A stretch of 64,000 nucleotides of DNA from the NCBI RefSeq assembly GCF_019063845.1, contig NZ_CP077683.1, forward strand, positions 4,518,501-4,582,500, in the 5' to 3' direction. The DNA is from Geomonas subterranea. GTDB taxonomy: Bacteria > Desulfobacterota > Desulfuromonadia > Geobacterales > Geobacteraceae. Numbering within the stretch: the stretch's first letter is position 1; each line of letters opens with the position of its first letter. Shown one piece after another: positions 1 through 64,000 of this stretch. The notes under the pieces are model-generated. The model was not told where the DNA came from, ran no database searches, and saw only the letters and a program-made list of their open reading frames with translations. Position numbers and translations under genes: made by a program.

Positions 1-50
1 GGCGTTAACATAGAACGTAGAACATGTTCTCGTTTTTGAGGGAGACGAAA

Positions 51-995
51 GTGGACCTGAGTATAGTAGTTCCGATATACAACGAGGAAGAAAACATCCC
101 CATCCTGCACGAACGGATCAGCGACGCACTCATAGACTCCGGCCTTGAGTACGAACTGATCCTGGTGGATGACGGTTCCTCTGACAATTCGTACCCCGCG
201 CTGAAGCGCCTGTCCTCGAAGGACGACCGGGTCAAGGTGATCCGCCTGCGCCGCAACTTCGGGCAGACTGCCGCCATGGCTGCAGGCTTTGACTCCGCGA
301 GCGGCCGGGTCGTTGTCCCGATGGATGGCGATATGCAGAACGACCCTCTCGACATACCGCTTCTTTTGAAACGCATCGACGAGGGGTATGACGTCGTGTC
401 CGGCTGGCGCAAGGACCGCAAGGACACCTTCGTTAACCGCAAACTCCCCTCCATCCTGGCCAACTCGATCATCTCCAGGATGACCGGCGTGCACCTGCAC
501 GACTACGGCTGCACGCTGAAGGCCTACCGGCGCGAAGTGCTCGACGACGTGAACCTGTACGGCGAGATGCACCGTTTCGTTCCGGCTCTCGCGCACCAGG
601 TCGGCGCCCGGGTCACCGAGATGCCGGTCCGCCACCACGAGCGGCTGCACGGCCAGAGCAAGTACGGCATCTCCCGCACCATGAAGGTGATCCTTGACCT
701 GATGACGGTGAAGTTCCTGCTGAGCTACTCGACCAAGCCGATCCAGCTCTTCGGCCGCTGGGGGATCTACACCCTGTGCGCAGGCATGCTGAGCGGGGCG
801 GCGACGTTGTACATGAAGCTGTTCGAGAACACCAGCATGAACAGGAACCCTCTCTTGATCCTGACCGCGTTCCTGCTTTTCATGGGAGTCCAGTTCATTG
901 TGCTGGGACTTTTGGCGGAGCTGAGCGCCCGGACCTACTACGAGGCGCAAGGGAAGCCGATCTACAACATCAAGGAAAAGATCAACTTTGTCTGA
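51..995 (+). CDS. Membrane-anchored family 2 glycosyltransferase (GtrB/DPM1-like)
   Basis: Predicted to move a sugar from a nucleotide donor to undecaprenyl phosphate at the cytoplasmic face of the inner membrane, as in the GtrB/ArnC/DPM1 group. The N-terminus has the GT-A opening SIVVPIYNEEENIP, then VDDGSSD near residue 40 and DGDMQND near residue 100. Two hydrophobic segments lie at about residues 230-255 and 265-290, the usual C-terminal anchor. I chose the GTG at 51 because GAGGGAG lies 6 bases upstream; an in-frame ATG at 24 would add nine residues but has no ribosome site. It overlaps the next gene by 8 bp. The family is confident; the sugar and acceptor are unknown. Confidence 0.85.
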   Translation: MDLSIVVPIYNEEENIPILHERISDALIDSGLEYELILVDDGSSDNSYPALKRLSSKDDRVKVIRLRRNFGQTAAMAAGFDSASGRVVVPMDGDMQNDPLDIPLLLKRIDEGYDVVSGWRKDRKDTFVNRKLPSILANSIISRMTGVHLHDYGCTLKAYRREVLDDVNLYGEMHRFVPALAHQVGARVTEMPVRHHERLHGQSKYGISRTMKVILDLMTVKFLLSYSTKPIQLFGRWGIYTLCAGMLSGAATLYMKLFENTSMNRNPLLILTAFLLFMGVQFIVLGLLAELSARTYYEAQGKPIYNIKEKINFV

Positions 996-2163
996 GACTC
1001 CGCTGCGCGTACTGGTGCTGGCACCGACCCCGTTCTTCGCCGATCGCGGCTGTCATGTCCGCATCCTTGAAGAAGCGAGGGCGGCCATTGCTTGCGGCGT
1101 GGACGTCCGGCTGGTCACCTACCACATCGGGCGCGACGTCCCTGGCGTGCGTACGGAAAGGATTGCCGGCTTCTCCTGGTACAAAAAGCTCGAGGCCGGC
1201 CCTTCCTGGGTTAAGCCGCTCCTCGATCTGCAACTCCTCCTCAAGGCCTTCCAGGTCGCGCGCCAGTTCAAGCCGCACGTGATCCATGCTCATCTCCACG
1301 AGGGCGCCTTTTTCGGCGCCTTCCTGAAGATGCTGATCCGCGTCCCCATGCTGTTCGACTGCCAGGGAAGCCTTACCGCCGAGATTACCGACCACGGCTT
1401 CGTCAAGCCGGGCTCTCTGTTGCAGCGCTTCTTCGCCACGTTGGAGCGCTGGATCAACCGCAGTTCCGACTTCATCGTGACCAGCGCCAGCCCGACCGTC
1501 GAACTGCTCCTGAAAGACGGCGTACCGAAGGACCGGGTGCGTGCCCTCATCGACGGCGTGGATACCAATGAGTTCGCACCGCGGCCCAAGGAGGAGATCC
1601 GGGCCAGGCTGGGACTCCCCGAGAAACGTCCCATCGTCGCCTATCTCGGCCTGATGAACAGCTACCAGGGGCTTGATCTTCTGCTTGAAGCCGCCGCGTA
1701 CCTGAAAGGGCAGGGGGCGAAGATCCACTACCTCATCATGGGCTTTCCCGATGTGCCGTACCGCGAGAAAGCAGAGGCGATGGGGATAGCCGACATCATC
1801 ACCTTCACCGGCAGGATCCCGTACGACGAGGCGCCCTTGTATCTTAGCGCCGGCGATCTTGCCGTCTCCCCCAAAGTTTCCCTCACCGAAGCCAACGGCA
1901 AGCTTTTCAACTACATCGCCTGCGGCCTCCCCACTGTCGTTTTCGACACCCCCGTCAACCGGGAAATCCTCGGCGACGCCGCTCTCTATGCGAAGTTCGG
2001 CGATGCCGCAGACTTGGCCGGAGCCATCGGCCGACTGGCCGGTGACCGCGAGCTTCGTGAAGATCTCGGAGCCGAAGGGCGCGAGCGGGCGGTCAAACTG
2101 CACTCCTGGCAAGCACGCGGGGCAGAACTCGCCGGAATCTATCGGCGACTCGTGGAAACATAA
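988..2163 (+). CDS. Family 4 glycosyltransferase (GT-B fold)
   Basis: A soluble retaining glycosyltransferase of about 390 residues with the two Rossmann lobes of GT-B enzymes. The N-terminal lobe opens with LRVLVLAPTPFFADRGCHVR, and a linker near residue 190 leads into IVAYLGLMNSYQGLDLLLEA. The donor-binding part contains EANGKLFNYIACGLPTVVFD near residues 297-317, matching the conserved E-x7-E region of GT4. It starts at TTG 988 with AAGGAAAAG upstream and overlaps the previous gene, so the two are probably co-translated. It closes this block; a repeat-rich gap follows. Substrate not predictable. Confidence 0.85.
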   Translation: MSETPLRVLVLAPTPFFADRGCHVRILEEARAAIACGVDVRLVTYHIGRDVPGVRTERIAGFSWYKKLEAGPSWVKPLLDLQLLLKAFQVARQFKPHVIHAHLHEGAFFGAFLKMLIRVPMLFDCQGSLTAEITDHGFVKPGSLLQRFFATLERWINRSSDFIVTSASPTVELLLKDGVPKDRVRALIDGVDTNEFAPRPKEEIRARLGLPEKRPIVAYLGLMNSYQGLDLLLEAAAYLKGQGAKIHYLIMGFPDVPYREKAEAMGIADIITFTGRIPYDEAPLYLSAGDLAVSPKVSLTEANGKLFNYIACGLPTVVFDTPVNREILGDAALYAKFGDAADLAGAIGRLAGDRELREDLGAEGRERAVKLHSWQARGAELAGIYRRLVET

Positions 2164-2204
2164 ACCGTTAGCCACGGAGAAAATCTGAGGACATCTGAGG
2201 AAAG
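2162..2204 (+). repeat. Outer left arm of inverted repeat around the GxxExxY island
   Basis: It begins on the stop codon of the upstream glycosyltransferase and contains AACCGTTAGCCACGGAG followed by AAAATCTGAGGACATCTGAGG. Read in reverse complement, the segment at 3,020-3,056 carries the same outer sequence, including CCGTTAGCCACGGAG and AAAATCTGAG. The two therefore bound a unit of about 0.9 kb. The arm itself is built of short GAG-rich sub-repeats (ATCTGAGG occurs twice). Confidence 0.8.
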
Positions 2205-2210
2205 CCCTAA

Positions 2211-2307
2211 TGTAACGCTTACATTGCCTCTTGTAATCGTTACATTGCCCCTTGTAATGGTTACATTGCACCTTGTAATGGTTACATTGCACCTTGTAAT
2301 GGTTACA
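2211..2307. repeat. Five palindromic 13-mers with exact 21-bp period
   Basis: Five copies of TGTAA-N3-TTACA start at 2211, 2232, 2253, 2274 and 2295, each exactly 21 bp from the last. Each 13-mer is an inverted repeat, with centres CGC, TCG, TGG, TGG and TGG. The 8-bp linkers are pyrimidine-rich variants of TTGCACCT. A 21-bp period is two helical turns, so all copies would face the same side of the DNA, like iterons or an operator array. Spacers of 8 bp are too short for CRISPR. The binding protein is unknown. Confidence 0.85.
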
Positions 2308-2482
2308 TGCCCTACTTTCACGGCTGCATTTCCCCCAGCGACGACTGCATAGTCCTTCCCACCACTTTTTTCCTGATTTTTGTCGCTTCATTTCTCGCTG
2401 CAACCGTGACCTTACCCCATTAAACCGGAACATTCGGTCCAGCTCAGACATCTTTGCCCGCTAGAACGACGGCTGGAGTGAA
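2308..2482. other. Non-coding spacer between the two palindrome clusters
   Basis: A 175-bp stretch with runs of T and C on the + strand (for example CACTTTTTTCC). No convincing gene was found on either strand. The minus-strand frame that passes through it continues antisense through the upstream glycosyltransferase and reads the 21-bp array as a heptapeptide repeat, which marks it as a shadow. Confidence 0.5.
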
Positions 2483-2516
2483 TGTAACGGTTACATAGCC
2501 TCGTGTAAGCGTTACA
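2483..2516. repeat. Second cluster: two palindromic 13-mers, 21 bp apart
   Basis: TGTAACGGTTACA at 2483-2495 and TGTAAGCGTTACA at 2504-2516 have the same TGTAA-N3-TTACA form and the same 21-bp spacing as the five-copy cluster about 190 bp upstream. They lie about 110 bp before the GxxExxY start codon, where an operator for that gene could sit. Confidence 0.8.
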
Positions 2517-2530
2517 AGCCTCGGGACAAA

Positions 2531-2575
2531 CCATGAGCCACGGAGAAAATCTGAGAAAACCAGAGAAAACCTTGT
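2531..2575 (+). repeat. Inner left arm of the GAG-rich inverted repeat
   Basis: Contains GAGCCACGGAG then AAAATCTGAGAAAACC, a second copy of the arm at 2,162 in the same orientation. It pairs with the inverted arm after the GxxExxY gene. Two left arms and one right arm suggest a nested insertion or a duplicated arm. Confidence 0.75.
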
Positions 2576-2623
2576 GAAGAATTAACGGGGCAGTAAACTT
2601 CCCCAGTCCGGGGAGGTACTGCC

Positions 2624-2992
2624 ATGATTTACAAGGGACTTACCGAAAGGATCATCGCATGTGCTATCGAGGTGCACCGGGAGCTTGGGCCCGGTCTTCT
2701 GGAGAGCATCTATGAGTCAGCCCTAGCAGTGGAGCTGTTTCAACAAGGGATACGATTCGCACGCCAGAAGCCGCTTCCGGTAACGTACAAAGGCCAGAGC
2801 GTAGGCGACTTTCGGATTGATCTGCTGGTAGAGGATCTTATTGTTGTCGAATTGAAGAGCGTTGAACGCAACGACCCTCTCTTTGAAGCACAGCTTTTAA
2901 GCTACATGAAGCTTGGAGGGTACAACGTGGGGCTTTTGGTGGATTTTAATTCCATGCTGCTCGCAAAGGGCATCAAACGTTTAGTGTTGTAA
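2624..2992 (+). CDS. GxxExxY protein (PD-(D/E)XK nuclease-like fold)
   Basis: A 122-residue protein of the GxxExxY family, whose cellular role is not established. The naming motif is present as G24-LL-E27-SI-Y30. A PD-(D/E)XK-like core follows: D66 in FRIDLLVED and E76-L-K78 in VVELKS, so nuclease or nucleic-acid binding is plausible but unproven. GGGAGG lies 7 bases before the ATG. That site is the 3' arm of a small CCCC/GGGG hairpin, and an earlier GGGG at 2587-2590 could pair instead. The gene is monocistronic, less GC-rich than its neighbours, and enclosed by inverted repeats, which suggests insertion into the polysaccharide locus. Confidence 0.85.
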   Translation: MIYKGLTERIIACAIEVHRELGPGLLESIYESALAVELFQQGIRFARQKPLPVTYKGQSVGDFRIDLLVEDLIVVELKSVERNDPLFEAQLLSYMKLGGYNVGLLVDFNSMLLAKGIKRLVL

Positions 2993-3000
2993 CCCAAGAA

Positions 3001-3058
3001 AAGATTTTGTCCTCCTCAGAAGTTCTCAGATTTTCTCCGTGGCTAACGGTTTTGGTTT
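3001..3058 (-). repeat. Right (inverted) arm of the GxxExxY island
   Basis: Contains CAGATTTTCTCCGTGGCTAA followed by CGGTTTTGG, the reverse complement of the arms at 2,162 and 2,531. It starts 8 bp after the GxxExxY stop and ends about 40 bp before the next gene, so the whole spacer is arm sequence plus a short promoter region. Confidence 0.8.
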
Positions 3059-3099
3059 TGTTCTTGAAAATTGTATGAGTTTATACTACTGTTCAGCTC

Positions 3100-3705
3100 A
3101 TGAACGGTGACGACGAAAAGGTTTTAGATACTTATCGCTCTTTTCTCCTTCTCTCGGAGATCTCCGGTGACCAGCAACTCTCGCAGCGCGAGCTGGCGAA
3201 ACGTCTCGGCATCGCCTTGGGACTGGTCAATTCCTACCTGAAGAACCTGGTAGCCAAAGGCTTCGTCCGGGTCAACAACTTCCCGAAGAACCGCTACGCC
3301 TATCTCCTCACCCCCAAAGGTTTCGCCGAAAAAAGCCGCCTTGCCTACCAACACCTGAGCTACTTCTCCGGACTCTACACCGTTGCCCGCCAGGATTACC
3401 TGAAGCTGTTCAAGTCCATGTCGGCCCGCGGGGTCAAGCAGGTTGCCTTCTGCGGCATCGACGAGGTCGCAGAGATCGCCTACCTCTCCTTAAAGGAAGC
3501 CGGGTTGGAAATGACAGTGGCGATGGATGCCGAGGCGGCAGGGCGGAAGTTCTTCGACAAGTCGGTGGTGACCCCCGCTATCGGTCTGTTGTCCGGCAAC
3601 CACAACATCGTGATCACCTCCATGAAGCGGGGTGATGCACTGCGTGAGGAATTGCTGCGCATGGGAGTGGAGCCAGAGCGGATCCACCAGGCCGGGGGGG
3701 ACTGA
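3100..3705 (+). CDS. Winged helix-turn-helix regulator with C-terminal Rossmann-like domain
   Basis: A 201-residue probable DNA-binding protein. Residues about 10-80 form a winged helix: SQRELAKRLGIALGLVNSYL is the recognition region and the wing is around VRVNNFPKNRYAYLLT. Residues about 105-200 look like a nucleotide or CoA-binding alpha/beta domain (VKQVAFCGIDEVAEIAYLSL, later NIVITSMKRGDALREELLRM), so it may sense a metabolite. It ends one base before the PseG-family gene, so the two are probably one transcript. A TATACT box lies at 3082-3087, leaving a very short leader and no clear ribosome site. Likely a local regulator of the nonulosonate operon; ligand and targets unknown. Confidence 0.75.
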   Translation: MNGDDEKVLDTYRSFLLLSEISGDQQLSQRELAKRLGIALGLVNSYLKNLVAKGFVRVNNFPKNRYAYLLTPKGFAEKSRLAYQHLSYFSGLYTVARQDYLKLFKSMSARGVKQVAFCGIDEVAEIAYLSLKEAGLEMTVAMDAEAAGRKFFDKSVVTPAIGLLSGNHNIVITSMKRGDALREELLRMGVEPERIHQAGGD

Positions 3706-3706
3706 T

Positions 3707-4813
3707 ATGTCCGGGGCGACCAGCAAAAGCATGAAGGTGCTCTTCAGGGCTGACTCCTCGGTGGATCTCGGTGCCGGTCACGTCATGCGCTGCCTGACGC
3801 TTGCAGCGGCCTTGCGTGACAAAGGTTGCGCCGTCTCGTTCATCTGTCGCGATCTCCCCGGGAACATCTCCGCCAATGTCGAGGCAGCCGGGTATCAGGT
3901 GTTCAGGGTTCCGGTAGAGGTGAATCCCGCCCCGGATAGGCCCTTTGCCCTCGACGTGCCGGCGGACGTGGCCCGGACCGCCGAGATCCTGCGGCAGGAG
4001 CAAGGCGTCGACTGGCTGGTCATCGACCATTACGGTGTGGATGACTCCTGGGAAGTGCCCCTGCGCCCGCTGGTCGGGAAAATCATGGTGATAGACGATG
4101 TCGCCAATCGCCGTCACGACTGCGACCTGCTCCTCGACCAGAACCTCTACGAGAACATGGAATCCCGCTACGACGGTCTTGTCCCGGAAAACTGCATGAA
4201 GTTCCTGGGACCTCGCTATGCATTGCTTCGCGACGAATTCGTGCAGGCGCGGCGCTCTTTGCGGGAGAGGGACGGCTCCGTCAAGCGCGTATTGATCACC
4301 TTTGGCGGCGGCGACGCCAGCAACGAAACGGCGAAGGCCCTGGAAGCGTGGCGCATGGTAGGCCGTAACGACATAGCAGTCGAAGTCGTCGTCGGTGGTG
4401 CCAGTCCGCACCGGGAGCAGTTGCAGCAGTTATGTGCAGAACTTGCCAACGTCTCGTTTCACTGCAACGTCAACAACATGGCCCAGATGATGTCCGAAGC
4501 CGATCTCGCCATCGGCGCCGGCGGCAGCACCACCTGGGAGAGGTGCTTCCTTGGCCTTCCCTCCATCACCCTCATCGTCGCTGACAACCAGGCAGCTACC
4601 ACCAAAGCGGTGGGTGTGCAGGGCGCGACGCTCAACGTCGGGTGGTACGAGGATGTCGATGAGGCCGGTTTGGCGGCCACAATAAACCGGATGCTAGACG
4701 ATCCCGCGGCGATGCGGGAGATGACGGCACGTGGCTTCGCGCTCATGGGGGGCGCCACCACCTCGGGGGCTGCTTTGATAACGGATAGGCTATTTGAGAT
4801 TTCAATAACATGA
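3707..4813 (+). CDS. PseG/SpsG-family nucleotide-sugar hydrolase
   Basis: PseG releases 2,4-diacetamido-2,4,6-trideoxy-L-altrose from its UDP carrier in pseudaminic-acid synthesis. This 368-residue protein has the family opening VLFRADSSVDLGAGHVMRC with the catalytic-type His in GAGH, and the C-terminal lobe motif AIGAGGSTTWERCFLGLPSI near residues 265-285. The ATG at 3707 follows a G-rich site; the frame is open upstream from 3632, but that part lies inside the preceding gene. No pseB, pseC, pseH or pseI is visible here. All other nearby steps belong to the legionaminic route, so the true substrate is uncertain. Confidence 0.75.
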   Translation: MSGATSKSMKVLFRADSSVDLGAGHVMRCLTLAAALRDKGCAVSFICRDLPGNISANVEAAGYQVFRVPVEVNPAPDRPFALDVPADVARTAEILRQEQGVDWLVIDHYGVDDSWEVPLRPLVGKIMVIDDVANRRHDCDLLLDQNLYENMESRYDGLVPENCMKFLGPRYALLRDEFVQARRSLRERDGSVKRVLITFGGGDASNETAKALEAWRMVGRNDIAVEVVVGGASPHREQLQQLCAELANVSFHCNVNNMAQMMSEADLAIGAGGSTTWERCFLGLPSITLIVADNQAATTKAVGVQGATLNVGWYEDVDEAGLAATINRMLDDPAAMREMTARGFALMGGATTSGAALITDRLFEISIT

Positions 4814-4888
4814 GAGGTGTGGTGAGAGTGGAAGAGTGAATTTAACTCCCTCTGTACCGAGTAAGCAAACGCAGCAAAGGAGATTGCG

Positions 4889-5890
4889 GTGACGAAAAAA
4901 ATCTTAGTGACTGGAGCCGACGGATTTATCGGCTCTCACCTGACAGAAGAGCTGGTGCGCAGGGGATATGATGTAAGAGCTTTCGTTCTCTACAATTCCT
5001 TCAACTCGTGGGGATGGCTCGAACAGGCTCCTGCAGATGTGAAGAAAGGCCTCGATGTATTTTCTGGAGATGTGCGGGATCCGCATGGTGTCAAACAGGC
5101 GATGAAGGGATGTGATGCGGTGCTGCATCTGGCCGCATTGATCGCCATTCCCTACTCTTACCATTCGCCGGACACTTATGTTGAGACTAATATCAAAGGT
5201 ACGCTCAACATCTTGCAAGCTGGACGTGAACTCGGTGTAAAGAAGATAGTCCAGACTTCCACGAGTGAAGTGTACGGGACTGCTCGTTTTGTCCCCATTA
5301 CGGAAGAGCACCCGTTACAGGGGCAGTCTCCCTACTCCGCTTCCAAAATTGGCTCGGACCAGATGGCACTTGCCTTCCAGTCTTCGTTCGATATGCCGGT
5401 GGCCGTTATTCGCCCGTTCAACACCTATGGACCACGCCAGTCTGCCAGGGCCATTATTCCCACAATTATCACTCAAATCGCATCGGGAAAACGCCGCATA
5501 AAGCTCGGAGCCCTGCACCCCACCCGTGATTTCAACTACGTTTCCGATACGGTCAATGGCTTCATCGCCGAGTTGGATTCAGACCGCGGCATCGGGGAAG
5601 TCATCAATATTGGTAGCAACTACGAAATTTCCATCGGGGATACGGTCAAGTTGATAGCCGAAGTGATGGGGGTAGATATTGAGATCGAGACGGAGGAAGC
5701 TCGCCTGCGTCCCGACAACAGCGAGGTGGAGCGGCTCTGGGCGGCCAACGCAAAGGCTAAAGAGCTGATAGGTTGGCAGCCAGAATTTGCGGGGAAAGAT
5801 GGGTTCAAGCGCGGACTCGCCGAAACCGTGGCTTGGTTCCAGAATCCCGAGAATCTCAAAGGGTATAAAAGCGACATCTACAACATATGA
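4889..5890 (+). CDS. legB: NAD-dependent nucleotide-sugar 4,6-dehydratase (LegB)
   Basis: First committed step of legionaminic-acid synthesis: converts GDP-GlcNAc (in Campylobacter) to the 4-keto-6-deoxy sugar. The extended SDR fold is clear: GADGFIGSHL near residue 8 (NAD-binding GxxGxxG) and catalytic Y-x3-K in SPYSASKIGSDQ near residue 150, with TSTSEVYGTA before it. Length of 333 residues fits the family. Starts at GTG 4889 with AAAGGAG six bases upstream, after a 75-bp gap that is the only real break between pseG and ptmF. Its stop overlaps the legC start by 4 bp. Confidence 0.9.
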   Translation: MTKKILVTGADGFIGSHLTEELVRRGYDVRAFVLYNSFNSWGWLEQAPADVKKGLDVFSGDVRDPHGVKQAMKGCDAVLHLAALIAIPYSYHSPDTYVETNIKGTLNILQAGRELGVKKIVQTSTSEVYGTARFVPITEEHPLQGQSPYSASKIGSDQMALAFQSSFDMPVAVIRPFNTYGPRQSARAIIPTIITQIASGKRRIKLGALHPTRDFNYVSDTVNGFIAELDSDRGIGEVINIGSNYEISIGDTVKLIAEVMGVDIEIETEEARLRPDNSEVERLWAANAKAKELIGWQPEFAGKDGFKRGLAETVAWFQNPENLKGYKSDIYNI

Positions 5891-7071
5891 GTGGTGTTAT
5901 GGAGATAGACAAAGTCGTCAGTGCACTTCGGTCAGTGCTCCCGGTGCGTGATTTCATCGGCTTGCACGAGCCCTGCTTCGCCGGGAATGAGTGGTGCTAT
6001 GTCAAGGAGTGTTTGGATACCGGGTGGGTATCTTCCGTTGGTAAATTCGTAGACCGGTTCGAGGAGCAGCTGGCCGCGTACACGGGTGCCCGAAAAGCCG
6101 TCGCGGTGGTGAACGGTACTGCCGCTCTTCACGTATGTCTCTTGCTGGTAGGCGTTGAGCAGGGGGACGAGGTGCTGATGCCGGCGCTCACCTTTATAGC
6201 GACGGCAAACGCGGTGAGCTATTGCGGTGCTGTTCCCCATTTTGTCGATAGCGAAGAGACCACGCTGGGCCTTGATCCGATACGTCTGGGCGCCTATCTG
6301 GAAGATGCAACGGAAATCCGGTCGGGGCAGTGTTTTAACAAGAGCACCGGGCGCCGCATTAAAGCAGTGGTGCCGATGCATGCCTTTGGCCACCCGGTCG
6401 ACCTTGATCCACTGCTGGAGGTCTGTCACCGGTTCCATCTGGAGCTTGTCGAAGATGCCGCAGAATCGCTGGGCTCCTTTTACAAAGGGCGCCACACCGG
6501 TAACTGGGGGCGCGTTTCTGCGGTCAGTTTCAACGGCAACAAGCTGGTGACGACCGGTGGCGGTGGCGCCATCCTGACCAACGATGAAGAGCTCGGTCGG
6601 CTGGCAAAACACCTGACCACAACTGCAAAAATTCCGCACCGCTGGAATTTTTGCCATGACATGATCGGTTTCAACTATCGCATGCCGAACCTAAATGCTG
6701 CTCTTGGCTGCGCTCAGTTGGAGCAATTAGATGGATTTCTGGATAAAAAGCGCGCACTCGCGCAGCGCTACAGAGCGGCTTTGGCAGATCTCGAAGGAGT
6801 GCGTTTCTTCCAGGAGCAGGCGTATGCTCGCAGCAACTATTGGCTGAACGTCCTGCTGTTGGATGAGGAGCATGCCGACAAGCGGGATGCGCTGCTAGCT
6901 CGTACCAACGATCTGGGCATCATGACGCGGCCCGCATGGATGCTGATGCACAAACTCCCCATGTTTCAGCACTGCCCAGGCATGGACCTTTCCGTAGCGG
7001 AGAGTTTGGAGCGCAGGATCATCAACATTCCGAGCAGCGCGTTTCTAGGAGACGGTGATGGCAAAGCGTAG
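5887..7071 (+). CDS. legC: LegC-family PLP-dependent aminotransferase
   Basis: Transfers an amino group to C4 of the 4-keto sugar made by LegB, in the DegT/DnrJ/EryC1 fold. The PLP lysine is in SFNGNKLVTTGGGGA near residue 220 and the cofactor-binding acid in ELVEDAAESLGSFY near residue 190. At 394 residues it matches LegC rather than the shorter PseC. The ATG at 5887 sits in an ATGA overlap with legB; an in-frame ATG four codons later is possible. The stop lies 14 bp inside the next gene. Confidence 0.88.
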   Translation: MSGVMEIDKVVSALRSVLPVRDFIGLHEPCFAGNEWCYVKECLDTGWVSSVGKFVDRFEEQLAAYTGARKAVAVVNGTAALHVCLLLVGVEQGDEVLMPALTFIATANAVSYCGAVPHFVDSEETTLGLDPIRLGAYLEDATEIRSGQCFNKSTGRRIKAVVPMHAFGHPVDLDPLLEVCHRFHLELVEDAAESLGSFYKGRHTGNWGRVSAVSFNGNKLVTTGGGGAILTNDEELGRLAKHLTTTAKIPHRWNFCHDMIGFNYRMPNLNAALGCAQLEQLDGFLDKKRALAQRYRAALADLEGVRFFQEQAYARSNYWLNVLLLDEEHADKRDALLARTNDLGIMTRPAWMLMHKLPMFQHCPGMDLSVAESLERRIINIPSSAFLGDGDGKA

Positions 7072-8215
7072 AGTATGCGTGGCTACTGGGAGCCGCGCGG
7101 AATACGGCCTTCTCTCGACCGTGATGCGAGGGATTCAACAGGACGAAGATCTTGATCTGCAAGTGGTCGCCACAGGTATGCACCTCTCTCCCGAGTTCGG
7201 GCTCACTTGGCGCGTCATCGAGAGCGACGGGTTCCGCATTGACGCCAAGGTCGAGATGTTGCTTTCCAGCGATTCTCCGGTCGGCATAGCCAAGTCGATC
7301 GGGCTTGGGACCATGGGGTGTGCGGAAGCGTTCGACCGTCTGAAGCCAGACATTCTTCTCTTGCTCGGGGACCGCTTCGAAATTCTGGCAGCGGCACAAG
7401 CCGCGCTTGTTGCACGAATCCCCATCGCTCATATTGCAGGCGGGGATACTACTGAAGGTGCCTTCGACGAGGCGATCCGGCACAGCGTCACGAAGATGGC
7501 ACACCTGCACTTTGTCACGAATGAAGCTGCCGCAAAAAGGGTGCGACAGCTTGGTGAGGACCCTGCACACATCCACATAGTAGGGAGTCCCGGCATTGAC
7601 CAGATAAAGTCTCTGAGGTTGCTGTCACGTCCAGAGTTGGCACAGGAACTTGGCTTTGATTTCAAGGAGAAGAACCTCTTGGTCACGTTTCACCCGGTAA
7701 CACTCGAGCAGATTCCTGCGAGACAGCAGTTTCAAGAATTGCTCGATGCGCTCGACCAGCTGGGGAGCGGAACAGGTGTCATCTTCACCAAGCCGAACGC
7801 CGATACGGATGGCCGGGACATTATCGCCATGACCGATGCCTATGTCGCCAGCCGCCCCCACACTCGTGCCTACACGTCTCTGGGGCAACTCCGGTACCTG
7901 AGCGCCATGGCACAGGTGGATGCGGTGGTAGGCAATTCTTCCAGTGGTCTTTATGAAGCGCCTTCGTTCGGAAAACCTACTGTCAATATCGGAGACCGGC
8001 AGAAGGGACGCCTGCAGGCCCCATCGGTAATCAACTGCGATGCCTATGCCGGCGAAATCCTCGCCGCCATAGGCGAAGCTTTCCAACGCGACTGTTCCGG
8101 AACCGCGAACCCCTATGGCGACGGGCACAGTGCCGAGCGCATCGTCGCTTACCTTAAGCAGGTGAAAGATCCAAAGGCGCTACTCAAAAAGCACTTCCAC
8201 GAGGTGACCCCGTGA
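7058..8215 (+). CDS. legG: UDP-GlcNAc 2-epimerase (hydrolysing), NeuC/LegG type
   Basis: In the legionaminic route this enzyme inverts C2 and removes the nucleotide to give 2,4-diacetamido-2,4,6-trideoxymannose. Diagnostic sequence includes ATGSRAEYGLLSTVM at the start, HIAGGDTTEGAFDEAIRHSV near residue 127 and VGNSSSGLYEAPSFG near residue 290. I chose ATG 7058 over GTG 7055 because AGGAGA at 7047-7052 is then at proper spacing. At 385 residues it is full length. It could act on UDP-GlcNAc as in sialic-acid pathways; the neighbours favour LegG. Confidence 0.88.
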   Translation: MAKRRVCVATGSRAEYGLLSTVMRGIQQDEDLDLQVVATGMHLSPEFGLTWRVIESDGFRIDAKVEMLLSSDSPVGIAKSIGLGTMGCAEAFDRLKPDILLLLGDRFEILAAAQAALVARIPIAHIAGGDTTEGAFDEAIRHSVTKMAHLHFVTNEAAAKRVRQLGEDPAHIHIVGSPGIDQIKSLRLLSRPELAQELGFDFKEKNLLVTFHPVTLEQIPARQQFQELLDALDQLGSGTGVIFTKPNADTDGRDIIAMTDAYVASRPHTRAYTSLGQLRYLSAMAQVDAVVGNSSSGLYEAPSFGKPTVNIGDRQKGRLQAPSVINCDAYAGEILAAIGEAFQRDCSGTANPYGDGHSAERIVAYLKQVKDPKALLKKHFHEVTP

Positions 8216-9297
8216 TAGCGAATAGCCACGTTTACGTCATTGCAGAGGCGGGGGTGAATCACAACGGATCGTTGGATATGGCAAAGGAACTCGTCGAGGT
8301 GGCAGCGAAGGCCGGCGCCGACGCGGTTAAATTCCAGACCTTCCGTGCCGACCGGTTAGTGAGCGGCAACGCTCCCAAGGCCGATTATCAAAGAAGGTCT
8401 TGTGGAGGCGACGAGTCGCAGTATGCCATGCTTAAGAAACTGGAGTTAGGGGAAGAGGCGCACGCTGAACTAATCACTCATTGCAAGTTGCACGGTATCC
8501 AGTTTCTTTCGACACCCTTTGATGCAGAGAGTGTAGATCTTCTGGGGGGAACACTTGATCTTCCGACGATAAAGATCCCTTCTGGTGAAATCACCAATGC
8601 GCCGCTGCTGCTGAAGATCGCCAGCCTGGGCAAGCCGGTGATCATGTCCACGGGCATGTGCACGCTGGCCGACGTGGAAGCCGCGCTCGGCGTGCTTGCC
8701 TTTGGTTTTACCTGCCCAGGCGCCCATCCCGGAGTTGCCGGTTTTGAGGCGGCCTATGCTTCCAGTGAAGGGCAGCAGTCCCTGCGTGAAAAGGTGATCC
8801 TGCTGCACTGCACGACGGAGTATCCGGCGCCCTTTGCTGAAGTGAACCTGCGCGCGATGGATACTTTGGCGTCGGCTTTCGGCCTTGCGGTTGGATTCTC
8901 TGATCACACGGAGGGGGTCGCCATTCCTGTTGCAGCCGCGGCTCGAGGTGCGGTGGTTGTCGAGAAGCATTTTACTCTCGACCGTTCCCTTCCGGGTCCT
9001 GACCACAAGGCATCGCTGGAGCCGGATGAGCTCTGCGAGATGGTGAAGGCGATCCGTCAGGTGGAGATAGCGCTTGGTTCCGGCAGAAAAGTTCCGGCAC
9101 CATCCGAGATCAAGAACGCCGCTGTCGCAAGAAAGAGTATCGTAGCGGCGCGTGACATCCGGGAAGGTGAAGCATACTGCAGCGACAACCTCTGCATCAA
9201 ACGGCCGGGGAGCGGTCTATCCCCCTTGCGCTACTGGGATGTGGTGGGGCGACGTGCAGCAAGGAATTATGCCAAGGACGAGGTGATTGAGCTATGA
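8212..9297 (+). CDS. legI: N-acylneuraminate/legionaminate synthase (NeuB/LegI)
   Basis: Condenses the LegG product with phosphoenolpyruvate to form the nine-carbon acid. The TIM-barrel part begins IAEAGVNHNGSLDMAKELV, with KFQTFRADRLV near residue 41, STPFDAESVDLL near residue 100 and VVEKHFTLDRSLPGPDHKAS near residue 245. The last 60 residues (SIVAARDIREGEAY onward) are the antifreeze-like SAF domain that closes the active site. It starts at GTG 8212 in a GTGA overlap with legG, and its stop overlaps the next ATG. Full length. Confidence 0.9.
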   Translation: MIANSHVYVIAEAGVNHNGSLDMAKELVEVAAKAGADAVKFQTFRADRLVSGNAPKADYQRRSCGGDESQYAMLKKLELGEEAHAELITHCKLHGIQFLSTPFDAESVDLLGGTLDLPTIKIPSGEITNAPLLLKIASLGKPVIMSTGMCTLADVEAALGVLAFGFTCPGAHPGVAGFEAAYASSEGQQSLREKVILLHCTTEYPAPFAEVNLRAMDTLASAFGLAVGFSDHTEGVAIPVAAAARGAVVVEKHFTLDRSLPGPDHKASLEPDELCEMVKAIRQVEIALGSGRKVPAPSEIKNAAVARKSIVAARDIREGEAYCSDNLCIKRPGSGLSPLRYWDVVGRRAARNYAKDEVIEL

Positions 9298-9932
9298 GCG
9301 ATCCGGTGCTGATCATCGGCGCGGGGGGGCATGCAAAGGTTCTGGTCGAAGCGCTTTTGGCCGAGGGTGCATTGATAGCAGGCATGCTGGATGCGGACCC
9401 CGCTCGATTGGGAGACAGCGTGCTCGGGGTGCCCGTCATCGGGGACGACAATACCGCTGAAGATTTCCCCCGTGATGCCGTCCGGCTGGTTAACGGCATC
9501 GGTTCCATCGGGCTGCCCGAGATGCGCAGGTCGATCTTTGAGAGGTTCTCGGCACGGGGGTATCGTTTCGCCACGGTGGTTCATCCTTCCGCAGTGGTAG
9601 CCTCCGATGTCGAACTCGGCGCGGGTGCGCAGATCATGGCAGGTGCAGTGCTCCAGCCTGGCTGTCGTATCGGGGACAACGTCATCATCAACACCCGCGC
9701 CTCGGTGGACCACGACTGCACCATTGGGGATCACACGCATATTGCTCCTGGCGTAACGCTTTCCGGTGGTGTCACGGTGGGATCGGGATGCCATGTGGGA
9801 ACCGGTGCGACCGTGATCCAAGGTGTGCGAATAGGCGACGGGAGCGTCATCGGGGCTGGAGCGGTTGTTACTAAGGACGTTGCGGCGGGATTGACCGTGG
9901 TTGGTGTTCCGGCGAAGGTGGTGGTGCGATGA
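9294..9932 (+). CDS. legH: Sugar N/O-acetyltransferase, NeuD/PglD/LegH type
   Basis: A 212-residue acetyltransferase with an N-terminal Rossmann-like sugar-binding part (VLIIGAGGHAKVLVEALL) and a left-handed beta-helix of hexapeptide repeats from about residue 95. The general base and acetyl-CoA site are around SVDHDCTIGDHTHIAPG. In the legionaminic route it would acetylate the C4 amino group after LegC; the NeuD family can also O-acetylate sialic acids, so that is the alternative. It overlaps both neighbours by 4 bp. Confidence 0.82.
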   Translation: MSDPVLIIGAGGHAKVLVEALLAEGALIAGMLDADPARLGDSVLGVPVIGDDNTAEDFPRDAVRLVNGIGSIGLPEMRRSIFERFSARGYRFATVVHPSAVVASDVELGAGAQIMAGAVLQPGCRIGDNVIINTRASVDHDCTIGDHTHIAPGVTLSGGVTVGSGCHVGTGATVIQGVRIGDGSVIGAGAVVTKDVAAGLTVVGVPAKVVVR

Positions 9933-10978
9933 AAGACTGGAGAAAGACTCTTATAAGTGCAGACACGACCCTGCGGGAAACCATCCGCGTCATCGACAGC
10001 GGCGCACTCAGGATCGCCCTCGTGGTCGATGCCAGTCAAAAACTGCTCGGCACCGTAAGTGACGGCGACATTCGACGCGGTATTTTACGGGGGTGCTCGC
10101 TGGAAGACAGCGTGCAGCAGGTTCTTAACAGAACACCAACCGTTGCCGCGCAGAACGAGGCAAAGGACCAGATCCTGGCGCTGATGAGGCTTAAACAGGT
10201 TCACCAGATACCCGTCATAGATGGTGAAGGGCGGGTCATTGGGCTCGAAATAGTCGAACGGATCCTGGAGACCCCGCAGTACGACAACTGCGTGGTCCTG
10301 ATGGCGGGAGGTTTGGGGTCTCGCCTCAAGCCCCTCACCGACGATACGCCAAAGCCGCTGCTTAAGGTAGGTGGCAAGCCCATACTCGAGACGATTCTCG
10401 AAAATTTCATTCATTACGGGTTCACCAACTTCCGGATATCCGTCAACTACAAAGGGGAGTTGATAGAGGATTACTTCGGGGATGGCTCGCGCTGGGGAGC
10501 GCGCATCGAGTACCTCCGCGAGAGCAAGAAGCTCGGCACTGCCGGCGCATTGGGACTTCTGACCGAGCGCCCCCACCTTCCCGTCTTGGTCATGAACGGT
10601 GACGTGTTGACCAAGGTGAATTTCCAGCAGTTGTTGGAGTTCCATCGGGAGCACCGGGCGTTGGCGACCATGTGCGTGCGGGAGTACGATTTCCAGGTTC
10701 CCTACGGTGTCGTCACCGTAGACAATCACAGGATTCTGAATATCGAGGAGAAGCCGGTGCAACGGTTCTTTGTCAACGCCGGCATCTATGTACTGGAGCC
10801 GGAGGCTCTGGATATGATACCCAAGGACACTTTCTTCGACATGCCGACGCTTTTCGAAAAGGTGGTTGGGCAGCAGAAGGAAACAGCGGTATTCCCCATT
10901 CGGGAGTACTGGCTGGATATTGGCAGAATGGATGATTTCCAACGCGCGGAAGGTGAATTCGGCAAGGTGTTCGAATGA
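9929..10978 (+). CDS. ptmE: CBS-domain nucleotidyltransferase (PtmE-like)
   Basis: Campylobacter PtmE makes GDP-GlcN for the GDP-based legionaminic pathway. This protein has a CBS pair in residues about 8-115 (IRVIDSGALRIALVVDASQK; IPVIDGEGRVIG) and a sugar-phosphate nucleotidyltransferase domain from about 122, with MAGGLGSRLKPLTDDTPKPL and the sugar-site segment EYLRESKKLGTAGALGLLTE. The order CBS-then-NTP-transferase is characteristic of this family. Its presence implies that the organism uses the GDP rather than the UDP route. Adenine-nucleotide control through CBS is possible but not shown. Confidence 0.83.
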   Translation: MKDWRKTLISADTTLRETIRVIDSGALRIALVVDASQKLLGTVSDGDIRRGILRGCSLEDSVQQVLNRTPTVAAQNEAKDQILALMRLKQVHQIPVIDGEGRVIGLEIVERILETPQYDNCVVLMAGGLGSRLKPLTDDTPKPLLKVGGKPILETILENFIHYGFTNFRISVNYKGELIEDYFGDGSRWGARIEYLRESKKLGTAGALGLLTERPHLPVLVMNGDVLTKVNFQQLLEFHREHRALATMCVREYDFQVPYGVVTVDNHRILNIEEKPVQRFFVNAGIYVLEPEALDMIPKDTFFDMPTLFEKVVGQQKETAVFPIREYWLDIGRMDDFQRAEGEFGKVFE

Positions 10979-11886
10979 AGGCGCTGATTATTGGCTATGG
11001 GTCGATAGGGAGCAGGCATGCACGCATTCTGGCTGAACTCGGTTGCGACATGGCCGTGGTCAGTTCCCGCCCCATTACCGATTATCGAAGGTTCAGCACG
11101 ATCGCTGAATCCGTCTCCGTATTCCAGCCAGACTACGTGGTGGTAGCCACTGAGACCGCGAAGCATTATGCCGGACTGTGCGAACTGGCAGAGAGCGGCT
11201 TTGCTGGAAGCGTGCTGGTGGAAAAGCCGCTCTTCCACGAACAGAAGCAGATGCCACAACATCAGTTTGAAAACGTGTTCGTTGCGTACAACCTGAGGTT
11301 CCACCCGCTGCTACAGGAGTTGCGGCACTTGCTCAAAGCCGAAACGGTCGTTTCGGTCCAAGCCTACGTCGGCCAGTACTTGCCTGGCTGGCGGCCCGGT
11401 CGGGACTACAGGGACGGGTACTCTGCCGACGGTGGCGCCGGTGGTGGAGTATTACGTGATTTGAGCCACGAACTGGATTATCTTAACTGGCTGCTGGGCG
11501 GATGGCAGCAGTTGACCGCGCTTGGGGGGCACTACAGCGCGTTGGAGATCAGCAGCGATGACGTGTTCGCCGTGATGCTGACTACCGCACGCTGCCCGGT
11601 GGTGACTGTGCAACTGAACTACCTGGACCGGCTTACCCGGCGTGAACTGGTCATCAATACGCAGCAGCACACCATTGGCATCAATTTCATAACCGGTGAA
11701 CTCGTGGTCGATGATGTGCGGCAGCATTTTACTGCGGAGAGGGACCATACCTACCGCGAGATGCACCGCGCTGCCCTTGAAGGGCAAGCCGATTTTCTCT
11801 GCACCCTTGAAGAAGGCATTGACGTGGTGCGAATGGTGGCCGCTGCCGAGCGGGCTGTGACTGAAAGGAGATGGATATGGAAGTGA
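10975..11886 (+). CDS. ptmF: Gfo/Idh/MocA-family oxidoreductase (PtmF-like)
   Basis: NAD(P)-binding protein with ALIIGYGSIGSRHARIL at the N-terminus and an EKPLF motif near residue 82, where the family keeps the active-site lysine. Its position between ptmE and legF matches PtmF of the Campylobacter legionaminic pathway, thought to act early in supplying glucosamine precursors. Length of 303 residues is slightly short for Gfo/Idh but no domain seems missing. It overlaps ptmE by 4 bp. The exact reaction is not evident from sequence. Confidence 0.75.
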   Translation: MKALIIGYGSIGSRHARILAELGCDMAVVSSRPITDYRRFSTIAESVSVFQPDYVVVATETAKHYAGLCELAESGFAGSVLVEKPLFHEQKQMPQHQFENVFVAYNLRFHPLLQELRHLLKAETVVSVQAYVGQYLPGWRPGRDYRDGYSADGGAGGGVLRDLSHELDYLNWLLGGWQQLTALGGHYSALEISSDDVFAVMLTTARCPVVTVQLNYLDRLTRRELVINTQQHTIGINFITGELVVDDVRQHFTAERDHTYREMHRAALEGQADFLCTLEEGIDVVRMVAAAERAVTERRWIWK

Positions 11887-12584
11887 ACCGGCTCTGTACG
11901 ATCTGCGCGCGAGGCGGGTCAAAAGGCGTCAAGAACAAGAACATCCGCGAACTGCTCGGCAAGCCCCTCATAGCGTACAGCCTTCAGCAGGCGATCGAAT
12001 CCGGTTTGTTCCGCACCATTGCCGTCAGCAGCGACTCCGACGAGATCCTTGATATCGCCGGCAGGTGGGGGGCGCAGCATCTAATCAAGCGGCCCGACGA
12101 GCTTGCCACAGACCAGGCGGCAAAGATCCCCGCCATCAGGCACTGCGTGGGGGAGGTGGAGCGGCTCACTGGCGATACCTACACCACGCTGGTTGATCTT
12201 GATGCGACTTCTCCCCTGCGTTTCGCGGAGGACATCATAGGGGCGGTAAACCTTCTTGAGACCCGGGGCGTATCGAACGTCATCACGGGGATGAACTCGA
12301 GGCGCTCACCCTACTTCAACCTCGTCGAAGCCGATGCAAACGGTTTCGTGCGTCTAGCCAAGAAACTGGAGACTCCGGTGGTGCGCCGTCAGGATGGCCC
12401 GAAATGTTACGACATGAACGCCTCAGTCTACGTCTGGCGCCGCGACTGCATGTTTGAGAGCGACTCAGTCTTCAACGCCGACACGCTCCTTTATGAAATG
12501 CCCGAGGAGCGCTCCATCGACATCGACTCCGAATTGGATTTTCAGTTTGTTGAATTCCTTATGAGGGCAAGGGGGAAGGAGTAG
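11877..12584 (+). CDS. legF: CMP-legionaminate/acylneuraminate cytidylyltransferase
   Basis: Activates the nonulosonate with CTP, giving the donor used by the transferase. The signature RGGSKGVKNKNI near residue 10 is the P-loop-like motif of CMP-NeuAc synthetases, followed by LLGKPLIAYSLQQAI, and DLDATSPLR near residue 100 supplies the metal-binding acids. I start at ATG 11877 because AAAGGAG ends 6 bases before it; the ATG at 11871 directly abuts that site. It ends the core synthesis set; the next gene follows 3 bp later. Confidence 0.88.
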   Translation: MEVNRLCTICARGGSKGVKNKNIRELLGKPLIAYSLQQAIESGLFRTIAVSSDSDEILDIAGRWGAQHLIKRPDELATDQAAKIPAIRHCVGEVERLTGDTYTTLVDLDATSPLRFAEDIIGAVNLLETRGVSNVITGMNSRRSPYFNLVEADANGFVRLAKKLETPVVRRQDGPKCYDMNASVYVWRRDCMFESDSVFNADTLLYEMPEERSIDIDSELDFQFVEFLMRARGKE

Positions 12585-12587
12585 TTG

Positions 12588-13151
12588 ATGTTTCTTTCTG
12601 AGTTGCTGCAACGAATCCGGTTCTGGAAAGCAGCCGACCGCATCGGACCGGACATCCCGTACACCCACTGGCGTCTGCACTTCAAGTCGACAATGCTGCG
12701 TCTTTGCAAGGAGAAGTTCCTCTTGTTCGATGACAGTGCCGATTTCAGGCCCGGCGCATATGCCATCTGCTGCTCCAAGATTTCGATTGGGAAGAGGGTG
12801 GTGGTGCGTCCAACCACGATGTTCTTTGCCGATCCTCGTGAGGGGGGGGCCGGAATCACAATCGAGGATGATGTCATGATGGGATCTGGCGTTCATCTGT
12901 ACGTGAACAATCACCGGTTCGACAGCCCCGATATCCCGATCATCGATCAGGGACATTACGTCTCCGAGCCGGTCGTCCTCAAGAAGGGATGCTGGTTGGG
13001 AGCGAACGTCATCGTGCTCCCCGGAGTCACCATCGGAGAGAACTCCGTGGTCGGTGCCGGTAGCCTGGTAACAAAGTCTGTCCCGGCAGGCGTTCTTGCT
13101 GCCGGCAACCCGGCCAGGATTATCAGAAACATCGGAGACCAGGCGCCATGA
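12588..13151 (+). CDS. Hexapeptide-repeat acyltransferase (WbbJ/maltose-acetyltransferase type)
   Basis: A 187-residue left-handed beta-helix O-acetyltransferase. The repeats run from about residue 60 (KISIGKRVVVRPTTMFF) to about 175 and include the loop VNNHRFDSPDIPIIDQG with a candidate catalytic His, then GCWLGANVIVLPGVTIGENS, typical of WbbJ-like enzymes. The ATG at 12588 has GGAG 6 bases upstream. Given its place, it probably acetylates a sugar of the glycan or the nonulosonate; the target is unknown. Confidence 0.82.
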   Translation: MFLSELLQRIRFWKAADRIGPDIPYTHWRLHFKSTMLRLCKEKFLLFDDSADFRPGAYAICCSKISIGKRVVVRPTTMFFADPREGGAGITIEDDVMMGSGVHLYVNNHRFDSPDIPIIDQGHYVSEPVVLKKGCWLGANVIVLPGVTIGENSVVGAGSLVTKSVPAGVLAAGNPARIIRNIGDQAP

Positions 13152-14221
13152 GATACACAGCCGCCCTGGATGGCATTCGCGGCATTGCCATCGTCACCGT
13201 GTGTCTTGCCCACTACGGAGTTCCCATCCTTCAGCGGGGTGGATTCGGCGTCGATGTTTTCTTTACCTTGAGCGGGTTCTTAATCACCTCTATCCTTCTG
13301 GGAGAGTATTCCCGTCGTGGCGATATAGGTTTCCGTAACTTCTATATTCGTCGGTTACTGCGCTTGTTCCCAGCTCTTTTCTGTCTGCTGATCGTGTACG
13401 GAACCCTGGTCACCCTCTTCGGGAAAAACCTCAGTCGTCACTTCGGGGATATCGCACTGGTGTTCTTTTATGTAGCGAACTGGGCTGGCGCGGCGGGCCT
13501 GAACCGTCCCGGCGAACTTGGGCACACGTGGTCTCTTTCGGTGGAGGAACAGTTTTATTTCCTCTGGCCGGTCATTCTTTATGCCGTGGTAAAGAGGTGG
13601 GGCGGAAAAGGGCTTTTGGCTGCAAGCCTAACTCTGACGCTGCTTTCCATGTCAGAGACCTTTTTTATGTCAACATCAGCGCCTTGGTGGCGACTCTATT
13701 ACGGTTTTGACACTCGCGCCTTCACCCTTCTCTTCGGGTGCTGTCTTGCCATAGCGTTTCACTTCTGGAATGATCGTGTCGTTTTGCCCAAGTCTTTGGA
13801 GAAGATTCTCCCCTTGCTGTCGTTCGGGGGCATCGCTTTGTTCATGCTGAGAAGGGATGCTTTTACCGCTGATCCCGGTTTCTTCAGCGGGCCAATATTC
13901 ATTATCCCGGTTCTTACCTGTGGCCTGATCTACCTTGCTGTCAAGCCGGGATTCAATTTCAGCAAGTCGATCCTTTCGACGAAGCCACTGGTGTACTTCG
14001 GGAAAAGGTCATACGGCCTCTATCTTTGGCACTACTGGATACTGAACGTCGTCAACCCTAGAAACATCATTGTCTTACTGACATGTGCAGCCGCTTCACT
14101 GGTCGTAACAGAGCTCTCGTTCCGTTTTATCGAGATGCCCTTCTTGTCCTTGAAGCATCGGCTCGCAAAAGATGAAGCCCCTGCGCCGGCTGAGTCATTA
14201 ACGGAACCGGTTGCAGCCTGA
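13148..14221 (+). CDS. Acyltransferase-3 family membrane O-acyltransferase (OafA/YrhL-like)
   Basis: A polytopic membrane protein of 357 residues with about ten hydrophobic segments. Hallmarks are the early RYTAALDGIRGIAIV with the conserved D and R, VCLAHYG with the conserved His near residue 21, FTLSGFLITSIL, and HTWSLSVEEQFYFLWPV near residue 120. This family transfers acetyl or other acyl groups to exported or lipid-linked glycans. With the preceding hexapeptide enzyme it gives the locus two acyl-decoration steps. It overlaps the previous gene by 4 bp. Confidence 0.87.
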   Translation: MRYTAALDGIRGIAIVTVCLAHYGVPILQRGGFGVDVFFTLSGFLITSILLGEYSRRGDIGFRNFYIRRLLRLFPALFCLLIVYGTLVTLFGKNLSRHFGDIALVFFYVANWAGAAGLNRPGELGHTWSLSVEEQFYFLWPVILYAVVKRWGGKGLLAASLTLTLLSMSETFFMSTSAPWWRLYYGFDTRAFTLLFGCCLAIAFHFWNDRVVLPKSLEKILPLLSFGGIALFMLRRDAFTADPGFFSGPIFIIPVLTCGLIYLAVKPGFNFSKSILSTKPLVYFGKRSYGLYLWHYWILNVVNPRNIIVLLTCAAASLVVTELSFRFIEMPFLSLKHRLAKDEAPAPAESLTEPVAA

Positions 14222-14248
14222 TCACGATTTGCAGAGGGGGAGGCAGAA

Positions 14249-15025
14249 TTGAAAGGTGTAGATATCGACAATAAAGTGGTGGTCATCACCGGTGCAGCCG
14301 GACGCATAGGCAGCGAGTATGCCCGCGCCGTCGCGGCGGCCGGAGCTGTCGCGGTTATTGCTGACACCTCTGAGGAAAACGGTAGAAAACTCGCCGACGA
14401 GATCAGGGCGAACTCAGGTAAGGCCGATTTCGAGCTGCTCGACATAACCTCCAAGGAATCAGTGCAGCGGCTGATATCTGCGCTGACAGAGCGCTATGGC
14501 AGATTGGATGCGTTGGTCAACAACGCCTATCCCCGCAATAAGCGCTATGGAGCCCGGTTCGAGGACGTCACTTACGAAGACTTCTGCGACAACGTCGGCA
14601 CCCACTTGGGCGGTTATTTCCTGACGTCGCAGCAGTTCGGGCTGCACTTTCAAAAGCAGGGCTACGGGAACATCATCAACATGGCGTCGATTTACGGGGT
14701 GGTAGCCCCGCGCTTCGAGGTTTATGACGGGACGCGGATGACGATGCCGGTGGAGTACGCGGCTATAAAGTCCGCAGTAATACACCTGACGAAGTATCTT
14801 GCCAAGTACTTCAAAGGTTCCAACATCAGGGTCAACTGCATCAGCCCGGGTGGCATTCTCGATGCGCAGCCGGCCGAGTTTCTGGAGAAGTACCGTGCGT
14901 TCTCGCTCTCGAAAGGGATGCTGGACCCGCAGGACCTCACCGGAACGCTGCTATACCTGTTGAGCGACATGTCCAGATTCGTGAACGGGCAGAACATCGT
15001 GGTCGATGACGGATGGGCACTGTGA
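14249..15025 (+). CDS. ptmA: SDR oxidoreductase resembling PtmA of nonulosonate/flagellin modification
   Basis: A classical short-chain dehydrogenase of 258 residues: VVVITGAAGRIGSEYARAV for NAD(P), NNAYPRNKRYGARFEDVTY, and catalytic Y-x3-K in VEYAAIKSAVIHL near residue 172. The NNAYPRN segment and the long insert before the tyrosine are as I recall them in PtmA proteins encoded with PtmE/PtmF, so I assign it there. It starts at TTG 14249 with GGGGGAGG upstream. It lies downstream of the acyltransferases rather than beside ptmF. Reaction unproven. Confidence 0.72.
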   Translation: MKGVDIDNKVVVITGAAGRIGSEYARAVAAAGAVAVIADTSEENGRKLADEIRANSGKADFELLDITSKESVQRLISALTERYGRLDALVNNAYPRNKRYGARFEDVTYEDFCDNVGTHLGGYFLTSQQFGLHFQKQGYGNIINMASIYGVVAPRFEVYDGTRMTMPVEYAAIKSAVIHLTKYLAKYFKGSNIRVNCISPGGILDAQPAEFLEKYRAFSLSKGMLDPQDLTGTLLYLLSDMSRFVNGQNIVVDDGWAL

Positions 15026-16161
15026 AAAAGGTCGTCTACATCTCCTGGATGCCGCTAAGCGAAAAGGTCGAGCGGGACTGGTACATTTCCTATCTTCAGG
15101 AGCATGGAGTGCCGGTAGAGTATTGGGATGTCACCTCGCTTTTGTTCAGTGAGGTTAAGTTTCAGCCTTCTTTGAATCGTGATTATCTCGTCGCGGTTAC
15201 CAGCTATAAGCAGTTGCAATCCCTTCTGATTGGCTGCCAAGGGGGCGGCGCCAACTTTGTAATGATTGTCAATTATGAGAGTAGATTCAACCGGCTCTAC
15301 CGGATGTTGTCCAGCTACGGCTGTCGGCTCTTTTTCTTCGAATGGGGGAACTTCCCAATCAAAGGCCGCAGCAGGGCAGGAAAATACGCGACGTTGCTCC
15401 GTCATCCTTCAAAATTCATTCGAGAAGTCTTGGGAAAATTGTCGGCATTGGTTGGCTCGAAGCTCATGCCAGTGAAGCCGTTCGACGTTGTTTTTGCAGC
15501 GGGATACGCTTCATTTGCCATGCACCCCAAGGCTGGAAAGAAGGTCGCAGTAAACCTGTGCGATTTTGATAACTATGTGAGGACAAAGGATGCCGATCAA
15601 AGGCTCATTACGGGGCGTTACTGTGTCTTTCTTGATATCAACTTGGCATATCATTCAGATCTAAAGCTTGTCGGATGGGATTTTGTCACTCCGTCCGAGT
15701 ACGTAGCTTCGCTGGAACGATTTTTCGGGATGGTCGAAGAGCGTTACCACGTGCAGGTAGTGATAGCTGCTCATCCGAACGCGAATTATGGTGACTTGTA
15801 CTTTGGACGCAAAGCTTTTAAGGGGGTGACGCCTGAACTCGTACGCGATGCGGAGTTTGTGATTTCGCATCATAGCACGGCTATAAGCTATGCCGTGCTC
15901 AACAGAAAGTCGCTGCTTTTCATCTACACGACGGAGATGGAGCGAATCTACCGTGACACCATAGTGGGATGGATGGGAGACTTTGCGGAATACCTAAATC
16001 AACCGATCTACAACATTGATGAGGTGCAAAGGGCTGAGACCATTGAACTTCGGGAGCCTGACCCAGAGCGGTATGACCTCTACAAATACAACTACCTGAC
16101 CACTCCGGAGTCAGAGCATAGTTTCACTCGTGATATTTTCCTTGCCGAAATGAAGGCATGA
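15022..16161 (+). CDS. Unrecognised GT-B-like protein; candidate CMP-nonulosonate transferase
   Basis: I do not recognise a named family. The protein is about 380 residues, without a signal peptide or clear membrane segments, and has two alpha/beta lobes. The second lobe contains VVIAAHPNANYG and then EFVISHHSTAISYAVLNRKS. This order resembles the HP motif and the Ser/Thr-rich motif that bind CMP in bacterial sialyltransferase families. Sitting in a locus that makes CMP-legionaminate and otherwise lacks an obvious transferase for it, this is the best candidate. GTG 15022 gives the 4-bp overlap typical here; ATG 15013 is the alternative. The base composition is more AT-rich than downstream. 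Confidence 0.55.
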   Translation: MKKVVYISWMPLSEKVERDWYISYLQEHGVPVEYWDVTSLLFSEVKFQPSLNRDYLVAVTSYKQLQSLLIGCQGGGANFVMIVNYESRFNRLYRMLSSYGCRLFFFEWGNFPIKGRSRAGKYATLLRHPSKFIREVLGKLSALVGSKLMPVKPFDVVFAAGYASFAMHPKAGKKVAVNLCDFDNYVRTKDADQRLITGRYCVFLDINLAYHSDLKLVGWDFVTPSEYVASLERFFGMVEERYHVQVVIAAHPNANYGDLYFGRKAFKGVTPELVRDAEFVISHHSTAISYAVLNRKSLLFIYTTEMERIYRDTIVGWMGDFAEYLNQPIYNIDEVQRAETIELREPDPERYDLYKYNYLTTPESEHSFTRDIFLAEMKA

Positions 16162-16174
16162 TTGAGGATATGTT

Positions 16175-17764
16175 TTGACTAAGGTGGCTTCTTTACAAAA
16201 GCGGTTCGCATTTAAACTCGGAGCCAATGTTTTCGGGATCCTTTTGGGTTTGGTAACCATGTCTTTCGTGCCGCGGGTACTTGGCCCGGAGCAGTTCGGG
16301 AAGTTTGAGTTCATCACCAACAACTTCAAACTCATCTTTGATACGCTGGCGCTGCAAGTACCCGTGGCTTACTTCAACTGGGTATCTCGGAAAGGACATA
16401 AGGAAGACACTGATCTCGCTACGGGAGCAACTTTTTATTTTTCACTGGCCATAGCCACACTGTTTGCTCTCTTTCTTGCCGTCTCGCACGCGTTCGGACT
16501 CCACGCATGGTTGTGGCCCGATGTCGCACCGGAGTATCTGTGGGCAGCTTTGGCTTTCACCATGGTGACCTTTCTGTACCAGTTTTTGGTCTATCTCTCA
16601 GATGGGAAATCGCTGACTGTGGGGTTGGAGCAGATACGCCTGGTGCAGAACACTCTAAAGTTCGCTGTGCTGGCATTACTGGCAGGGGGAGGCCTGCTCA
16701 CTTTGGGGTCGTACTTGTGGGCACAGGTTGCCGTGGTGGCGGCGACGGTGGCACTATCGGTGAGGTGGCTCTACCGCCAAGATGCATGGCGATTGGCCGC
16801 AATCAGACCATGGAGATTTCCCAAGGAAGAGATACAGAGCTACGGTGCTTTCGTTTGGGATTACGCGCGTCCGCTTACGCTCCTAATGCTCGGCGGTTTT
16901 CTGTTTCTCTATTTCGACCGGTGGTTTCTACAGCTGATCGGTGGTTCCATGCAGCAAGGTTTCTTCGGGCTGTCGGACCGCTTGGGGCAAATTGCTTTTC
17001 TTTTTACTAGTGCCATGACGCCGTTGTTGACTCGGGAGTTTGCCCTGGCCCATGAGGAGAAGGACCATGCAAGGCTGCTAATACTCTTTGAGCGAATAAA
17101 GCTCTTCCTCTTCATAGCAACAGTTGCGAGTTGCTTCCTGTCTGTCCAAAGTGGCAACATAGTAGCTTTGATCGGTGGAGAAAAGTATAAGGGAGCGATC
17201 ATACCTATCGCGCTGATGGCACTGTACCCGATTCACCAGACTTTCGGCCAGCTCAGCGGTGCGTTGATGGTTGCCACTGGGCAGACTGCACTGTATGCCA
17301 GGCTCGGCATCATCATGATGGTGGTAAGCCTGCCCATCACATATTTCTGCATAGCCCCCGTTTCTTTCGCCGTCCCCGGCCTCGCCCTCGGAGCCACAGG
17401 GCTGGCGCTGAAAATGCTGACCTGGCAGTTTGTCGGAACCAACGTCCAGTTGTTCTGCAACACACGGTATCTGCGTACTCCTTTCGCGAAATGGCTAGGC
17501 CTCCAGGTCATGATGGTTGCAGTAATCTATGGGATTGCATATACCTCCCATTTGGTTTCCGGCTACTTCAACCTTACGTGGCTGCTCCCGCTGTTGCAGT
17601 ATCCAGCTGTTAGCGAAAACCTCATCCTGCATTCTTGTCGGCTGATTTCCGCCGGGCTTGTTTACCTCATAGCCATCGCAGGACTGATCTGGATGGTACC
17701 TGGCTTCGCGGGGATCACGCGGAAGGACATTATGGTGAATCCTTTGTCATTGCTGAGGAAATAA
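16175..17764 (+). CDS. Polysaccharide flippase, Wzx/MATE-like
   Basis: A 529-residue membrane protein with about 12-14 hydrophobic segments spread over its length, the layout of the polysaccharide-transporter (Wzx) family. The start FAFKLGANVFGILLGLVTMS followed by FVPRVLGPEQFGKFEFI is typical of O-antigen flippases. It would move lipid-linked glycan units carrying legionaminate to the periplasmic side. TTG 16175 has GAGG 7 bases upstream. No Wzy polymerase or Wzz chain-length protein is visible in the window. Confidence 0.85.
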   Translation: MTKVASLQKRFAFKLGANVFGILLGLVTMSFVPRVLGPEQFGKFEFITNNFKLIFDTLALQVPVAYFNWVSRKGHKEDTDLATGATFYFSLAIATLFALFLAVSHAFGLHAWLWPDVAPEYLWAALAFTMVTFLYQFLVYLSDGKSLTVGLEQIRLVQNTLKFAVLALLAGGGLLTLGSYLWAQVAVVAATVALSVRWLYRQDAWRLAAIRPWRFPKEEIQSYGAFVWDYARPLTLLMLGGFLFLYFDRWFLQLIGGSMQQGFFGLSDRLGQIAFLFTSAMTPLLTREFALAHEEKDHARLLILFERIKLFLFIATVASCFLSVQSGNIVALIGGEKYKGAIIPIALMALYPIHQTFGQLSGALMVATGQTALYARLGIIMMVVSLPITYFCIAPVSFAVPGLALGATGLALKMLTWQFVGTNVQLFCNTRYLRTPFAKWLGLQVMMVAVIYGIAYTSHLVSGYFNLTWLLPLLQYPAVSENLILHSCRLISAGLVYLIAIAGLIWMVPGFAGITRKDIMVNPLSLLRK

Positions 17765-17780
17765 GACAGGTGACGAGCTT

Positions 17781-18995
17781 ATGAAGATAATGCTGTACAC
17801 CGAAACCTATAACCGGGGCGGGATCGATACCTTTATCGCCACGCTGATAAACCACTGGCCGGAGGCCGCGGACGAGTTCGTGCTGGTCTGCAACGAGGAT
17901 TACCCCGGGTTGACGGTGATCCGGCAGAGGCTGCAGCGCCCCTGCAAGGTGGTGACGCACCGGATTCCCACCTACGCGCGCTGGGCGGAGAAGACCCGCG
18001 GCAACAAAGCCCTGGATACCTTACGGGTCTGCTCGTCGCCCTTGTCACGCTACCTCTTCATCGCCTCGGCGACGCGCAGGATCAAAGAGATCCTGCTGCG
18101 CGAGAACTGCGACCGGCTCATGGTGGTGAACGGAGGCTACCCCGGCGCGGATACCTGCCGGGCTGCGGGGATCGCCTGGGGGTGCTACTCGGGCAAGCCG
18201 CAGAGCATTCACAACTTCCATAACCTCGGCACCCCGGCCTCCCGCTGTGCAAAGCTCCAGGAGGACCGGGTCGATGCACTGCTGACCCGCTACACCAAGG
18301 CCTTCGTCACGGTGTCACGTGCGGCGGCGGATTCCCTCGCCGTCCGGCCCCAGATTTACGCCGACCGGGACAAGGTGCGCTTCGTCTACAACGGGCTCGA
18401 CTTCTCCGGGCAGCAGGCGCCCACCACCGACATCCGCCGGGAACTTTCTCTTGCTCCGGACACGCCGCTGTGCCTGATGCTCGGCACCTACGAGGCGAGA
18501 AAAGGGCACAGCTTCCTGCTCCGGGCGTTCAAGAAGGCACTGCAGCGGGTGCCTCAGGCGCGGTTCCTCATCTGCGGACACGGCAGCCCGGAGGAAATAG
18601 ACGCGGTAAGGGAGATGGTGCAGCAACTCGCTATCGGCGGCAACGTCCACGTCCTCGACTTCCGCTCGGACGCCATGCAGATCCTGCAGCAGGCCACCCT
18701 GCTCCTGGTGGGATCCCAGGAATTCGAGTCCTTCGGGCTTACCTGCGTGGAGGCGATGGCGCAGCGTGTCCCGGTGCTGGCGACCAGGGTGGGGGGGCTT
18801 CCCGAGGTGGTGCAGGATGGCGACGGCGGCTTCACCTTCGCCAGGGACGACGTCGACGGCTACGCCGCGCAGATGGTGCAACTGCTCCTCGACAAGGATC
18901 TGCACACCGAGCAGGGGCGCAAGGGATTCGAACGCTACCGCAGACTTTTCACCGCGCAAAGGATGACAGAGGAATATGCAAAACTCATCAGGTAA
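17781..18995 (+). CDS. Family 4 glycosyltransferase
   Basis: A 404-residue GT-B enzyme. The first lobe begins MLYTETYNRGGIDTFIATLI; the second holds PLCLMLGTYEARKGHSFLLR near residue 230 and the donor-site segment GSQEFESFGLTCVEAMAQRV near residue 312, with the E-x7-E pattern. GC content rises sharply from here on compared with the legionaminate genes, so the locus may be a patchwork. It overlaps the next gene by 20 bp. Substrate unknown. Confidence 0.87.
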   Translation: MKIMLYTETYNRGGIDTFIATLINHWPEAADEFVLVCNEDYPGLTVIRQRLQRPCKVVTHRIPTYARWAEKTRGNKALDTLRVCSSPLSRYLFIASATRRIKEILLRENCDRLMVVNGGYPGADTCRAAGIAWGCYSGKPQSIHNFHNLGTPASRCAKLQEDRVDALLTRYTKAFVTVSRAAADSLAVRPQIYADRDKVRFVYNGLDFSGQQAPTTDIRRELSLAPDTPLCLMLGTYEARKGHSFLLRAFKKALQRVPQARFLICGHGSPEEIDAVREMVQQLAIGGNVHVLDFRSDAMQILQQATLLLVGSQEFESFGLTCVEAMAQRVPVLATRVGGLPEVVQDGDGGFTFARDDVDGYAAQMVQLLLDKDLHTEQGRKGFERYRRLFTAQRMTEEYAKLIR

Positions 18996-19920
18996 CGACG
19001 CGGCGCAGCAGCAGGGGGTTCTCTTCAGCGTCGTCATTCCCGCCTACAATTCCGCGCCCTTCATCGCAAAGGCGCTCGATTCCGTTCGCGCCCAGACCCT
19101 GACCGATTACGAAGTGGTGATCACCAACGACGGGTCGAAGGACGAGACGGTGCAGGTGATCGAGGAGTACGCCCGGCGTCACCCGGACTACCCGGTAAAG
19201 CTCGCCAGCCAGCAGAACAAGGGGATCGGCGGCGCGCGCAACAACGGCATCTTCCGCTCCACCGGCCGCTTCATCGCCTTTCTCGACGCCGACGACTTCT
19301 GGCATCCGACCAAGCTGGAGCGTATGGCCGCGCTGCTGACACAGAAGCCCCTGATCGACGTCGCCTACCATGACGAGATCGAGGTCGCCTCTGACGGGAC
19401 CAGGCGTCCGCTTTCCTATGACGAGGTTCGGGCGCCGGCCTACCAGGACCTGCTCTTTCGCGGCAACCGGCTTTCCACCTCGGCTACCGTGGTCCGTCGG
19501 GAACTGGCGCAAGCCATCGGCGGCTTCTCCGAAAACCTCGAATTCAACAGCGCCGAGGATTACGAGTTCTGGCTGCGGCTGGCCCGCGCCGGAGCCCGCT
19601 TCGCCCATCTCCCGGAAGTCCTTGGTGAGTACCATCGGGTGGAAGGAAGCATCACCCAGAAGATTGAGTACCACCACCGCAACATCTTCAACGTGGTGAG
19701 CTACCACCTGGAGCTGCTGCGCGCCGACGGCACCTGTCAGCCGGCATTCCTGGACCGCATGTACCGTCGCAAGAAGGCGGAGCACCTCGCGACGCTCGGG
19801 CGCGCCTTGGCCGGCGCCGGTGCCAAGGCAGAGGGGCTTCGGGTTCACTGGGAGGCGATGCGGGTGGATCCCCTGTGCCTGAAGATCTATACGAAGCTGG
19901 TGAGAACGCTTTTGTCATGA
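18976..19920 (+). CDS. Family 2 glycosyltransferase
   Basis: A 314-residue GT-A enzyme: FSVVIPAYNSAPFIAKALDS at the N-terminus, TNDGSKDET near residue 52 and the metal-binding DADD in IAFLDADDFWHPTKL near residue 100. NSAEDYEFWLRLARAG near residue 195 is the usual acceptor-side ED motif. No membrane anchor, so it probably works on a lipid-linked intermediate at the inner membrane. Starts within the end of the preceding glycosyltransferase. Confidence 0.87.
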   Translation: MQNSSGNDAAQQQGVLFSVVIPAYNSAPFIAKALDSVRAQTLTDYEVVITNDGSKDETVQVIEEYARRHPDYPVKLASQQNKGIGGARNNGIFRSTGRFIAFLDADDFWHPTKLERMAALLTQKPLIDVAYHDEIEVASDGTRRPLSYDEVRAPAYQDLLFRGNRLSTSATVVRRELAQAIGGFSENLEFNSAEDYEFWLRLARAGARFAHLPEVLGEYHRVEGSITQKIEYHHRNIFNVVSYHLELLRADGTCQPAFLDRMYRRKKAEHLATLGRALAGAGAKAEGLRVHWEAMRVDPLCLKIYTKLVRTLLS

Positions 19921-20936
19921 CGGCAAACCTGCTGGTCGACATGGTGCACGGCAGCGGCCTGCACCGGCTCTTCGCCCCCTTTTACGGCGGCCATACCTCG
20001 GTGCTGCTCCTGCACCGGGTGCTGCCCGGCCCGCAGCGTGGACTCCCGTCGGACAACCTGAAGGTTACGCCGGAGTTTCTCGATGCGTTCGTTTCCGGCA
20101 GGCAAAAGGAGGGGTGGCGGTTCATTTCGCTCGACCACCTGGTGCAGGACTTCGATGACTGCGTGGCGCACGGCCGGAACATGGTGCTCACGCTGGATGA
20201 CGGCTATCGCGACAACTTCGACCATGCCTGGCCGATCTTCTCAAGCCATGGGGTCCCTTTTACCGTCTACGTCGCCAACTCCTTTCCGGCTGGGACGGCT
20301 GACTTCTGGTGGTACACCCTGGAGGAGATGCTCCTCGTGCACCGCCGCATCGAACTGGAGTACCGGGAACAGCGCACAACGCTGGATCTTGTCGATCCCA
20401 GGAGCGCCTTCATCGCCTTCAAGGCGGTCTATCAACCCCTTCCGGCGCAGGACCAGGCTGAGCTGATGGCGGGGCTGCGAGAGCGTTACCCGCTCCCCGT
20501 CGCGCAGGAGAGACTGGCCATGACGTGGGACGAGGTTCGAGCCCTTGCGGCGGACGAACTTTGCAGCATCGGCTGCCACACGCTAAGCCATCGCAGTCTC
20601 GCGCCCCTGCCGCGGGACGAGGCCTTCCGTGAGCTGGTCGACTCGCGCGTGGAGCTCGAGCGCGAAACCGGTTGCCCCGTGCGCCATCTCGCCTATCCGT
20701 ACGGCAAGGCGGTGGACGCCGGACGACGCGAGGAGGAACTGGCGCGGGATGCGGGTTTCCAAAGTGCCGTGACCACACGCATCGGCAATCTCCACGCCGG
20801 ACATCGGGAGCATCCGCTCATGCTCCCCCGCATCCCGCTCTACGAGGGGGGGAAGAACGGCAAGCTGAGCGAGATCTTCCTCTCCGGCATGTACAGCGCC
20901 GTCACCAACGGATTCAGAAAGGTCGTCACCTATTGA
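19917..20936 (+). CDS. Polysaccharide deacetylase (NodB/CE4 family)
   Basis: A 339-residue carbohydrate esterase. The metal-binding Asp pair is in MVLTLDDGYRDNFDHAW near residue 90 and the His pair in IGCHTLSHRSLAP near residue 220, the first and second CE4 motifs; HLAYPYGKAVDAG follows. An early LLLHRVL supports the assignment. It would remove N-acetyl groups from a glycan precursor. I chose ATG 19917 in an ATGA overlap; the frame is open from 19875 inside the upstream gene. No signal peptide was seen, so it may act before export. Confidence 0.84.
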   Translation: MTANLLVDMVHGSGLHRLFAPFYGGHTSVLLLHRVLPGPQRGLPSDNLKVTPEFLDAFVSGRQKEGWRFISLDHLVQDFDDCVAHGRNMVLTLDDGYRDNFDHAWPIFSSHGVPFTVYVANSFPAGTADFWWYTLEEMLLVHRRIELEYREQRTTLDLVDPRSAFIAFKAVYQPLPAQDQAELMAGLRERYPLPVAQERLAMTWDEVRALAADELCSIGCHTLSHRSLAPLPRDEAFRELVDSRVELERETGCPVRHLAYPYGKAVDAGRREEELARDAGFQSAVTTRIGNLHAGHREHPLMLPRIPLYEGGKNGKLSEIFLSGMYSAVTNGFRKVVTY

Positions 20937-22012
20937 TCAAGCGGACGCCTGAAATAAAACTGCCGGGACTTGTGCAGCTTTTCCTGAGCGGCACAGCCTG
21001 CCAGGGGGACGAGCGGACCGGCTACACGGGGTACGCCCGCTTCGCGCTCTTGAATCTGCTGAAGGTGCTCGGCCTGGGGCGCGGCGACCGCATCCTGCTC
21101 CCCGCCTATATCTGCGACGTGGTGCTGCTGCCGCTGGCCGAGTTGGGGATCGAGCCGGTCTACTACGGAGTGACCCAGGATTTTCAGGTGGAGTGGGACA
21201 GCGTCGAGGTGAAGCCCGGCAGCCGCGCTTTCATCTCGGTGAACTACTTCGGGGTGAGCCAGGACTTTACCGCCATCGCCGACTACTGTGCCGCCCACAA
21301 CCTGGTCTGGGTGAACGACAACGCGCACGGTTTCGCCAGCTCGCTTGGAGGCAAAAGCCTCGAGGAGTTCGGCGACTTCTCCTTCACCTCGTTCCGGAAG
21401 GTGCTGGGATCCGTCAACGGCGCCCGGGTCAGGATCAACAACGACCGATACCTGCCGCTGAAGGGAGAACTGGACCGGCTGAACGGGGCTGCGCCGCCGG
21501 AGTCGCGCCAGCGCTACCTCGCCTCCGCCACGCTGCGCACCGCAGGTATCCGGCTGCGCGCGCTCCCGGACTTCTCCGACCCCCGCGGGTTTTGCGACGA
21601 TGACGTCAAGGCGCACCAGGCTGATGTTCTGGCATTGAAGCAACTGGCCGCGAGCGACCAGGACCGGATCCGGCAGCGCCGGCGCCAGCTGTACCAAACC
21701 CTGGAGCTGTTCCTGCTGGCGAACGGCGGCAAGGAGATGCTGCCGCTCCCCCGGCTTTTGCGGGAAGGAAACTCGCCGCTGGTTTTGCCTGTCGTCACGC
21801 AGGACCGCAACAGCTGGCTCGGGCTTATGAGCGCTGCCCGCCGGCACGGCCTCGATCTGCACACCTGGCCCTCGCTCCCGCCGACGGTGCTGGACCACGA
21901 TGTTTGCGGCGCCGCCACCCTCTGGGGGCGGATGCTCTATCTCCCGCTCCACCAGGATCTGGAGCCGGAAAGTTATCTGCCGCTACTGCAAAAGGTGCTT
22001 GATGCAGCTTGA
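20933..22012 (+). CDS. DegT/DnrJ-fold PLP-dependent protein
   Basis: A 359-residue protein with the DegT/DnrJ/EryC1 layout: GYARFALLNLLKVLGLGRGD and RILLPAYICDVVLLPLAELG for the cofactor phosphate region, VWVNDNAHGFASSLGG near residue 122 where the family has an acid-rich motif, and the likely Schiff-base lysine in TSFRKVLGSVNG near residue 155. It is more divergent than legC and may be an aminotransferase or a lyase-type member. The TTG at 20933 overlaps the deacetylase stop by 4 bp; the frame is open upstream but is antisense-like there. Confidence 0.7.
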   Translation: MIKRTPEIKLPGLVQLFLSGTACQGDERTGYTGYARFALLNLLKVLGLGRGDRILLPAYICDVVLLPLAELGIEPVYYGVTQDFQVEWDSVEVKPGSRAFISVNYFGVSQDFTAIADYCAAHNLVWVNDNAHGFASSLGGKSLEEFGDFSFTSFRKVLGSVNGARVRINNDRYLPLKGELDRLNGAAPPESRQRYLASATLRTAGIRLRALPDFSDPRGFCDDDVKAHQADVLALKQLAASDQDRIRQRRRQLYQTLELFLLANGGKEMLPLPRLLREGNSPLVLPVVTQDRNSWLGLMSAARRHGLDLHTWPSLPPTVLDHDVCGAATLWGRMLYLPLHQDLEPESYLPLLQKVLDAA

Positions 22013-23087
22013 AGTGATCGACAACGAAAAAGGGCTTCTGGACCTGGGGCCGGAGTGGGAGGCGCTGGAGCGGAGATCGCCGGCGCATCTGTTCCAGAAC
22101 CACCGTCTGCTGGCGAACTGGTACCTTCGCGCCGGCAAGGCGGGTGGTGCGGTCCCGGCCGTCATCGTCGGACGCGAGGACGGCGCCGTTCGCGCCATAT
22201 TCCCGGGCTGCATCATCGCCAAGGGAGGGGTGCGCATCCTGACCTGGCTGGGCGGGTTCTTCATCGTGGACTACGGCGACGTGCTCATCGACCCGGCCTG
22301 CTCAACACCCCTCGACGAGTTCCTGCGCGAGGCGCTGCTCCGGCTCAAGAAGAAAGGCGGCTATCATGTCGGCTACTTCCAAAACATGCGCCACGACGCG
22401 CTGGCCTACCCCTATTTCAGCCGTGAGTTCAGGTTCTTCCGGGGTGATGTCGCTCCATTTATCGAACTGCAGGGTGGTTTCGAGCCGTATCTCGATTCGC
22501 TGAAGCGCTTCCGCAAGAAACAGAAATCGGACACGCTGCGCCAGATCAAGCGGCTGGAGGAGCTGGGCGAACTTGTTTTCAGCGTGGTGCCGGGCGCGGA
22601 GCCCCGGGCGGGCGAGGTGCTGGAGGCTTTCCTGGAGCAGAAGCGCTGGCGTTTCCAGGTTTCGGGCGTGCACGGGGTGCTCTGCAAGCCCGGCTACGAG
22701 GAGTTCTACCGCCAAGAGGTGCGCCTGAACCCGAACCTCCACCTCTGCTGCCTGACGCTGAACGGGGAGATCATCGCGACGCACCTCGGTTACCTCTACA
22801 AGAACAGGCTCTACTTCGTGATGCCCACCTATGATCATCGCTACGGCAAATATTCGCCGGGGCGTGTGCTGACCTACTACCTGATCCGGCACTGTTTCGA
22901 GCAGGGGGTGGAACTCTTCGATTTCTGCATCGGCCCCGAGGAGTACAAGTACGAGTGGACCGACCGCGACGTCCCCATCACCAGCTTCGTGAGCGACGAC
23001 ATCGCCGGCCGGCTGTTCCTCGGGGTCAAGAAGGCGAAGATCAAGGCGGACGAACTGTTGAAGCGCATCAAGGGAGTCAAGGGATGA
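22002..23087 (+). CDS. GNAT/FemAB-like (CelD/BcsL-type) acyltransferase
   Basis: A 361-residue protein with the double-GNAT arrangement of CelD/FemAB-like enzymes found in exopolysaccharide loci. Recognisable parts are KRFRKKQKSDTLRQIKRLEE near residue 165, HLCCLTLNGEIIATHLGYLY near residue 245, and the end motif GVELFDFCIGPEEYKYEWTD near residue 305. Likely transfers an acyl or aminoacyl group to a glycan or lipid carrier. ATG 22002 follows AAAGGTG and overlaps the previous gene by 11 bp. The exact substrate cannot be read from the sequence. Confidence 0.72.
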   Translation: MQLEVIDNEKGLLDLGPEWEALERRSPAHLFQNHRLLANWYLRAGKAGGAVPAVIVGREDGAVRAIFPGCIIAKGGVRILTWLGGFFIVDYGDVLIDPACSTPLDEFLREALLRLKKKGGYHVGYFQNMRHDALAYPYFSREFRFFRGDVAPFIELQGGFEPYLDSLKRFRKKQKSDTLRQIKRLEELGELVFSVVPGAEPRAGEVLEAFLEQKRWRFQVSGVHGVLCKPGYEEFYRQEVRLNPNLHLCCLTLNGEIIATHLGYLYKNRLYFVMPTYDHRYGKYSPGRVLTYYLIRHCFEQGVELFDFCIGPEEYKYEWTDRDVPITSFVSDDIAGRLFLGVKKAKIKADELLKRIKGVKG

Positions 23088-24058
23088 GCGAGAGGCGAAC
23101 CGCCGCCACGGTTTCCGTGATCATCGCGGCCTACAACGCGGAAAAGTACATCGCGCACGCGGTCGACAGCGTCCTGGCGCAGAGCTATCCCTGCGTCGAG
23201 TGCATCGTGGTCGATGACGGCTCCACCGACGGGACCGCGGAGATCGTCAAGGGGTACGGGAGCCGGGTGCGCTACCTGTACCAGCAAAACGCGGAGCGGT
23301 CCGCCGCGCGCAATAACGGCATGAGGGAGGCACGCGGCGAACTCATCTCCTTCCTTGATGCCGACGACCTGCTGGCGCCGGAGAAGTTGGCCGAGCAGGC
23401 GGCCTTTCTGGCAGAGCATCCGGAGTACGACGTCGCCTACTCGAGGGTCAGCTATTTCAATGATAAGGACGGCTCCAGCTTCACGCCGCAGCGCAGAACC
23501 CCCAGCGGCGACATCGTGGCCGACCTCTTGTACGGCAACTTCATCACCATCCACTCGCCGCTCATCCGCCGCGATGCGGCGCTGCGGGGCGGCGGATTCG
23601 ACCCCGCCTGCAACCGTTACGAGGACTGGGACTTCCTGCTGCGCCTGGCGCTCGCAGGGGCGAAGTTCGGGTTTCAGGACCGCCTGCACGCCAAGGTGCG
23701 GCTCCATCCCGGCAACACCATCGGAGACCAGGTGAAGATGTTCGAGGCGAAGCTGCGGGTCGCGGAACGGATCGCGGAGGTGTACGCTGCCGAGCTGAAG
23801 CGGCGCTCGGTCGATGTGCGGGGGCTCGTCGCCTTCCACCAGGCGGATTACGGCCGGATTCTGGTGCTGGCGGGGCGGGGCGCGGAAGGTAGGGCGCTGA
23901 TCCGCGAGGCGGTGCGCATCCCGTTCCCGAACCGTAAGATATTCGTCGTCTTCGGTCTTGCCGCCGGACTCTTCGGCTCCGGAATCCTGGTGGCGGCGCA
24001 ACAGCTGTACGACCGGGTGGTCAAGGGCAAGCGGGCCGCCAAGGGAGGGAGCGCGTGA
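23084..24058 (+). CDS. Family 2 glycosyltransferase
   Basis: A 324-residue GT-A enzyme with VSVIIAAYNAEKYIAHAVDS near residue 8, DDGSTDGT near residue 45, DADDLLAPEKLAEQ near residue 90 and RYEDWDFLLRLALAG near residue 178. A hydrophobic patch near the C-terminus (IFVVFGLAAGLFGSGILVAA) may touch the membrane. The ATG at 23084 makes a 4-bp overlap with the preceding gene, and its stop overlaps the next GTG. Confidence 0.86.
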   Translation: MSERRTAATVSVIIAAYNAEKYIAHAVDSVLAQSYPCVECIVVDDGSTDGTAEIVKGYGSRVRYLYQQNAERSAARNNGMREARGELISFLDADDLLAPEKLAEQAAFLAEHPEYDVAYSRVSYFNDKDGSSFTPQRRTPSGDIVADLLYGNFITIHSPLIRRDAALRGGGFDPACNRYEDWDFLLRLALAGAKFGFQDRLHAKVRLHPGNTIGDQVKMFEAKLRVAERIAEVYAAELKRRSVDVRGLVAFHQADYGRILVLAGRGAEGRALIREAVRIPFPNRKIFVVFGLAAGLFGSGILVAAQQLYDRVVKGKRAAKGGSA

Positions 24059-25248
24059 AAGTCGTCTTCATCGCACCGTTCGGCATCCGTCCCAAGGGGA
24101 CCGTGCTCGCCCGCATGGTGCCGCTGGCCGTGGAACTGCAGCGGCGCGGCCACGAGGCGGTCATCGTCGCGCCCCCATACACCAACCCTGAAAGCTCCGG
24201 CACGGTTGAGGTCGTACGCGGCGTGCCGGTCAAGAACATCGTCCTGGGACCGAAGCACAAGGCTGTGGCCGCCCCCTTTCTCGCCTGGCGCCTGTTCCGC
24301 GCCGCCCTGGCCGAAAAGCCGGACCTGGTGCACCTTTTTAAGCCCAAAGGGTACGGCGGGCTGACCGCGATGCTCCAGCTTTGCTGCGAACGGCTGGGCA
24401 TCCGCATGCCGCCGCTCTTTCTCGACACCGATGACTGGGAAGGGAAGGGGGGCATGAACGACCAGCTGCAGTACTCGGCGGCGGAGCGGCAGCTCTACGC
24501 TTTCCAGGAGCAGTGGCTGCCGCCGCGCGTGCGGGGGGTGACGGTGGCGAGCCGGATGCTGGAGGAACTGCACCTGCAGATGGGCATCCCACGGGAGCGG
24601 CTGCTCTACCTCCCGAACTGTGTCGATGACACCCCCGCCGGGGACGGCGAAAAGATCCGGCGGCGCTTGGGCATCGCGCCGGAGACCCCGGTGCTTTTGC
24701 TCTACACGCGCTTCTTCGAGTTCAGCCAGGAGAAGCTGCACCTCATCTTTGCAGAGGCCCGGCGCCGCGTCCCTGGCGTCAGGTTCCTCGTGGTGGGTAA
24801 GGGGAGGCATGGGGAGGAGGCGGAGCTGCTCGCGGCCGCCCGCGCGGACGGTTTCGAGGATGCGCTGATAGTGGCGGGGTGGATTGAACCGGCCGAACTC
24901 CCTGATTACCTCGCTGTAGCCGATCTTGCCATCTACCCCTTTGCCGACACGCTTTTGAACCGCTGCAAGTGTCCGGCGAAGCTCACCGAGCTCTTGCGCG
25001 CCGGCGTCCCCGTGGTGGCCGACGCGGTCGGCCAGATCAACGAGTATATTGTGCATGAGCGTAGCGGAGTGCTGTGCGACGCGGATGACTGGCAGGGGAT
25101 GGTCGAGCGGACCGTGGAGCTTCTCCACGACCCGGCGCGACGCGAGGCCATCGGCAGGGAGGGGCGGCGCTACCTGCTGGAGCAGTTCAGGTGGAATATG
25201 TTTGCCGAGAAACTTGAATTGTTTTATAAATATCCGATTGGCCGCTAG
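24055..25248 (+). CDS. Family 4 glycosyltransferase
   Basis: A 397-residue GT-B enzyme: VVFIAPFGIRPKGTVLARMV at the N-terminus, VLLLYTRFFEFSQEKLHLIF near residue 215 starting the donor lobe, and TLLNRCKCPAKLTELLRAG near residue 300 for the E-rich donor site. LFLDTDDWEGKGG near residue 125 is unusual and may line the acceptor site. GTG 24055 has GGGAGGGA upstream. Last glycosyltransferase of the run; a 125-bp gap follows. Confidence 0.85.
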   Translation: MKVVFIAPFGIRPKGTVLARMVPLAVELQRRGHEAVIVAPPYTNPESSGTVEVVRGVPVKNIVLGPKHKAVAAPFLAWRLFRAALAEKPDLVHLFKPKGYGGLTAMLQLCCERLGIRMPPLFLDTDDWEGKGGMNDQLQYSAAERQLYAFQEQWLPPRVRGVTVASRMLEELHLQMGIPRERLLYLPNCVDDTPAGDGEKIRRRLGIAPETPVLLLYTRFFEFSQEKLHLIFAEARRRVPGVRFLVVGKGRHGEEAELLAAARADGFEDALIVAGWIEPAELPDYLAVADLAIYPFADTLLNRCKCPAKLTELLRAGVPVVADAVGQINEYIVHERSGVLCDADDWQGMVERTVELLHDPARREAIGREGRRYLLEQFRWNMFAEKLELFYKYPIGR

Positions 25249-25373
25249 GTCCCGTTGGTTTCCCGCTGCCAAGGCCGCTGTTGGAATCCCCGAAGGTGCC
25301 CGCCCATCGGCTTCATTTCACATCGATAAATAAATCACGCTGCAGCCGTGTGGGTTTTTCCCGGAGAGCATGT

Positions 25374-27830
25374 ATGACAGATCGTAAGAAGGAATTGCTG
25401 TTTCAGGGCGCACTGCTCGCGCTGCTTATCGTTCTTTTTTCCAAGATCCTTTTCACCGACAAGATCATTCGCGCCCCGGACATCATCAACGAGTTCTACT
25501 GGGGGGTGAAAAGCCTCGGTTCGCTGCCGTTTTGGAAGCTCTTCGACATAAACCTCTCCAGCGCCGGCTGGGACATGTACATCAACTCCGGCTTTACCAA
25601 CGAAGGCGGCGGGGCTGCCGGGCAGTTCCTGTTCACGCAGAAGCTGATATTCTGGCTCTTCCCCCCCCCGGCCAGCGTGGCGTGGTACATCCTCTTCCAC
25701 CTTTTCGTCGGCGCTGCCGGCACCTATTGGTTTTGCCGTACCATCGGCTGTGGGCAATTGGGATCGTTCCTGGCCGGGCTCGTGTTCGCCATCGCTCCTG
25801 AGAATGCCTCGCTGATCAACGCCGGGCACGTCATGAAGATCGCCACCATCTCCATTACCCCCTGGGCCTTCTTCTTCCTGGAGAAAGGGTTCAGGTCGCG
25901 GCGGGTGATTTTTTTCCTCAGCGCGGCGTTCATCCTCGCGGTGCAATTTTTCCATGGACACTGGCAGGTCGCCTACTATACCTGCCTTGCCATCGGGGTC
26001 TACGGCATCGCCCGCTCCTTGTGCATCGTGTTGGCCGACGAGGGAGGGAAGAAGGAGTTCGGGCGCCTGCTGGCCTTGAACCTGACCTTGCTGGTCTTCT
26101 TCCTCACCACCGTCGCCATGTCGCTGGTTCCCCTGGCCAACTGGTCCAAGGAGACCAACCGCGGAGTGAACAGCGGGGCGAATGTCACCGCGTCCGCCGG
26201 GCAGAGCGAGGCGAAGGGGGGGCTTGCACGCGAGGAGGCGATGTCGTGGTCGATGCCCCCGGAGGAGACGGCAGCCTTCATCATCCCGGGAATGTTCGGA
26301 TTCTCGCGCCAGGAGGCCGGGCCGAACCCGAGCAACATCGGCGCCTACTACTGGGGGCGCATGAACTTCACCCAGACGGTGAGCTACATGGGGCTGCTCC
26401 CCTGGCTCTTGCTTCCGCTGCCGCTTATCTTCCGGCGGGACCGCTACACCTGGCTCGCTTTCTCGGCGGTCGTGGTGGGAATCTTCTTCTCCATGGGGAA
26501 ATACACCCCGTTCTACAACCTGCTCTTTGACTACTTCCCGGGGATCAATCGTTTCCGGGTGCCCAAGATGATCATGTTCATCCCGGTCCTGGGACTGGGT
26601 GTTCTGTCCGCCCTCGCCATCGACCTTCTGCTCGATCCTGCCGTCCGTGCCAGCCGCGCCTTCAAGGGATACCTCATCGGCGTGGTGGCGCTTCCGGTGC
26701 TGCTGCTGGTGCTGGTCGGCGTCGAGGTGACAACCGGCAACTTCTGGGTGAACAAGTTCATCGACATCATCGCCCAGCCGACCCGCTACGAACCGCAAAG
26801 CGAGAAGCTCGTGCTGCAGCGCTGGAACAACCTGGTGAACGAGACCTGGATCGCCGCCGGTCTTGCCGCCATCTTCGCAGTTGTCTTCGCCCTGTACCAG
26901 CGCGGCAAGTTGACGGCGAAGCTGCTCCCATTCGTGCTCATCGGCCTGTTCCTGGTCGATACCGGCCGGGTGAATTCCAAGTTCCTGTTCCTGGTGGATG
27001 AGCCGCACAAGGCGACGGCGGCGCAGTCCCCGGAGATTGCCTTCCTGGCGAAGCAGCCCAAGGAGTTCCGCACGCTTCCCATGGCGGGTGACCCCATGCC
27101 CTACGCCGCCGCCGGGATTCCGGTGATGTTCACATCGAACGCGGTGCAGCAGCGGCGCTGGCAGGAGTTCCTGGACAACTTCAACCTCGGCTCCAGCATG
27201 CCCGACATCATGAACGTCCGGTACCTCGTGGTTACCCGGGAGCAGTACGAGCAGGACAAGGGGGCCTATTCCACCAAGTACCGCACCGTTTTCGTCTCTC
27301 CCAACGGGGCGCTCATGATTCTGGAGAACCAGGCCGTGCTGCCAAAGGCGTGGCTCGCCCCGGTGGCGGTCCAGGTCCCGAACCCGGCCGATGCGCTGGG
27401 CGCCCTGCAGAACCCGCAGTTCGACCCCAGGGTGATCGCGCTGGTTGAATCCGCGCCCCCCATTCCGATGGCCGGCCCCGGGGCCGCTCTCCCGCCGGTC
27501 GGGCCGGGGCAGGTGCGCATCAACAAGTACGAGGCGGAAAAGATAGATCTCGAAGCCGCGGTGACGATGAATTCGATGCTGGTGATGGGCGAGAAGTACT
27601 ACAAGGGGTGGAAGGCGACGGTGGACGGCAAGTTGACCGAGATCTATCCGGTGAACCACGTGCTGCGCGGCATCTACCTGACCCCGGGCGTGCACAAGGT
27701 CGAGTTCGTCTTCGACCCGACGCCGTTCAAGATCGGCAAGTATCTCACCCTGATCTCCTTCGCCATCTTCGCCCTCTTCCTCGGCCGCGAGTTCTGGCTG
27801 GCGCGCCGTGCAAAAGGGGCAGGAGCTTAA
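25374..27830 (+). CDS. YfhO-family polytopic membrane protein
   Basis: An 818-residue integral membrane protein with an N-terminal hydrophobic helix (ELLFQGALLALLIVLFSKIL), roughly a dozen further membrane segments up to about residue 530, and a C-terminal soluble region ending in a last helix before the tail. YfhO relatives are implicated in glycosylating teichoic acids or other surface polymers as GT-C-type enzymes. I chose ATG 25374 because GGAGAG lies about 6 bases upstream; the frame is open from 25281. The periplasmic part ends with KYYKGWKATVDGK, typical of YfhO. A late-stage modifier of the glycan is plausible. Confidence 0.78.
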   Translation: MTDRKKELLFQGALLALLIVLFSKILFTDKIIRAPDIINEFYWGVKSLGSLPFWKLFDINLSSAGWDMYINSGFTNEGGGAAGQFLFTQKLIFWLFPPPASVAWYILFHLFVGAAGTYWFCRTIGCGQLGSFLAGLVFAIAPENASLINAGHVMKIATISITPWAFFFLEKGFRSRRVIFFLSAAFILAVQFFHGHWQVAYYTCLAIGVYGIARSLCIVLADEGGKKEFGRLLALNLTLLVFFLTTVAMSLVPLANWSKETNRGVNSGANVTASAGQSEAKGGLAREEAMSWSMPPEETAAFIIPGMFGFSRQEAGPNPSNIGAYYWGRMNFTQTVSYMGLLPWLLLPLPLIFRRDRYTWLAFSAVVVGIFFSMGKYTPFYNLLFDYFPGINRFRVPKMIMFIPVLGLGVLSALAIDLLLDPAVRASRAFKGYLIGVVALPVLLLVLVGVEVTTGNFWVNKFIDIIAQPTRYEPQSEKLVLQRWNNLVNETWIAAGLAAIFAVVFALYQRGKLTAKLLPFVLIGLFLVDTGRVNSKFLFLVDEPHKATAAQSPEIAFLAKQPKEFRTLPMAGDPMPYAAAGIPVMFTSNAVQQRRWQEFLDNFNLGSSMPDIMNVRYLVVTREQYEQDKGAYSTKYRTVFVSPNGALMILENQAVLPKAWLAPVAVQVPNPADALGALQNPQFDPRVIALVESAPPIPMAGPGAALPPVGPGQVRINKYEAEKIDLEAAVTMNSMLVMGEKYYKGWKATVDGKLTEIYPVNHVLRGIYLTPGVHKVEFVFDPTPFKIGKYLTLISFAIFALFLGREFWLARRAKGAGA

Positions 27831-27839
27831 AACCAAGTG

Positions 27840-27917
27840 TCACGCAAAGACGCCAAGACGCAAAGAAAGCCTGAAGCCTTTGACTTTCAGTCTTTGCGCC
27901 TTTGCGGCTTTGCGTGA
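27840..27917. repeat. CGCAAAG-family inverted repeat, gene-less
   Basis: Left arm 27840-27866 reads TCACGCAAAGACGCCAAGA then CGCAAAGA. The right arm 27891-27917, reverse-complemented, matches it at 24 of 27 positions. Each arm consists of three 9-bp units of the form CGCAAAGAC, and the arms are separated by 24 bp. It fills the gap between the YfhO-like gene and trmN6. There is no T-run, so it is not an ordinary terminator. Confidence 0.85.
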
Positions 27918-27939
27918 GCAAACAGGTGTGGATTTTTGA

Positions 27940-28698
27940 ATGCCTAACCTCAATTCTGACCTGGAAACCCTGGACGAGTTGTCCGGGTATGACTTGCGCA
28001 TCATCCAGCCGCGGCACGGGTACCGGTTCTCGGTGGATCCGCTGCTTTTGGCGGACTTCGCCGGGGTGCGGGACGGTGACTCCTGCGCGGACCTTGGCAC
28101 CGGCTGCGGCGTCATCGCGCTTCTCCTGGCGCGCCTGGCACAAAACTCGTCGGTTACGGCAATCGAGTTCCAGCAGGTCATGGCGGACATCGCTAACCGC
28201 AACGTGGCGCTGAACGGCCTCTCGGAGCGGGTCCAAGTCGTCGAGGACGATGTCATCTCGCTGAAGACACGCTTTCCCGTGGACAGCTTCGACCTGGTGG
28301 TCTCCAATCCCCCCTACCGCCGCCCCGGTACGGGAAAGATCAGCCCCCGCGCTGGACGCGACGAGGCCCGCCACGAAACAAGCGCGACGCTGGCGGATTT
28401 CCTGGCGGCGGCGAAGTACCTGGTGAAACCTTCCGGCCGCATCTGCCTCATCTATCACACCTGCCGGCTGGCGGAGCTGATGGCGCAGGCCGCCCTGCAG
28501 AAACTCGCGCCGCTCAGGCTGCGCATGGTGCACGGCAATAGCTCAATGGACGCCCGCATGTTCATGATCGAATTGGCGAAGGGGAGAACGGGAGAGCTGA
28601 AGGTGGAGCCGCCATTGCTGGTCAGGGGGGAATGCGGTGGTTACTCGGAGGAAAAACTAAGAATCTACAGAAAGCAGGGGCTAGGGGCTGGGGACTAG
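27940..28698 (+). CDS. trmN6: tRNA1(Val) (adenine(37)-N6)-methyltransferase
   Basis: SAM-dependent methyltransferase of the YfiC/TrmN6 family, 252 residues. DLGTGCGVIALLLARLAQ near residue 48 is the SAM-binding motif, and the catalytic N-methyltransferase tetrapeptide NPPY is in VVSNPPYRRPGTGK near residue 122. It methylates A37 in a tRNA anticodon loop. The start ATG 27940 has only a weak ribosome site. It stands alone between two repeat elements. Confidence 0.85.
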   Translation: MPNLNSDLETLDELSGYDLRIIQPRHGYRFSVDPLLLADFAGVRDGDSCADLGTGCGVIALLLARLAQNSSVTAIEFQQVMADIANRNVALNGLSERVQVVEDDVISLKTRFPVDSFDLVVSNPPYRRPGTGKISPRAGRDEARHETSATLADFLAAAKYLVKPSGRICLIYHTCRLAELMAQAALQKLAPLRLRMVHGNSSMDARMFMIELAKGRTGELKVEPPLLVRGECGGYSEEKLRIYRKQGLGAGD

Positions 28699-28705
28699 GG
28701 GCTAG
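28677..28705 (+). repeat. Left arm of GGGGCTAG-family inverted repeat
   Basis: Composed of GGGGCTAGGGGCTGGGGACT then AGGGGCTAG. It overlaps the last codons of trmN6, so the methyltransferase tail (KQGLGAGD) is encoded by repeat sequence. It pairs with 28810-28838 at 25 of 29 positions. Confidence 0.8.
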
Positions 28706-28726
28706 TAAAAAACCGGGAGGCGAGCC

Positions 28727-28813
28727 ATGGACGTTCGCAGCTACCGCGACCTCAAGGTGTGGCAGGTTGGCGTTGAACTGGTTGACAATAGGCTAGGATG
28801 CAGGGGGGACTAG
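28727..28813 (+). pseudogene. 28-codon remnant of a four-helix-bundle (23S rRNA IVP/S23-like) gene
   Basis: An ATG with GGGAGG seven bases upstream opens a 28-residue frame beginning MDVRSYRDLKVWQVGVELVD. The stretch YRDLKVWQ-x3-ELV is the start of the four-helix-bundle family (S23/IVP), normally about 115-125 residues. The match stops after about 22 residues and the frame then runs into the right inverted-repeat arm and terminates, so about four fifths of the gene is missing. The intact ribosome site suggests a recent internal deletion. It is too short for standard ORF callers. Confidence 0.72.
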
Positions 28814-28838
28814 CCCCCAGCCCCTAGTCCCTAGCCCC
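28810..28838 (-). repeat. Right arm of GGGGCTAG-family inverted repeat
   Basis: Reads CTAGCCCCCAGCCCCTAGTC then CCTAGCCCC, inverted relative to 28677-28705 but with two internal sub-units swapped. It overlaps the 3' end of the dciA-like gene on the other strand, supplying the last codons of that protein. Confidence 0.8.
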
Positions 28839-29307
28839 TATGTTCCCGGTCTTTGCGAATCAGGCTCTCGAAGATGGCGCGCAGTTCGGGGTCGGCGGCG
28901 GATTCGGCCTGCTCTTTGGCCCAGGCCTGCTCCTCCGCAGTTAGCTCGCGCCTGGCGGGTTTCGTGATCCCCGCGGCGGAGGGCTTTCTGACCTTGCCGC
29001 CTTTAAGCTGCAGCTCCTTTACCAGTTCTTCATCCAGGGCCTCGTTCACCTTGGCGATCAGGTCTTTTTTCAGGTAGTTGAGCTGCTGCAACCAGGGGGA
29101 ACTGTCGACGTGAAGGGTGAGGGTGCCTTCGCGGAAGGTGGCGGGCTGGGCATGGGAGGCGATCTTGTCCCCGACGGCCTCGTCCCAGACTTCCCAGATC
29201 CGCCCCTCCTTGAGCCTCAACTCGGCCGGGGTGCCGCGCAAAAGGGCGCTCAGGAGGTCGGTGACCGGCGCCGGCCTTTTCATCTTGGGACGTTTATTCG
29301 CCTTCAA
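28831..29307 (-). CDS. DciA-like DUF721 protein
   Basis: A 158-residue protein with the DUF721/DciA domain at about residues 12-105 (VTDLLSALLRGTPAELRLKE; EVWDEAVGDKIASHAQPATF; LTLHVDSSPWLQQLNYLKKD). DciA proteins help load the replicative helicase in bacteria lacking DnaC or DnaI; whether this homologue does so is inferred. The start is TTG 29307, with ATG at 29283 as alternative. It overlaps the upstream small membrane-protein gene by 14 bp, so the two are co-transcribed. The C-terminal end is shared with a repeat arm. Confidence 0.75.
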   Translation of the reverse strand: MKANKRPKMKRPAPVTDLLSALLRGTPAELRLKEGRIWEVWDEAVGDKIASHAQPATFREGTLTLHVDSSPWLQQLNYLKKDLIAKVNEALDEELVKELQLKGGKVRKPSAAGITKPARRELTAEEQAWAKEQAESAADPELRAIFESLIRKDREHRG

Positions 29308-29557
29308 CCGGGTGTCTCTTGCGGTACATCCTGCCGCCGATGATCTGGCCGACCACGGCGCTGGTGATGCTGAAAGGAATGAATCCCCAGCCCAGGCCCG
29401 TCTTGATCCTGAAGTAAACGATGGCCGGAATGGAGATGTGGACGTAGAAATACCAGCCGAAGGAGAACTTCGGATAGGACTGTCTCTGGTACCCCAGGGG
29501 TATGTTTACCAGCGTGGCCACTACTATGAGTGCCGCTGCGTAGAGCACGGTTTCCAT
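29294..29557 (-). CDS. Small inner-membrane protein, unknown function
   Basis: An 87-residue protein with hydrophobic stretches at about residues 4-22 (VLYAAALIVVATLVNIPLG), 36-52 (WYFYVHISIPAIVYF) and 58-75 (WGFIPFSITSAVVGQIIGG), so two or three membrane passes, and a basic tail. I do not recognise a family. It begins with ATG preceded by AGAGGTAAAC and lies upstream of, and overlapping, the DciA-like gene. A structural or accessory role is all that can be said. Confidence 0.65.
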   Translation of the reverse strand: METVLYAAALIVVATLVNIPLGYQRQSYPKFSFGWYFYVHISIPAIVYFRIKTGLGWGFIPFSITSAVVGQIIGGRMYRKRHPVEGE

Positions 29558-29647
29558 GTTTACCTCTTGGGTCGGTAATACTATGGGTTTGACCTCTCTT
29601 TGTCAATGTGTCTATTGCGTTGTTCTCAACCAGGATAAGGAGTTGCC

Positions 29648-29911
29648 GTGATAAAAGACGGAGATTTCGTGGCCATCTTCAATTCCATCCACCGCGTGAT
29701 GGAGGCGGAGCGGCTGCTCAAGGATAAGCAGCTCAAAATACTGCTCATTCCGGCGCCGCGCGCCCTTGCGGCCGATTGCGGGCTTGCGATCAGGTACGCG
29801 GAGGATGTAAGGGGCGAGGTGGAGGAGGCGCTCGCCGCCGCCGGGCTGCTGCCGCGCGAGCTGTACAGAAAAAACGGAGATAGCTTCGTGAAAATAGGAG
29901 AAGACGAATGA
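29648..29911 (+). CDS. DUF3343 protein (putative Se/S carrier-like)
   Basis: An 87-residue DUF3343 protein: FVAIFNSIHRVMEAERLLKD, then IPAPRALAADCGLAIRYAED. The conserved Cys-Gly-Leu-Ala near residue 45 is the only cysteine and is a candidate chalcogen carrier. It is encoded directly before and overlapping yedF, the pairing expected for a small selenium- or sulfur-relay module. GTG 29648 with AAGGAG upstream. Confidence 0.8.
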   Translation: MIKDGDFVAIFNSIHRVMEAERLLKDKQLKILLIPAPRALAADCGLAIRYAEDVRGEVEEALAAAGLLPRELYRKNGDSFVKIGEDE

Positions 29912-30498
29912 ACAAGCTTGACGTGAGGGGGATGGCCTGCCCGCTGCCGGTAGTGCAGGTGAAGAGGGCGCTCGAATCGGCGCAGGGGGAACTGCACGTA
30001 CTTCTTGACGACGGCGCGCCGCGCGAGAACGTGAAGCGCTTCGCACAGGGGCGGGGCTACCAGGTGCACGAGGAGCAGTTGGAAGACGGCTTTGCCTTCA
30101 CCATCACCGGCCCCGGCGCCACGGCTGCGCGTGAGGCGACGCCCGCCCCCGCCGTTGCCGCCGGCCCGACCGTGATGCTGATCGGCTCCGACCGGATGGG
30201 GGATGGTCCAGAGGAACTCGGGCGCCTTTTGATGAAGAACTTCATCATGACCCTCCTGGACATGAGCGAACTCCCGGACCGGATCTTCTTCGTGAACACC
30301 GGCGTCCTGCTTGCCGCCGAAGGGTCCGAGGTCGTGGAAACTCTGAACGAGCTTGGCAACCGCGGCGTCGAGGTCCTTTCCTGCGGCATCTGTCTCGACT
30401 TCTTCAAGAAGAAGGAAACGCTCGCGGCGGGCGGGGTGACCAACATGTTCACCATCGCCGAAACGATGCTCGCGGCGCGCTCGGTGGTGCGGCTGTAA
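29908..30498 (+). CDS. yedF: Sulfurtransferase-like selenium metabolism protein YedF
   Basis: A 196-residue fusion. The N-terminal TusA/SirA-like part (residues 1-75) carries the CPxP motif as C11-P-L-P14 in RGMACPLPVVQVKRAL. The C-terminal DsrE-like part (from about 90) contains VMLIGSDRMGDGPEELGRLL and EVLSCGICLDFF with two more cysteines. YedF proteins are linked to selenium handling; the role is by family association. Overlaps the DUF3343 gene by 4 bp. Confidence 0.87.
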   Translation: MNKLDVRGMACPLPVVQVKRALESAQGELHVLLDDGAPRENVKRFAQGRGYQVHEEQLEDGFAFTITGPGATAAREATPAPAVAAGPTVMLIGSDRMGDGPEELGRLLMKNFIMTLLDMSELPDRIFFVNTGVLLAAEGSEVVETLNELGNRGVEVLSCGICLDFFKKKETLAAGGVTNMFTIAETMLAARSVVRL

Positions 30499-30504
30499 AA
30501 AACA

Positions 30505-30638
30505 TTGGCCATGGAGCACATCAGAGAAAATCTGAGAGAGGCAAAAGGCTTTAGGGGGTAACCCAGAGGCTCTTCGTTTTTGCATTGGGCTTTCTCCGAA
30601 GTCCTCAGATTTTCTCCGTGGCGGGTGGTTTTGGTTTT
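30505..30638. repeat. GAG-rich inverted repeat, gene-less copy between yedF and ffh
   Basis: The left arm (GGCCATGGAGCACATCAGAG then AAAATCTGAGAGAGG) and the right arm (CTCAGATTTTCTCCGTGGCG, inverted) match the arms around the GxxExxY gene at 2,162-3,058. The roughly 50-bp centre (from GCAAAAGGCTTTAGGGGGTA) contains no frame. It shares this centre, in diverged form, with the copy at 35,287. Confidence 0.85.
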
Positions 30639-30661
30639 TCGTTGTTGCTAAAGGTTTTAGC

Positions 30662-30691
30662 TTGACAATTTGTGACTATATCCACTAAAGT
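30662..30691 (+). promoter_or_regulatory. Probable sigma-70 promoter of the ffh operon
   Basis: TTGACA at 30662-30667 matches the -35 consensus exactly. After an 18-bp spacer, TAAAGT at 30686-30691 matches the -10 at four of six positions. The start would be near 30698, about 90 bp before ffh. Confidence 0.5.
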
Positions 30692-30788
30692 GACTCTCTT
30701 GCCGCGGGATACCTGTGCGCTTTTGCCGGCCTGCACGTTTTTTTGTGCAAAAATAAATTCGCCATTTCAATGGCTTATAGGTTTATAG

Positions 30789-32150
30789 ATGTTCGCGACT
30801 CTTTCCGACAAACTCGACCTGGTCTTCAAGAAGCTCCGCGGCCAGGGGGTGATGACCGAGGATAACGTCAAGGATGCCTTGCGCGAGGTTCGTCTCGCGC
30901 TGCTGGAAGCCGACGTAAACTTCAAGGTCGTCAAGGACTTTGTCGAGAAGGTGCGCAGCCGTGCCGTCGGCACCGAGGTGTTGCAGAGCCTCGCCCCCGG
31001 GCAGCAGGTGATCAAGATCGTCCACGACGAGCTGGTGCTCCTCATGGGCGGCAGCGAGGACAACTCGCTCGACCTGGCGGCCAAACCGCCGGTGGCGATC
31101 ATGCTGGTCGGTCTGCAGGGCGCCGGTAAGACCACCTCGTGCGGCAAGCTGGCCAAGCACCTCAAGGGGCAGAGGAAAAAGCCGCTCCTGGTGCCGGCAG
31201 ACGTGTACCGCCCGGCCGCTATCGAGCAGTTGAAGGTGCTCGGCCGTCAGCTCGACATCGAGGTCTTCAACTCGCTGGCGACCCAGAAGCCTTTGGATAT
31301 CTGCCGCGAGGCGCACCGTTACGCGACGCTGAACGGGTTCGACGTCATCATCTTCGATACCGCCGGCCGCCACCAGATCGACGATTACCTGATGGAGGAG
31401 CTGGAAGGGATCCGTGACGAGCTCGCACCGCGCGAGATCCTGTTCGTGGCCGACGCCATGACCGGCCAGGAAGCGGTCAACGTGGCCCAGGGGTTCAACG
31501 AGCGCCTCGGCATCACCGGCGTCATCCTGACCAAGCTCGACGGCGACGCCAAGGGTGGCGCGGCGCTTTCCATCAAGGCGGTCACCGGGAAGCCCGTTAA
31601 ATTTGTCGGCTTGGGCGAAAAGCTGGACGCGCTGGACGTGTTCCACGCCGACCGCCTGGTCTCCCGCATCCTCGGCATGGGCGACGTGCTCACCCTGATC
31701 GAGAAGGCGCAGGCCACCTTCGACGAGAAGGAAACCGAGCGTCTGCAGCAGAAGATGAAGAAGAGCGGGCAGTTCGATCTCGAGGACTTCAGAAACCAGC
31801 TGCAGCAGATCAAGAAGATGGGCTCGCTGGAATCGATCATGAACCTGATCCCCGGCATGGGGAAGGCGATGAAGCAGATGCAGGGCGCCCAGCCTTCCGA
31901 GAAGGAACTGAAAAGGATCGAGGCGATCATCGATTCGATGACACCGAAGGAGCGCGCCAACCACACCATCATCAACGGCAGCCGCCGTTTGAGGATCGCC
32001 AAGGGTAGCGGCACCAGCATCCAGGAAGTGAACCAGCTTTTGAAGCGTTTCACCGAAGCTCAGAAGGTGGTCAAGCAGCTACAGAAGATGGGGCCGAAAG
32101 GGCTTATGAAAGGGATGAAAGGCATGGGTAAAGGGATGCTCCCCTTTTAA
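30789..32150 (+). CDS. ffh: Signal recognition particle protein
   Basis: The SRP54 GTPase that binds signal sequences as they leave the ribosome and delivers them to FtsY. N domain at residues 1-85, G domain to about 295 (GLQGAGKTTSCGKLAKHLK for G1, DTAGRHQIDD for G3, TKLDGDAKGG for G4), and a methionine-rich M domain to 453 ending KGMKGMGKGMLPF. Full length. First gene of the ribosome-maturation operon. The matching SRP RNA is not in this window. Confidence 0.97.
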   Translation: MFATLSDKLDLVFKKLRGQGVMTEDNVKDALREVRLALLEADVNFKVVKDFVEKVRSRAVGTEVLQSLAPGQQVIKIVHDELVLLMGGSEDNSLDLAAKPPVAIMLVGLQGAGKTTSCGKLAKHLKGQRKKPLLVPADVYRPAAIEQLKVLGRQLDIEVFNSLATQKPLDICREAHRYATLNGFDVIIFDTAGRHQIDDYLMEELEGIRDELAPREILFVADAMTGQEAVNVAQGFNERLGITGVILTKLDGDAKGGAALSIKAVTGKPVKFVGLGEKLDALDVFHADRLVSRILGMGDVLTLIEKAQATFDEKETERLQQKMKKSGQFDLEDFRNQLQQIKKMGSLESIMNLIPGMGKAMKQMQGAQPSEKELKRIEAIIDSMTPKERANHTIINGSRRLRIAKGSGTSIQEVNQLLKRFTEAQKVVKQLQKMGPKGLMKGMKGMGKGMLPF

Positions 32151-32258
32151 AACCGCTTGCCTTTGACTATTGCACCAACTCAGATACAGTTACCAGGATC
32201 GTAAACACAATACACGCAATGGCGGATCTCAAGGATCCGAGAATACCAGGAGGAAGAA

Positions 32259-32525
32259 ATGGCAATAAAGATCAGACTTGCACGTGCGGGCGCTAAGAAG
32301 AAACCCTTTTACCAGGTAGTGGTTGCTGACTGCCGTAGCCGCAGGGACGGGCGCTTCATCGAGAACGTCGGTACCTACGACCCGAACAAGAACCCGGCGG
32401 TGTACAACCTGGAAGAAGGGAAGACTCTGGAGTGGCTCGGCAAAGGCGCTCAGCCGACCGACACGGTCAAGCAGATCCTGAAGAAGACCGGCATCTGGGA
32501 GAAGTTCGTCGCCCCTGCCGCTTAA
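32259..32525 (+). CDS. rpsP: 30S ribosomal protein S16
   Basis: An 88-residue S16: [20 protein letters not shown] and [16 protein letters not shown] are invariant family segments. Early-assembling 30S protein that binds 16S rRNA. Strong GGAGGAAG ribosome site. The 108-bp gap after ffh may hold an internal promoter; none was convincing. Followed by the KH-domain gene as in most bacteria. Confidence 0.97.
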
Positions 32526-32575
32526 TATCTCTTAGTACCGGCCAGCCGGCATCCCACACTACAGAGGATAGCGAC

Positions 32576-32806
32576 ATGAAAGAGCTTGTTGAGACCATCG
32601 CCAGGGCACTCGTAGACGATCCCACCCAGGTGAAAGCAACCGAGGAGTTGGAAGAAGAGACCAACGTAATCAAGCTGACCGTCGCAAAAGAGGACATGGG
32701 GCGTATCATCGGCAAGGAGGGTCGCACGGCAAAAGCGATCCGTACTTTGCTCAACGCTGTCTCAACAAAGGATAACAAGAAAGCCATCCTTAAAATCGTA
32801 GAGTGA
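32576..32806 (+). CDS. khpA: KH-domain RNA-binding protein (KhpA/YlqC family)
   Basis: A 76-residue single KH domain: VIKLTVAKEDMGRIIGKEGR contains the GxxG loop (GKEG) that contacts RNA, followed by TAKAIRTLLNAVSTKDNKK. Always found between rpsP and rimM in this operon type. AGAGGA lies 7-9 bases before ATG 32576. The frame is open further upstream inside rpsP, but that is not coding here. Acts on RNA, probably in ribosome or cell-size control as known for KhpA. Confidence 0.9.
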   Translation: MKELVETIARALVDDPTQVKATEELEEETNVIKLTVAKEDMGRIIGKEGRTAKAIRTLLNAVSTKDNKKAILKIVE

Positions 32807-32809
32807 TAG

Positions 32810-33328
32810 ATGTCCGGTAGTAACAAAGTATTGATTGGCAAGATCCAGGGTACACACGGGATCAGGGGACAGTTGCGGGTCATTCCCTTTGCGGGGGATG
32901 CTTCGAGTATCTCGCAGTTAAAGTGCGTTTTCATCAAGTCTCCGAAAGGGGCCATGGAGGAATACTCCGTGGTTTCCGCCAAGCCTAACGGCAAAAGGAT
33001 CATCCTGACCCTGAAGCCGTTTGACAACATCAACCAGGTGCTGCACCTGGTCGGCAGCGAGATCTACGCCGACCGGGTGGCGCTCCCGGAACTCCCCGAC
33101 GACGAGTTCTACTGGTCCGACCTCCTGGGGCTCCAGGTTGTGACGTCGGATGGGGAAGAGCTGGGAGAGCTGGTAGATATCATCGAAACCGGCAGCAACG
33201 ACGTCTACGTGGTCAAGTACCACGGGCGCGAGGTGCTCATCCCCGCGCTCGATGACGTCGTATTGTCTGTCGACCTGGCGGCAGGTCGCATGACGGTCTC
33301 TCTTCCCGAGGGGCTGCTCGATCTATGA
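32810..33328 (+). CDS. rimM: 16S rRNA maturation factor RimM
   Basis: A 172-residue two-domain protein. The N-terminal RimM domain starts [20 protein letters not shown], and the C-terminal PRC-barrel includes [20 protein letters not shown] near residue 97. It binds S19 and helps process the 30S head. Three bases separate it from the KH gene and it overlaps trmD by 4 bp. Confidence 0.94.
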
Positions 33329-34122
33329 AGTTCGACATCCTGACCCTGTTCCCGGCCATGTTCGAGGGACCGCTGACCGAGAGCATCTTGAAGCGCGCGA
33401 GCGACAAGGGGCTGATCGAGATCGGCCTGCACAACATCCGCGACTGGGCCTTCGACAAGCACGCCACGGCCGACGACTCTCCTTACGGCGGGGGCGCCGG
33501 GATGGTGATGAAGGTCGAGCCGCTTTCCGGCGCCATCGAGGCGGTCAAGGAGAAGCGGCCGGGCTCGAAGGTGATCCTCACCACACCGGGGGGGCGGCCC
33601 TTCACTCACCAGGTAGCGCAGGAGCTTTCCCGCGAGGAAGGGCTCATCATCATCTGCGGCCGCTACGAAGGGGTCGACGAGCGGGTACGCACCCTGTTCG
33701 TGGATGACGAGATCTCGCTGGGCGATTTTGTGCTGACCGGCGGGGAAATCGCCGCCATGGTGATCGTCGACGCGGTATCCCGGCTGGTGCCGGGTGTGCT
33801 GGGGCATGAAGAGTCTGCCCAGTACGATTCGTTCGCAGATGGGCTTCTGGAGTACCCGCAGTACACCAGGCCTCCCGAATTCAGGGGCGAGAAGGTTCCC
33901 GACATCCTTCTTTCCGGCAACCATGCCGAGATCGCCAAGTGGCGCAGGAAGGAGCAGATCAGGAGAACGCTCGCCTCCCGTCCCGAGCTCCTCGACGGCG
34001 TCGAGTGGAGCAAGCAGGACAAGAAACTTCTGAAAGAGCTGGGGCTGGATCCCCACCTGAAGGCGAAGCCGGCGAACCTGTCCGCCGAAGCTTTAGCGAA
34101 GGCGGAAGGCGGAGCGGCATGA
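33325..34122 (+). CDS. trmD: tRNA (guanine(37)-N1)-methyltransferase
   Basis: A SPOUT methyltransferase that makes m1G37. [20 protein letters not shown] at the start, [18 protein letters not shown] near residue 51, and the knot region [12 protein letters not shown] near residue 110 and [20 protein letters not shown] near residue 132. At 265 residues it is about 20 longer than usual: the tail [13 protein letters not shown] is encoded by a palindromic repeat whose relatives lie just downstream in the next gene. Overlaps both neighbours by 4 bp. Confidence 0.95.
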
Positions 34123-34215
34123 CCTCGGCGAATGAAATTTTACAGCCCACGGCCCTGGCCACCGAAGCCTCGGTGAAACCGGCGGCCTTGCCCACCGAAG
34201 CCTCGGCGAAGGCGG
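34084..34215. repeat. Three copies of a coding palindrome-like repeat spanning two genes
   Basis: GCCGAAGCTTTAGCGAAGGC (from 34084), ACCGAAGCCTCGGTGAAACC (from 34161) and ACCGAAGCCTCGGCGAAGGC (from 34194) share the form CCGAAGC-YT-N-GCGAAGGCGG. The first encodes the extra TrmD tail; the other two encode [10 protein letters not shown] and [10 protein letters not shown], an 11-residue repeat at the start of the next protein. All are read in frame. Confidence 0.75.
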
Positions 34216-34772
34216 GCAATTTCAGCATGGCGCTGATCCACTTCCCGGTGTACGACAAGCACAAGGACGTGGTAGCGACCTCGGTCACCAACCTGGACAT
34301 CCACGACATGGCGCGGTTGACGCGGACCTTCGGTCTGGCCCGCTACTACATCGTGACCCCGGTTGCGGAGCAGATAAAGCTCGTTGAAAAGGTGCGGGAG
34401 CACTGGCTCACCGGTTGGGGGTCCACCTACAACCCCAAGCGGAAGATGGCGCTGGAGACGCTGCAGTGCGAAGAGTCGCTGGAGTCGACCATCGCCGACA
34501 TCGAAAGCCGCACCGGGCGCAGGCCCACGGTCGTGGTGACCGGCGCTTCCGGCAGGCCCAACAGCGTGACTTTTGCCGGGCTTAAGGAACTCATCGAAGC
34601 GGACCCCGGGCAGCCCTTCCTGCTGCTTCTGGGAACCGGGTGGGGGCTCATAGAGCAGGTGTTCAACAAGAGCGATCTGGTGCTGGAGCCGATCAGGGGG
34701 CGGGGCGATTACAACCACCTCTCGGTGCGGTCCGCGGCATCGATCATGCTGGACAGGCTTTTCGGGCGCTAG
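34119..34772 (+). CDS. SAM-dependent RNA methyltransferase (PF09936-type)
   Basis: A 217-residue protein of the SPOUT-like RNA methyltransferase family found beside trmD and rplS. The conserved core is residues about 35-217: [38 protein letters not shown], and the C-terminal knot with [20 protein letters not shown] and [20 protein letters not shown]. The first ~33 residues are a low-complexity repeat-encoded extension absent from the core family. A true start at a later codon is possible, but ATG 34119 overlaps trmD by 4 bp. The modified RNA position is unknown. Confidence 0.8.
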
Positions 34773-34865
34773 GCGCCGGATGGATAGAGAGTAGTCGGGT
34801 GATGCAGGTTAACTGTCAGTATTAAGTCTTATGCTAGAGGTTCCAGATAAGGGAGGAAGTACCAA

Positions 34866-35222
34866 ATGAACAAGATTGACATGATTGAAATGGCACAGAT
34901 GAAGAAGAACATCCCGGTTTTCGTTCCTGGCGACACCATCAAGGTGCAGGTCAAGATCGTCGAGGGTGACAAGAGCCGTATCCAGGCTTTCCAGGGCGTC
35001 TGCCTCGGCCGTCAGAACGGCGGTATCCGTGAGTCCTTCACCGTGAGGAAGATCTCCAACGGCGTCGGCGTGGAGAGGGTGTTCCCGCTGCACTCGCCGT
35101 CCATCGAGGCGATCGAGGTTGTGACCCGCGGCCAGGTTCGTCGTGCGAAGCTGTACTACCTGCGCAAGCTGCGCGGCAAGGCTTCCAGGATCAAGGAAAG
35201 GAAGTACGTCGCCGGTCAGTAA
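34866..35222 (+). CDS. rplS: 50S ribosomal protein L19
   Basis: A 118-residue L19: [40 protein letters not shown] and [20 protein letters not shown] are the conserved segments. Located at the 30S-50S interface. GGGAGGAAG ribosome site; followed at 20 bp by a strong terminator, so it ends the operon. Confidence 0.97.
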
Positions 35223-35240
35223 ATCGGCACGCAGTTCCAA

Positions 35241-35272
35241 AAAGCCCCGGTCCGGCGACCGGGGCTTTTTTT
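35241..35272 (+). terminator. Rho-independent terminator after rplS
   Basis: AAAGCCCCGGTC, a short loop, then GACCGGGGCTTTTTTT: a long GC-rich stem followed by a run of T. Ends the ffh-rplS operon. Confidence 0.93.
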
Positions 35273-35286
35273 GTTAAACCCAAAAG

Positions 35287-35425
35287 CAAAACCGCTAGCC
35301 ACGGAGAAAATCTGAGAAAATCTGAGAGAGGCAAAAGACTTGAGGGTAAACCCAAAAAGTCTTTTCTGTTTCCAGGTTTTCTCCGAAGTTCTCAGATTTT
35401 CTCCGTGGCCAATGGTTTTCAGGTT
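35287..35425. repeat. GAG-rich inverted repeat, gene-less copy between rplS and rnhB
   Basis: Left arm from AACCGCTAGCCACGGAG then AAAATCTGAGAAAATCTGAG; right arm inverted as CTCAGATTTTCTCCGTGGCC. The centre (GCAAAAGACTTGAGGGTAAA onward) is a diverged relative of the centre at 30,541. It lies exactly between the rplS terminator and rnhB, and no frame is present. Confidence 0.85.
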
Positions 35426-35431
35426 TAAATC

Positions 35432-36121
35432 ATGACCGGTCTTTTCCCTGACAACCCGGATGTTCCCATCGACATGCTTGCCCTGGAAGGGCAGGCGCTG
35501 CGGCGCGGTTACGCACGCATCGCCGGCGTGGACGAGGCGGGACGCGGCCCGCTGGCCGGACCGGTGGTCGCTGCCGCGGTCATCCTCCCCACGGGGCTGG
35601 TCCTCCCAGGGGTGAACGACTCCAAGCAGCTCACCGAGGGGAAACGGGAAGAACTCTTCGACGTCATCCACCGCGAGGCACTGGCGGTGGGCGTAGGCAT
35701 CGGGGACCACGCCCTCATCGACCGCATCAACATCCTCCAGGCCACGCTCTCCGCGATGAGCGACGCGGTGCGCGGCCTGAGCGTAAATCCGGACTTCCTC
35801 CTCATCGACGGCATCTCCAGCGTTCCGATGAACATCCCGCAGCGCACCGTTAAGAAGGGCGATTCCCTCAGCCTCTCCATCGCCGCGGCCTCCATCATCG
35901 CCAAGGTGACCCGCGACCGCATGATGGTGGAGTACGATGCCCGGTTCCCCGGCTACGGCTTCGCCAGTCACAAGGGGTACGGCGCGGCGTCGCACCTGGC
36001 GGCCATCGCCGAACTCGGCCCCTGCCCGATCCACCGCAGGAGCTTCAGCGGCGTCAAGGAACACTGTCCCGCTGAGCCCGGCGGAGCCTCCGACGCATCC
36101 AGCGGCCTTTTCTCCTTCTAG
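35432..36121 (+). CDS. rnhB: Ribonuclease HII
   Basis: Cleaves RNA in RNA/DNA hybrids and excises misincorporated ribonucleotides. The metal-binding motif is in IAGVDEAGRGPLAGPVVAAA near residue 30 (D-E-A-G-R-G), with SKQLTEGKREELF near residue 64 and AAASIIAKVTRDRMM near residue 150. 229 residues, full length. It starts 7 bp after a repeat arm and has only a weak ribosome site, so its original promoter may have been altered by the repeat. Confidence 0.93.
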   Translation: MTGLFPDNPDVPIDMLALEGQALRRGYARIAGVDEAGRGPLAGPVVAAAVILPTGLVLPGVNDSKQLTEGKREELFDVIHREALAVGVGIGDHALIDRINILQATLSAMSDAVRGLSVNPDFLLIDGISSVPMNIPQRTVKKGDSLSLSIAAASIIAKVTRDRMMVEYDARFPGYGFASHKGYGAASHLAAIAELGPCPIHRRSFSGVKEHCPAEPGGASDASSGLFSF

Positions 36122-36218
36122 TATCACTCTTTTTCCCATTCTCAGCTATCCGGTCATTGGACTTGCTGTTACACTGTTGTCTTGTTCACGGGACGGCACT
36201 ATCTCTGCGGGGGCAGCT

Positions 36219-36596
36219 ATGCCAGTCAGTAACAGCAACGGCTCTGTCGGCGGCACCGGCGAATCCATCGCAGCCACCTTTCTTAAAGGGCAGGGCTTCA
36301 AGATAGTCGAGTGCAATTTTCGATGTCCTTGCGGCGAGATCGATATCGTCGCCCGGGACGGGCGCACCATCGTCTTTGTCGAGGTGAAGTGCCGCAAGAA
36401 CGACAACTACGGTCCGCCTCAGCTCGCCGTGACGCCGTTCAAGCAGCGCCAGATCTCGAAGGCCGCGCTGGTGTGGCTCTCCAGGAAGAAGCTCTACGAT
36501 GCCGAGGCGCGTTTCGACGTGGTCGCCATCATGCTGCACGAGCACGACCTGCCGGACATCGAGCATATTCGCAACGCCTTCGATCTCGCCTACTAG
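36219..36596 (+). CDS. yraN: YraN-family endonuclease-like protein
   Basis: A 125-residue UPF0102 protein with a PD-(D/E)XK-like core: GESIAATFLKGQGFKIVECN, CGEIDIVARDGRTIVFVEVK with the catalytic-type D and E-x-K. Usually found beside rnhB. Function not established; a role in DNA processing is presumed. ATG 36219 is preceded by GGGGGCAG. Followed by a 430-bp repeat-filled gap. Confidence 0.88.
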   Translation: MPVSNSNGSVGGTGESIAATFLKGQGFKIVECNFRCPCGEIDIVARDGRTIVFVEVKCRKNDNYGPPQLAVTPFKQRQISKAALVWLSRKKLYDAEARFDVVAIMLHEHDLPDIEHIRNAFDLAY

Positions 36597-36622
36597 AGCG
36601 AGGGCATCCCTTTCCTTCCCTC

Positions 36623-36957
36623 TCCCTGACCATCCCCTCTCCCCCCGGGAGAGGGTGGCCGGAGGCCGGGTGAGGGGGCGCCACGAAGGGACATTTCGCC
36701 TATTGCAGCGCCCTCACCCCGACCCTCTCCCAGAGGGAGAGGGAGAGAACCCCGGCCACTCCCCCTCCCTCTGAGAGAGGGGGGAAGGTCCCTGACCATC
36801 CCCTCTCCCCCCGGGAGAGGGTGGCCGGAGGCCGGGTGAGGGGGGCGCCACGAAGGGACATTTCGCTTATTGCAGCGCCCTCACCACGCCCCTCTCCCAG
36901 AGGGAGAGGGAGAGAACCCCGGCCACTCCTCCCTCCTCTCGGAGAGGGGGAGAGATG
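36623..36957. repeat. Tandem duplication of a 166-bp REP-like GC-rich unit
   Basis: Unit 1 begins TCCCTGACCATCCCCTCTCC at 36623 and unit 2 begins with the same sequence at 36789. Both contain CCCCGGGAGAGGGTGGCCGG, GCGCCACGAAGGGACATTTC and CCAGAGGGAGAGGGAGAGAA with only a few differences. Within each unit the CTCTCCC and GGGAGAG blocks form inverted repeats. It fills the gap between yraN and the DUF4149 gene; no gene was found in it. Confidence 0.9.
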
Positions 36958-37027
36958 CTCGCACATCTGTAGGGGCGAATAATCATTCGCCCCGCTTTTT
37001 AAATGGAACCCCAAGGAGGAAACGTAC

Positions 37028-37468
37028 ATGCAGGTTGTCGCAGCCATCTATCGTCTCGCCATCTCCCTCTGGCTCGGAGGCGCCGCCCTCTTCACCTTCG
37101 TGCTCACGCCGATCCTGTTCCGCTCGGAAAGTCGCGACGTCGCCGGCCGCATCGTCGGGCTCTTTTTTCCCGGCTACTTCCGCTGGGGCGTGGCCTGCGG
37201 CGTCATCGCCATCATCTGCCGCGTGGTCATGGCCGGGAAGGGGACCGTCCCCGCGGCCGTCATCATCGCCGTCATGCTCACACTTTCCTCGATCCAGGCC
37301 TTCTACATAGAGCCCAAGGCCGCCGAGATCAAGAAGCAGATCCCTTCATTCGAAACGACCCCGAAGGAAGATCCCATGCGCCGCCAGTTCTCCAAGCTGC
37401 ACGGCGTCTCCGCGGTCTGCAACCTCTCGGTGATCGCCGGCGGCGTGGTGCTGGTCATACTGCTCTAG
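37028..37468 (+). CDS. DUF4149-type integral membrane protein
   Basis: A 146-residue protein with four likely membrane segments: about residues 5-27 (AIYRLAISLWLGGAALFTFV), 45-70, 78-98 (VPAAVIIAVMLTLSSIQAFY) and 125-145 (VSAVCNLSVIAGGVVLVILL). The arrangement fits DUF4149, whose role is unknown. Strong AAGGAGGAAA ribosome site before ATG 37028. Stands alone. Confidence 0.75.
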   Translation: MQVVAAIYRLAISLWLGGAALFTFVLTPILFRSESRDVAGRIVGLFFPGYFRWGVACGVIAIICRVVMAGKGTVPAAVIIAVMLTLSSIQAFYIEPKAAEIKKQIPSFETTPKEDPMRRQFSKLHGVSAVCNLSVIAGGVVLVILL

Positions 37469-37487
37469 CCGCTGTCCTTCCTCGCCG

Positions 37488-37540
37488 TCACTCCCTCCCC
37501 TGGAGGGGGAGGGGCGGGGAGGGGGGAAGGGGCGGCAAGT
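37488..37540. repeat. Short GC-rich REP-like element
   Basis: CACTCCCTCCCCTGGAGGGG then GAGGGGCGGGGAGGGGGGAA: an imperfect C-rich/G-rich inverted repeat of the same style as the 36,623 units, between two unrelated genes. Confidence 0.5.
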
Positions 37541-37612
37541 CTCATGAAGCATTGAGGTTTACAAAGCCTCTTTCGCTGTGCTAGTAATGAGAAAAAAATT
37601 GCGGAGAAGCTC

Positions 37613-38464
37613 ATGGATTTTACCGTTGCCCTGGCCCAGATAAAGCCGAAGCTGGGCTGCCTGGACGACAACATGGCGCTAGCCGAGGCCGCCATCGAGA
37701 AGGGGATCGCCGCCGGCGCCGACCTCGTGGTTTTTCCAGAGTTGGCCCTCACTGGTTACTTCCTGAAGGACCTGGTGCCTGAAGTCGCGCTGCGCCTGGA
37801 CTCCCCCCAGATAGAGAAACTGAAGAAACTCTCCGAGCGGATCTCCATCGCCATCGGCTTCGTCGAGGTGTCGGCCGACTTCCGTTTCTTCAACTCCGCG
37901 GTCTACCTCGAGGACGGCGAGATCCGCCACGTGCACCGCAAGGTCTATCTGCCGACCTACGGCCTTTTCGACGAGCAGCGCTACATGGCGCGCGGCGAGC
38001 GCTTCCGCGCCTTCGATACCCGTTTCGGCCGGATCGGGATGCTGATCTGCGAGGACATGTGGCACCTCTCCGCTCCCTACATCCTGGCCATGGACGGCGC
38101 GATGACGCTGATCTGCCTCTCCTCCAGCCCCGGTCGCGGTGTGACGGAATCGGAGGGGCTCGGCTCCGCGGCGGCATGGCAAAAGCTCACCACCACGACC
38201 GCCATGTTCCTTAACTGCCGCGTCTTCTACTGCAACCGCGTCGGGTACGAGGACGGTATCAACTTCTGGGGGGGATCCGAGGCGATCGCTCCCTCCGGCG
38301 AGATGACCGACCGTGGGGCCCTCCTCGAGGAGGATTTCGTACTGGCCAAGGTGGACGGCGGTGCGCTCAGGCGCGAACGCATCTTCTCACCGATGATGCG
38401 GGACGAGAACCTGGCCATCACCGTGAAAGAGCTAAAACGCATCGACAGGGAGAAAGACTGCTAA
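37613..38464 (+). CDS. Nitrilase-family amidohydrolase, likely glutaminase partner of NadE
   Basis: A 283-residue carbon-nitrogen hydrolase with the full catalytic triad: E43 in [13 protein letters not shown]110 in [10 protein letters not shown] and C146 in ICEDMWHL. Glutamine-dependent NAD synthetases have just such a domain fused ahead of the synthetase; here it is a separate gene whose stop overlaps the nadE start (TAATG). I infer that it supplies ammonia from glutamine to NadE in trans. Alternatively it is an independent amidase. Start ATG 37613 with GGAGAAG upstream. Confidence 0.82.
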
Positions 38465-39285
38465 TGGGCGGGTTGACGGTTAATACGAAGCTGTTGCGCC
38501 AGATCCTGGTCGGATTCGTGCGCGACGAGGTCTACAAGGTCGGGGTGCGCAAAGGCGTGCTCGGGCTCTCCGGCGGGATCGACTCCGCGCTGGTCGCCTA
38601 CATCGCGGCCGAGGCGCTCGGCCCCGAGAACGTGCACGCCTACTGCATGCCGTACCGGACCAGCAACCCGGAGAGCGAGGCCCATGCGAGGCTCGTGGCC
38701 GAGAGCCTGGGGATCAACTTCAAGGTCATCGAGATCACCCCGATGATCGATGCCTATTTCAACGTGATCCCGGATGCCGACAACATGCGGCGCGGCAACA
38801 AGATGGCCCGCGAGCGCATGACCATCCTCTACGACCACTCGGCGGCCGTCGGCGGCCTGGTGCTCGGCACCAGCAACAAGACCGAACTCCTCCTTGGCTA
38901 CGGCACGCTGCATGGCGACATGGCGAGCGCCTTGAACCCGATCGGCGACATCTACAAGAGCCAGGTCTGGGCCCTTTCCGAGGCGATGGGGGTGCCGAGC
39001 GAGGTGATCGAGAAGAAGCCTTCCGCCGATCTCTGGGCGGGGCAGACCGACGAGCAGGAGCTTGGTTTCACCTACCGCGAGGCGGACGAGCTTTTGTACC
39101 GGATGGTGGACCAGCGCATGAGCCGCGAGGAGCTGATCGCCGTCGGATTCGACGCCGCATTCATCGACAACGTTGCCCGCAAGGTGCAGGGAAGTCACTT
39201 CAAGCGCCGCCTGCCCATCATCGCCAAGGTTTCCAACCGCACCATCGACCGCGACTTCCGCTATGCGCGGGATTGGGGCAAGTAA
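38464..39285 (+). CDS. nadE: NAD+ synthase
   Basis: Amidates deamido-NAD+ to NAD+. [20 protein letters not shown] near residue 35 is the ATP-binding SGGxDS loop; [19 protein letters not shown] near residue 137 and [17 protein letters not shown] near residue 180 line the active site. At 273 residues it is the short form, without a fused glutaminase. The adjacent nitrilase gene probably replaces that domain. Confidence 0.94.
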
Positions 39286-39291
39286 AAACCA

Positions 39292-39358
39292 GGGGCTAGT
39301 CCCTAGCCCCTCGCCCCGCTTTTGGAGTTCTAGCCCCTAGTCCCTAGCCCCGCTTTTA
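39292..39358. repeat. Two direct copies of the GGGGCTAG-family repeat
   Basis: CTAGTCCCTAGCCCCTCGCC then CCGCTTTT, followed after GGAGTTCTAGCCC by CTAGTCCCTAGCCCCGCTTT. It is the same sub-unit vocabulary as the arms at 28,677 and 28,810, but the two copies here are in the same orientation. It fills the nadE-rsmI gap and ends 8 bp before the rsmI start, so it supplies the rsmI leader. Confidence 0.8.
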
Positions 39359-39366
39359 GGTTTCCT

Positions 39367-40197
39367 ATGCCCGGAACTCTCTACATAGTTGCCACCCCGA
39401 TCGGGAACCTCGAGGACATCACGCTGCGCGCCCTGCGCATCCTCAAGGAGGTGGACCTGGTCGCCGCCGAGGACACGCGCCACTCGCGCAAGCTCCTCAC
39501 CCATTTCGGCATCTCCAAGCCGCTCACCTCCTACTTCGACCATAACAAGGAACTGAAGGGGGATCAGATCCTGGACCGGCTGCGCGAGGGGCAAAGCGTC
39601 GCCCTCATCACCGACGCGGGGACTCCCTGCATCTCCGATCCGGGCTACCAGCTGGTGCGCGATGCGGTCGCCGGCGGCATCTCCGTGGTCCCGATTCCCG
39701 GCGCCTGCGCCGCCGTCACCGCGCTCTCCGCCTCCGGCCTCCCTACCGACTATTTCAGCTTCGCGGGTTTTCTCCCCAACAAGCAGGGGAAGAGGCGGGA
39801 AAGGCTGCAGTCGCTCGCTGGAGAGCGGGCGGTGCTGATCTTCTACGAGTCCCCCAAGCGCCTCTTGGCGACGCTGGAGGACATGCTGGAGACGCTCGGG
39901 GAGCGCGAGGTGGTGGTGGCGCGGGAACTGACCAAGATGTACGAGGAGTTTCTGCGCGGCACCCTTTCTGTGCTGGTCGAAGAGGTGCGCGGACGGGAGG
40001 TCCGGGGCGAGGTGGCCATCCTGGTGAGCCCCGCCGGGGAACCGGAGGCTGACGACGGCCCGGGCATGGACGAGTTGCTGCAGAAGTACCTGGGCTCGGG
40101 CGAGATGTCGCTGAAGGACGCGGTGAAGCGGGTGACTCTGGAAACGGGGCTCCACAAGAGCGCGGTCTACGCGGAGGCGCTGCGCATCAAGGGGTAG
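39367..40197 (+). CDS. rsmI: 16S rRNA (cytidine(1402)-2'-O)-methyltransferase
   Basis: A tetrapyrrole-methylase-fold enzyme: GTLYIVATPIGNLEDITLRA at the start, AAEDTRHSRKLLTHFGI near residue 33, ITDAGTPCISDPGYQLVRDA near residue 80. 276 residues. The ribosome site is poor because the leader is repeat sequence. Confidence 0.93.
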   Translation: MPGTLYIVATPIGNLEDITLRALRILKEVDLVAAEDTRHSRKLLTHFGISKPLTSYFDHNKELKGDQILDRLREGQSVALITDAGTPCISDPGYQLVRDAVAGGISVVPIPGACAAVTALSASGLPTDYFSFAGFLPNKQGKRRERLQSLAGERAVLIFYESPKRLLATLEDMLETLGEREVVVARELTKMYEEFLRGTLSVLVEEVRGREVRGEVAILVSPAGEPEADDGPGMDELLQKYLGSGEMSLKDAVKRVTLETGLHKSAVYAEALRIKG

Positions 40198-40211
40198 GAT
40201 GAGCGGCAAGC

Positions 40212-40340
40212 CTTCCTCCCTCTCCCTCCGGGAGAGGATCAGGGTGAGGGCGCCTGTTTGTCTGCGGAGACGGCTCGGCTGAAACGGCATCTCCCTCACC
40301 CGGCCTTCGGCCACCCTCTCCCGGTGGGCGAGGGAACAAG
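40212..40340. repeat. REP-like GC-rich inverted element
   Basis: TCCCTCTCCCTCCGGGAGAG and, further on, CTCCCTCACCCGGCCTTCGG then CCACCCTCTCCCGGTGGGCG. It uses the same blocks as the duplicated element at 36,623 and lies between rsmI and its terminator. Confidence 0.65.
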
Positions 40341-40360
40341 GGGAGAACCTTGACAGACGA

Positions 40361-40396
40361 GATGGGGCGAACGGTGATTCGCCCCATCTTTTTTTT
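40361..40396 (+). terminator. Rho-independent terminator after rsmI
   Basis: GATGGGGCGAA, loop CGGTGA, TTCGCCCCATC, then eight T. The 11-bp stem is perfect. It sits directly against the 3' end of the convergent csaA gene. Confidence 0.92.
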
Positions 40397-40732
40397 CTAG
40401 CAGAGCCTGCTGCCGTTGGGGACGGGGCGCTCCGGGGCGGCGAGCACGATGTCTCCGTTTTCGTCGGCGAACCCGGTGATCAGCACCTCGGAAAAGAAAC
40501 GCCCGATCTGTTTTCTGGGGAAGTTGCACACCCCGATCACCTGCCTCCCCACCAGCTCCTCGCGGGTATAGTGCTTCGTGATCTGCGCGCTGGACCGTCT
40601 CACTCCGGCCTCGCCGAAATCAACCACCAGCTTGTAGGCGGGCTTCCTCGCTTCGGGAAACTCCTCCACCTCCAGCACGGTCCCCACCCTGAGCTCCACC
40701 TGCTCGAAATCGTTCCACGTTATCTCGGCCAC
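40397..40732 (-). CDS. csaA: CsaA/YgjH-like tRNA-binding protein
   Basis: A 111-residue single OB-fold domain of the tRNA-binding (EMAP-II-like) family: FEQVELRVGTVLEVEEFPEA near the start, GRQVIGVCNFPRKQIGRFFS near residue 67, and a C-terminal PERPVPNGSRLC tail. CsaA is described as a tRNA-binding, chaperone-like protein. It starts at GTG 40732 just after the stop of the threonine aldolase gene and is probably in one transcript with it. Confidence 0.87.
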   Translation of the reverse strand: MAEITWNDFEQVELRVGTVLEVEEFPEARKPAYKLVVDFGEAGVRRSSAQITKHYTREELVGRQVIGVCNFPRKQIGRFFSEVLITGFADENGDIVLAAPERPVPNGSRLC

Positions 40733-40733
40733 G

Positions 40734-41753
40734 TCATTTACCCCAGCTTGCGAAGAAGCGCTTGAAGGCGGCCACGGTGCGCTCAACGCCGGCGCCGTCA
40801 ATATCGAGATGGGTGACCAGGCGGATCGCGTCGCCTCCCCCGATCAGGATTCCCTCGCCGGCGAGCGCTTTGCGCAACGCCGGGGCGCTTCCCTCAGGGG
40901 GGGTGACGAAGAGGATGTTGGTGCGGGCCTGGGTCACCATGAGTTCGTCGATGTGGGCGAGGCCGCTGGAGAGGAGTTCCGCATGCTCATGGTCCTCGGC
41001 CAGTCGCTCCACGTTGTGTTGCAGCGCATGGATCCCTGCTGCCGCGAGAAGGCCCGCCTGTCTCATGCCGCCGCCGGCCACCTTGCGCCAGCGGTGCGCA
41101 CGGTCGATGAGGGCGGCGCTGCCGCAAAGGACGGATCCCACCGGCGCGCCAAGCCCCTTGGAGAGGCAGACCGAAACCGAGTCGAAATGCCGGGCGATCT
41201 CCCGCACCGGGATTCCGAGATAGACCGCCGCGTTGAAGACGCGGGCGCCGTCCAGGTGCATGGCAAGCCCGAGTTCCTTTGCAACCAACGCGGCCTGCTC
41301 CAGGTAGGGGAGGGGAAGCACCTGCCCCCCCTGCGTGTTCTCCAGGCAGAGGAGCCTGGTCACCGCGTGGTGGTGGTCCGCCGGTTTGACGGCGCGGCGC
41401 ACCCTGTTCAGGTTCAGCGTTCCGTCCTCCTCGAAATCGAGGGGCTGCGGCTGGATGCCGCCGAAGATGGCGCCACCGCCCCCTTCCCAGCGGTAGATGT
41501 GCGCATCCTGTCCGGCGATGTATTCGTCGCCGCGGCCGCAGTGGGAGAGGAGCGCGGTCAGGTTGCTCATGGTGCCGCTGGGGACGAAGATGGCCCTCTC
41601 CTTGCCCAGGAGCTCCGCCGCCATCGCCTCCAGCCTGTTCACCGTCGGGTCCTCGCCATAAACGTCGTCGCCCACCTCGGCGGCCGCCATCACCCGGCGC
41701 ATTGCCTCCGACGGACGTGTTACCGTGTCGCTTCTCAGGTCTACTGTCTTCAT
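40734..41753 (-). CDS. ltaE: Low-specificity L-threonine aldolase
   Basis: A PLP enzyme cleaving L-threonine or allo-threonine to glycine and acetaldehyde. VDLRSDTVTRPSEAMRRVMA at the start, AIFVPSGTMSNLTALLSHC near residue 70, HLDGARVFNAAVYL near residue 172 and the Schiff-base lysine in SVSVCLSKGLGAPVGSVLCG near residue 205. 339 residues from ATG 41753, which has GAGGAGCAG upstream. The frame is open for 30 further codons, but without support. Confidence 0.9.
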   Translation of the reverse strand: MKTVDLRSDTVTRPSEAMRRVMAAAEVGDDVYGEDPTVNRLEAMAAELLGKERAIFVPSGTMSNLTALLSHCGRGDEYIAGQDAHIYRWEGGGGAIFGGIQPQPLDFEEDGTLNLNRVRRAVKPADHHHAVTRLLCLENTQGGQVLPLPYLEQAALVAKELGLAMHLDGARVFNAAVYLGIPVREIARHFDSVSVCLSKGLGAPVGSVLCGSAALIDRAHRWRKVAGGGMRQAGLLAAAGIHALQHNVERLAEDHEHAELLSSGLAHIDELMVTQARTNILFVTPPEGSAPALRKALAGEGILIGGGDAIRLVTHLDIDGAGVERTVAAFKRFFASWGK

Positions 41754-41837
41754 CTGCTCCTCTGCATCTGGCGTGTTAAATATTCTTGCGGGAAGGTGGC
41801 AGGTGGACGTGCCATCATTTGATGAACGTGCAGCTTC

Positions 41838-41885
41838 GCCCACCCCCCGCCCGCCCCCGTCTGGGAGGGGAGGGCGTTTGGGAAT
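41838..41885. repeat. Short REP-like element upstream of ltaE
   Basis: CCCACCCCCCGCCCGCCCCC then GTCTGGGAGGGGAGGGCG: C-rich and G-rich halves forming an imperfect hairpin in the gap between ltaE and pgi. Confidence 0.5.
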
Positions 41886-41930
41886 ACTGCCCGGGAATGC
41901 CCGGTTGAACCTATGCGTTCAGGGGTGCTG

Positions 41931-43523
41931 CTAGCTGGCGGCGCGGAACCTGCTCTCCCAGACCTTCTCGCCGGGGACGACGCCCACCTCGTGGGCAGGA
42001 TTCGCGGCCAGGTGGCGCAGGATCAGGAAAACGGTCTCCACTTCTTCCGGACGCGCCAGGGTCATGGCCATGTCTTCGCAACTGAAGTCGCGGCCTGGCT
42101 GGCGGCGAAGCATATCGAGGATCTCACCCTGCAGCTTGAGCACCGTGCCGGCCGCCTTCTTGCCCGCCTCGACCCCCGGCTGATGGTACGCGTTCACGTT
42201 GATGAGCGAGGCGTACAGCCCGACCGCCCGCTCGTAGAGGGCGATCAGCGCCCCGATGCTGGCGGGTGAGATTTCGCGAATGGTGATAGTAACCGATTCG
42301 CGATCCTTTTCATAGAGGGCCGACCTGGTTCCCTGGAAAAACCCGGAAAGGTAGTCCCCCGAGGTGGCTCCGGGCTCGACCAGCATGGACGCCCCCTCGC
42401 GGTCCTTAAGTACCTCGATGAAAGTGACGAAGAAGTTGGCAACTCCTTCGCGCAGCTGCTGCACGTAGGCGTGCTGGTCTGTCGAACCCTTGTTGCCGTA
42501 GACCGTGATCCCCTGCAGTACCTTCTTGCCGTCCCGGTCCAGTTCCTTGCCCAGCGATTCCATGATGAGCTGCTGCAGGTAGCGGGAAAACAGGAGCAGC
42601 CGGTCCTTGTAGGGGAGGAGCACCATGTCGCGCTCCCCTTTGCCGGCGGTGGCGTGAAACCAGGAGAGGGCGAGGAGCGCCGCGGGGTTGTCGCTGGTGA
42701 CACGGCTGCGGGTCGCCTGGTCGCAGACTCTCGCACCCGTGAGGAGCCGCTCTATGTCGATTCCCTGCAGCGCCGCCGGCAGGAGGCCGACCGCCGAGGT
42801 CACCGAGGTGCGCCCGCCGACCCAGTCCCACATGGGGAGTGTACCCAGCCACCCCTCTTGGGAAGCGGTCCGGTCCAGTTCGCTGTCGCTGCCGGTCACG
42901 GCGACCGCGTGGGCGGCGAAGTGCAGCCCCCCCTTCTCGAAGGCCTGACGCGCCTCAAGCATGCCGTTGCGGGTCTCCTTGGTGCCGCCGCTTTTGGAGA
43001 TCACCACGGTCAGCGTCCGTTTGAGGCCGGGGCCGATTTCGGCCAGCACCTTGTCCATGCCGTCGGGGTCGGTGTTGTCGAAGAAATAGACCTTCATGCG
43101 GTCCTGCGGGCTCCCCAGGCTGTCCGCCACGAACTGGGGCCCGAGCGCCGATCCACCGATGCCGATGATCAGCAGGTTCTCGAAGCGGTGACCGTCCGGA
43201 GCCGCGATGTTGCCCTGGTGCACGGATGAGGCGAAGGCTTTCACGGAGGCGAGCGTGTCCTTGATTTCCCCCGTGAGCTCCGGTGTCGGGGCAAGTTCCG
43301 GCGCCCTGAGCCAGTAGTGTCCCACCATGCGCTGCTCGTCGGGATTGGACACCGCTCCCGCCTCGAGTTCGGCCATCTCCTCGAAGGCCTTCTGCAGGCG
43401 CGGTTCCATCTCCTCCAGGTAGGAGTCGGGAAAGTTCATCCGGCTGGTATCGACGCTGAGGTCCAGTTCGGCATGGTGGTAGAGCCGGTTTTTGTAGCGC
43501 TCCCAAAGCTGCAGCTTTTGCAT
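41931..43523 (-). CDS. pgi: Glucose-6-phosphate isomerase
   Basis: Interconverts glucose-6-P and fructose-6-P. The sugar-phosphate motif [19 protein letters not shown] is near residue 120, [20 protein letters not shown] near residue 174 and the active-site segment [19 protein letters not shown] near residue 348. 530 residues, in the usual range. ATG 43523 has GGAGGGGG upstream. In this window it connects to the glycogen and sugar-nucleotide genes metabolically, not by position. Confidence 0.94.
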
Positions 43524-43580
43524 GTCCCCCTCCTGCTTTGATTAGGGTGTTGCTCCCTTCATTCTCATGTGCGTCGGGGC

Positions 43581-43608
43581 ATGATACCATAGATTAGATT
43601 TTATTCAA
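43581..43608 (-). promoter_or_regulatory. Probable sigma-70 promoter of pgi
   Basis: On the minus strand TTGAAT (43608-43603), a 16-bp spacer and TATCAT (43586-43581) resemble -35 and -10 boxes. The start would be near 43574, leaving a leader of about 50 bases before pgi. Confidence 0.5.
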
Positions 43609-43911
43609 GTAGGAGGCTGGACTCTCCGGCTTTCGCGGGCGAAGCTCCCACCGGGGAGCGCTGTGCAGGCAGTGGCTAGGCGTAATTTGCACAGCCAAGC
43701 GGTTTATGTGCAACTTGTGAACATGGTGCAGCCTGCGGCATGAGGCGCGATGCCGGCCGTGTCGCAGTCAAAGCCGCGATAAATCCGCTACTTGTCCCGT
43801 GCGGTCACCAGCTGACGGAATTGGTACGGCAGTTGAATCAGAGAAGGTGCCATCAAAAAGAACAGGGGGCGCGGTCGTCGCTCCGTTCGTACCGCAACTG
43901 GGAGGTGGGGC
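43609..43911. other. Upstream region of the Fis-like gene with a TTGCAC dyad
   Basis: A 300-bp non-coding stretch. TTGCAC at 43687-43692 and GTGCAA at 43708-43713 form an inverted pair whose centres are two helical turns apart, a possible operator. A sequence resembling a sigma-54 site (TGGTACGGCAGTTGAA near 43821) lacks the -12 GC. No gene was found here. Confidence 0.4.
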
Positions 43912-44382
43912 ATGGTGAGCAATCATAGAGGGGCCTGTGCGGCGGGAGACGGGTTCGGCGCGATCGAGGTGGTGCTGGTCAAGCGGCAACAGCCTCCTGG
44001 CGCGGAACGCATAGCCGTGGTTTTGACCGTGGCCTACGATCCGGATGTCTGGCAACTGGTGAACGAGGGGATGGACGAGATCGCAGCCAACGTGATGAGG
44101 GTGAGAAAGATGAACAGTGAACGCAAGATGCACGTCGAGGAGAGTGCGCAGCTCTTCCAGAGAAGCCTGGAACCTTTTTTCACCCTGATCTCGGCGACCT
44201 CCAAGGAACATGTCATGGACAAGCTCTCGGTCTCGCTCAGAAAGGCGCTGCTGCTCATGGCCATGGAGCGCTATGACTGCAACCGCGAGAAGATGTGCCG
44301 CGCACTGGGGCTGACCAAGGCGAAGCTCGAGAAGGAACTTAAACTCTGCGGCCTGGTAAACCAGGATCTGCGCGCCGCCTGA
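43912..44382 (+). CDS. Orphan protein with Fis-type C-terminal helix-turn-helix
   Basis: A 156-residue protein. The C-terminus (residues about 112-150) reads ALLLMAMERYDCNREKMCRA then LGLTKAKLEKELKLCGL, the layout of the Fis/NtrC DNA-binding helix-turn-helix. The N-terminal 110 residues match no family I know and include a helical central region. Without an AAA+ domain it cannot activate sigma-54 by itself; it may be a nucleoid-type or local regulator. GGGAGG lies upstream of ATG 43912. A good terminator follows. Confidence 0.6.
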   Translation: MVSNHRGACAAGDGFGAIEVVLVKRQQPPGAERIAVVLTVAYDPDVWQLVNEGMDEIAANVMRVRKMNSERKMHVEESAQLFQRSLEPFFTLISATSKEHVMDKLSVSLRKALLLMAMERYDCNREKMCRALGLTKAKLEKELKLCGLVNQDLRAA

Positions 44383-44387
44383 ACCAG

Positions 44388-44417
44388 GGGCGGGACCCGC
44401 CGGGTCCCGCCCTTTCT
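44388..44417 (+). terminator. Rho-independent terminator after the Fis-like gene
   Basis: GGGCGGGACCC, loop GCC, GGGTCCCGCCC, then TTTCTT. Perfect 11-bp GC stem. Confidence 0.88.
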
Positions 44418-44485
44418 TCGCTCTCCTTGCGCCTCTTTTCCCCCCGTATCCCCCGCCGCTGCCTCGTCTACCCGGACGAAATGCC

Positions 44486-44514
44486 TTGAATAATGAATAC
44501 GGATTTGCTAGAGT
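44486..44514 (+). promoter_or_regulatory. Probable promoter of the polyprenyl synthase gene
   Basis: TTGAAT at 44486-44491, a 17-bp spacer, and TAGAGT at 44509-44514, each four of six to consensus. Start predicted near 44521, about 115 bp before the gene. Confidence 0.45.
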
Positions 44515-44636
44515 GCTCCGTCGTTTCCCATTAAAATTTCCGGCCTGGCCGGGTAAAAAACGGCGCGATTTCGTGCCGTTAATATTTTCTAAACGTAAGA
44601 CTGCGATATTGCGAGTCGCAGAACCGAGGCCTTATT

Positions 44637-45605
44637 ATGGATGCAGCGCTTGCCCTCATCGGGGAAGATCTGAAAAACGTGGAACTGCAGTTCAAGAAGG
44701 ATCTGCAGTCTGATGTCCCGCTGATTCGCAAGGTGGGCGAGTACGTGCTTTCCAGCGGCGGGAAGAGGATCCGTCCGGCGCTGGTGATTCTGGCGGCCAG
44801 GCTCTGTGGTTACCAGGGGAGCCGCAGCGTGCCGCTGGCGAGCGTGGTGGAGTTCATCCATACCGCGACCCTGTTGCACGACGACGTGGTGGACAACGCG
44901 AACCTGCGCCGCGGCCTCGCTTCAGCCAACACCCTCTGGGGCAACGAAGCCTCGGTTCTCGTGGGCGACTTCCTCTTTTCCAAATCATTCTCGCTCATGG
45001 TGGCCGACGGCGACCTCGGCATACTCAAGGTTCTCGCTGACGCCACCACCATGATCGCGGAAGGCGAGGTGCTGCAGCTGGTCTGCACGAGCGACCTCGA
45101 AATCACCGTGGAGCGCTACATCGAGGTGGTACGCAGCAAGACCGCCATCCTCCTCTCGGCGGCCTGCGAGGTCGGCGCCATCCTGGGGGGCGTTGACCCG
45201 GAACTCAGGCAGGCGGTCGCGGACTACGGCATGGACCTCGGCATCGCCTTCCAGCTCATGGATGACACGCTGGACTACACGGCGAGCGAGGAGCAGTTCG
45301 GCAAGAGCATCGGGCACGACCTCGAGGAGGGAAAGATCACGCTGCCGCTGATCCATACCCTGAAGCTGTGCAGCGAGCAGGAGCGCGAGTTCATCGCATC
45401 CGTCGTCGAGAAGGAACTCCTCTCGGACGAAGACTTCGGCCAGGTGCTCGCCCTGGTGCAGCGCTACGGCGGCATCGAGCACACCGTGGCCTCCGCCAGC
45501 GACCACGTCGCCCTGTGCAAGAAACACCTGGAGAAATTCCCCGCCTCGCCTGCCAGGGACGCGCTGGCCGACCTCGCCGACTACGTCGTCACCAGGGTCA
45601 AGTAA
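44637..45605 (+). CDS. Trans-polyprenyl diphosphate synthase (IspB-like)
   Basis: A 322-residue prenyltransferase that builds a long isoprenoid chain, probably the menaquinone side chain. The two aspartate-rich motifs are present: LLHDDVVDNANLRRG near residue 80 and FQLMDDTLDYTASEEQFGKS near residue 205, and GGKRIRPALVILAAR near residue 41 binds IPP. Chain length cannot be fixed from the sequence. ATG 44637 has no strong ribosome site. Confidence 0.88.
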   Translation: MDAALALIGEDLKNVELQFKKDLQSDVPLIRKVGEYVLSSGGKRIRPALVILAARLCGYQGSRSVPLASVVEFIHTATLLHDDVVDNANLRRGLASANTLWGNEASVLVGDFLFSKSFSLMVADGDLGILKVLADATTMIAEGEVLQLVCTSDLEITVERYIEVVRSKTAILLSAACEVGAILGGVDPELRQAVADYGMDLGIAFQLMDDTLDYTASEEQFGKSIGHDLEEGKITLPLIHTLKLCSEQEREFIASVVEKELLSDEDFGQVLALVQRYGGIEHTVASASDHVALCKKHLEKFPASPARDALADLADYVVTRVK

Positions 45606-45686
45606 CCTTCACGTTACCGTCATTTAGCGGTTTGCCTGTCAATTTTTCGTAAAAGAACACGCATTTCTTCGCTTTCTCCCACCGTT

Positions 45687-45720
45687 AATGAGCGTCGGTT
45701 ATTCGACGCTCATTTGTTTT
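45687..45720 (+). terminator. Rho-independent terminator after the polyprenyl synthase gene
   Basis: AATGAGCGTCG, loop GTTATT, CGACGCTCATT, then TGTTTT. The stem is 11 bp and perfect. An ATG inside the left arm opens the frame of the next small gene, which therefore must start later. Confidence 0.9.
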
Positions 45721-45846
45721 GCTCAAGGCGAATGCGCCTTTCCGCACTCCGGACCGCCAGCGAGCGGCGGCCTCCCCTTCCTTGGTGCAGTTCTTGCTGA
45801 TATCCCTGTGTCTTCATATTCAGTGTTATTGGTTCCGGGGGGAGAT

Positions 45847-46107
45847 GTGGACGAAGAGATGCTTTTGCACTCGTCTGAGCTGGAAGTTAACGGAGAGGTT
45901 TTTAGCATAAACATCTTCTGCAGCGCCGCCGGGCGCTTCTTCGCCAAGACCTGTCTGGGCGAGGACGACTTCATCATCACCGACGGCCCGTCGCTGCCGG
46001 AGACTCTGAAGCGGCACGAAGACCTGCTTCCTCTGGCGGTAGGGACCCGTGAGTTGACCCAGAACTACTTTGGCGGGCCACGCAGACCGAGGGGGCGCCG
46101 CACCTAG
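45847..46107 (+). CDS. Small hypothetical protein
   Basis: An 86-residue soluble, acidic protein beginning VDEEMLLHSSELEVNGEVFS and containing FSINIFCSAAGRFFAKTCLG and then FIITDGPSLPETLKRHEDLL. I do not recognise it. GGGGGGAG at 45838-45844 precedes GTG 45847 closely; ATG 45859 is an alternative. The frame extends back to the upstream terminator, but that part is unlikely to be translated. The two-strand-like pattern of the first half and the basic C-terminal tail (GGPRRPRGRRT) are the only other features. Confidence 0.5.
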   Translation: MDEEMLLHSSELEVNGEVFSINIFCSAAGRFFAKTCLGEDDFIITDGPSLPETLKRHEDLLPLAVGTRELTQNYFGGPRRPRGRRT

Positions 46108-46452
46108 CGTCACCCTCTCCGGTATGACCTCCGCCCCGGCACGATGGTCCGGGCGCACCCGGTACCGCTCGCCCGAGCGGCGCCAGCCGTCCCCTTTTTC
46201 CCTCGATTCCCCCCGCCGTCCACACTTTTCCTCCTCCGTTCGCACCATTGCTCTTCTCATGTGGACCAGGCCGGCGCTTCGTGACCGGCTCGCCCCCCGC
46301 ACCCGCACGGCATCTGGCTCCGGCCCTGTACCTCGGCGGCAGCAGCCGGGTCGCGAGATCTGCCTCATTATAAAAAGGGTTGCCCTTGGTGGGTAAATCG
46401 GTTAAAAATTGAGCTGTCTCCTATTCGACCCCTTGTCCTCATCCGGGAAAAC
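46108..46452. other. Gene-free GC-rich gap upstream of the NtrC-type regulator
   Basis: About 345 bp, mostly C-rich on the + strand. The last 80 bp turn AT-rich (CATTATAAAAAGGG; GGTTAAAAATTGAGC), where the promoter of the regulator probably lies, but no clear box pair stands out. No gene or repeat was seen. Confidence 0.4.
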
Positions 46453-47814
46453 ATGCCCCCAAAGATACTGATCATAGATGATGACAGCTCGTTACGGCGC
46501 GTGCTCGAGTACAACCTGCAGCAGGAAGGGTACGACGTCTACACCGCTGCCGACGGCGCCGCCGGGCTGCAGCTCTTCGAGGAGAAATCCCCCCAGCTCG
46601 TGATCACCGACCTGAAGATGCCGGGAGTCACCGGGTTCGAGGTGCTTTCCTCGGTCAAGGAGCGGGCTCCCTCCACCGTGGTCATCGTATTGACCGCCTT
46701 CGGCGCCATCGACACCGCCGTCGAGGCGATGAAGCTCGGTGCCTTTCACTACCTCACCAAGCCCTTCAACAGGGAGGAGCTGAAGCTGACCGTGCTGAAG
46801 GGGCTCCAGTTGCAGGGGCTCTCCGAGGAGAACCGCCTGCTCAAGGAGGAGCTTTCCGGCCGCACCGAGTTCAAGAGCATCGTCGGGACCTCCCGTGCCA
46901 TGGAGGGGGTTTTCTCCGTGGTGCGCAAGGTTGCCGACACCGAGGCCACCGTCCTCATCACCGGGGAATCCGGGACCGGGAAGGAGCTGGTGGCGCGCGC
47001 CATACACTCCGGGAGCTCCCGCCGCGGCGCCCCCTTCGTGGCGGTGAACTGCGCCGCGATCCCCAAGGACCTCCTGGAGAGCGAGCTCTTCGGTCACGTG
47101 AAAGGGGCTTTCACCGGCGCCATCCGCGACAAGGAGGGGAAGTTCCAGCTGGCCGACGGCGGCACCATCTTCCTGGACGAGGTGGGGGACCTCCCCATCG
47201 AGTTGCAGCCGAAGCTGTTGCGGGTCTTGCAGGAACGGGTGGTCGAGCCGGTGGGGGGGACCTCGCTGCAGAAGATCGACCTCCGGGTCGTGGCCGCCAC
47301 CAACGCCGACCTCGAGCGCTGGATCGCTGAGGGGAAGTTCCGCGAGGATCTCTACTACCGGCTCTCGGTGATCCCGATCCAGCTTCCGCCGCTGCGGGAG
47401 AGGGTGGAGGATGTGCCGCTTTTGATCCGCTATTTCTGCGGCAAGTTCGGCGCGGAAGGGGTGACCTTCAGCAAGGAGGCGCTGCAAAGGCTCAAGGAGT
47501 ACGGCTGGCCAGGCAACGTCCGCGAACTGGAGAACACGGTGGAGCGTCTGCTCATCATGCGCGAGGGTGACCAGATCGGGGTGGACGACCTTCCCGCCAA
47601 GATATCGGCCGCGGCGCCACCTCCCGAGGGGGGTGTGCTGAGGCTCCCGGCCGGCGGGTATTCGCTGGAGCAACTCGAGATGGAGGTGGTCCTGGAGGCG
47701 CTCAACCGCTGCGACTGGAACCAGACCGCCGCCGCGCGCTTCCTGCGCATCCCGCGCCACACGCTGATTTACCGGATGGAAAAGTACAACATCACGCAAC
47801 CGGGGAGGAAATGA
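46453..47814 (+). CDS. NtrC-family sigma-54-dependent response regulator
   Basis: A 453-residue three-domain activator. The receiver (residues 1-120) has the acidic pocket at D10-D11 and phospho-acceptor D53 in VITDLKMPG. The AAA+ domain has GESGTGKELVARAIHSG near residue 176, the sigma-54-contact loop GAFTGA near residue 218 and GGTIFLDEVGDLPIELQPKL near residue 236. A Fis-type helix-turn-helix ends the protein (NQTAAARFLRIPRHTLIYRM). No histidine kinase is adjacent. It overlaps the TlpA gene by 1 bp, so it could be co-transcribed with the redox genes. Confidence 0.93.
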   Translation: MPPKILIIDDDSSLRRVLEYNLQQEGYDVYTAADGAAGLQLFEEKSPQLVITDLKMPGVTGFEVLSSVKERAPSTVVIVLTAFGAIDTAVEAMKLGAFHYLTKPFNREELKLTVLKGLQLQGLSEENRLLKEELSGRTEFKSIVGTSRAMEGVFSVVRKVADTEATVLITGESGTGKELVARAIHSGSSRRGAPFVAVNCAAIPKDLLESELFGHVKGAFTGAIRDKEGKFQLADGGTIFLDEVGDLPIELQPKLLRVLQERVVEPVGGTSLQKIDLRVVAATNADLERWIAEGKFREDLYYRLSVIPIQLPPLRERVEDVPLLIRYFCGKFGAEGVTFSKEALQRLKEYGWPGNVRELENTVERLLIMREGDQIGVDDLPAKISAAAPPPEGGVLRLPAGGYSLEQLEMEVVLEALNRCDWNQTAAARFLRIPRHTLIYRMEKYNITQPGRK

Positions 47815-48335
47815 TGAGACGTTGGATCGCTGCCGTGCTCGTGGCCGCGGCGCTGGGTGTGGCCGCCGCGGGGTGCACGAAGAAATCAGCCGACTTGCCG
47901 GCCGTCGAGGGGAATGCGGCGCCGGATTTCACGCTTAAAGACCTCTCCGGCAAGCCGGTGCAGCTCTCGACCCTGAAAGGCAAACTGGTGCTGGTGAACT
48001 TCTGGGCCACCTGGTGCCCCCCGTGCCGGGAGGAGATCCCGTCCATGGTGAAGCTGAACCAGGTGATGCAGGGTAAGAACTTCCAGATGCTCGCCATCTC
48101 CATCGACGAGGGGGGGAAGGGCGCCGTCGAGGAATTCTTCAAGCGCGGCGGCGTAACGCTCCCCGCCCTGCTCGACACCGACGGCCAGGTGGCCAGGCGC
48201 TATGGCACCACCGGCGTCCCCGAGACCTTCGTGGTCGACCCCAAAGGGGTCATCAGGAAGAAGGTGGTGGGGGGGCTGGACTGGAGCAACCCCGAGGTGA
48301 TACAGGCCCTGCAGGAAATAATGGGCGGCAAATAA
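47814..48335 (+). CDS. TlpA/ResA-type thiol-disulfide oxidoreductase lipoprotein
   Basis: A 173-residue membrane-tethered thioredoxin. The signal peptide ends in a lipobox-like AAAGC at about Cys20. The redox motif is W-C-P-P-C in VLVNFWATWCPPCREEIPSM near residue 65, and the cis-proline region is GTTGVPETFVVDPKG. It reduces periplasmic disulfides, typically of apocytochromes c, using electrons from CcdA encoded next. ATG 47814 gives GGAGG a 5-base spacing; ATG 47811 is too close. Confidence 0.9.
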   Translation: MRRWIAAVLVAAALGVAAAGCTKKSADLPAVEGNAAPDFTLKDLSGKPVQLSTLKGKLVLVNFWATWCPPCREEIPSMVKLNQVMQGKNFQMLAISIDEGGKGAVEEFFKRGGVTLPALLDTDGQVARRYGTTGVPETFVVDPKGVIRKKVVGGLDWSNPEVIQALQEIMGGK

Positions 48336-48342
48336 CCTAAGC

Positions 48343-48367
48343 TCGCCCGCCCCTCACGGGGCGGGCG
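48343..48367 (+). terminator. Strong hairpin between tlpA and ccdA (no T-run)
   Basis: CGCCCGCCCC, loop TCAC, GGGGCGGGCG. The 10-bp stem has no following T-run, so it may stabilise or attenuate the transcript rather than end it. Confidence 0.4.
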
Positions 48368-48393
48368 CAACCGCTAACGCCAGGAGGAAACGT

Positions 48394-49110
48394 ATGGAAA
48401 CGAACAACATCAGCATGATCGGCGCTTTCGTGGCGGGGCTGCTGTCGTTTCTCTCCCCTTGCGTGCTGCCCCTGATCCCCTCCTACATCACCTACATCAC
48501 CGGGCTTTCCTTCGCCGACCTGAACGCCGAGCACCCAAGCCACAAGGTGCGCCAGCAGACCATCATCCACTCCCTGCTCTTCATCGCCGGTTTCACCTGC
48601 GTCTTCGTCCTTTTGGGGGCCTCGGCCACCTTTGTCGGTGATTTCCTGCACGAGCACAAGACCGCGATCCGGCGCATCGGCGGCATCCTCATCGTCATCT
48701 TCGGCATCCACGTCTCGGGGCTCTTCGACATCACCATGCTGCTGGGAGAGAAGAAGCTGACGCTGCACAGAAAACCGGCCGGGTACCTCGGGAGCTTCGT
48801 CGTCGGCGTGGTCTTCGCCGCCGGATGGACCCCCTGCATCGGGCCGATCCTCGCCACCATCCTGGCGGTCGCCGCCACCGAAGGGCGGGGAGTCTGGCTC
48901 CTTCTGTCCTACTCGATGGGACTCGCCATCCCGTTCTTCATCGCCTCCCTCGCGCTGCACCAGTTCCTGGTCTTCTTCCGCCGCTTCAAGCGGCACATAC
49001 GGCTGTTCGAGGTCATCACCGGGGGCTTCATGGTCGTCGTCGGGATACTCATCTTCACCAACTCCATGGTGCTGATCAGCAGGTACACCAGCGCCTGGTT
49101 CGGCGAGTGA
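48394..49110 (+). CDS. ccdA: Cytochrome c biogenesis protein CcdA
   Basis: A 238-residue DsbD-like membrane protein with six hydrophobic segments that carries electrons from cytoplasmic thioredoxin to periplasmic TlpA-type proteins. The two redox cysteines are in SFLSPCVLPLIPSYITYITG near residue 28 and FAAGWTPCIGPILATILAVA near residue 148. AGGAGGAAAC ribosome site. Its stop overlaps the next GTG by 4 bp. Confidence 0.92.
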   Translation: METNNISMIGAFVAGLLSFLSPCVLPLIPSYITYITGLSFADLNAEHPSHKVRQQTIIHSLLFIAGFTCVFVLLGASATFVGDFLHEHKTAIRRIGGILIVIFGIHVSGLFDITMLLGEKKLTLHRKPAGYLGSFVVGVVFAAGWTPCIGPILATILAVAATEGRGVWLLLSYSMGLAIPFFIASLALHQFLVFFRRFKRHIRLFEVITGGFMVVVGILIFTNSMVLISRYTSAWFGE

Positions 49111-49508
49111 CGGCGGACCTTACCATCCAGCTCTGCGTGTCCGACCTCGATACCACCGAGGCCTTCTACGCGGGCATCCTGAGCCTCCCGGTGCAGCGCC
49201 CGGTCACGGCGCCGGGAGCGCCGGAGCACCTGCTTCTGGAAACGGAGGAGATTCAGATCATCTTCGTGGAGGATGCGGCGGTGGCGCAGCTGCACCCCAT
49301 CCTGCAGGCGCGCCTGGAGGGGTTCCCGCGCGGGGTGGGGATGACGCTGCATCTTGTGGTCGAGGGGATCGAGGAGATCTACCAGGAGCTGCAGGAAGAG
49401 GACCTGGAGATCCTCTACCCGCTGGAGAGAAAGCCGTACGGGACCTACGAGCTCTGGTGCTTCGATCCCGACGGCTATCTGGTTGTGCTGGAGGAACCGG
49501 TCGGCTAG
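49107..49508 (+). CDS. VOC (glyoxalase/dioxygenase) superfamily protein
   Basis: A 133-residue protein with two beta-alpha-beta-beta-beta modules: DLTIQLCVSDLDTTEAFYAG at the start and MTLHLVVEGIEEIYQELQEE in the middle, ending KPYGTYELWCFDPDGYLVVL. The second-module acid (E-L-W-C-F-D-P-D-G-Y) is a metal-ligand position in many VOC enzymes. Substrate unknown. GTG 49107 overlaps ccdA by 4 bp. Confidence 0.82.
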   Translation: MTADLTIQLCVSDLDTTEAFYAGILSLPVQRPVTAPGAPEHLLLETEEIQIIFVEDAAVAQLHPILQARLEGFPRGVGMTLHLVVEGIEEIYQELQEEDLEILYPLERKPYGTYELWCFDPDGYLVVLEEPVG

Positions 49509-49512
49509 CCGG

Positions 49513-50406
49513 TCAGGGGGCGCTGATGGTGAACAGGGCGCTCTCCTCCCCGCTTTGGTTCACCACCTGCAGGGTGATTTCCTTCGGGGTCGGGTCGTAA
49601 GGGAACCTCAGGTAGGTCATCTGGTTGCACCCGCCGTACACGAGCTGCTCCCTCTCTCCCACCAGCTGTTTCCCGGTGGCGAGTCTCTTGCCGTCCACGA
49701 CCAGCACCGAATTCTGGTGGAAATTCCTCCCGCTCACGATCAACTCGTAGTAGTTCACGAACTCCCTCCCCACGGACACGTTCGCTATCTCTGGCTTCGC
49801 GTCGATGAAGAGTGCCAGCACAGTCGACGAGGCGTCGGTGGGGTTCTTCACCTGGACCTGATGCACCCCGGCGGGGAGCGTGGGAGCGGTGAAGGCGAGC
49901 ATGACCGGGGAGATGAAGCGGGTGGTGAGCACGGCACCGTCGAGGAGCACGCGGGTGCCGGTGCGGAAGTTGGCCCCGTTGACCAGCACCTCGCGCTCCC
50001 GGCCGGTGGCGCAGCTGGTGACGGTGTCGGGGATGAGCGAGGAGACCACCGGCTTTTGCGCCTGCAGCACGAAGTTGAAGGGGCGGGTGGTGGCGCCGTC
50101 ATCGCGTTTCAGGAACAGGGCGTAGGCGCCCGGCGGCAGCTCGGGGAGCTCGAAGGTCATGATGCGCCCCCCGACGACCTGTGCGGGGAGTTCCCGGCTC
50201 CCCAGCATGACGGTGGTGGCGGAGGTGAAGCCGGTGCCGTTCAGGGTCACCGTGGTGCCGGGCTCGCCCTGGGCGGGGAGGATGCTGAGGACGCTCAGCG
50301 CCGCCAGCCGGCCGGAGTCCGCCGCCGGAGGGGGCGTCTGCTGGGCCGGCGCGGTCGTCGCGCAGAACAAAAGAAACAGCAGGGTGATGGTCAACTTGCG
50401 GATCAT
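49513..50406 (-). CDS. Secreted IPT/TIG-domain protein
   Basis: A 297-residue protein with a cleavable signal peptide (MIRKLTITLLFLLFCATTAP then AQQ) and three Ig-like TIG repeats: one from SILPAQGEPGTTVTLNGTGF, a second from VSSLIPDTVTSCATGREREV, and a third from PEIANVSVGREFVNYYELIV. TIG domains are beta-sandwich binding modules; the partner is unknown. ATG 50406 has GGAGGTG upstream. It is encoded 73 bp downstream of lptG on the same strand and may be co-transcribed. Confidence 0.83.
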   Translation of the reverse strand: MIRKLTITLLFLLFCATTAPAQQTPPPAADSGRLAALSVLSILPAQGEPGTTVTLNGTGFTSATTVMLGSRELPAQVVGGRIMTFELPELPPGAYALFLKRDDGATTRPFNFVLQAQKPVVSSLIPDTVTSCATGREREVLVNGANFRTGTRVLLDGAVLTTRFISPVMLAFTAPTLPAGVHQVQVKNPTDASSTVLALFIDAKPEIANVSVGREFVNYYELIVSGRNFHQNSVLVVDGKRLATGKQLVGEREQLVYGGCNQMTYLRFPYDPTPKEITLQVVNQSGEESALFTISAP

Positions 50407-50479
50407 GAGAGTCACCTCCGTGCAACGTGATTGAATAGCAGCATGCTGACTGGCGGAGGCCATTTTCGGCCCTGGGCGG

Positions 50480-51562
50480 TCAGTTGTCAATGGTAAGGGC
50501 GAGCCATCCCCCAGCGGCCAGGAAGATGAAGTTGGTGGCCCACGCGGCCACCACGGGGGGGAGCAGGCCGACCTGCCCCACCGAGATGATCACCGAGTTG
50601 ATGATGACGTAGAGAAAGCCCACCCCGATGGAAATGCCGACACCGAAGGCGATGCCGCTTGACCTCCCGCCGCGCAAGGCGAAGGGGATCCCCAGGAAGG
50701 CCATGACGGCACAGCCGAAGGGGAGCGAGATCCTGCTGTGGAACTGGGTGATGTAGCGGGTGGCGTCGTATCCCCCCGCCTGGATCTTCTTGCAGTAGCG
50801 GTTGAGCTGCCTGAGGGTCATGCTGTCCGAGTACCTCCCCAGCACCTTGAGGTCGGCCGGCTTCAGTTTCAGGGGGGCGAGCAGCTGCGGGTACTTGCGC
50901 GTCTTCATCACCTCGGCACCCTGGAAATCACGCACCACCACTTCGCTTAAGGTCCACCCGCGCGGGCCGAGCTCCCCAAGGGTCGAATCGGTGCGCCGCA
51001 GCGGCAGCCCGGTCCCCGGCTGCATCTCCCAGATGGTGACACCCTTAAGCTGGTTCAGGCTCGGCTCGAAGAGGCTCGCGCGCAGCACGGTATCCCCCTC
51101 CCGGTACCAGATGTTGTGCTGACGGAAGTACATCCCCGGGGCCTTCTTCTGGATCAGCACCGCCTGGATGTAAAGACGCTGGGCGTACGTCTTGGGTATG
51201 ACGAATTCCCCAAGCGCCAGGACGGTGAGGCTCATGAGGAGCGAGATGCCGAGAATGGGGGCGGAAATGCGCACGAGGCTTATACCGCAACTGCGCATGG
51301 CGGTAAGTTCGGAACTGAGCGAGAAGGCGCCCAGGGTGAGCAGAGTCGCCATGAGCACGGCCAGCGGCGCCGAATCGCTGATCATCTCCGGGATCTTGGT
51401 GATGAAGAACAGGGCCAGGTGCTGCCACGAGGCGCCGCTACGGGAGAAGCGGCCGATCTTCTCCATGAAGTCCACCACGAGGTAGATGGTGACGAAGGAG
51501 CCCAGGCAGAGCCCCAGCATCCTCAGGTACGCCTTGGCCACGTACCGCGTCAGGATACTCAT
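50480..51562 (-). CDS. lptG: LPS export ABC transporter permease LptG
   Basis: A 360-residue YjgP/YjgQ-family permease with three membrane helices at each end and a periplasmic beta-jellyroll between. ILTRYVAKAYLRMLGLCLGS at the N-terminus, LSSELTAMRSCGISLVRISA near residue 83, and RISLPFGCAVMAFLGIPFAL near residue 270 are family landmarks. With LptF and LptB it extracts LPS from the inner membrane. It follows lptF with a 4-bp overlap. I call it LptG by its position second in the pair. Confidence 0.87.
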   Translation of the reverse strand: MSILTRYVAKAYLRMLGLCLGSFVTIYLVVDFMEKIGRFSRSGASWQHLALFFITKIPEMISDSAPLAVLMATLLTLGAFSLSSELTAMRSCGISLVRISAPILGISLLMSLTVLALGEFVIPKTYAQRLYIQAVLIQKKAPGMYFRQHNIWYREGDTVLRASLFEPSLNQLKGVTIWEMQPGTGLPLRRTDSTLGELGPRGWTLSEVVVRDFQGAEVMKTRKYPQLLAPLKLKPADLKVLGRYSDSMTLRQLNRYCKKIQAGGYDATRYITQFHSRISLPFGCAVMAFLGIPFALRGGRSSGIAFGVGISIGVGFLYVIINSVIISVGQVGLLPPVVAAWATNFIFLAAGGWLALTIDN

Positions 51563-52722
51563 CGCTTTACCCCCTTGCCGATGCGGTTTACGACCGCGTC
51601 CTTGGCGCTGCGGTACAGGGTGGTCAGCGGGAGCGGTTCCTCGGCAGCGGTCTTCACGAACAGGTAACCGCCGGCCAGAAGGAAGATGAGGTTCGGCCCC
51701 CAGCCGGAAAGAAACGGCGGCAGGACCGACTTCTCTCCGAGGGCGCCGAAGCCGGAGAGCGCGACGTAGTAGCAGAGAATCACGGCGATGCTGAGCGAGA
51801 AGCCGGATGCCTTGCCCGAACGGCGGTTTTGGATCCCCAGCGGAACCCCCACGAAGGTGAAGACTATGCAGGAGAACGGGAGCGCCAGGCGGCTATGCAG
51901 CTCCAGACGGCGGGCCAGGACGTCCTTCGCGGGAGTCCCCGGCGGAGGGTGCCGCAACTCGGAGATGCTCATCTCGCTTGTCTTTCTGGGCTCCTTCGGA
52001 GTCGAGTCGGCCAGGGCAACGCGCAGGATGTACTCCTGGAACTGGACCATGCGGTACCCCGCCCCTTCCTCGCTGCGGTGGATCGAGCCGTTTTTGAGCT
52101 GGAATTCCATGGAGCGGCTGGCCGGGTCGGAGAAGAGCGCGCCAGTGGCAGCGAAGATGGTGGTCGGCGCCTTGGGGTTGCGCTCGTCGTGGACGATGAC
52201 CCCCACCATGCTCTGCCCCTTGGCATCCAGGCCGTCGGCGTAGATGACCATGTCGGGAAAGGCGTTGTTGAAGACCTTCTCCTTGATCGAGACGCCGGCG
52301 CTGCTCTGAGCTATGTCCAGCATCAGCTTCTTGAACGAGCTGTTGCCCCAGGGGACGGCGTAGATGGTGACCCAGAGGCACCCGAGGGTGGCGAGCACGG
52401 AGAAGAGCAGGGGAGGGGGGAGGAGTCCGTACAGGCTGATGCCGCAGCTCTTCATCGCCGTCACCTCGCTGTCGCCGGAGAGGCGCCCGAAGGCGAGCAG
52501 TATGGAGAGAAGCAGCGCCATGGGGATGGTGAAGAGCCAGAAGGAGGGGAGGAGGTAGCTCACCATGCGCAGGACGTCGCCGAAGGGAACCCCCTTCTCG
52601 ACCACCATCTCTGCCAGCTTCAGGAAGCGCCCCATCAAAAGGACGAAGGTGAAGGTCACCATGCCCACGAAGAAAGGGGGCGGTATCTCGTTGAAAATGT
52701 AGCGGTACAGGGTCCTTTTCAT
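51559..52722 (-). CDS. lptF: LPS export ABC transporter permease LptF
   Basis: A 387-residue partner permease with the same architecture: LYRYIFNEIPPPFFVGMVTF at the start, LSGDSEVTAMKSCGISLYGL near residue 81, and HSRLALPFSCIVFTFVGVPL near residue 285. Together with LptG it forms the membrane part of the Lpt exporter, which would also carry LPS bearing the glycan made by region 1, if that glycan is an O-antigen. Confidence 0.87.
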   Translation of the reverse strand: MKRTLYRYIFNEIPPPFFVGMVTFTFVLLMGRFLKLAEMVVEKGVPFGDVLRMVSYLLPSFWLFTIPMALLLSILLAFGRLSGDSEVTAMKSCGISLYGLLPPPLLFSVLATLGCLWVTIYAVPWGNSSFKKLMLDIAQSSAGVSIKEKVFNNAFPDMVIYADGLDAKGQSMVGVIVHDERNPKAPTTIFAATGALFSDPASRSMEFQLKNGSIHRSEEGAGYRMVQFQEYILRVALADSTPKEPRKTSEMSISELRHPPPGTPAKDVLARRLELHSRLALPFSCIVFTFVGVPLGIQNRRSGKASGFSLSIAVILCYYVALSGFGALGEKSVLPPFLSGWGPNLIFLLAGGYLFVKTAAEEPLPLTTLYRSAKDAVVNRIGKGVKR

Positions 52723-52821
52723 GAACTGCCGATCTTACATGAGATGGCCGGGGAAGTAAAGGAGGGACCGATCTTAACTACTCCTTGACCTCTGTTTTCA
52801 TTTCGGGTTAAAAAGGTGGGC

Positions 52822-53505
52822 ATGGAAAACAAGGACATCATCAGGAAAGCCCTGCTGTTCTCGGGCCTGGAAGAGGAGTACCTGGTCGAACTCGCCGAGA
52901 TCGCGGTGCGGCGCCCCTTCGCCAAGGGTGAGACGCTGTTCAGCGAGGGGGAGAAGGCCGAGGGGTTCTATCTGCTCGCCGCGGGGGCGTTGAAGCTGTG
53001 CAAGATCTCCCCGGACGGGCGCGAGAAGGTGCTGCACATGGTGCACCCGGTGGAGACCTTCGCCGAGGCGGCCTTCTTCGGAGACGGCAAGTACCCGGCC
53101 GAGGCGCGCGGGGTGGAGCGGGGAGAGGTCCTGTTTTTCCCGCGCGGCGCCTTCATGGGGCTTTTGGAGCGCAACCCGCGCTTCTCGATGAACCTGATCG
53201 CCTCGCTGTCGCTCCTCTTGCGGCGCTTCGCCCGGCAGATCGAGGAACTCTCCTTCGCCGACGCCCCCTCCCGGCTCGCCTCCTACCTCCTGGACCTGGC
53301 CGGGCGCAAGAGCACCAGCTTCCAGGGGAAGACCTACCTCGAGCTGGATATGCGCAAGGGGGAGCTCGCCTCGCGGCTCGGCACGGTCAGCGAGACCCTC
53401 TCCCGCACCTTCAAGAAGATGAAGGACGAGGGGATCATTGAACTGGACGGCAACAAGGTGACCATCATGCAGATGGAGAGGCTCAAGATGATGGCGGGGA
53501 AGTAG
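52822..53505 (+). CDS. Crp/Fnr-family transcriptional regulator
   Basis: A 227-residue regulator. The N-terminal cyclic-nucleotide-binding-like beta-roll covers residues about 15-125 (FAKGETLFSEGEKAEGFYLL; ARGVERGEVLFFPRGAFMGL) and the C-terminal winged helix about 145-220 (MRKGELASRLGTVSETLSRT). There is no N-terminal cysteine cluster, so it is not an oxygen-sensing Fnr; the ligand is unclear. ATG 52822 is preceded by AAAGGTGG. Divergent from lptF. Confidence 0.9.
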   Translation: MENKDIIRKALLFSGLEEEYLVELAEIAVRRPFAKGETLFSEGEKAEGFYLLAAGALKLCKISPDGREKVLHMVHPVETFAEAAFFGDGKYPAEARGVERGEVLFFPRGAFMGLLERNPRFSMNLIASLSLLLRRFARQIEELSFADAPSRLASYLLDLAGRKSTSFQGKTYLELDMRKGELASRLGTVSETLSRTFKKMKDEGIIELDGNKVTIMQMERLKMMAGK

Positions 53506-53538
53506 CCCCGCGAGGAGCAGTACTGTAGATGGACCAAG

Positions 53539-53570
53539 AGCCCCCACGGTTAGACCGTGGGGGCTTTTCT
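53539..53570 (+). terminator. Rho-independent terminator after the Crp/Fnr gene
   Basis: AGCCCCCACGGT, loop TAG, ACCGTGGGGGCT, then TTTTCT. Perfect 12-bp stem. Confidence 0.92.
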
Positions 53571-53745
53571 GTTAATGCTACTTTTCCCGTTTTTCCCGTC
53601 GCTTCTCCTCCTCATGGAACCGTTCTCGAGCGCTGCACCTCGCCAAGCCGGACGCCACCTGCCCCGCCGCGAGGGCGTGCCGGCGCCGCAACCGATTGAA
53701 ACTAAATTATTAATTAACATTTTTAACTAAAGTGCCCTTTTCCGC

Positions 53746-53773
53746 TTGCTATGAGCGAAGCGGCTGCTATACT
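53746..53773 (+). promoter_or_regulatory. Probable promoter of the histidine kinase gene
   Basis: TTGCTA at 53746-53751, a 16-bp spacer and TATACT at 53768-53773. A strongly AT-rich block (TAAATTATTAATTAACATTT) lies about 40 bp upstream and could act as an UP element. Start predicted near 53780, about 40 bp before the gene. Confidence 0.5.
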
Positions 53774-53819
53774 TTTGCCGTTTCGACCTGTCATATCATG
53801 AGCCGCACCCGGAGGGAGC

Positions 53820-55442
53820 TTGGATTGGGAATGCTGTTGGAGCAGGGATCAGATCGAGCCCGAGAATTGCCCGTACATAGGCGAGGGGGAGGAGGACCTG
53901 TTAGTTTCCCAGCGCCGCAGGATCGTGGAGAAGTGCGTTGAGTGCCCCCGCTTCAAGAACGACCTGGCCCGGATGAAGGGGTCGGGTTACCCGCTGTCCG
54001 ACGTACTCCCGTACATACTGACCGAGTTCCAGGAACAGAAGTCCCAGATGGGGGCCATGCTGAGCTTCTTGAACAGCAAGACCCGCGAGATCAAGTTCCT
54101 GCGCGAGGTGGGCCTCGTGCTGCAGACCTCGCTGGACCTGGACGAGGTCCTCTCCATAGCCATGACCGCCATCACCGCCGGGAAGGGGTTCGGCATGAAC
54201 CGCGCCTTCCTGCTGATGACGGACAAGGACCGGCGTCACATCCGCGGCTACCTCGGCGTGGGCCCCCGGGATTACGAGGAGGCGTGGCGCACCTGGGAGG
54301 ACATCGGCCGCAGCAACTTCACCCTGAGGCAGCTGGCGCGGGATTTCCAGAAGACCAAGCTCAACTCGGAGAAGGTGAAGTTCCACGACATCCTGAACCA
54401 GCTCACCGTCCCCCTGGCCGACCAGGGGCACATCTTCAACCGGGCCCTGTTGGGGAAGAAGCCGATCCTGGTGGAGAACGCGCTGAACAACCCGGACCTG
54501 GACCGGGGGCTGGCCCGCATCCTCGGAGTGGATACCTTCCTGGTCATGCCGCTCATCTCCAGGAACCGCCGCATCGGCGTCATCATCGCCGACAACTGCA
54601 TCACCCATAAGCCGATAACGCTGCAGGACATGCAGTCCCTGGAAACCTTCGCCTTCCCGGTCGCCTTCGCGCTGGAGCGCGCCTCCCTGTACGAGCGTCT
54701 GCAGGAGGAGGTGGCCAAGCAAAAGGCGGCCAACGTGAAGTTGCGCGAGCAGCAGGAGCTGATCGTGAAGATGGAGAAGATGGCGCTGGTGGGGAAGATC
54801 ACCTCCAGCATCGCCCACTCCATCAGGAACCCGCTCATGGTGATCGGCGGTTTCGCCCGCACCCTCTTGAAGGCGACCCCGGACCAGGACGAGAAGCGGA
54901 GCTACCTGGAGTCGATCGTGCGCGAGACGCGGCAGCTCGAGGATGTGCTGAGCGAGGTGTTGGACTACTCCGAGTCCCTGTTCCCGGTCACCGACTTCTG
55001 GGACTTGAACGAACTGGTGGGTAAGGCGATGGGGGAGCTGGAAGGGGCACTGGAGCAGGCGGGGGTCCGGTGCCGCATGGAGCTTGCCCCTGAGCTCCCC
55101 ATGGTGCGCATCGACTACAAGCAGATCAGCTACTGCCTGAAGACCATCACCGCCACGGCGCTTGCCGCCATCGAGCAGGGGGGGGAGCTGCGCATAGAGA
55201 GCGTGCTGGACGGGGACGGGGTGCTCCTGCGCGTCAGCGATGACGGCAGGCCCTTCACCCAGACCGCCCAGGAGGCCCTCACCGCGCCCTTCTTCCAGAC
55301 CCAGGAGCTCGGGGAGGGGGTGGGGCTCTCCCTGTGCAAGTCCATCCTGGAAAGGCAGGGCAATTCTCTTTCGATACTAAGCCGCCCCGGGGGCGGCAAC
55401 ACGTACAGCATCAGGCTTTTGACGAGAAAGGAGAACATCTGA
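53820..55442 (+). CDS. GAF-domain sensor histidine kinase with N-terminal cysteine cluster
   Basis: A 540-residue soluble kinase. Residues 1-45 hold five cysteines (C5, C6, one in ENCPYIG near 17, and C-x2-C in EKCVECPRFKN near 40), which suggests a metal or Fe-S site. A GAF domain follows at about 95-290. The phosphorylation site is the His in SSIAHSIRNPLMVIGGFART near residue 333. The ATPase domain is weakly conserved: its N-box is degenerate (CLKTITATALAAIEQGGELR) and the G2-like region is LGEGVGLSLCKSILERQG. TTG 53820 has GGAGGGAG upstream. One base separates it from the receiver gene. Confidence 0.85.
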   Translation: MDWECCWSRDQIEPENCPYIGEGEEDLLVSQRRRIVEKCVECPRFKNDLARMKGSGYPLSDVLPYILTEFQEQKSQMGAMLSFLNSKTREIKFLREVGLVLQTSLDLDEVLSIAMTAITAGKGFGMNRAFLLMTDKDRRHIRGYLGVGPRDYEEAWRTWEDIGRSNFTLRQLARDFQKTKLNSEKVKFHDILNQLTVPLADQGHIFNRALLGKKPILVENALNNPDLDRGLARILGVDTFLVMPLISRNRRIGVIIADNCITHKPITLQDMQSLETFAFPVAFALERASLYERLQEEVAKQKAANVKLREQQELIVKMEKMALVGKITSSIAHSIRNPLMVIGGFARTLLKATPDQDEKRSYLESIVRETRQLEDVLSEVLDYSESLFPVTDFWDLNELVGKAMGELEGALEQAGVRCRMELAPELPMVRIDYKQISYCLKTITATALAAIEQGGELRIESVLDGDGVLLRVSDDGRPFTQTAQEALTAPFFQTQELGEGVGLSLCKSILERQGNSLSILSRPGGGNTYSIRLLTRKENI

Positions 55443-55443
55443 C

Positions 55444-55818
55444 ATGGCGAAACTGTTGGTGGTTGATGACGAGGCGAACATCAGGTTGCTGTACGCCCAG
55501 GAGTTGAGCGATGAGGGGTACCAGGTGGTGACGGCGGGAAGCGCCCTCGAGGCGGTTGAGAAGCTGGAGTCGGAAAGCTTCGATCTCGCCGTGATCGACA
55601 TAAAACTCAAGAACGAGAGCGGCCTCGAGCTTTTGCAGCGCATCGTCAAGGAGCGCCACACCATCCCGGTGATCCTGTGCACCGCCTTCTCCTGCTACAA
55701 GGACGATTTCTCGGCCTGGCTCGCCGACGGTTACGTGGTGAAGTCGAGCGACCTGCAGGAACTGAAGGACGAGATCTCCCGGGTCCTCGCCAAGAGGCAG
55801 CGGGGAGCGTACGTCTAA
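55444..55818 (+). CDS. Stand-alone response-regulator receiver protein
   Basis: A 124-residue CheY-like receiver with acidic pocket D8-D9 (LLVVDDEANIRLLYAQ), phospho-acceptor D52 (LAVIDIKLKN), the switch Thr in LCTAFSCYKDDF near residue 80 and the conserved Lys in VVKSSDLQELK. It has no output domain, so it must signal by protein contact or phosphotransfer. Encoded directly after its likely kinase. Confidence 0.9.
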   Translation: MAKLLVVDDEANIRLLYAQELSDEGYQVVTAGSALEAVEKLESESFDLAVIDIKLKNESGLELLQRIVKERHTIPVILCTAFSCYKDDFSAWLADGYVVKSSDLQELKDEISRVLAKRQRGAYV

Positions 55819-55905
55819 AGGCCTCTGACCCCGCTCACCTTGTACCGGCAACGCCCTGGTCTCACCTTTACCTTAACCTCAACCTGATTCCCGGAGGCTG
55901 CACCT

Positions 55906-58416
55906 ATGAAGGCAGTGATTATGGCGGGTGGCTTTGGTACCCGCATGCAACCGCTCACCTGCAACATCCCCAAGCCGATGGTTCCGCTCATGAACCGTCC
56001 GATCATGCTGCACATCGTCGAACTGCTGAAGAAGTACGGCATCACCGACCTGGTCATGCTCCTGTACCATCAGCCCAGCGTGATCAAGAACTTCTTCCGC
56101 GACGGCGCCGACCTCGGGGTGAGGATCACCTACGTGACTCCCCTGGAGGACATGGGGACCGCCGGCGCGGTGAAATGCGCCGAGAAGTACCTGGACGAGC
56201 GCTTCCTGATCATAAGCGGCGACCTCCTCACCGATTTCAACCTCCAGAAGGTGATCGATTTCCACGAGGCGAACAAGGCCCTGGCCACCATCACCCTCAC
56301 CTCGGTGAAGGATCCGCTCCAGTTCGGCGTGGTGATCACGGACAAGGAGAAGCGCATCACCCAGTTCCTGGAGAAGCCGGGGTGGGGCGAGGTGATCTCC
56401 GACACCATCAACACCGGCATCTACGTGCTGGAGCCGGAGATCTTCAAGTTCATCCCGGAGGGGGAGAACTTCGACTTCTCCCAGGACCTGTTCCCGCTTC
56501 TTTTGAAGAAGAAGTCGGCGCTGTTCGGTTTCCCGGTCAAGGGGTACTGGAGGGACATCGGCAACACCGATTCCTACCGCGAGGCTCACCACGACATACT
56601 CAAGGGAAAGGTGGGGGTCAAGGTGGACGAGCCGCGGCGCGAGATGGCCGGCGTCGATCTGAGGGTCGGGGTCGACGTGAGGCTGGGCGAGGGGACCGTG
56701 GTGGAAGGGACGGTGGTCGTCGGCGACAACTCGCAGGTGCAGGGGGGGGCGGAGATCAAGGACTCGGTCATCGGCCGCAACTGCATCATCGAGCCGGGGG
56801 CGAAGCTCACCCGGGCCGTCATCTGGGACAACGTCTACATCAAGAAGAGCGCCAAGATCAACGACTGCGTCATCTGCAACAACGTGAGCGTCGGCGCAGC
56901 GACCGTGATGGAAGAGGGGGGGGTGGTGGCGGACGACACCGCCATCGGCGAGGAAAGCTACATCAAGCGGGACGTGAAGATCTGGCCGAGGAAGCTGATC
57001 GAGGCGGGCTCCACCGTCACCGGCAACCTGATCTGGGGCGAACGCTGGAAGAAATCGCTGTTCGAGGGGGAGATGATCAAGGGGCTCACCAACATCGAGC
57101 TCACCCCCGAGTTCGTGGCGAAGCTCGGCTGCGCCTACGGCACGTCGCTTCCCAAGGGGAGTCACGTCCTGGTCGGCCGCGACGCGACCCTCTCCTCCCG
57201 CATGTTGAAAAGGAGCTTTCTCGGGGGGATCCTCTCCGCCGGCGTCAACGTGCGCGACATCAGGATGGTGTCGCTCCCCATCCTGCGCTACAAGCTGCGC
57301 ACCTTCGGCGAGGTGGGGGGGGTGCACTTCCGCCAGTCGCTGGAGGACCCGGCGACCACCGAGATCGTCTTCCTCGATGCCGACGGCCTCGACTTCTCCT
57401 CCTCCATGGGGAAGAACATCGAGCGCATCTTCTACAAGGAAAACTTCCGGCGCGCCCACCACATGGAGCCCGGCGGGATCACGGAGCTGCCGCAGGTGAT
57501 GGACTTCTACCGCGAGGGGTTCTTCCGGGGGGTGGACCAGCAGCTCATCAGGAGTTCGAAGGCCAAGGTCGTGATCGATTTCAACCACTCCCCGGCCGGG
57601 CAGATCCTCCCCCAGATCCTCAACGACCTTGGGTGCGAGGTGATCGGTCTCAACACCTACCTGGACGAGCAGCGCGGCTCGAAGACGGTGGACGAGAAGC
57701 CCAACTCCCTGCAGCAGCTCGCCAAGATCGTGATGACGCTGGAGGCGCGTGCCGGCTTCTGGCTCGATCCGACCGTCGAGGAGGTGGTGCTGGTGGACGA
57801 GACCGGCAGGATCTACCAGCCGGAGGAATTCCTCTCGCTCATGACCACGCTCATGCTGAAAAGCGGCTCCCGGGGCGCCTTCGCGGTCCCGGTTTCGGCG
57901 CCGTCGGTGATCGAGCAGATCGCCCAGGAAAACGGCTCTTCGGTGCGCCGCACGAAGAGTGTGGACCGCGCCATGATCGAGGCGGCCATCTCGCCGGAGG
58001 TGGTCATGGCCGGCTCCATGGCCGGGCGCTTCGCCTTCCCGAAGTTCCAGGCCGCCTTCGACGGCATGTTCACCATCGCGAAGACCATCGAGCTCTCCAG
58101 CGCCGCCGGGGTGCCGCTGTCGCGCGTCCTCAAGGAGGTCCCCAGGAGTTCCTTCCTGCAGGGGAAGGTCCCCTGCGTCTGGGAGAAGAAAGGTGGCATC
58201 ATGCGCAAGATGAGCGAGGACAGCCTGGACAAGGAGGCCTCCTTCATCGACGGCATCAAGGTCTCCTTCGGCAACGACTGGGTGCTGGTGCTCCCGGACC
58301 AGTACCAGCCCGTGATCCACGTGGTGGCCGAGGCCAAGGACCCGAAGACGGCGCAGAAGCTCCTGGATGAGTACATGCACAAGGTGGAGCGCTGGAAAAA
58401 GGAGCTGGCCCAGTAA
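55906..58416 (+). CDS. Sugar-phosphate nucleotidyltransferase fused to a degenerate phosphomannomutase domain
   Basis: An 836-residue protein. Residues 1-235 are a nucleotidyltransferase (VIMAGGFGTRMQPLTCNIPK; GDLLTDFNLQKVIDFHE) typical of mannose-1-P guanylyltransferases. About 250-365 is a left-handed beta-helix with hexapeptide repeats. About 385-830 has the phosphohexomutase fold, but its key loops are altered: the phosphoserine loop reads GVHFRQSLEDP instead of TASHNP, the metal loop reads LDPTVEEVVLVDETG rather than DGDGDR, and the phosphate loop lacks RTSGTEP. It probably makes GDP-mannose (or another NDP-sugar) with a non-catalytic C-terminal half. GGAGG lies upstream of ATG 55906. 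It precedes the GH57 gene by 36 bp. Confidence 0.83.
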   Translation: MKAVIMAGGFGTRMQPLTCNIPKPMVPLMNRPIMLHIVELLKKYGITDLVMLLYHQPSVIKNFFRDGADLGVRITYVTPLEDMGTAGAVKCAEKYLDERFLIISGDLLTDFNLQKVIDFHEANKALATITLTSVKDPLQFGVVITDKEKRITQFLEKPGWGEVISDTINTGIYVLEPEIFKFIPEGENFDFSQDLFPLLLKKKSALFGFPVKGYWRDIGNTDSYREAHHDILKGKVGVKVDEPRREMAGVDLRVGVDVRLGEGTVVEGTVVVGDNSQVQGGAEIKDSVIGRNCIIEPGAKLTRAVIWDNVYIKKSAKINDCVICNNVSVGAATVMEEGGVVADDTAIGEESYIKRDVKIWPRKLIEAGSTVTGNLIWGERWKKSLFEGEMIKGLTNIELTPEFVAKLGCAYGTSLPKGSHVLVGRDATLSSRMLKRSFLGGILSAGVNVRDIRMVSLPILRYKLRTFGEVGGVHFRQSLEDPATTEIVFLDADGLDFSSSMGKNIERIFYKENFRRAHHMEPGGITELPQVMDFYREGFFRGVDQQLIRSSKAKVVIDFNHSPAGQILPQILNDLGCEVIGLNTYLDEQRGSKTVDEKPNSLQQLAKIVMTLEARAGFWLDPTVEEVVLVDETGRIYQPEEFLSLMTTLMLKSGSRGAFAVPVSAPSVIEQIAQENGSSVRRTKSVDRAMIEAAISPEVVMAGSMAGRFAFPKFQAAFDGMFTIAKTIELSSAAGVPLSRVLKEVPRSSFLQGKVPCVWEKKGGIMRKMSEDSLDKEASFIDGIKVSFGNDWVLVLPDQYQPVIHVVAEAKDPKTAQKLLDEYMHKVERWKKELAQ

Positions 58417-58452
58417 GAGGCGCCGCCGGTCGCGCCGCACCAAGGGGATAGG

Positions 58453-60669
58453 ATGACCGAACCACTGTACCTCACGCTGCTTTGGCACATGCACCAGCCC
58501 TTCTACAAGGATCCGGTCCGGGGGGAGTACCTGCTCCCCTGGGTCTACCTCCATGCGGTGAAGGACTACTACGACATGCCGGCCATCGTCGCTGAGAGCC
58601 CCGGCGCCAAGGTGGTGTTCAACCTGGTCCCCTCGCTTTTGGAGCAGATCCTCGACTACGCCTCCGGGGAGGCGGTCGACCCTTACCTGGAACTCGCGCG
58701 CAAGGCGCCGGGCGACCTGGGCCAGGAGGAGCGGCTTTTCCTGCTGGAAAACTTCTTCTCCGCCAACAAGCGGCGCATGATCGAGCCGTACCCGCGCTAC
58801 CTGGAGCTGTACCGGATGGCGGGGGACGGCGTCCCGGGGACGGCAGCGTCGCGGGCGCCCCTCTTCGCGGAGCGGGATCTGCTGGACCTGCAGGTCTGGT
58901 TCTATCTCGCCTGGACCGGCGAGGCGGCGCGCCGCCGCTTTCCGGTCTTCGGGGAGCTGATCCGCAAGGGGAAGGGGTTCGACGCGGCGGACAAGGCCTC
59001 TCTCTTCGACACCCAGCGCGAGCTGATCTCCGGGATCATCCCGCTGTACCGCAGGCTGCACCAGGAAGGGAAGGTCGAGCTCTCGGTCACCCCCTACTTC
59101 CACCCGATCCTGCCCCTTTTGTGCGACGCACGCATCGCGCGGGTGGCGCTTCCCGGCGCGAACCTCCCCAGCGTCGACATCCGCTACCCGGAGGATGCGC
59201 GGGGGCAGGTGGCCCACGGCATCGAGAGCTTCGAGAGGCTCTTCGGCTTCAGGCCGCGCGGCATCTGGCCGGCGGAAGGTTCGGTGAGCGACGAGGCGCT
59301 CGGGATCATGGCCCGGGAAGGGTTATGCTGGACCGCCTCCGACGAGCGGGTGCTGGCCCAGACCCTTCCCGGCGGCCTGGGCGCGGAGCGGGAAGCGCTC
59401 TACCACCCTTACCTGTTTCAGCAGGGGGGGGCGGAGATCGCCCTGTTCTTCAGGGACCAGGTGCTCTCGGACCAGATCGGCTTCACGTATTCCCAGTGGG
59501 AGCCGGAACGGGCCGTCGCGGACTTCATCGGGCGGGTGAAGGAGATCAGGCAGCAGAGCCGCTCTCCCCGGGTGGTCCCGGTGATCCTCGACGGGGAGAA
59601 CGCCTGGGAACACTACCAGCACAACGGGCTCCCCTTCCTCTCCAGGCTCTACGCCGCGCTGGCGCAGACCCCGGGGGTGGAGCCCGCCACCTTCTCGGAG
59701 GTGCTGGAGCGGGTCCCGGAGCGGCGGTTGCTGCGCCACGTGCACCCGGGCTCCTGGATCAACGCCGATTACGGCATATGGATCGGTCACCCCGAGGAGA
59801 ACCTCGGGTGGGAATACCTGGCCCGGACACGGGAGGCGGCGGTGCAGCGCAGTCCGGAGGTGGCGCAGCTCCTCTCCGGCGGCACAAGCAACGACGAGGC
59901 GGCCCGGCGCGCCTGCAAGGCCCTCTACGCGGCGCAGGGGAGCGACTGGTTCTGGTGGTACGGCGACGACCACTTCTCCCCCCACTCCGGAAGTTTTGAC
60001 CTGCTGTTCCGCAGCCACCTGATCAACGTCTACCGGCTGCTGGCGCTCGAGGTCCCCGGGGAGCTGCACGAGCCGATCAAGAAGCAGCGTCCCGCGGGCT
60101 TCGTCAGGGGGCCGTCGCGGCTCATCACCCCCTCCCTGAACTCCGCTGCCGACGACTACTTCGAGTGGCTCTCCGCCGGCCTCTACGACCTGACCAGGCA
60201 GGGAGCGGCGATGCACGCGGCGGACGCGGGGCTGCAGTCCTTTTTCTACGGTTATGACCTGGAATACTTCTATTTCCGGATCGACGGGGCACAGTCGCTG
60301 GAAAAGCTGCTGCAGCCGGGCGACCGCCTCTCCCTGCACCTCATGGGAGGGGGAGAATACCGCATCGAGATGCAGGCCGGAGACGGCGAGGGTGAACTGC
60401 AACTTTTGAAGGATGGGAGCTGGCAGCCTTCCGGCGGGGTGGGACGCTACTGGGTCGGCCGCAGCGCGCAGTTGCGCATCCCGCTCCCGGCCCTGCGGCT
60501 CGACGCGGGGGACCGGCTCTGCTGTTACCTTACCCACTCCCGCGGGGCCAGCCTGATCGGTCGCTGGCCGACGGAGGCGCCGCTCGCGCTGGCCTACGCG
60601 GGGCCCTGCCTGGGGATGGAGCAGGGAACGCTCAACGAGCTTTCCCCGGTCGACCCGGACCCATCTTAA
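58453..60669 (+). CDS. Glycoside hydrolase family 57 protein
   Basis: A 738-residue alpha-glucan-active enzyme. The GH57 conserved regions are visible: LLWHMHQPFYKDPVRGEYLL near residue 8; HPILPLLCD near residue 217; the nucleophile Glu in RGIWPAEGSVSDEAL near residue 268; and the acid in VPVILDGENAWEHYQHNG near residue 374. A C-terminal beta-rich region (from about 560) may bind glucan. There is no signal peptide, so it acts in the cytoplasm, on glycogen or maltodextrin. This fits its place directly upstream of glgA. Precise activity (amylase, branching or transferase) is not certain. Confidence 0.87.
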   Translation: MTEPLYLTLLWHMHQPFYKDPVRGEYLLPWVYLHAVKDYYDMPAIVAESPGAKVVFNLVPSLLEQILDYASGEAVDPYLELARKAPGDLGQEERLFLLENFFSANKRRMIEPYPRYLELYRMAGDGVPGTAASRAPLFAERDLLDLQVWFYLAWTGEAARRRFPVFGELIRKGKGFDAADKASLFDTQRELISGIIPLYRRLHQEGKVELSVTPYFHPILPLLCDARIARVALPGANLPSVDIRYPEDARGQVAHGIESFERLFGFRPRGIWPAEGSVSDEALGIMAREGLCWTASDERVLAQTLPGGLGAEREALYHPYLFQQGGAEIALFFRDQVLSDQIGFTYSQWEPERAVADFIGRVKEIRQQSRSPRVVPVILDGENAWEHYQHNGLPFLSRLYAALAQTPGVEPATFSEVLERVPERRLLRHVHPGSWINADYGIWIGHPEENLGWEYLARTREAAVQRSPEVAQLLSGGTSNDEAARRACKALYAAQGSDWFWWYGDDHFSPHSGSFDLLFRSHLINVYRLLALEVPGELHEPIKKQRPAGFVRGPSRLITPSLNSAADDYFEWLSAGLYDLTRQGAAMHAADAGLQSFFYGYDLEYFYFRIDGAQSLEKLLQPGDRLSLHLMGGGEYRIEMQAGDGEGELQLLKDGSWQPSGGVGRYWVGRSAQLRIPLPALRLDAGDRLCCYLTHSRGASLIGRWPTEAPLALAYAGPCLGMEQGTLNELSPVDPDPS

Positions 60670-60724
60670 ATTTTTCTTTTACAAAAAAACTTTACCCGGG
60701 GGCGCTCTTAATCTAGAATGTGCC

Positions 60725-60730
60725 TATAAT
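60725..60730 (+). promoter_or_regulatory. TATAAT box upstream of glgA
   Basis: A perfect TATAAT 23 bp before ATG 60753. The position 17 bp upstream reads GCGCTC, so there is no recognisable -35 box, and the call stays tentative. Confidence 0.3.
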
Positions 60731-60752
60731 TCCAGGGTGTTAGAGGTCTTAC

Positions 60753-62213
60753 ATGAAGATTTTGTTTGTTGCATCTGAGGTTACACCCTTTGCGAAGACC
60801 GGAGGCCTGGCGGACGTCGCCAGTGCGCTCCCGAAGACTCTGAAAACGCTCGGGCATGACGTCCGGATCATGATGCCCTTCTACTCGGTGGTCGAGAGGG
60901 GGGGGGTGGCGGTTCGCAAGGGGCGCAAGAGCGCCTCGGTCATGGTGGACGGCGTCGAGAAGAAAGGCTTTCTGCGCCAGGCCTCGCTCGGGGAGATCCC
61001 GGTTTACCTCATCGAGAACAAGGAATACTTCGCCCGCGAGGAGCTCTACGGCACCCCGAGCGGCGACTATCCCGACAACGCCCAGCGCTTCTCCTTCTTC
61101 TGCCGCTGCGTTTTGGAGCTCTTGAAGAAGATGGACTTCAGGCCGGACATCATCCACTGCCACGACTGGCAGACCGCGCTGATCCCGCATTACCTGAAGC
61201 ACGAGAGGAAGAACGATCCCTTCTTCACCAGGACCGGGGTCATCTTCACCATCCATAACCTGGCCTACCAGGGGCTCTTTCCCAAGGAGGAGCTCGCCAC
61301 CATGGGGCTCTCCAAGGAGTGCTTCAACATCGACGGCCTGGAATTCTACGGCAAGGTCAATCTCCTGAAGGGAGGCATCCTCTCCGCCGACCTGGTGACC
61401 ACGGTTTCCGAGGCCTACTGCCGCGAGATACAGACCCCGGAGATGGGATGCGGGTTGCATGGGGTGCTGCAGACCAGGAAGGACGACCTGGTCGGTATCC
61501 TCAACGGTCTCGACTACGAGGAGTGGAACCCGGCCATGGACCGGGAGATCATGAAGAACTACAGCCATGCCTCCCTCTCGGGGAAGATGGTCGACAAGAT
61601 CGGGCTGCAGCGGCTCGTGGGGCTCGCCAGCGCCCCGGAGATCCCGGTGTTCGGCATGGTCTCGCGCATGGTTGCCCAGAAGGGGTTCGACCTGATCGCC
61701 GAGCTCCTGCCGGTGATCGCCAAGGCCCCGATGCAGCTGGTACTGCTGGGCAACGGCGAGGAGCGCTACGTGAAGGCCTTCAACGACATCAAGGCCGCCG
61801 GAGCCCGCAACATCGCCTTCACCAGCGGCTTCGACCATTCCCTGGCGCCCAAGATCTACGCCGGCAGCGACATGTTCCTGATGCCTTCCTTCTTCGAGCC
61901 GTGCGGGCTGGGGCAGCTGATCGCCATGCGCTACGGCACGGTTCCGGTGGTGCGCAGGACCGGGGGGCTTGCCGACAGCGTCTTCGACCCGCGGGACAAC
62001 GACAAGACCCCCAACGGCTTCGTCTTCGACGAGTACAGCGCGGAGGCGCTTTGGGAGGCCATTAACCGGGCGGTGACGGCGTACCAGGACAAGGCGTTCT
62101 GGAAGAAGCTGATGCGTCGCGGCATGAGCAGCGATTATTCCTGGCAGAACTCGGTGCACAAGTATCTGGAGCTGTATCGCAAGGCGTTGCTGCGCAAGGG
62201 AGGGGAGGCGTAA
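60753..62213 (+). CDS. glgA: Glycogen synthase
   Basis: A GT5 enzyme of 486 residues that extends alpha-1,4-glucan from ADP-glucose. The donor-site motif KTGGLADVASALPKTLKTLG is near residue 15, DIIHCHDWQTALIPHYLKHE near residue 132, and the C-terminal PSFFEPCGLGQLIAMRYGTV near residue 378 contains the catalytic-type E-x7. Full length. The 83-bp gap after GH57 is AT-rich. Confidence 0.95.
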   Translation: MKILFVASEVTPFAKTGGLADVASALPKTLKTLGHDVRIMMPFYSVVERGGVAVRKGRKSASVMVDGVEKKGFLRQASLGEIPVYLIENKEYFAREELYGTPSGDYPDNAQRFSFFCRCVLELLKKMDFRPDIIHCHDWQTALIPHYLKHERKNDPFFTRTGVIFTIHNLAYQGLFPKEELATMGLSKECFNIDGLEFYGKVNLLKGGILSADLVTTVSEAYCREIQTPEMGCGLHGVLQTRKDDLVGILNGLDYEEWNPAMDREIMKNYSHASLSGKMVDKIGLQRLVGLASAPEIPVFGMVSRMVAQKGFDLIAELLPVIAKAPMQLVLLGNGEERYVKAFNDIKAAGARNIAFTSGFDHSLAPKIYAGSDMFLMPSFFEPCGLGQLIAMRYGTVPVVRRTGGLADSVFDPRDNDKTPNGFVFDEYSAEALWEAINRAVTAYQDKAFWKKLMRRGMSSDYSWQNSVHKYLELYRKALLRKGGEA

Positions 62214-62214
62214 G

Positions 62215-62382
62215 GTGGAACACGAAGATCTCGACGAACTCGCAGGTGAGATCCGGAGGCTCATCGAAAGCAACAAGGAATTTCTGAAGCGCGTCGTCGA
62301 GGAGGATTACGACGACGACGAGGAAGAGGCGGACGACGAAGAGGAGAATCCGGAGGACCCGGAGGATTTCGAGGAGTTGTAA
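62215..62382 (+). CDS. Tiny highly acidic protein
   Basis: A 55-residue frame from GTG 62215, one base after the glgA stop, with a strong GGGAGGGGAGG ribosome site. The first half is a probable amphipathic helix (LDELAGEIRRLIESNKEFLK); the second half is almost all Asp and Glu (DYDDDEEEADDEEENPEDPE). I do not know the family. The good ribosome site, clean stop and terminator 28 bp later support a real gene co-transcribed with glgA. An acidic tail could bind a basic protein or metal ions. Below the size cut of common ORF callers. Confidence 0.65.
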   Translation: MEHEDLDELAGEIRRLIESNKEFLKRVVEEDYDDDEEEADDEEENPEDPEDFEEL

Positions 62383-62410
62383 TTAGAGCCGTGCGCTGGG
62401 ACTCAACGAA

Positions 62411-62449
62411 AAAAGGCGGCGCCGAGACCTGATCTCGGCGCCGCCTTTT
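62411..62449. terminator. Bidirectional rho-independent terminator
   Basis: AAAAGGCGGCGCCGAGA, loop CCTGA, TCTCGGCGCCGCCTTTT. The 17-bp arms are perfectly complementary, with A-run and T-run on the two sides, so it can end glgA transcription from the left and the lipoprotein gene from the right. Confidence 0.92.
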
Positions 62450-62528
62450 GTTTGCGGCTCTTTCGGAAGCTGTCGTTGGTCCCCCGCCCCTTGCGGAAGG
62501 GGGTAGTGGGTGGGGGAAGCTGTCGCCG

Positions 62529-63566
62529 TTATTTCGCGGCAGGCTGCTCCGGAACGATGTCGACCGAGGTGATCGGGGCCGGGCCGGCCGGTGCAGCCGG
62601 AGCCGCCGGTGCGGCCACCTTGGGAGCCGGCGCCGGTGCCACGGCCTGCGGCGTTACGGTCGCAGGTGCGGCCGGGGCCGGGGTGGCAGGGGGCGCCGGC
62701 GGTGTGTAGTAGACCGGGGCGTTTGCCGGAGCCGGCGGCGTCTCCTTTTCCTTCTCCTTGGCACCAAAGAGCGGTTGGTAGGTCTGCATGAGCGCGAGCA
62801 TCTCGTCGAACTGCTTCACGTAGAGGGTGGAAACCTCGGGGCCGTTGGGGACGGAAGATGGTTCGCTCTTCGCGAACGCCGCGTTAACGCCGGCCACGGT
62901 CTTGAACTTCACGTCGACCTTGTCGGTGAGGTTTGCCGCCGCCTCGTCGAAGTCGGGGTACTGCAGCGAGAAGAACATAGGGTAGGACGGGGATTGGCGC
63001 CGGAAGTTCGGGTATTCCCAGATGGTGGTCCCCTCGCGGTCCAGCATCACGGCGGACATGGAGAGGTAGTTGTAGTCCGTCTCCAGGTAGGAAAACAAGT
63101 TGCTGGAATAGACCTTCGCCGGCTTGGTGAGGCCGCTCACCGTCACGAAAAGGACCGCGTCCAGACCGTTCTCGGTCATGAGCTGTTTCAGGTCGTCTTT
63201 CTTGAAGAAGTACTTGTTGTAGATGATGCCTGCGTCGTCGCGCTTTTCGCGGTTCCAGACCAGGGAGGTGAACAGCCGGTCGGGGTCCGCCGTCACGGGG
63301 CGCACTGCGTAGAAGATGCCGGTGCTCCTGATCCTAGCCACCAACTCCTTCTCGTTTTTGAAGTTGTAGCCGCGCACGATGGAGAGGATGGCCGGCTTCT
63401 CCGGGTGCTTGATGTCGCTCTCGGCGTCGGTGAAGAACGGCGCGACCCCGATGGTGCGCACCTTCTTCTCCAGGGTTTCCTGGGGGATGTTGTAGTAATT
63501 GTGGGCGCAGCCGAAAAGCGCGCTGGTGGCCAGCATGAGCAGGGCAAGTCTGAACAAGGTCCTCAT
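62529..63566 (-). CDS. Outer-surface or periplasmic lipoprotein with Ala/Pro-rich tail
   Basis: A 345-residue lipoprotein: signal peptide of 19 residues ending LFG, then Cys20 (lipobox ALFGC). The globular part (about 25-235) contains VRTIGVAPFFTDAESDIKHP and LMTENGLDAVLFVTVSGLTK, a pattern seen in proteins that recruit others to the outer membrane, but I do not recognise the family. The last 80 residues are rich in Ala and Pro (APATVTPQAVAPAPAPKVAA), likely an extended linker crossing part of the cell wall. ATG 63566, with AGGAGGCG upstream. Confidence 0.7.
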   Translation of the reverse strand: MRTLFRLALLMLATSALFGCAHNYYNIPQETLEKKVRTIGVAPFFTDAESDIKHPEKPAILSIVRGYNFKNEKELVARIRSTGIFYAVRPVTADPDRLFTSLVWNREKRDDAGIIYNKYFFKKDDLKQLMTENGLDAVLFVTVSGLTKPAKVYSSNLFSYLETDYNYLSMSAVMLDREGTTIWEYPNFRRQSPSYPMFFSLQYPDFDEAAANLTDKVDVKFKTVAGVNAAFAKSEPSSVPNGPEVSTLYVKQFDEMLALMQTYQPLFGAKEKEKETPPAPANAPVYYTPPAPPATPAPAAPATVTPQAVAPAPAPKVAAPAAPAAPAGPAPITSVDIVPEQPAAK

Positions 63567-63639
63567 CTGTTGACGCCTCCTGTAAAGGATTCTGACTCTC
63601 CGCCGTCTTATATCAGAAGCTTGGCTGGAGCGCTAGAGC

Positions 63640-64000
63640 TTATTGCTCATCTTCCAGCATGATGAAGCCCACCTGCCTGCCGGTGTCACCTTCGTCGCGG
63701 CGGTAGGAGAAGAAGAGTTCCTGGTTGCAGCTGACGCAGTGCTCGCTGACATGTATGTGGTCGGCGGGGAGACCGGCGTCGGCGAGCAACTGGCGGTTCG
63801 CCTTGCCCAGGTCGAGCATCCACTTCCCTTCCCCCTTTGCGGTCGCGCAGAGGTCCCAGGCCATGCCGGCTTGTTTGAAGGCGTCGCGCACCGGGGCGTC
63901 CACCTCGTAGCAGCAGGCCCCGATGTGGGGACCGATGGCGGCGCGGATGTCCTTCTTGGCGCAGCCGAACAGGCTCACCAGCGCCTCCACCCCCTTGGCA
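63640..64000 (-). CDS. pgeF: Peptidoglycan editing factor PgeF (partial, C-terminal part)
   Basis: Cut by the window edge; only the last ~120 residues are seen. AAIGPHIGACCYEVDAPVRD and HVSEHCVSCNQELFFSYRRD are the conserved blocks of the YfiH/DUF152 (laccase-domain) family, and GRQVGFIML closes the protein. The His and Cys residues in these blocks are metal ligands of the active site. Family members remove wrongly built muropeptides and also show purine nucleoside phosphorylase activity. The GTG at 63990 is internal, since the frame remains open to the edge. Confidence 0.88.
   Translation of the reverse strand, partial: AKGVEALVSLFGCAKKDIRAAIGPHIGACCYEVDAPVRDAFKQAGMAWDLCATAKGEGKWMLDLGKANRQLLADAGLPADHIHVSEHCVSCNQELFFSYRRDEGDTGRQVGFIMLEDEQ

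Follow-up and report, generated by a model that had tools for sequence, protein, structure and literature searches.

Inverted Arms around GxxExxY Genes and Their Dispersed Copies in Geobacteraceae Point to a Predicted Nuclease with REPIN-like Repeats of Its Own

Introduction

The window, that is, the whole stretch of 64,000 nucleotides of Geomonas subterranea analysed here, contains a small GxxExxY gene enclosed in repeats of opposite orientation. The question raised by this locus is whether gene and arms form a selfish element that moves as one unit by means of its nuclease-like protein, as the preliminary description had proposed beside a host-controlled cassette, or whether the protein serves a repeat that is dispersed in the genome without it. 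Repeats of this kind have a precedent in the same family of bacteria: in the available portion of a report on Geobacter bemidjiensis, palindromic and direct-repeat families of multicopy nucleotide sequences occur in 12% of the stretches that separate protein-coding genes, and the text seen there leaves their implications open and names no protein partner (PMC2996986).

Results and Discussion

The GxxExxY protein of the window

The gene occupies positions 2624-2992 of the forward strand and encodes 122 amino acids. The product is a member of the GxxExxY/PDDEXK_3 family, both curated cut-offs being clearly exceeded (PF13366, 139 bits versus 22; TIGR04256, 142 bits versus 35); PF13366 is the only domain matched, with no HUH domain (Y1 transposase, PF01797). 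Residues G24, E27, Y30, D66, E76 and K78 are 99-100% conserved across the Geobacteraceae family set and at least 90% conserved in a wider set (n = 71), and together with the conserved Q90 and Y94 they mark a predicted PD-(D/E)XK nuclease fold. The two profile matches and the conservation of the catalytic residues bear out the initial assignment of a 122-codon gene with PD-(D/E)XK-like residues. The best structural matches of a structure model are SSO0001, LHK-Exo and lambda exonuclease, with a Z score of 10.1 against 4ic1 (SSO0001), which we take to be a Cas4. A Foldseek search with the model gave nothing at E ≤ 0.001, and a sequence search of solved structures returned a single match, the hypothetical protein 2f8l (E 0.019). 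The model is that of a RecB/Cas4-like nuclease, its fold resembling that of Cas4 and lambda exonuclease and its catalytic residues being conserved, and nuclease activity is a prediction from it.

Arms and layout of the element

The arms at 2156-2201 and 3013-3058 are 46 nt long, inverted and 91% complementary, the right arm (3013-3058, reverse strand) being an inverted copy of the left arms. The outer left arm, AAACCGTTAGCCACGGAGAAAATCTGAGGACATCTGAGGAAA (2162-2203, forward strand), is also found in the congener G013 and is missing from G022 and G026. An inner left arm lies nearer to the gene (2528-2569, forward strand), where 2528-2557 pairs with 3023-3052 over 30 nt at 93%; it is the counterpart of the only left arm present in G022 and G026. 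Because these two congeners have one left arm, the core element is placed by sequence comparison at about 2528-3058, with the inner arm as its left end and 2162-2527 as an add-on common to the window and G013. The add-on also holds a separate array of TGTAAnnnTTACA palindromes with 21-bp spacing (2209-2307) and a second block of the same palindromes (2481-2516); these occur at few loci, in 4 of 19 genus genomes, and represent a separate small repeated element, probably outside the core unit. The unit first proposed, 2162-3058, therefore keeps its right end and loses the add-on at its left.

The left arm begins on the stop codon of a glycosyltransferase ORF (988-2163), as had been noted for the flanking polysaccharide gene. 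The same was not the case on the right: the ORF at 3100-3705, which starts 41 bp after the end of the right arm, exceeds the cut-off of Pfam MarR and encodes a regulator of the MarR type, not a polysaccharide enzyme. Against an EPS-specific NCBIfam model this ORF scores 73 bits, below the cut-off of 88. Just 5' of the GxxExxY start codon, a stem-loop (2589-2623, forward strand; MFE -23.9 kcal/mol, z -3.0) encloses the ribosome-binding GGAGGT, so that translational control of the gene is possible. Inspection by eye of the three window arms on both strands revealed no GTAG or CGTC tag.

Arms around GxxExxY genes in other genomes

GxxExxY genes are present in 44 of 48 Geobacteraceae genomes and, judging by record titles, in many bacterial and archaeal phyla. 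A gene was counted as framed when the inverted-repeat score of its flanks was at least 20. In the 48 family genomes, where the weakest fragments were not taken as loci of their own and L072 was omitted as a duplicate, 76 of 109 copies are framed and 33 fall below 20; counted by protein cluster at 75% identity, the proportion is 44/64. Mispaired flanks of the family loci reach the threshold in 4.6% of 3000 cases, and same-geometry control positions at GxxExxY loci in 0.64% of 2179. Outside the family, in taxa that include archaea, 47 of 75 loci are framed and 28 score below 20, versus 1.2% of 1500 control positions; this set consists of the best 80 of at least 520 confirmed relatives, minus three duplicates of family loci and two loci with short flanks. 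Other ORFs are seldom framed at the same loci (11/162 in the family, 4/114 elsewhere), and the idea that framing is common to small genes in general was rejected on ORFs of 100-200 aa (7/93 at family loci, 2/50 at the others). The inferred link of GxxExxY genes to inverted repeats on their flanks is thus strongly supported in both sets, and the arms that surround most family copies are not placed at random, given the 0.64% of control positions. Many copies have an arm whose start lies at most a few tens of bases from their stop codon.

The arms follow a common plan of tandem 8-10 bp units, about three per arm. Arm types were compared for 131 genes with a score of at least 18, the family set being restricted to full-length genes, and the unit period is 8, 9 or 10 in 126 of the 131 arms. 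The arm unit co-varies with the GxxExxY protein clade. Protein identity correlates with arm similarity (r 0.22, null sd 0.023), also when only pairs between the family and other taxa are considered (r 0.20, above the maximum of 0.15 in 2000 permutations). GLLE-type proteins have AG-type arms in 35 cases and other arms in 2, with one tie, and GFLEK-type proteins have GAT arms in 53 and others in 7, again with one tie. On the protein tree the arm core changes 14 times, versus at least 34 times in 200 shuffles; within the other taxa alone, where 46 of 50 arms are of the GAT type, the core fails to follow the tree (4 changes versus 3.9).

Dispersed copies of the repeat

The arm core has 85 matches in the genome (46 + 39, with up to two mismatches), and a reversed control pattern has none. 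Taken with the 0.64% of control positions, this excludes chance as the origin of the window arms, and the view that the gene is bounded by inverted arms is upheld; that these arms are private to the window gene is rejected by the same 85 matches. Most core copies belong to gene-free solo units, roughly 100 bp long and of arm-loop-arm form: the 100 arm copies of the genome form 41 inverted, hairpin-like pairs, and a few of these pairs have an arm in common. Within the window, one such gene-free unit lies at 35299-35408 (C1:4553799-4553908; L043), and a further arm copy with a degenerate partner at 30604-30621 on the reverse strand (C1:4549104-4549121; L042). Each of the genome's three GxxExxY genes lies between inverted arms, and the arm sequence differs from gene to gene.

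At the solo units, target-site duplications of at least 4 nt, the length below which direct repeats merge with the arms' own symmetry, are seen in at most 1 of 41 cases at any single offset between 0 and 24. With near-identical units still included, the two arms of a unit matched each other less than random partners did; in 35 de-duplicated TCTGAG units covariation shows no net effect, and 25 of these units show an A/C contrast at a single position. Relative to random partners, arm identity is slightly lower in 18 GGGAT units and slightly higher in 26 CGCAAAG units. The genome also carries two Y1 transposase genes. One (L060) is framed by a different 26-nt repeat, for which reason the window arms were rejected as RAYT repeats; the other (L061) is preceded by a single CGCAAAG-type repeat.

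For three arm types, family genomes that possess a gene of the type hold more copies of the corresponding arm, a genome being scored as having the gene if at least one gene flank carries the pattern (only one flank in G028). Within the genus the excess persists after removal of four own-arm copies, with p values of 0.0054, 0.014 and 0.0011 from statistics that ignore kinship. In 30 distant genomes an excess of p 0.002 declines to p 0.088 once own arms are subtracted, and the highest count (33) belongs to a genome without such arms. Copies also occur without the cognate gene: the window genome holds 58 GGGAT copies and no GGGAT-armed gene, and TCTGAG copies number 59 in G021, 58 in G028 and 52 in G024, all lacking such a gene. 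Two genomes, G013 and G020, have two genes each with CGCAAAG-type arms.

Inheritance and site comparison

The gene is mostly vertically inherited and near single-copy, and gene-bearing units hardly duplicate, with solo units in the tens. Of 91 close GxxExxY pairs, 75 occupy the same locus and 16 have no flank homology (e.g., L103 and L119, 87% identical), and among 110 within-genome paralogue pairs the identity is at most 71%, the next value being 54%. No match was found in 50,697 phage records, and only 7 of 72,556 plasmid records contain one, all predicted to be non-mobilizable.

A comparison of one intergenic site, that of the window, in 19 genomes reveals a bare spacer (56 bp, in G028), a solo arm-loop-arm unit without a gene (G014 and G015), the gene-bearing unit, and a remnant left by internal deletion of a gene-bearing unit (G011); many repeat kinds occupy it in turn across the genus. 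The bare spacer and the solo units bear out the initial prediction of empty sites in part; whether exactly 2162-3058 is missing there is obscured by species divergence. A search of orthologous loci for clean insertion sites yielded three indels, two of them tandem gains of repeat units and none decisive, and a 400-kb comparison with G013 (86% identity) gave 23 indel cases, some of them one-sided repeat units, with no exact ends.

An unrelated protein family with similar arms

Genes for TIGR02436 four-helix-bundle proteins, represented by 30 loci from the best matches rather than a random sample, have inverted tandem arms at 17 loci, although framing at L277, L295 and L300 involves a wrong or doubtful ORF. 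The unit period is 7 in 13 of the 17, 6 in three and 8 in one. Since these proteins lack a known nuclease signature and are nevertheless armed, arms need not imply a nuclease, and the units of 6-8 bp as against 8-10 bp for GxxExxY indicate that each family keeps its own class. Tentatively, and with more doubt than confidence, a protein-repeat class may be envisaged in bacteria and archaea, in which GxxExxY (8-10 bp) and S23-type four-helix proteins (6-8 bp, mostly 7) would each read the unit of their own arms and govern the dispersal of matching repeats without HUH transposases. If so, such pairs would account for a large part of the short interspersed repeats in environmental prokaryotes.

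Interpretation

The reading we favor, with a probability of about 0.58, is that GxxExxY is a predicted nuclease, inherited vertically for the most part, that is cognate to REPIN-like repeats and is not a selfish transposon. Inverted arms typically enclose the gene, and in Geobacteraceae solo units of about 100 bp throughout the genome have the same arm type as the gene. The protein would bind the units repeated in arms of its own type and might nick or trim arm DNA, perhaps while the arms are single-stranded or hairpin-like during replication, whereby short solo units would occasionally be copied into intergenic sites or deleted from them. The gene-bearing form would seldom move, and the host lineage would retain it, much as RAYT genes are retained. 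Several observations weigh against this reading: repeats without a cognate gene, inverted arms around the four-helix genes, mixed covariation between the arms of a unit, the weakened copy excess in distant genomes, an arm core that is independent of the tree among the other taxa, and the 33 of 109 and 28 of 75 copies that score below 20.

The persistence of repeats in genomes without the cognate gene, the presence of an unrelated four-helix family in similar arms and the succession of many repeat kinds at one genus site are all consistent with arms that are spread or maintained otherwise, by replication slippage, recombination or another enzyme, with GxxExxY and four-helix genes as captured passengers. 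For passengers, one would not expect the arm unit to follow the protein clade as it does (35:2 versus 7:53, and the tree), and the separate periods of the two families (6-8 versus 8-10 bp, the latter in 126/131) and the rare framing of ordinary ORFs (11/162) likewise render this explanation unlikely. It is also rather improbable that the arms are mainly cis-regulatory, with GxxExxY binding controlling its own gene and the neighbours of solo units, or with arms acting as terminators or RNA processing sites and the nuclease being secondary: the position of an arm near the stop codon, the stem-loop that sequesters the ribosome-binding site and the hairpin-like solo units would fit, but the catalytic residues are nearly invariant, which a repressor does not need, and the arm unit differs widely among copies, where terminators require no protein-specific unit.

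An autonomous selfish transposon, in which 2162-3058 moves whole through its nuclease-like protein, is very improbable. A nuclease-like gene does lie between inverted ends, 16 of 91 close pairs lack flank homology and G028 has a bare site; against this, the 75 pairs at one locus, paralogues of at most 71% identity and 4-nt direct repeats at no more than 1 of 41 solo units per offset speak against the original proposal of a selfish element moving as a unit, as do the absence from the phage records and the seven plasmids, all predicted to be non-mobilizable.

Comparison with known systems

In the journal literature open to search, no tie between GxxExxY and repeats was found; the name occurs once in each of two papers, in one of them as a passing mention, and the accession PF13366 in one paper. 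Linking the family to intergenic repeats gives both a first testable function, and since each gene names its own presumed DNA site, specificity can be tested by arm swapping.

QxxxY is a motif name in PD-(D/E)XK nucleases of the Cas4/lambda-exonuclease/RecB type, and Cas4 has four conserved cysteines and an iron-sulphur cluster. GxxExxY resembles these nucleases in D66, E76-x-K78 and Q90-xxx-Y94; it differs from Cas4 in that the window protein has one cysteine, hence no four-cysteine cluster, and from the whole group in being a small stand-alone domain with a repeat association. The short non-coding units with inverted ends and the internal-deletion remnant in G011 recall MITEs with their autonomous transposon, from which the system is distinguished by the near absence of target-site duplications (≥4 nt in at most 1/41 units) and by a gene-bearing copy that does not proliferate. 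As far as the available text of the Geobacter bemidjiensis report goes, the palindromic repeat families between the genes of that genome are a further likeness.

The closest comparison is with RAYT (TnpA-REP) genes and REPINs, described here from the accessible parts of PMC8049555 and PMC3116915. Both systems have a distinct gene for each repeat type, passed on vertically for the most part and enclosed by the repeats. In both, inverted doublets of about 100 bp also occur alone, in tens per genome, and repeats persist without the gene. The larger number of repeats in RAYT/REPIN genomes that possess the gene has a parallel in the three arm types of Geobacteraceae, in counts that ignore kinship, and a weaker one in the distant genomes (p 0.088 after subtraction of own arms). 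In the portion of PMC3733652 consulted, the RAYT/REPIN repeat carries a GTAG or CGTC tag at one of its ends, whereas GxxExxY arms consist of tandem 8-10 bp units and not of single GTAG-tagged palindromes. Moreover, RAYTs are HUH tyrosine enzymes (PF01797), unlike GxxExxY (PF13366), with its Cas4/lambda-exonuclease-like model. If the favored reading is true, the RAYT/REPIN way of life would also have arisen with an unrelated nuclease fold.

The GxxExxY gene of the window and its protein

The gene at 2624-2992 (+ strand) encodes a 122-residue protein that matches the PF13366 and TIGR04256 profiles far over the cut-off. It is framed by outer inverted arms of 46 nt at 2156-2201 and 3013-3058, which are 91% complementary; a third arm copy lies inside them at 2528-2569. 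The whole unit lies between a glycosyltransferase gene on the left and a MarR-type regulator gene on the right. The preliminary description of a GxxExxY gene enclosed by inverted arms is right in all its main points. The ribosome-binding site of the gene is enclosed by a stable stem-loop (2589-2623, z -3.0), the sequence of which is nearly the same in the genus genome G013 and merely related in G026. Palindrome arrays of TGTAAnnnTTACA, with 21-bp spacing and in two blocks about 175 bp apart, occupy 2209-2307 and 2481-2516; they are also found at G000:C1:4927174-4927459 and are present in 4 of the 19 genus genomes, at few loci. The arrays appear to be a distinct small repetitive element that inserted next to the MarR gene.

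In the Geobacteraceae family set, residues G24, E27, Y30, D66, E76, K78, Q90 and Y94 show 99-100% conservation, and in a wider set of 71 at least 90%; Q90 and Y94 would form the QxxxY motif. The predicted structure is confident (mean pLDDT 96.0, pTM 0.88). Its top structural match is SSO0001 (4ic1; Z 10.1, 99 aligned residues, 3.6 Å), nearly all remaining matches being middling and tied at Z < 8, and Foldseek returns LHK-Exo, lambda exonuclease and SSO0001 at E values of 0.002 to 0.01. The modelled fold is consistent with a small RecB/Cas4-type nuclease that stands alone. Phage records gave no GxxExxY match, and the seven matching plasmid records are all predicted to be non-mobilizable.

Association of inverted arms with GxxExxY genes

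GxxExxY genes are present in 44 of the 48 family genomes, and all three in the genome of the window have inverted arms nearby, of three different sequences. All family matches save the weakest fragments were fetched with their flanks (109 coding copies, 100 full-length); the score of a copy is that of the best inverted repeat pairing its 300-bp upstream flank with its 300-bp downstream flank. The threshold of 20 is reached at 76 of the 109 copies, against 0.64% of 2179 same-geometry positions, 4.6% of 3000 mispaired flanks and 11 of 162 other ORFs of at least 100 aa on these loci. Because orthologues inflate this count, protein clusters at 75% identity were counted too, and 44 of 64 contain a member at or above the threshold. 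Several sub-threshold copies, inspected by eye, still carry arm-like repeats. When one GxxExxY clade was used as query against public genomes, at least 520 relatives were confirmed, the best 80 of which come from many phyla, archaea included; among these 80, 47 of the 75 testable loci reach the threshold. The corresponding figures are 1.2% for 1500 control positions and 4 in 114 for other ORFs.

The arm letters vary (CGCAAAG, CACAGAGG, AATCTGAG, AGGGAT, ACGGATT, CACGAAT and others), and the common plan is about three tandem units, inverted on the far side of the gene. The best period is 8 bp in 29 arms, 9 bp in 65 and 10 bp in 32, together 126 of 131. At a number of loci, a complete arm-loop-arm unit stands on one side of the gene. 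Arm 5-mer similarity climbs with protein identity, both for pairs below 60% identity (r 0.219; null sd 0.023, maximum of 1000 permutations 0.072) and for 79 family genes compared only with 52 genes of other taxa (r 0.199; null sd 0.050, maximum of 2000 permutations 0.151). GLLE-type proteins have AG-type arms by 35 to 2 (1 tie) and GFLEK-type proteins GAT-type arms by 53 to 7 (1 tie); for other protein types, arm types are mixed. On the protein tree, arm core requires 14 changes (shuffled mean 40.8, minimum of 200 shuffles 34) and unit period 26 (mean 56.0, minimum 49). The family alone gives 9 arm-core changes (mean 23.0, minimum 17), and the other taxa alone show no arm-core signal (4 changes vs 3.9 shuffled), since 46 of the 50 arms there are of one type.

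Dispersed repeats and the presumed cognate gene

A search of the 4.99-Mb genome for the arm core CCACGGAGAAAATCTGAG, allowing up to 2 mismatches, finds it 46 times in forward and 39 times in reverse orientation; the reversed control is never matched. Within the window, core-pattern matches place further family members at 30604-30621 and 35299-35408. Allowing up to 3 mismatches, the stretches fetched around core matches contain 100 copies of the arm. These form 41 convergent pairs, a few of them with an arm in common. The outer CCACGG and CCGTGG of a pair lie 75 to 224 bp apart, and the conserved sequence reaches from 11 bases outside to some 31 bases inwards. Direct repeats of 4 nt flank at most 1 of the 41 pairs at any offset tested. 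At another fetched locus, L060, AAGGAAAAGGGGACAGGCTACTTTTC occurs as perfect inverted copies of 26 nt (1190-1215 and 1882-1907) on either side of a Y1 transposase (RAYT-like) gene, and a palindrome related to AAGGAAAAGGGGACAGGCTACTTTTC is found within a TCTGAG unit in locus L038.

For the three arm types tested, family genomes that hold a gene of that type have more genome-wide copies of the arm. With phylogeny ignored, the p values are 9.8e-5 for TCTGAG (5 genomes with the gene vs 43), 1.3e-5 for GGGAT (11 vs 37) and 1.0e-5 for CGCAAAG (13 vs 35), and within the genus 0.0054, 0.0073 and 0.0011; after subtraction of four own-arm copies per gene-holding genome, the within-genus values become 0.0054, 0.014 and 0.0011. 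In 30 genomes of other taxa, the same subtraction moves p for one arm pattern from 0.002 to 0.088, and the top count (33) belongs to a genome whose gene is without that arm. Many genomes retain a repeat type without its gene, the genome of the window holding 58 GGGAT copies; REPINs likewise persist in E. coli genomes without RAYT, according to passages of PMC8049555.

Inheritance and states of the site

Among 91 close GxxExxY pairs (at least 75% protein identity), flank homology places 75 at the same locus, and 16 are without flank homology; these include L103 and L119, which are 87% identical, so some transfer has occurred. The closest of 110 within-genome pairs share 71% identity and the next 54%. 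The gene mostly stays at its locus, and the small units appear to be the form that spreads.

The window's site was compared by eye across the 19 genus genomes, each with the MarR gene once. It holds the gene in TCTGAG arms in G000, G013, G022 and G026, a solo unit in G014 and G015, a remnant that keeps the two arms and the final bases of the gene in G011, other arm-like repeats in G019, G021, G024 and G025, and direct-repeat arrays in G016 (also with one arm), G017, G018, G020 and G023. G027 has a gene at a point further upstream, G028 has a bare 56-bp spacer, and no arm was recognised in G012. The site thus alternates among gene-bearing, solo and empty states between species. Those arrays before the MarR gene are long (GACGAATC.., ATTCGTCACATC..) in G016, G018, G020 and G023 (loci L259, L261, L260 and L263). 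This intergenic site is a hot spot where unrelated types of repeat occur.

A second protein family with arms and comparison with known systems

We infer that GxxExxY cuts and mobilises the arm DNA. This step from arms to nuclease is weakened by TIGR02436 four-helix-bundle (S23/IVP-like) genes from the same 48 genomes, which served as a comparator: among 30 loci drawn from the best matches (L271-L300), 17 score at least 20, which shows that GxxExxY is not the only family with inverted tandem arms. Their units are shorter, with a period of 7 in 13, 6 in 3 and 8 in 1 (GGGGACT, AAAAAGT, TTTTAGG and others). That each family holds to its own unit class suggests a wider principle beyond GxxExxY, of protein families with their own class of arm. 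Both could belong to a repeat-cognate class whose members read their own arm units and govern the dispersal of matching repeats, a reading that is possible but less likely than not, made slightly likelier by unit lengths that almost separate the two families. Long ORFs in loci L062 and L063 match the four-helix bundle weakly and contain in-frame tandem repeats (GTGGACC.., GACAAGTCA..) in the 3' part.

Literature searches by family name, accessions and repeat letters found no published tie between GxxExxY and repeats. According to passages of the Geobacter bemidjiensis genome paper (PMC2996986), 12% of the intervals that separate protein-coding genes contain multicopy sequences; the paper leaves their implications open. 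The observations on GxxExxY and its arms match the way of life that passages of PMC3116915 and PMC8049555 portray for RAYT/REPIN, the nuclease and the type of repeat being different ones. The GxxExxY system functions in the manner of RAYT/REPIN yet does not belong to it, since the HUH domain and GTAG/CGTC tag that define RAYT/REPIN are absent.
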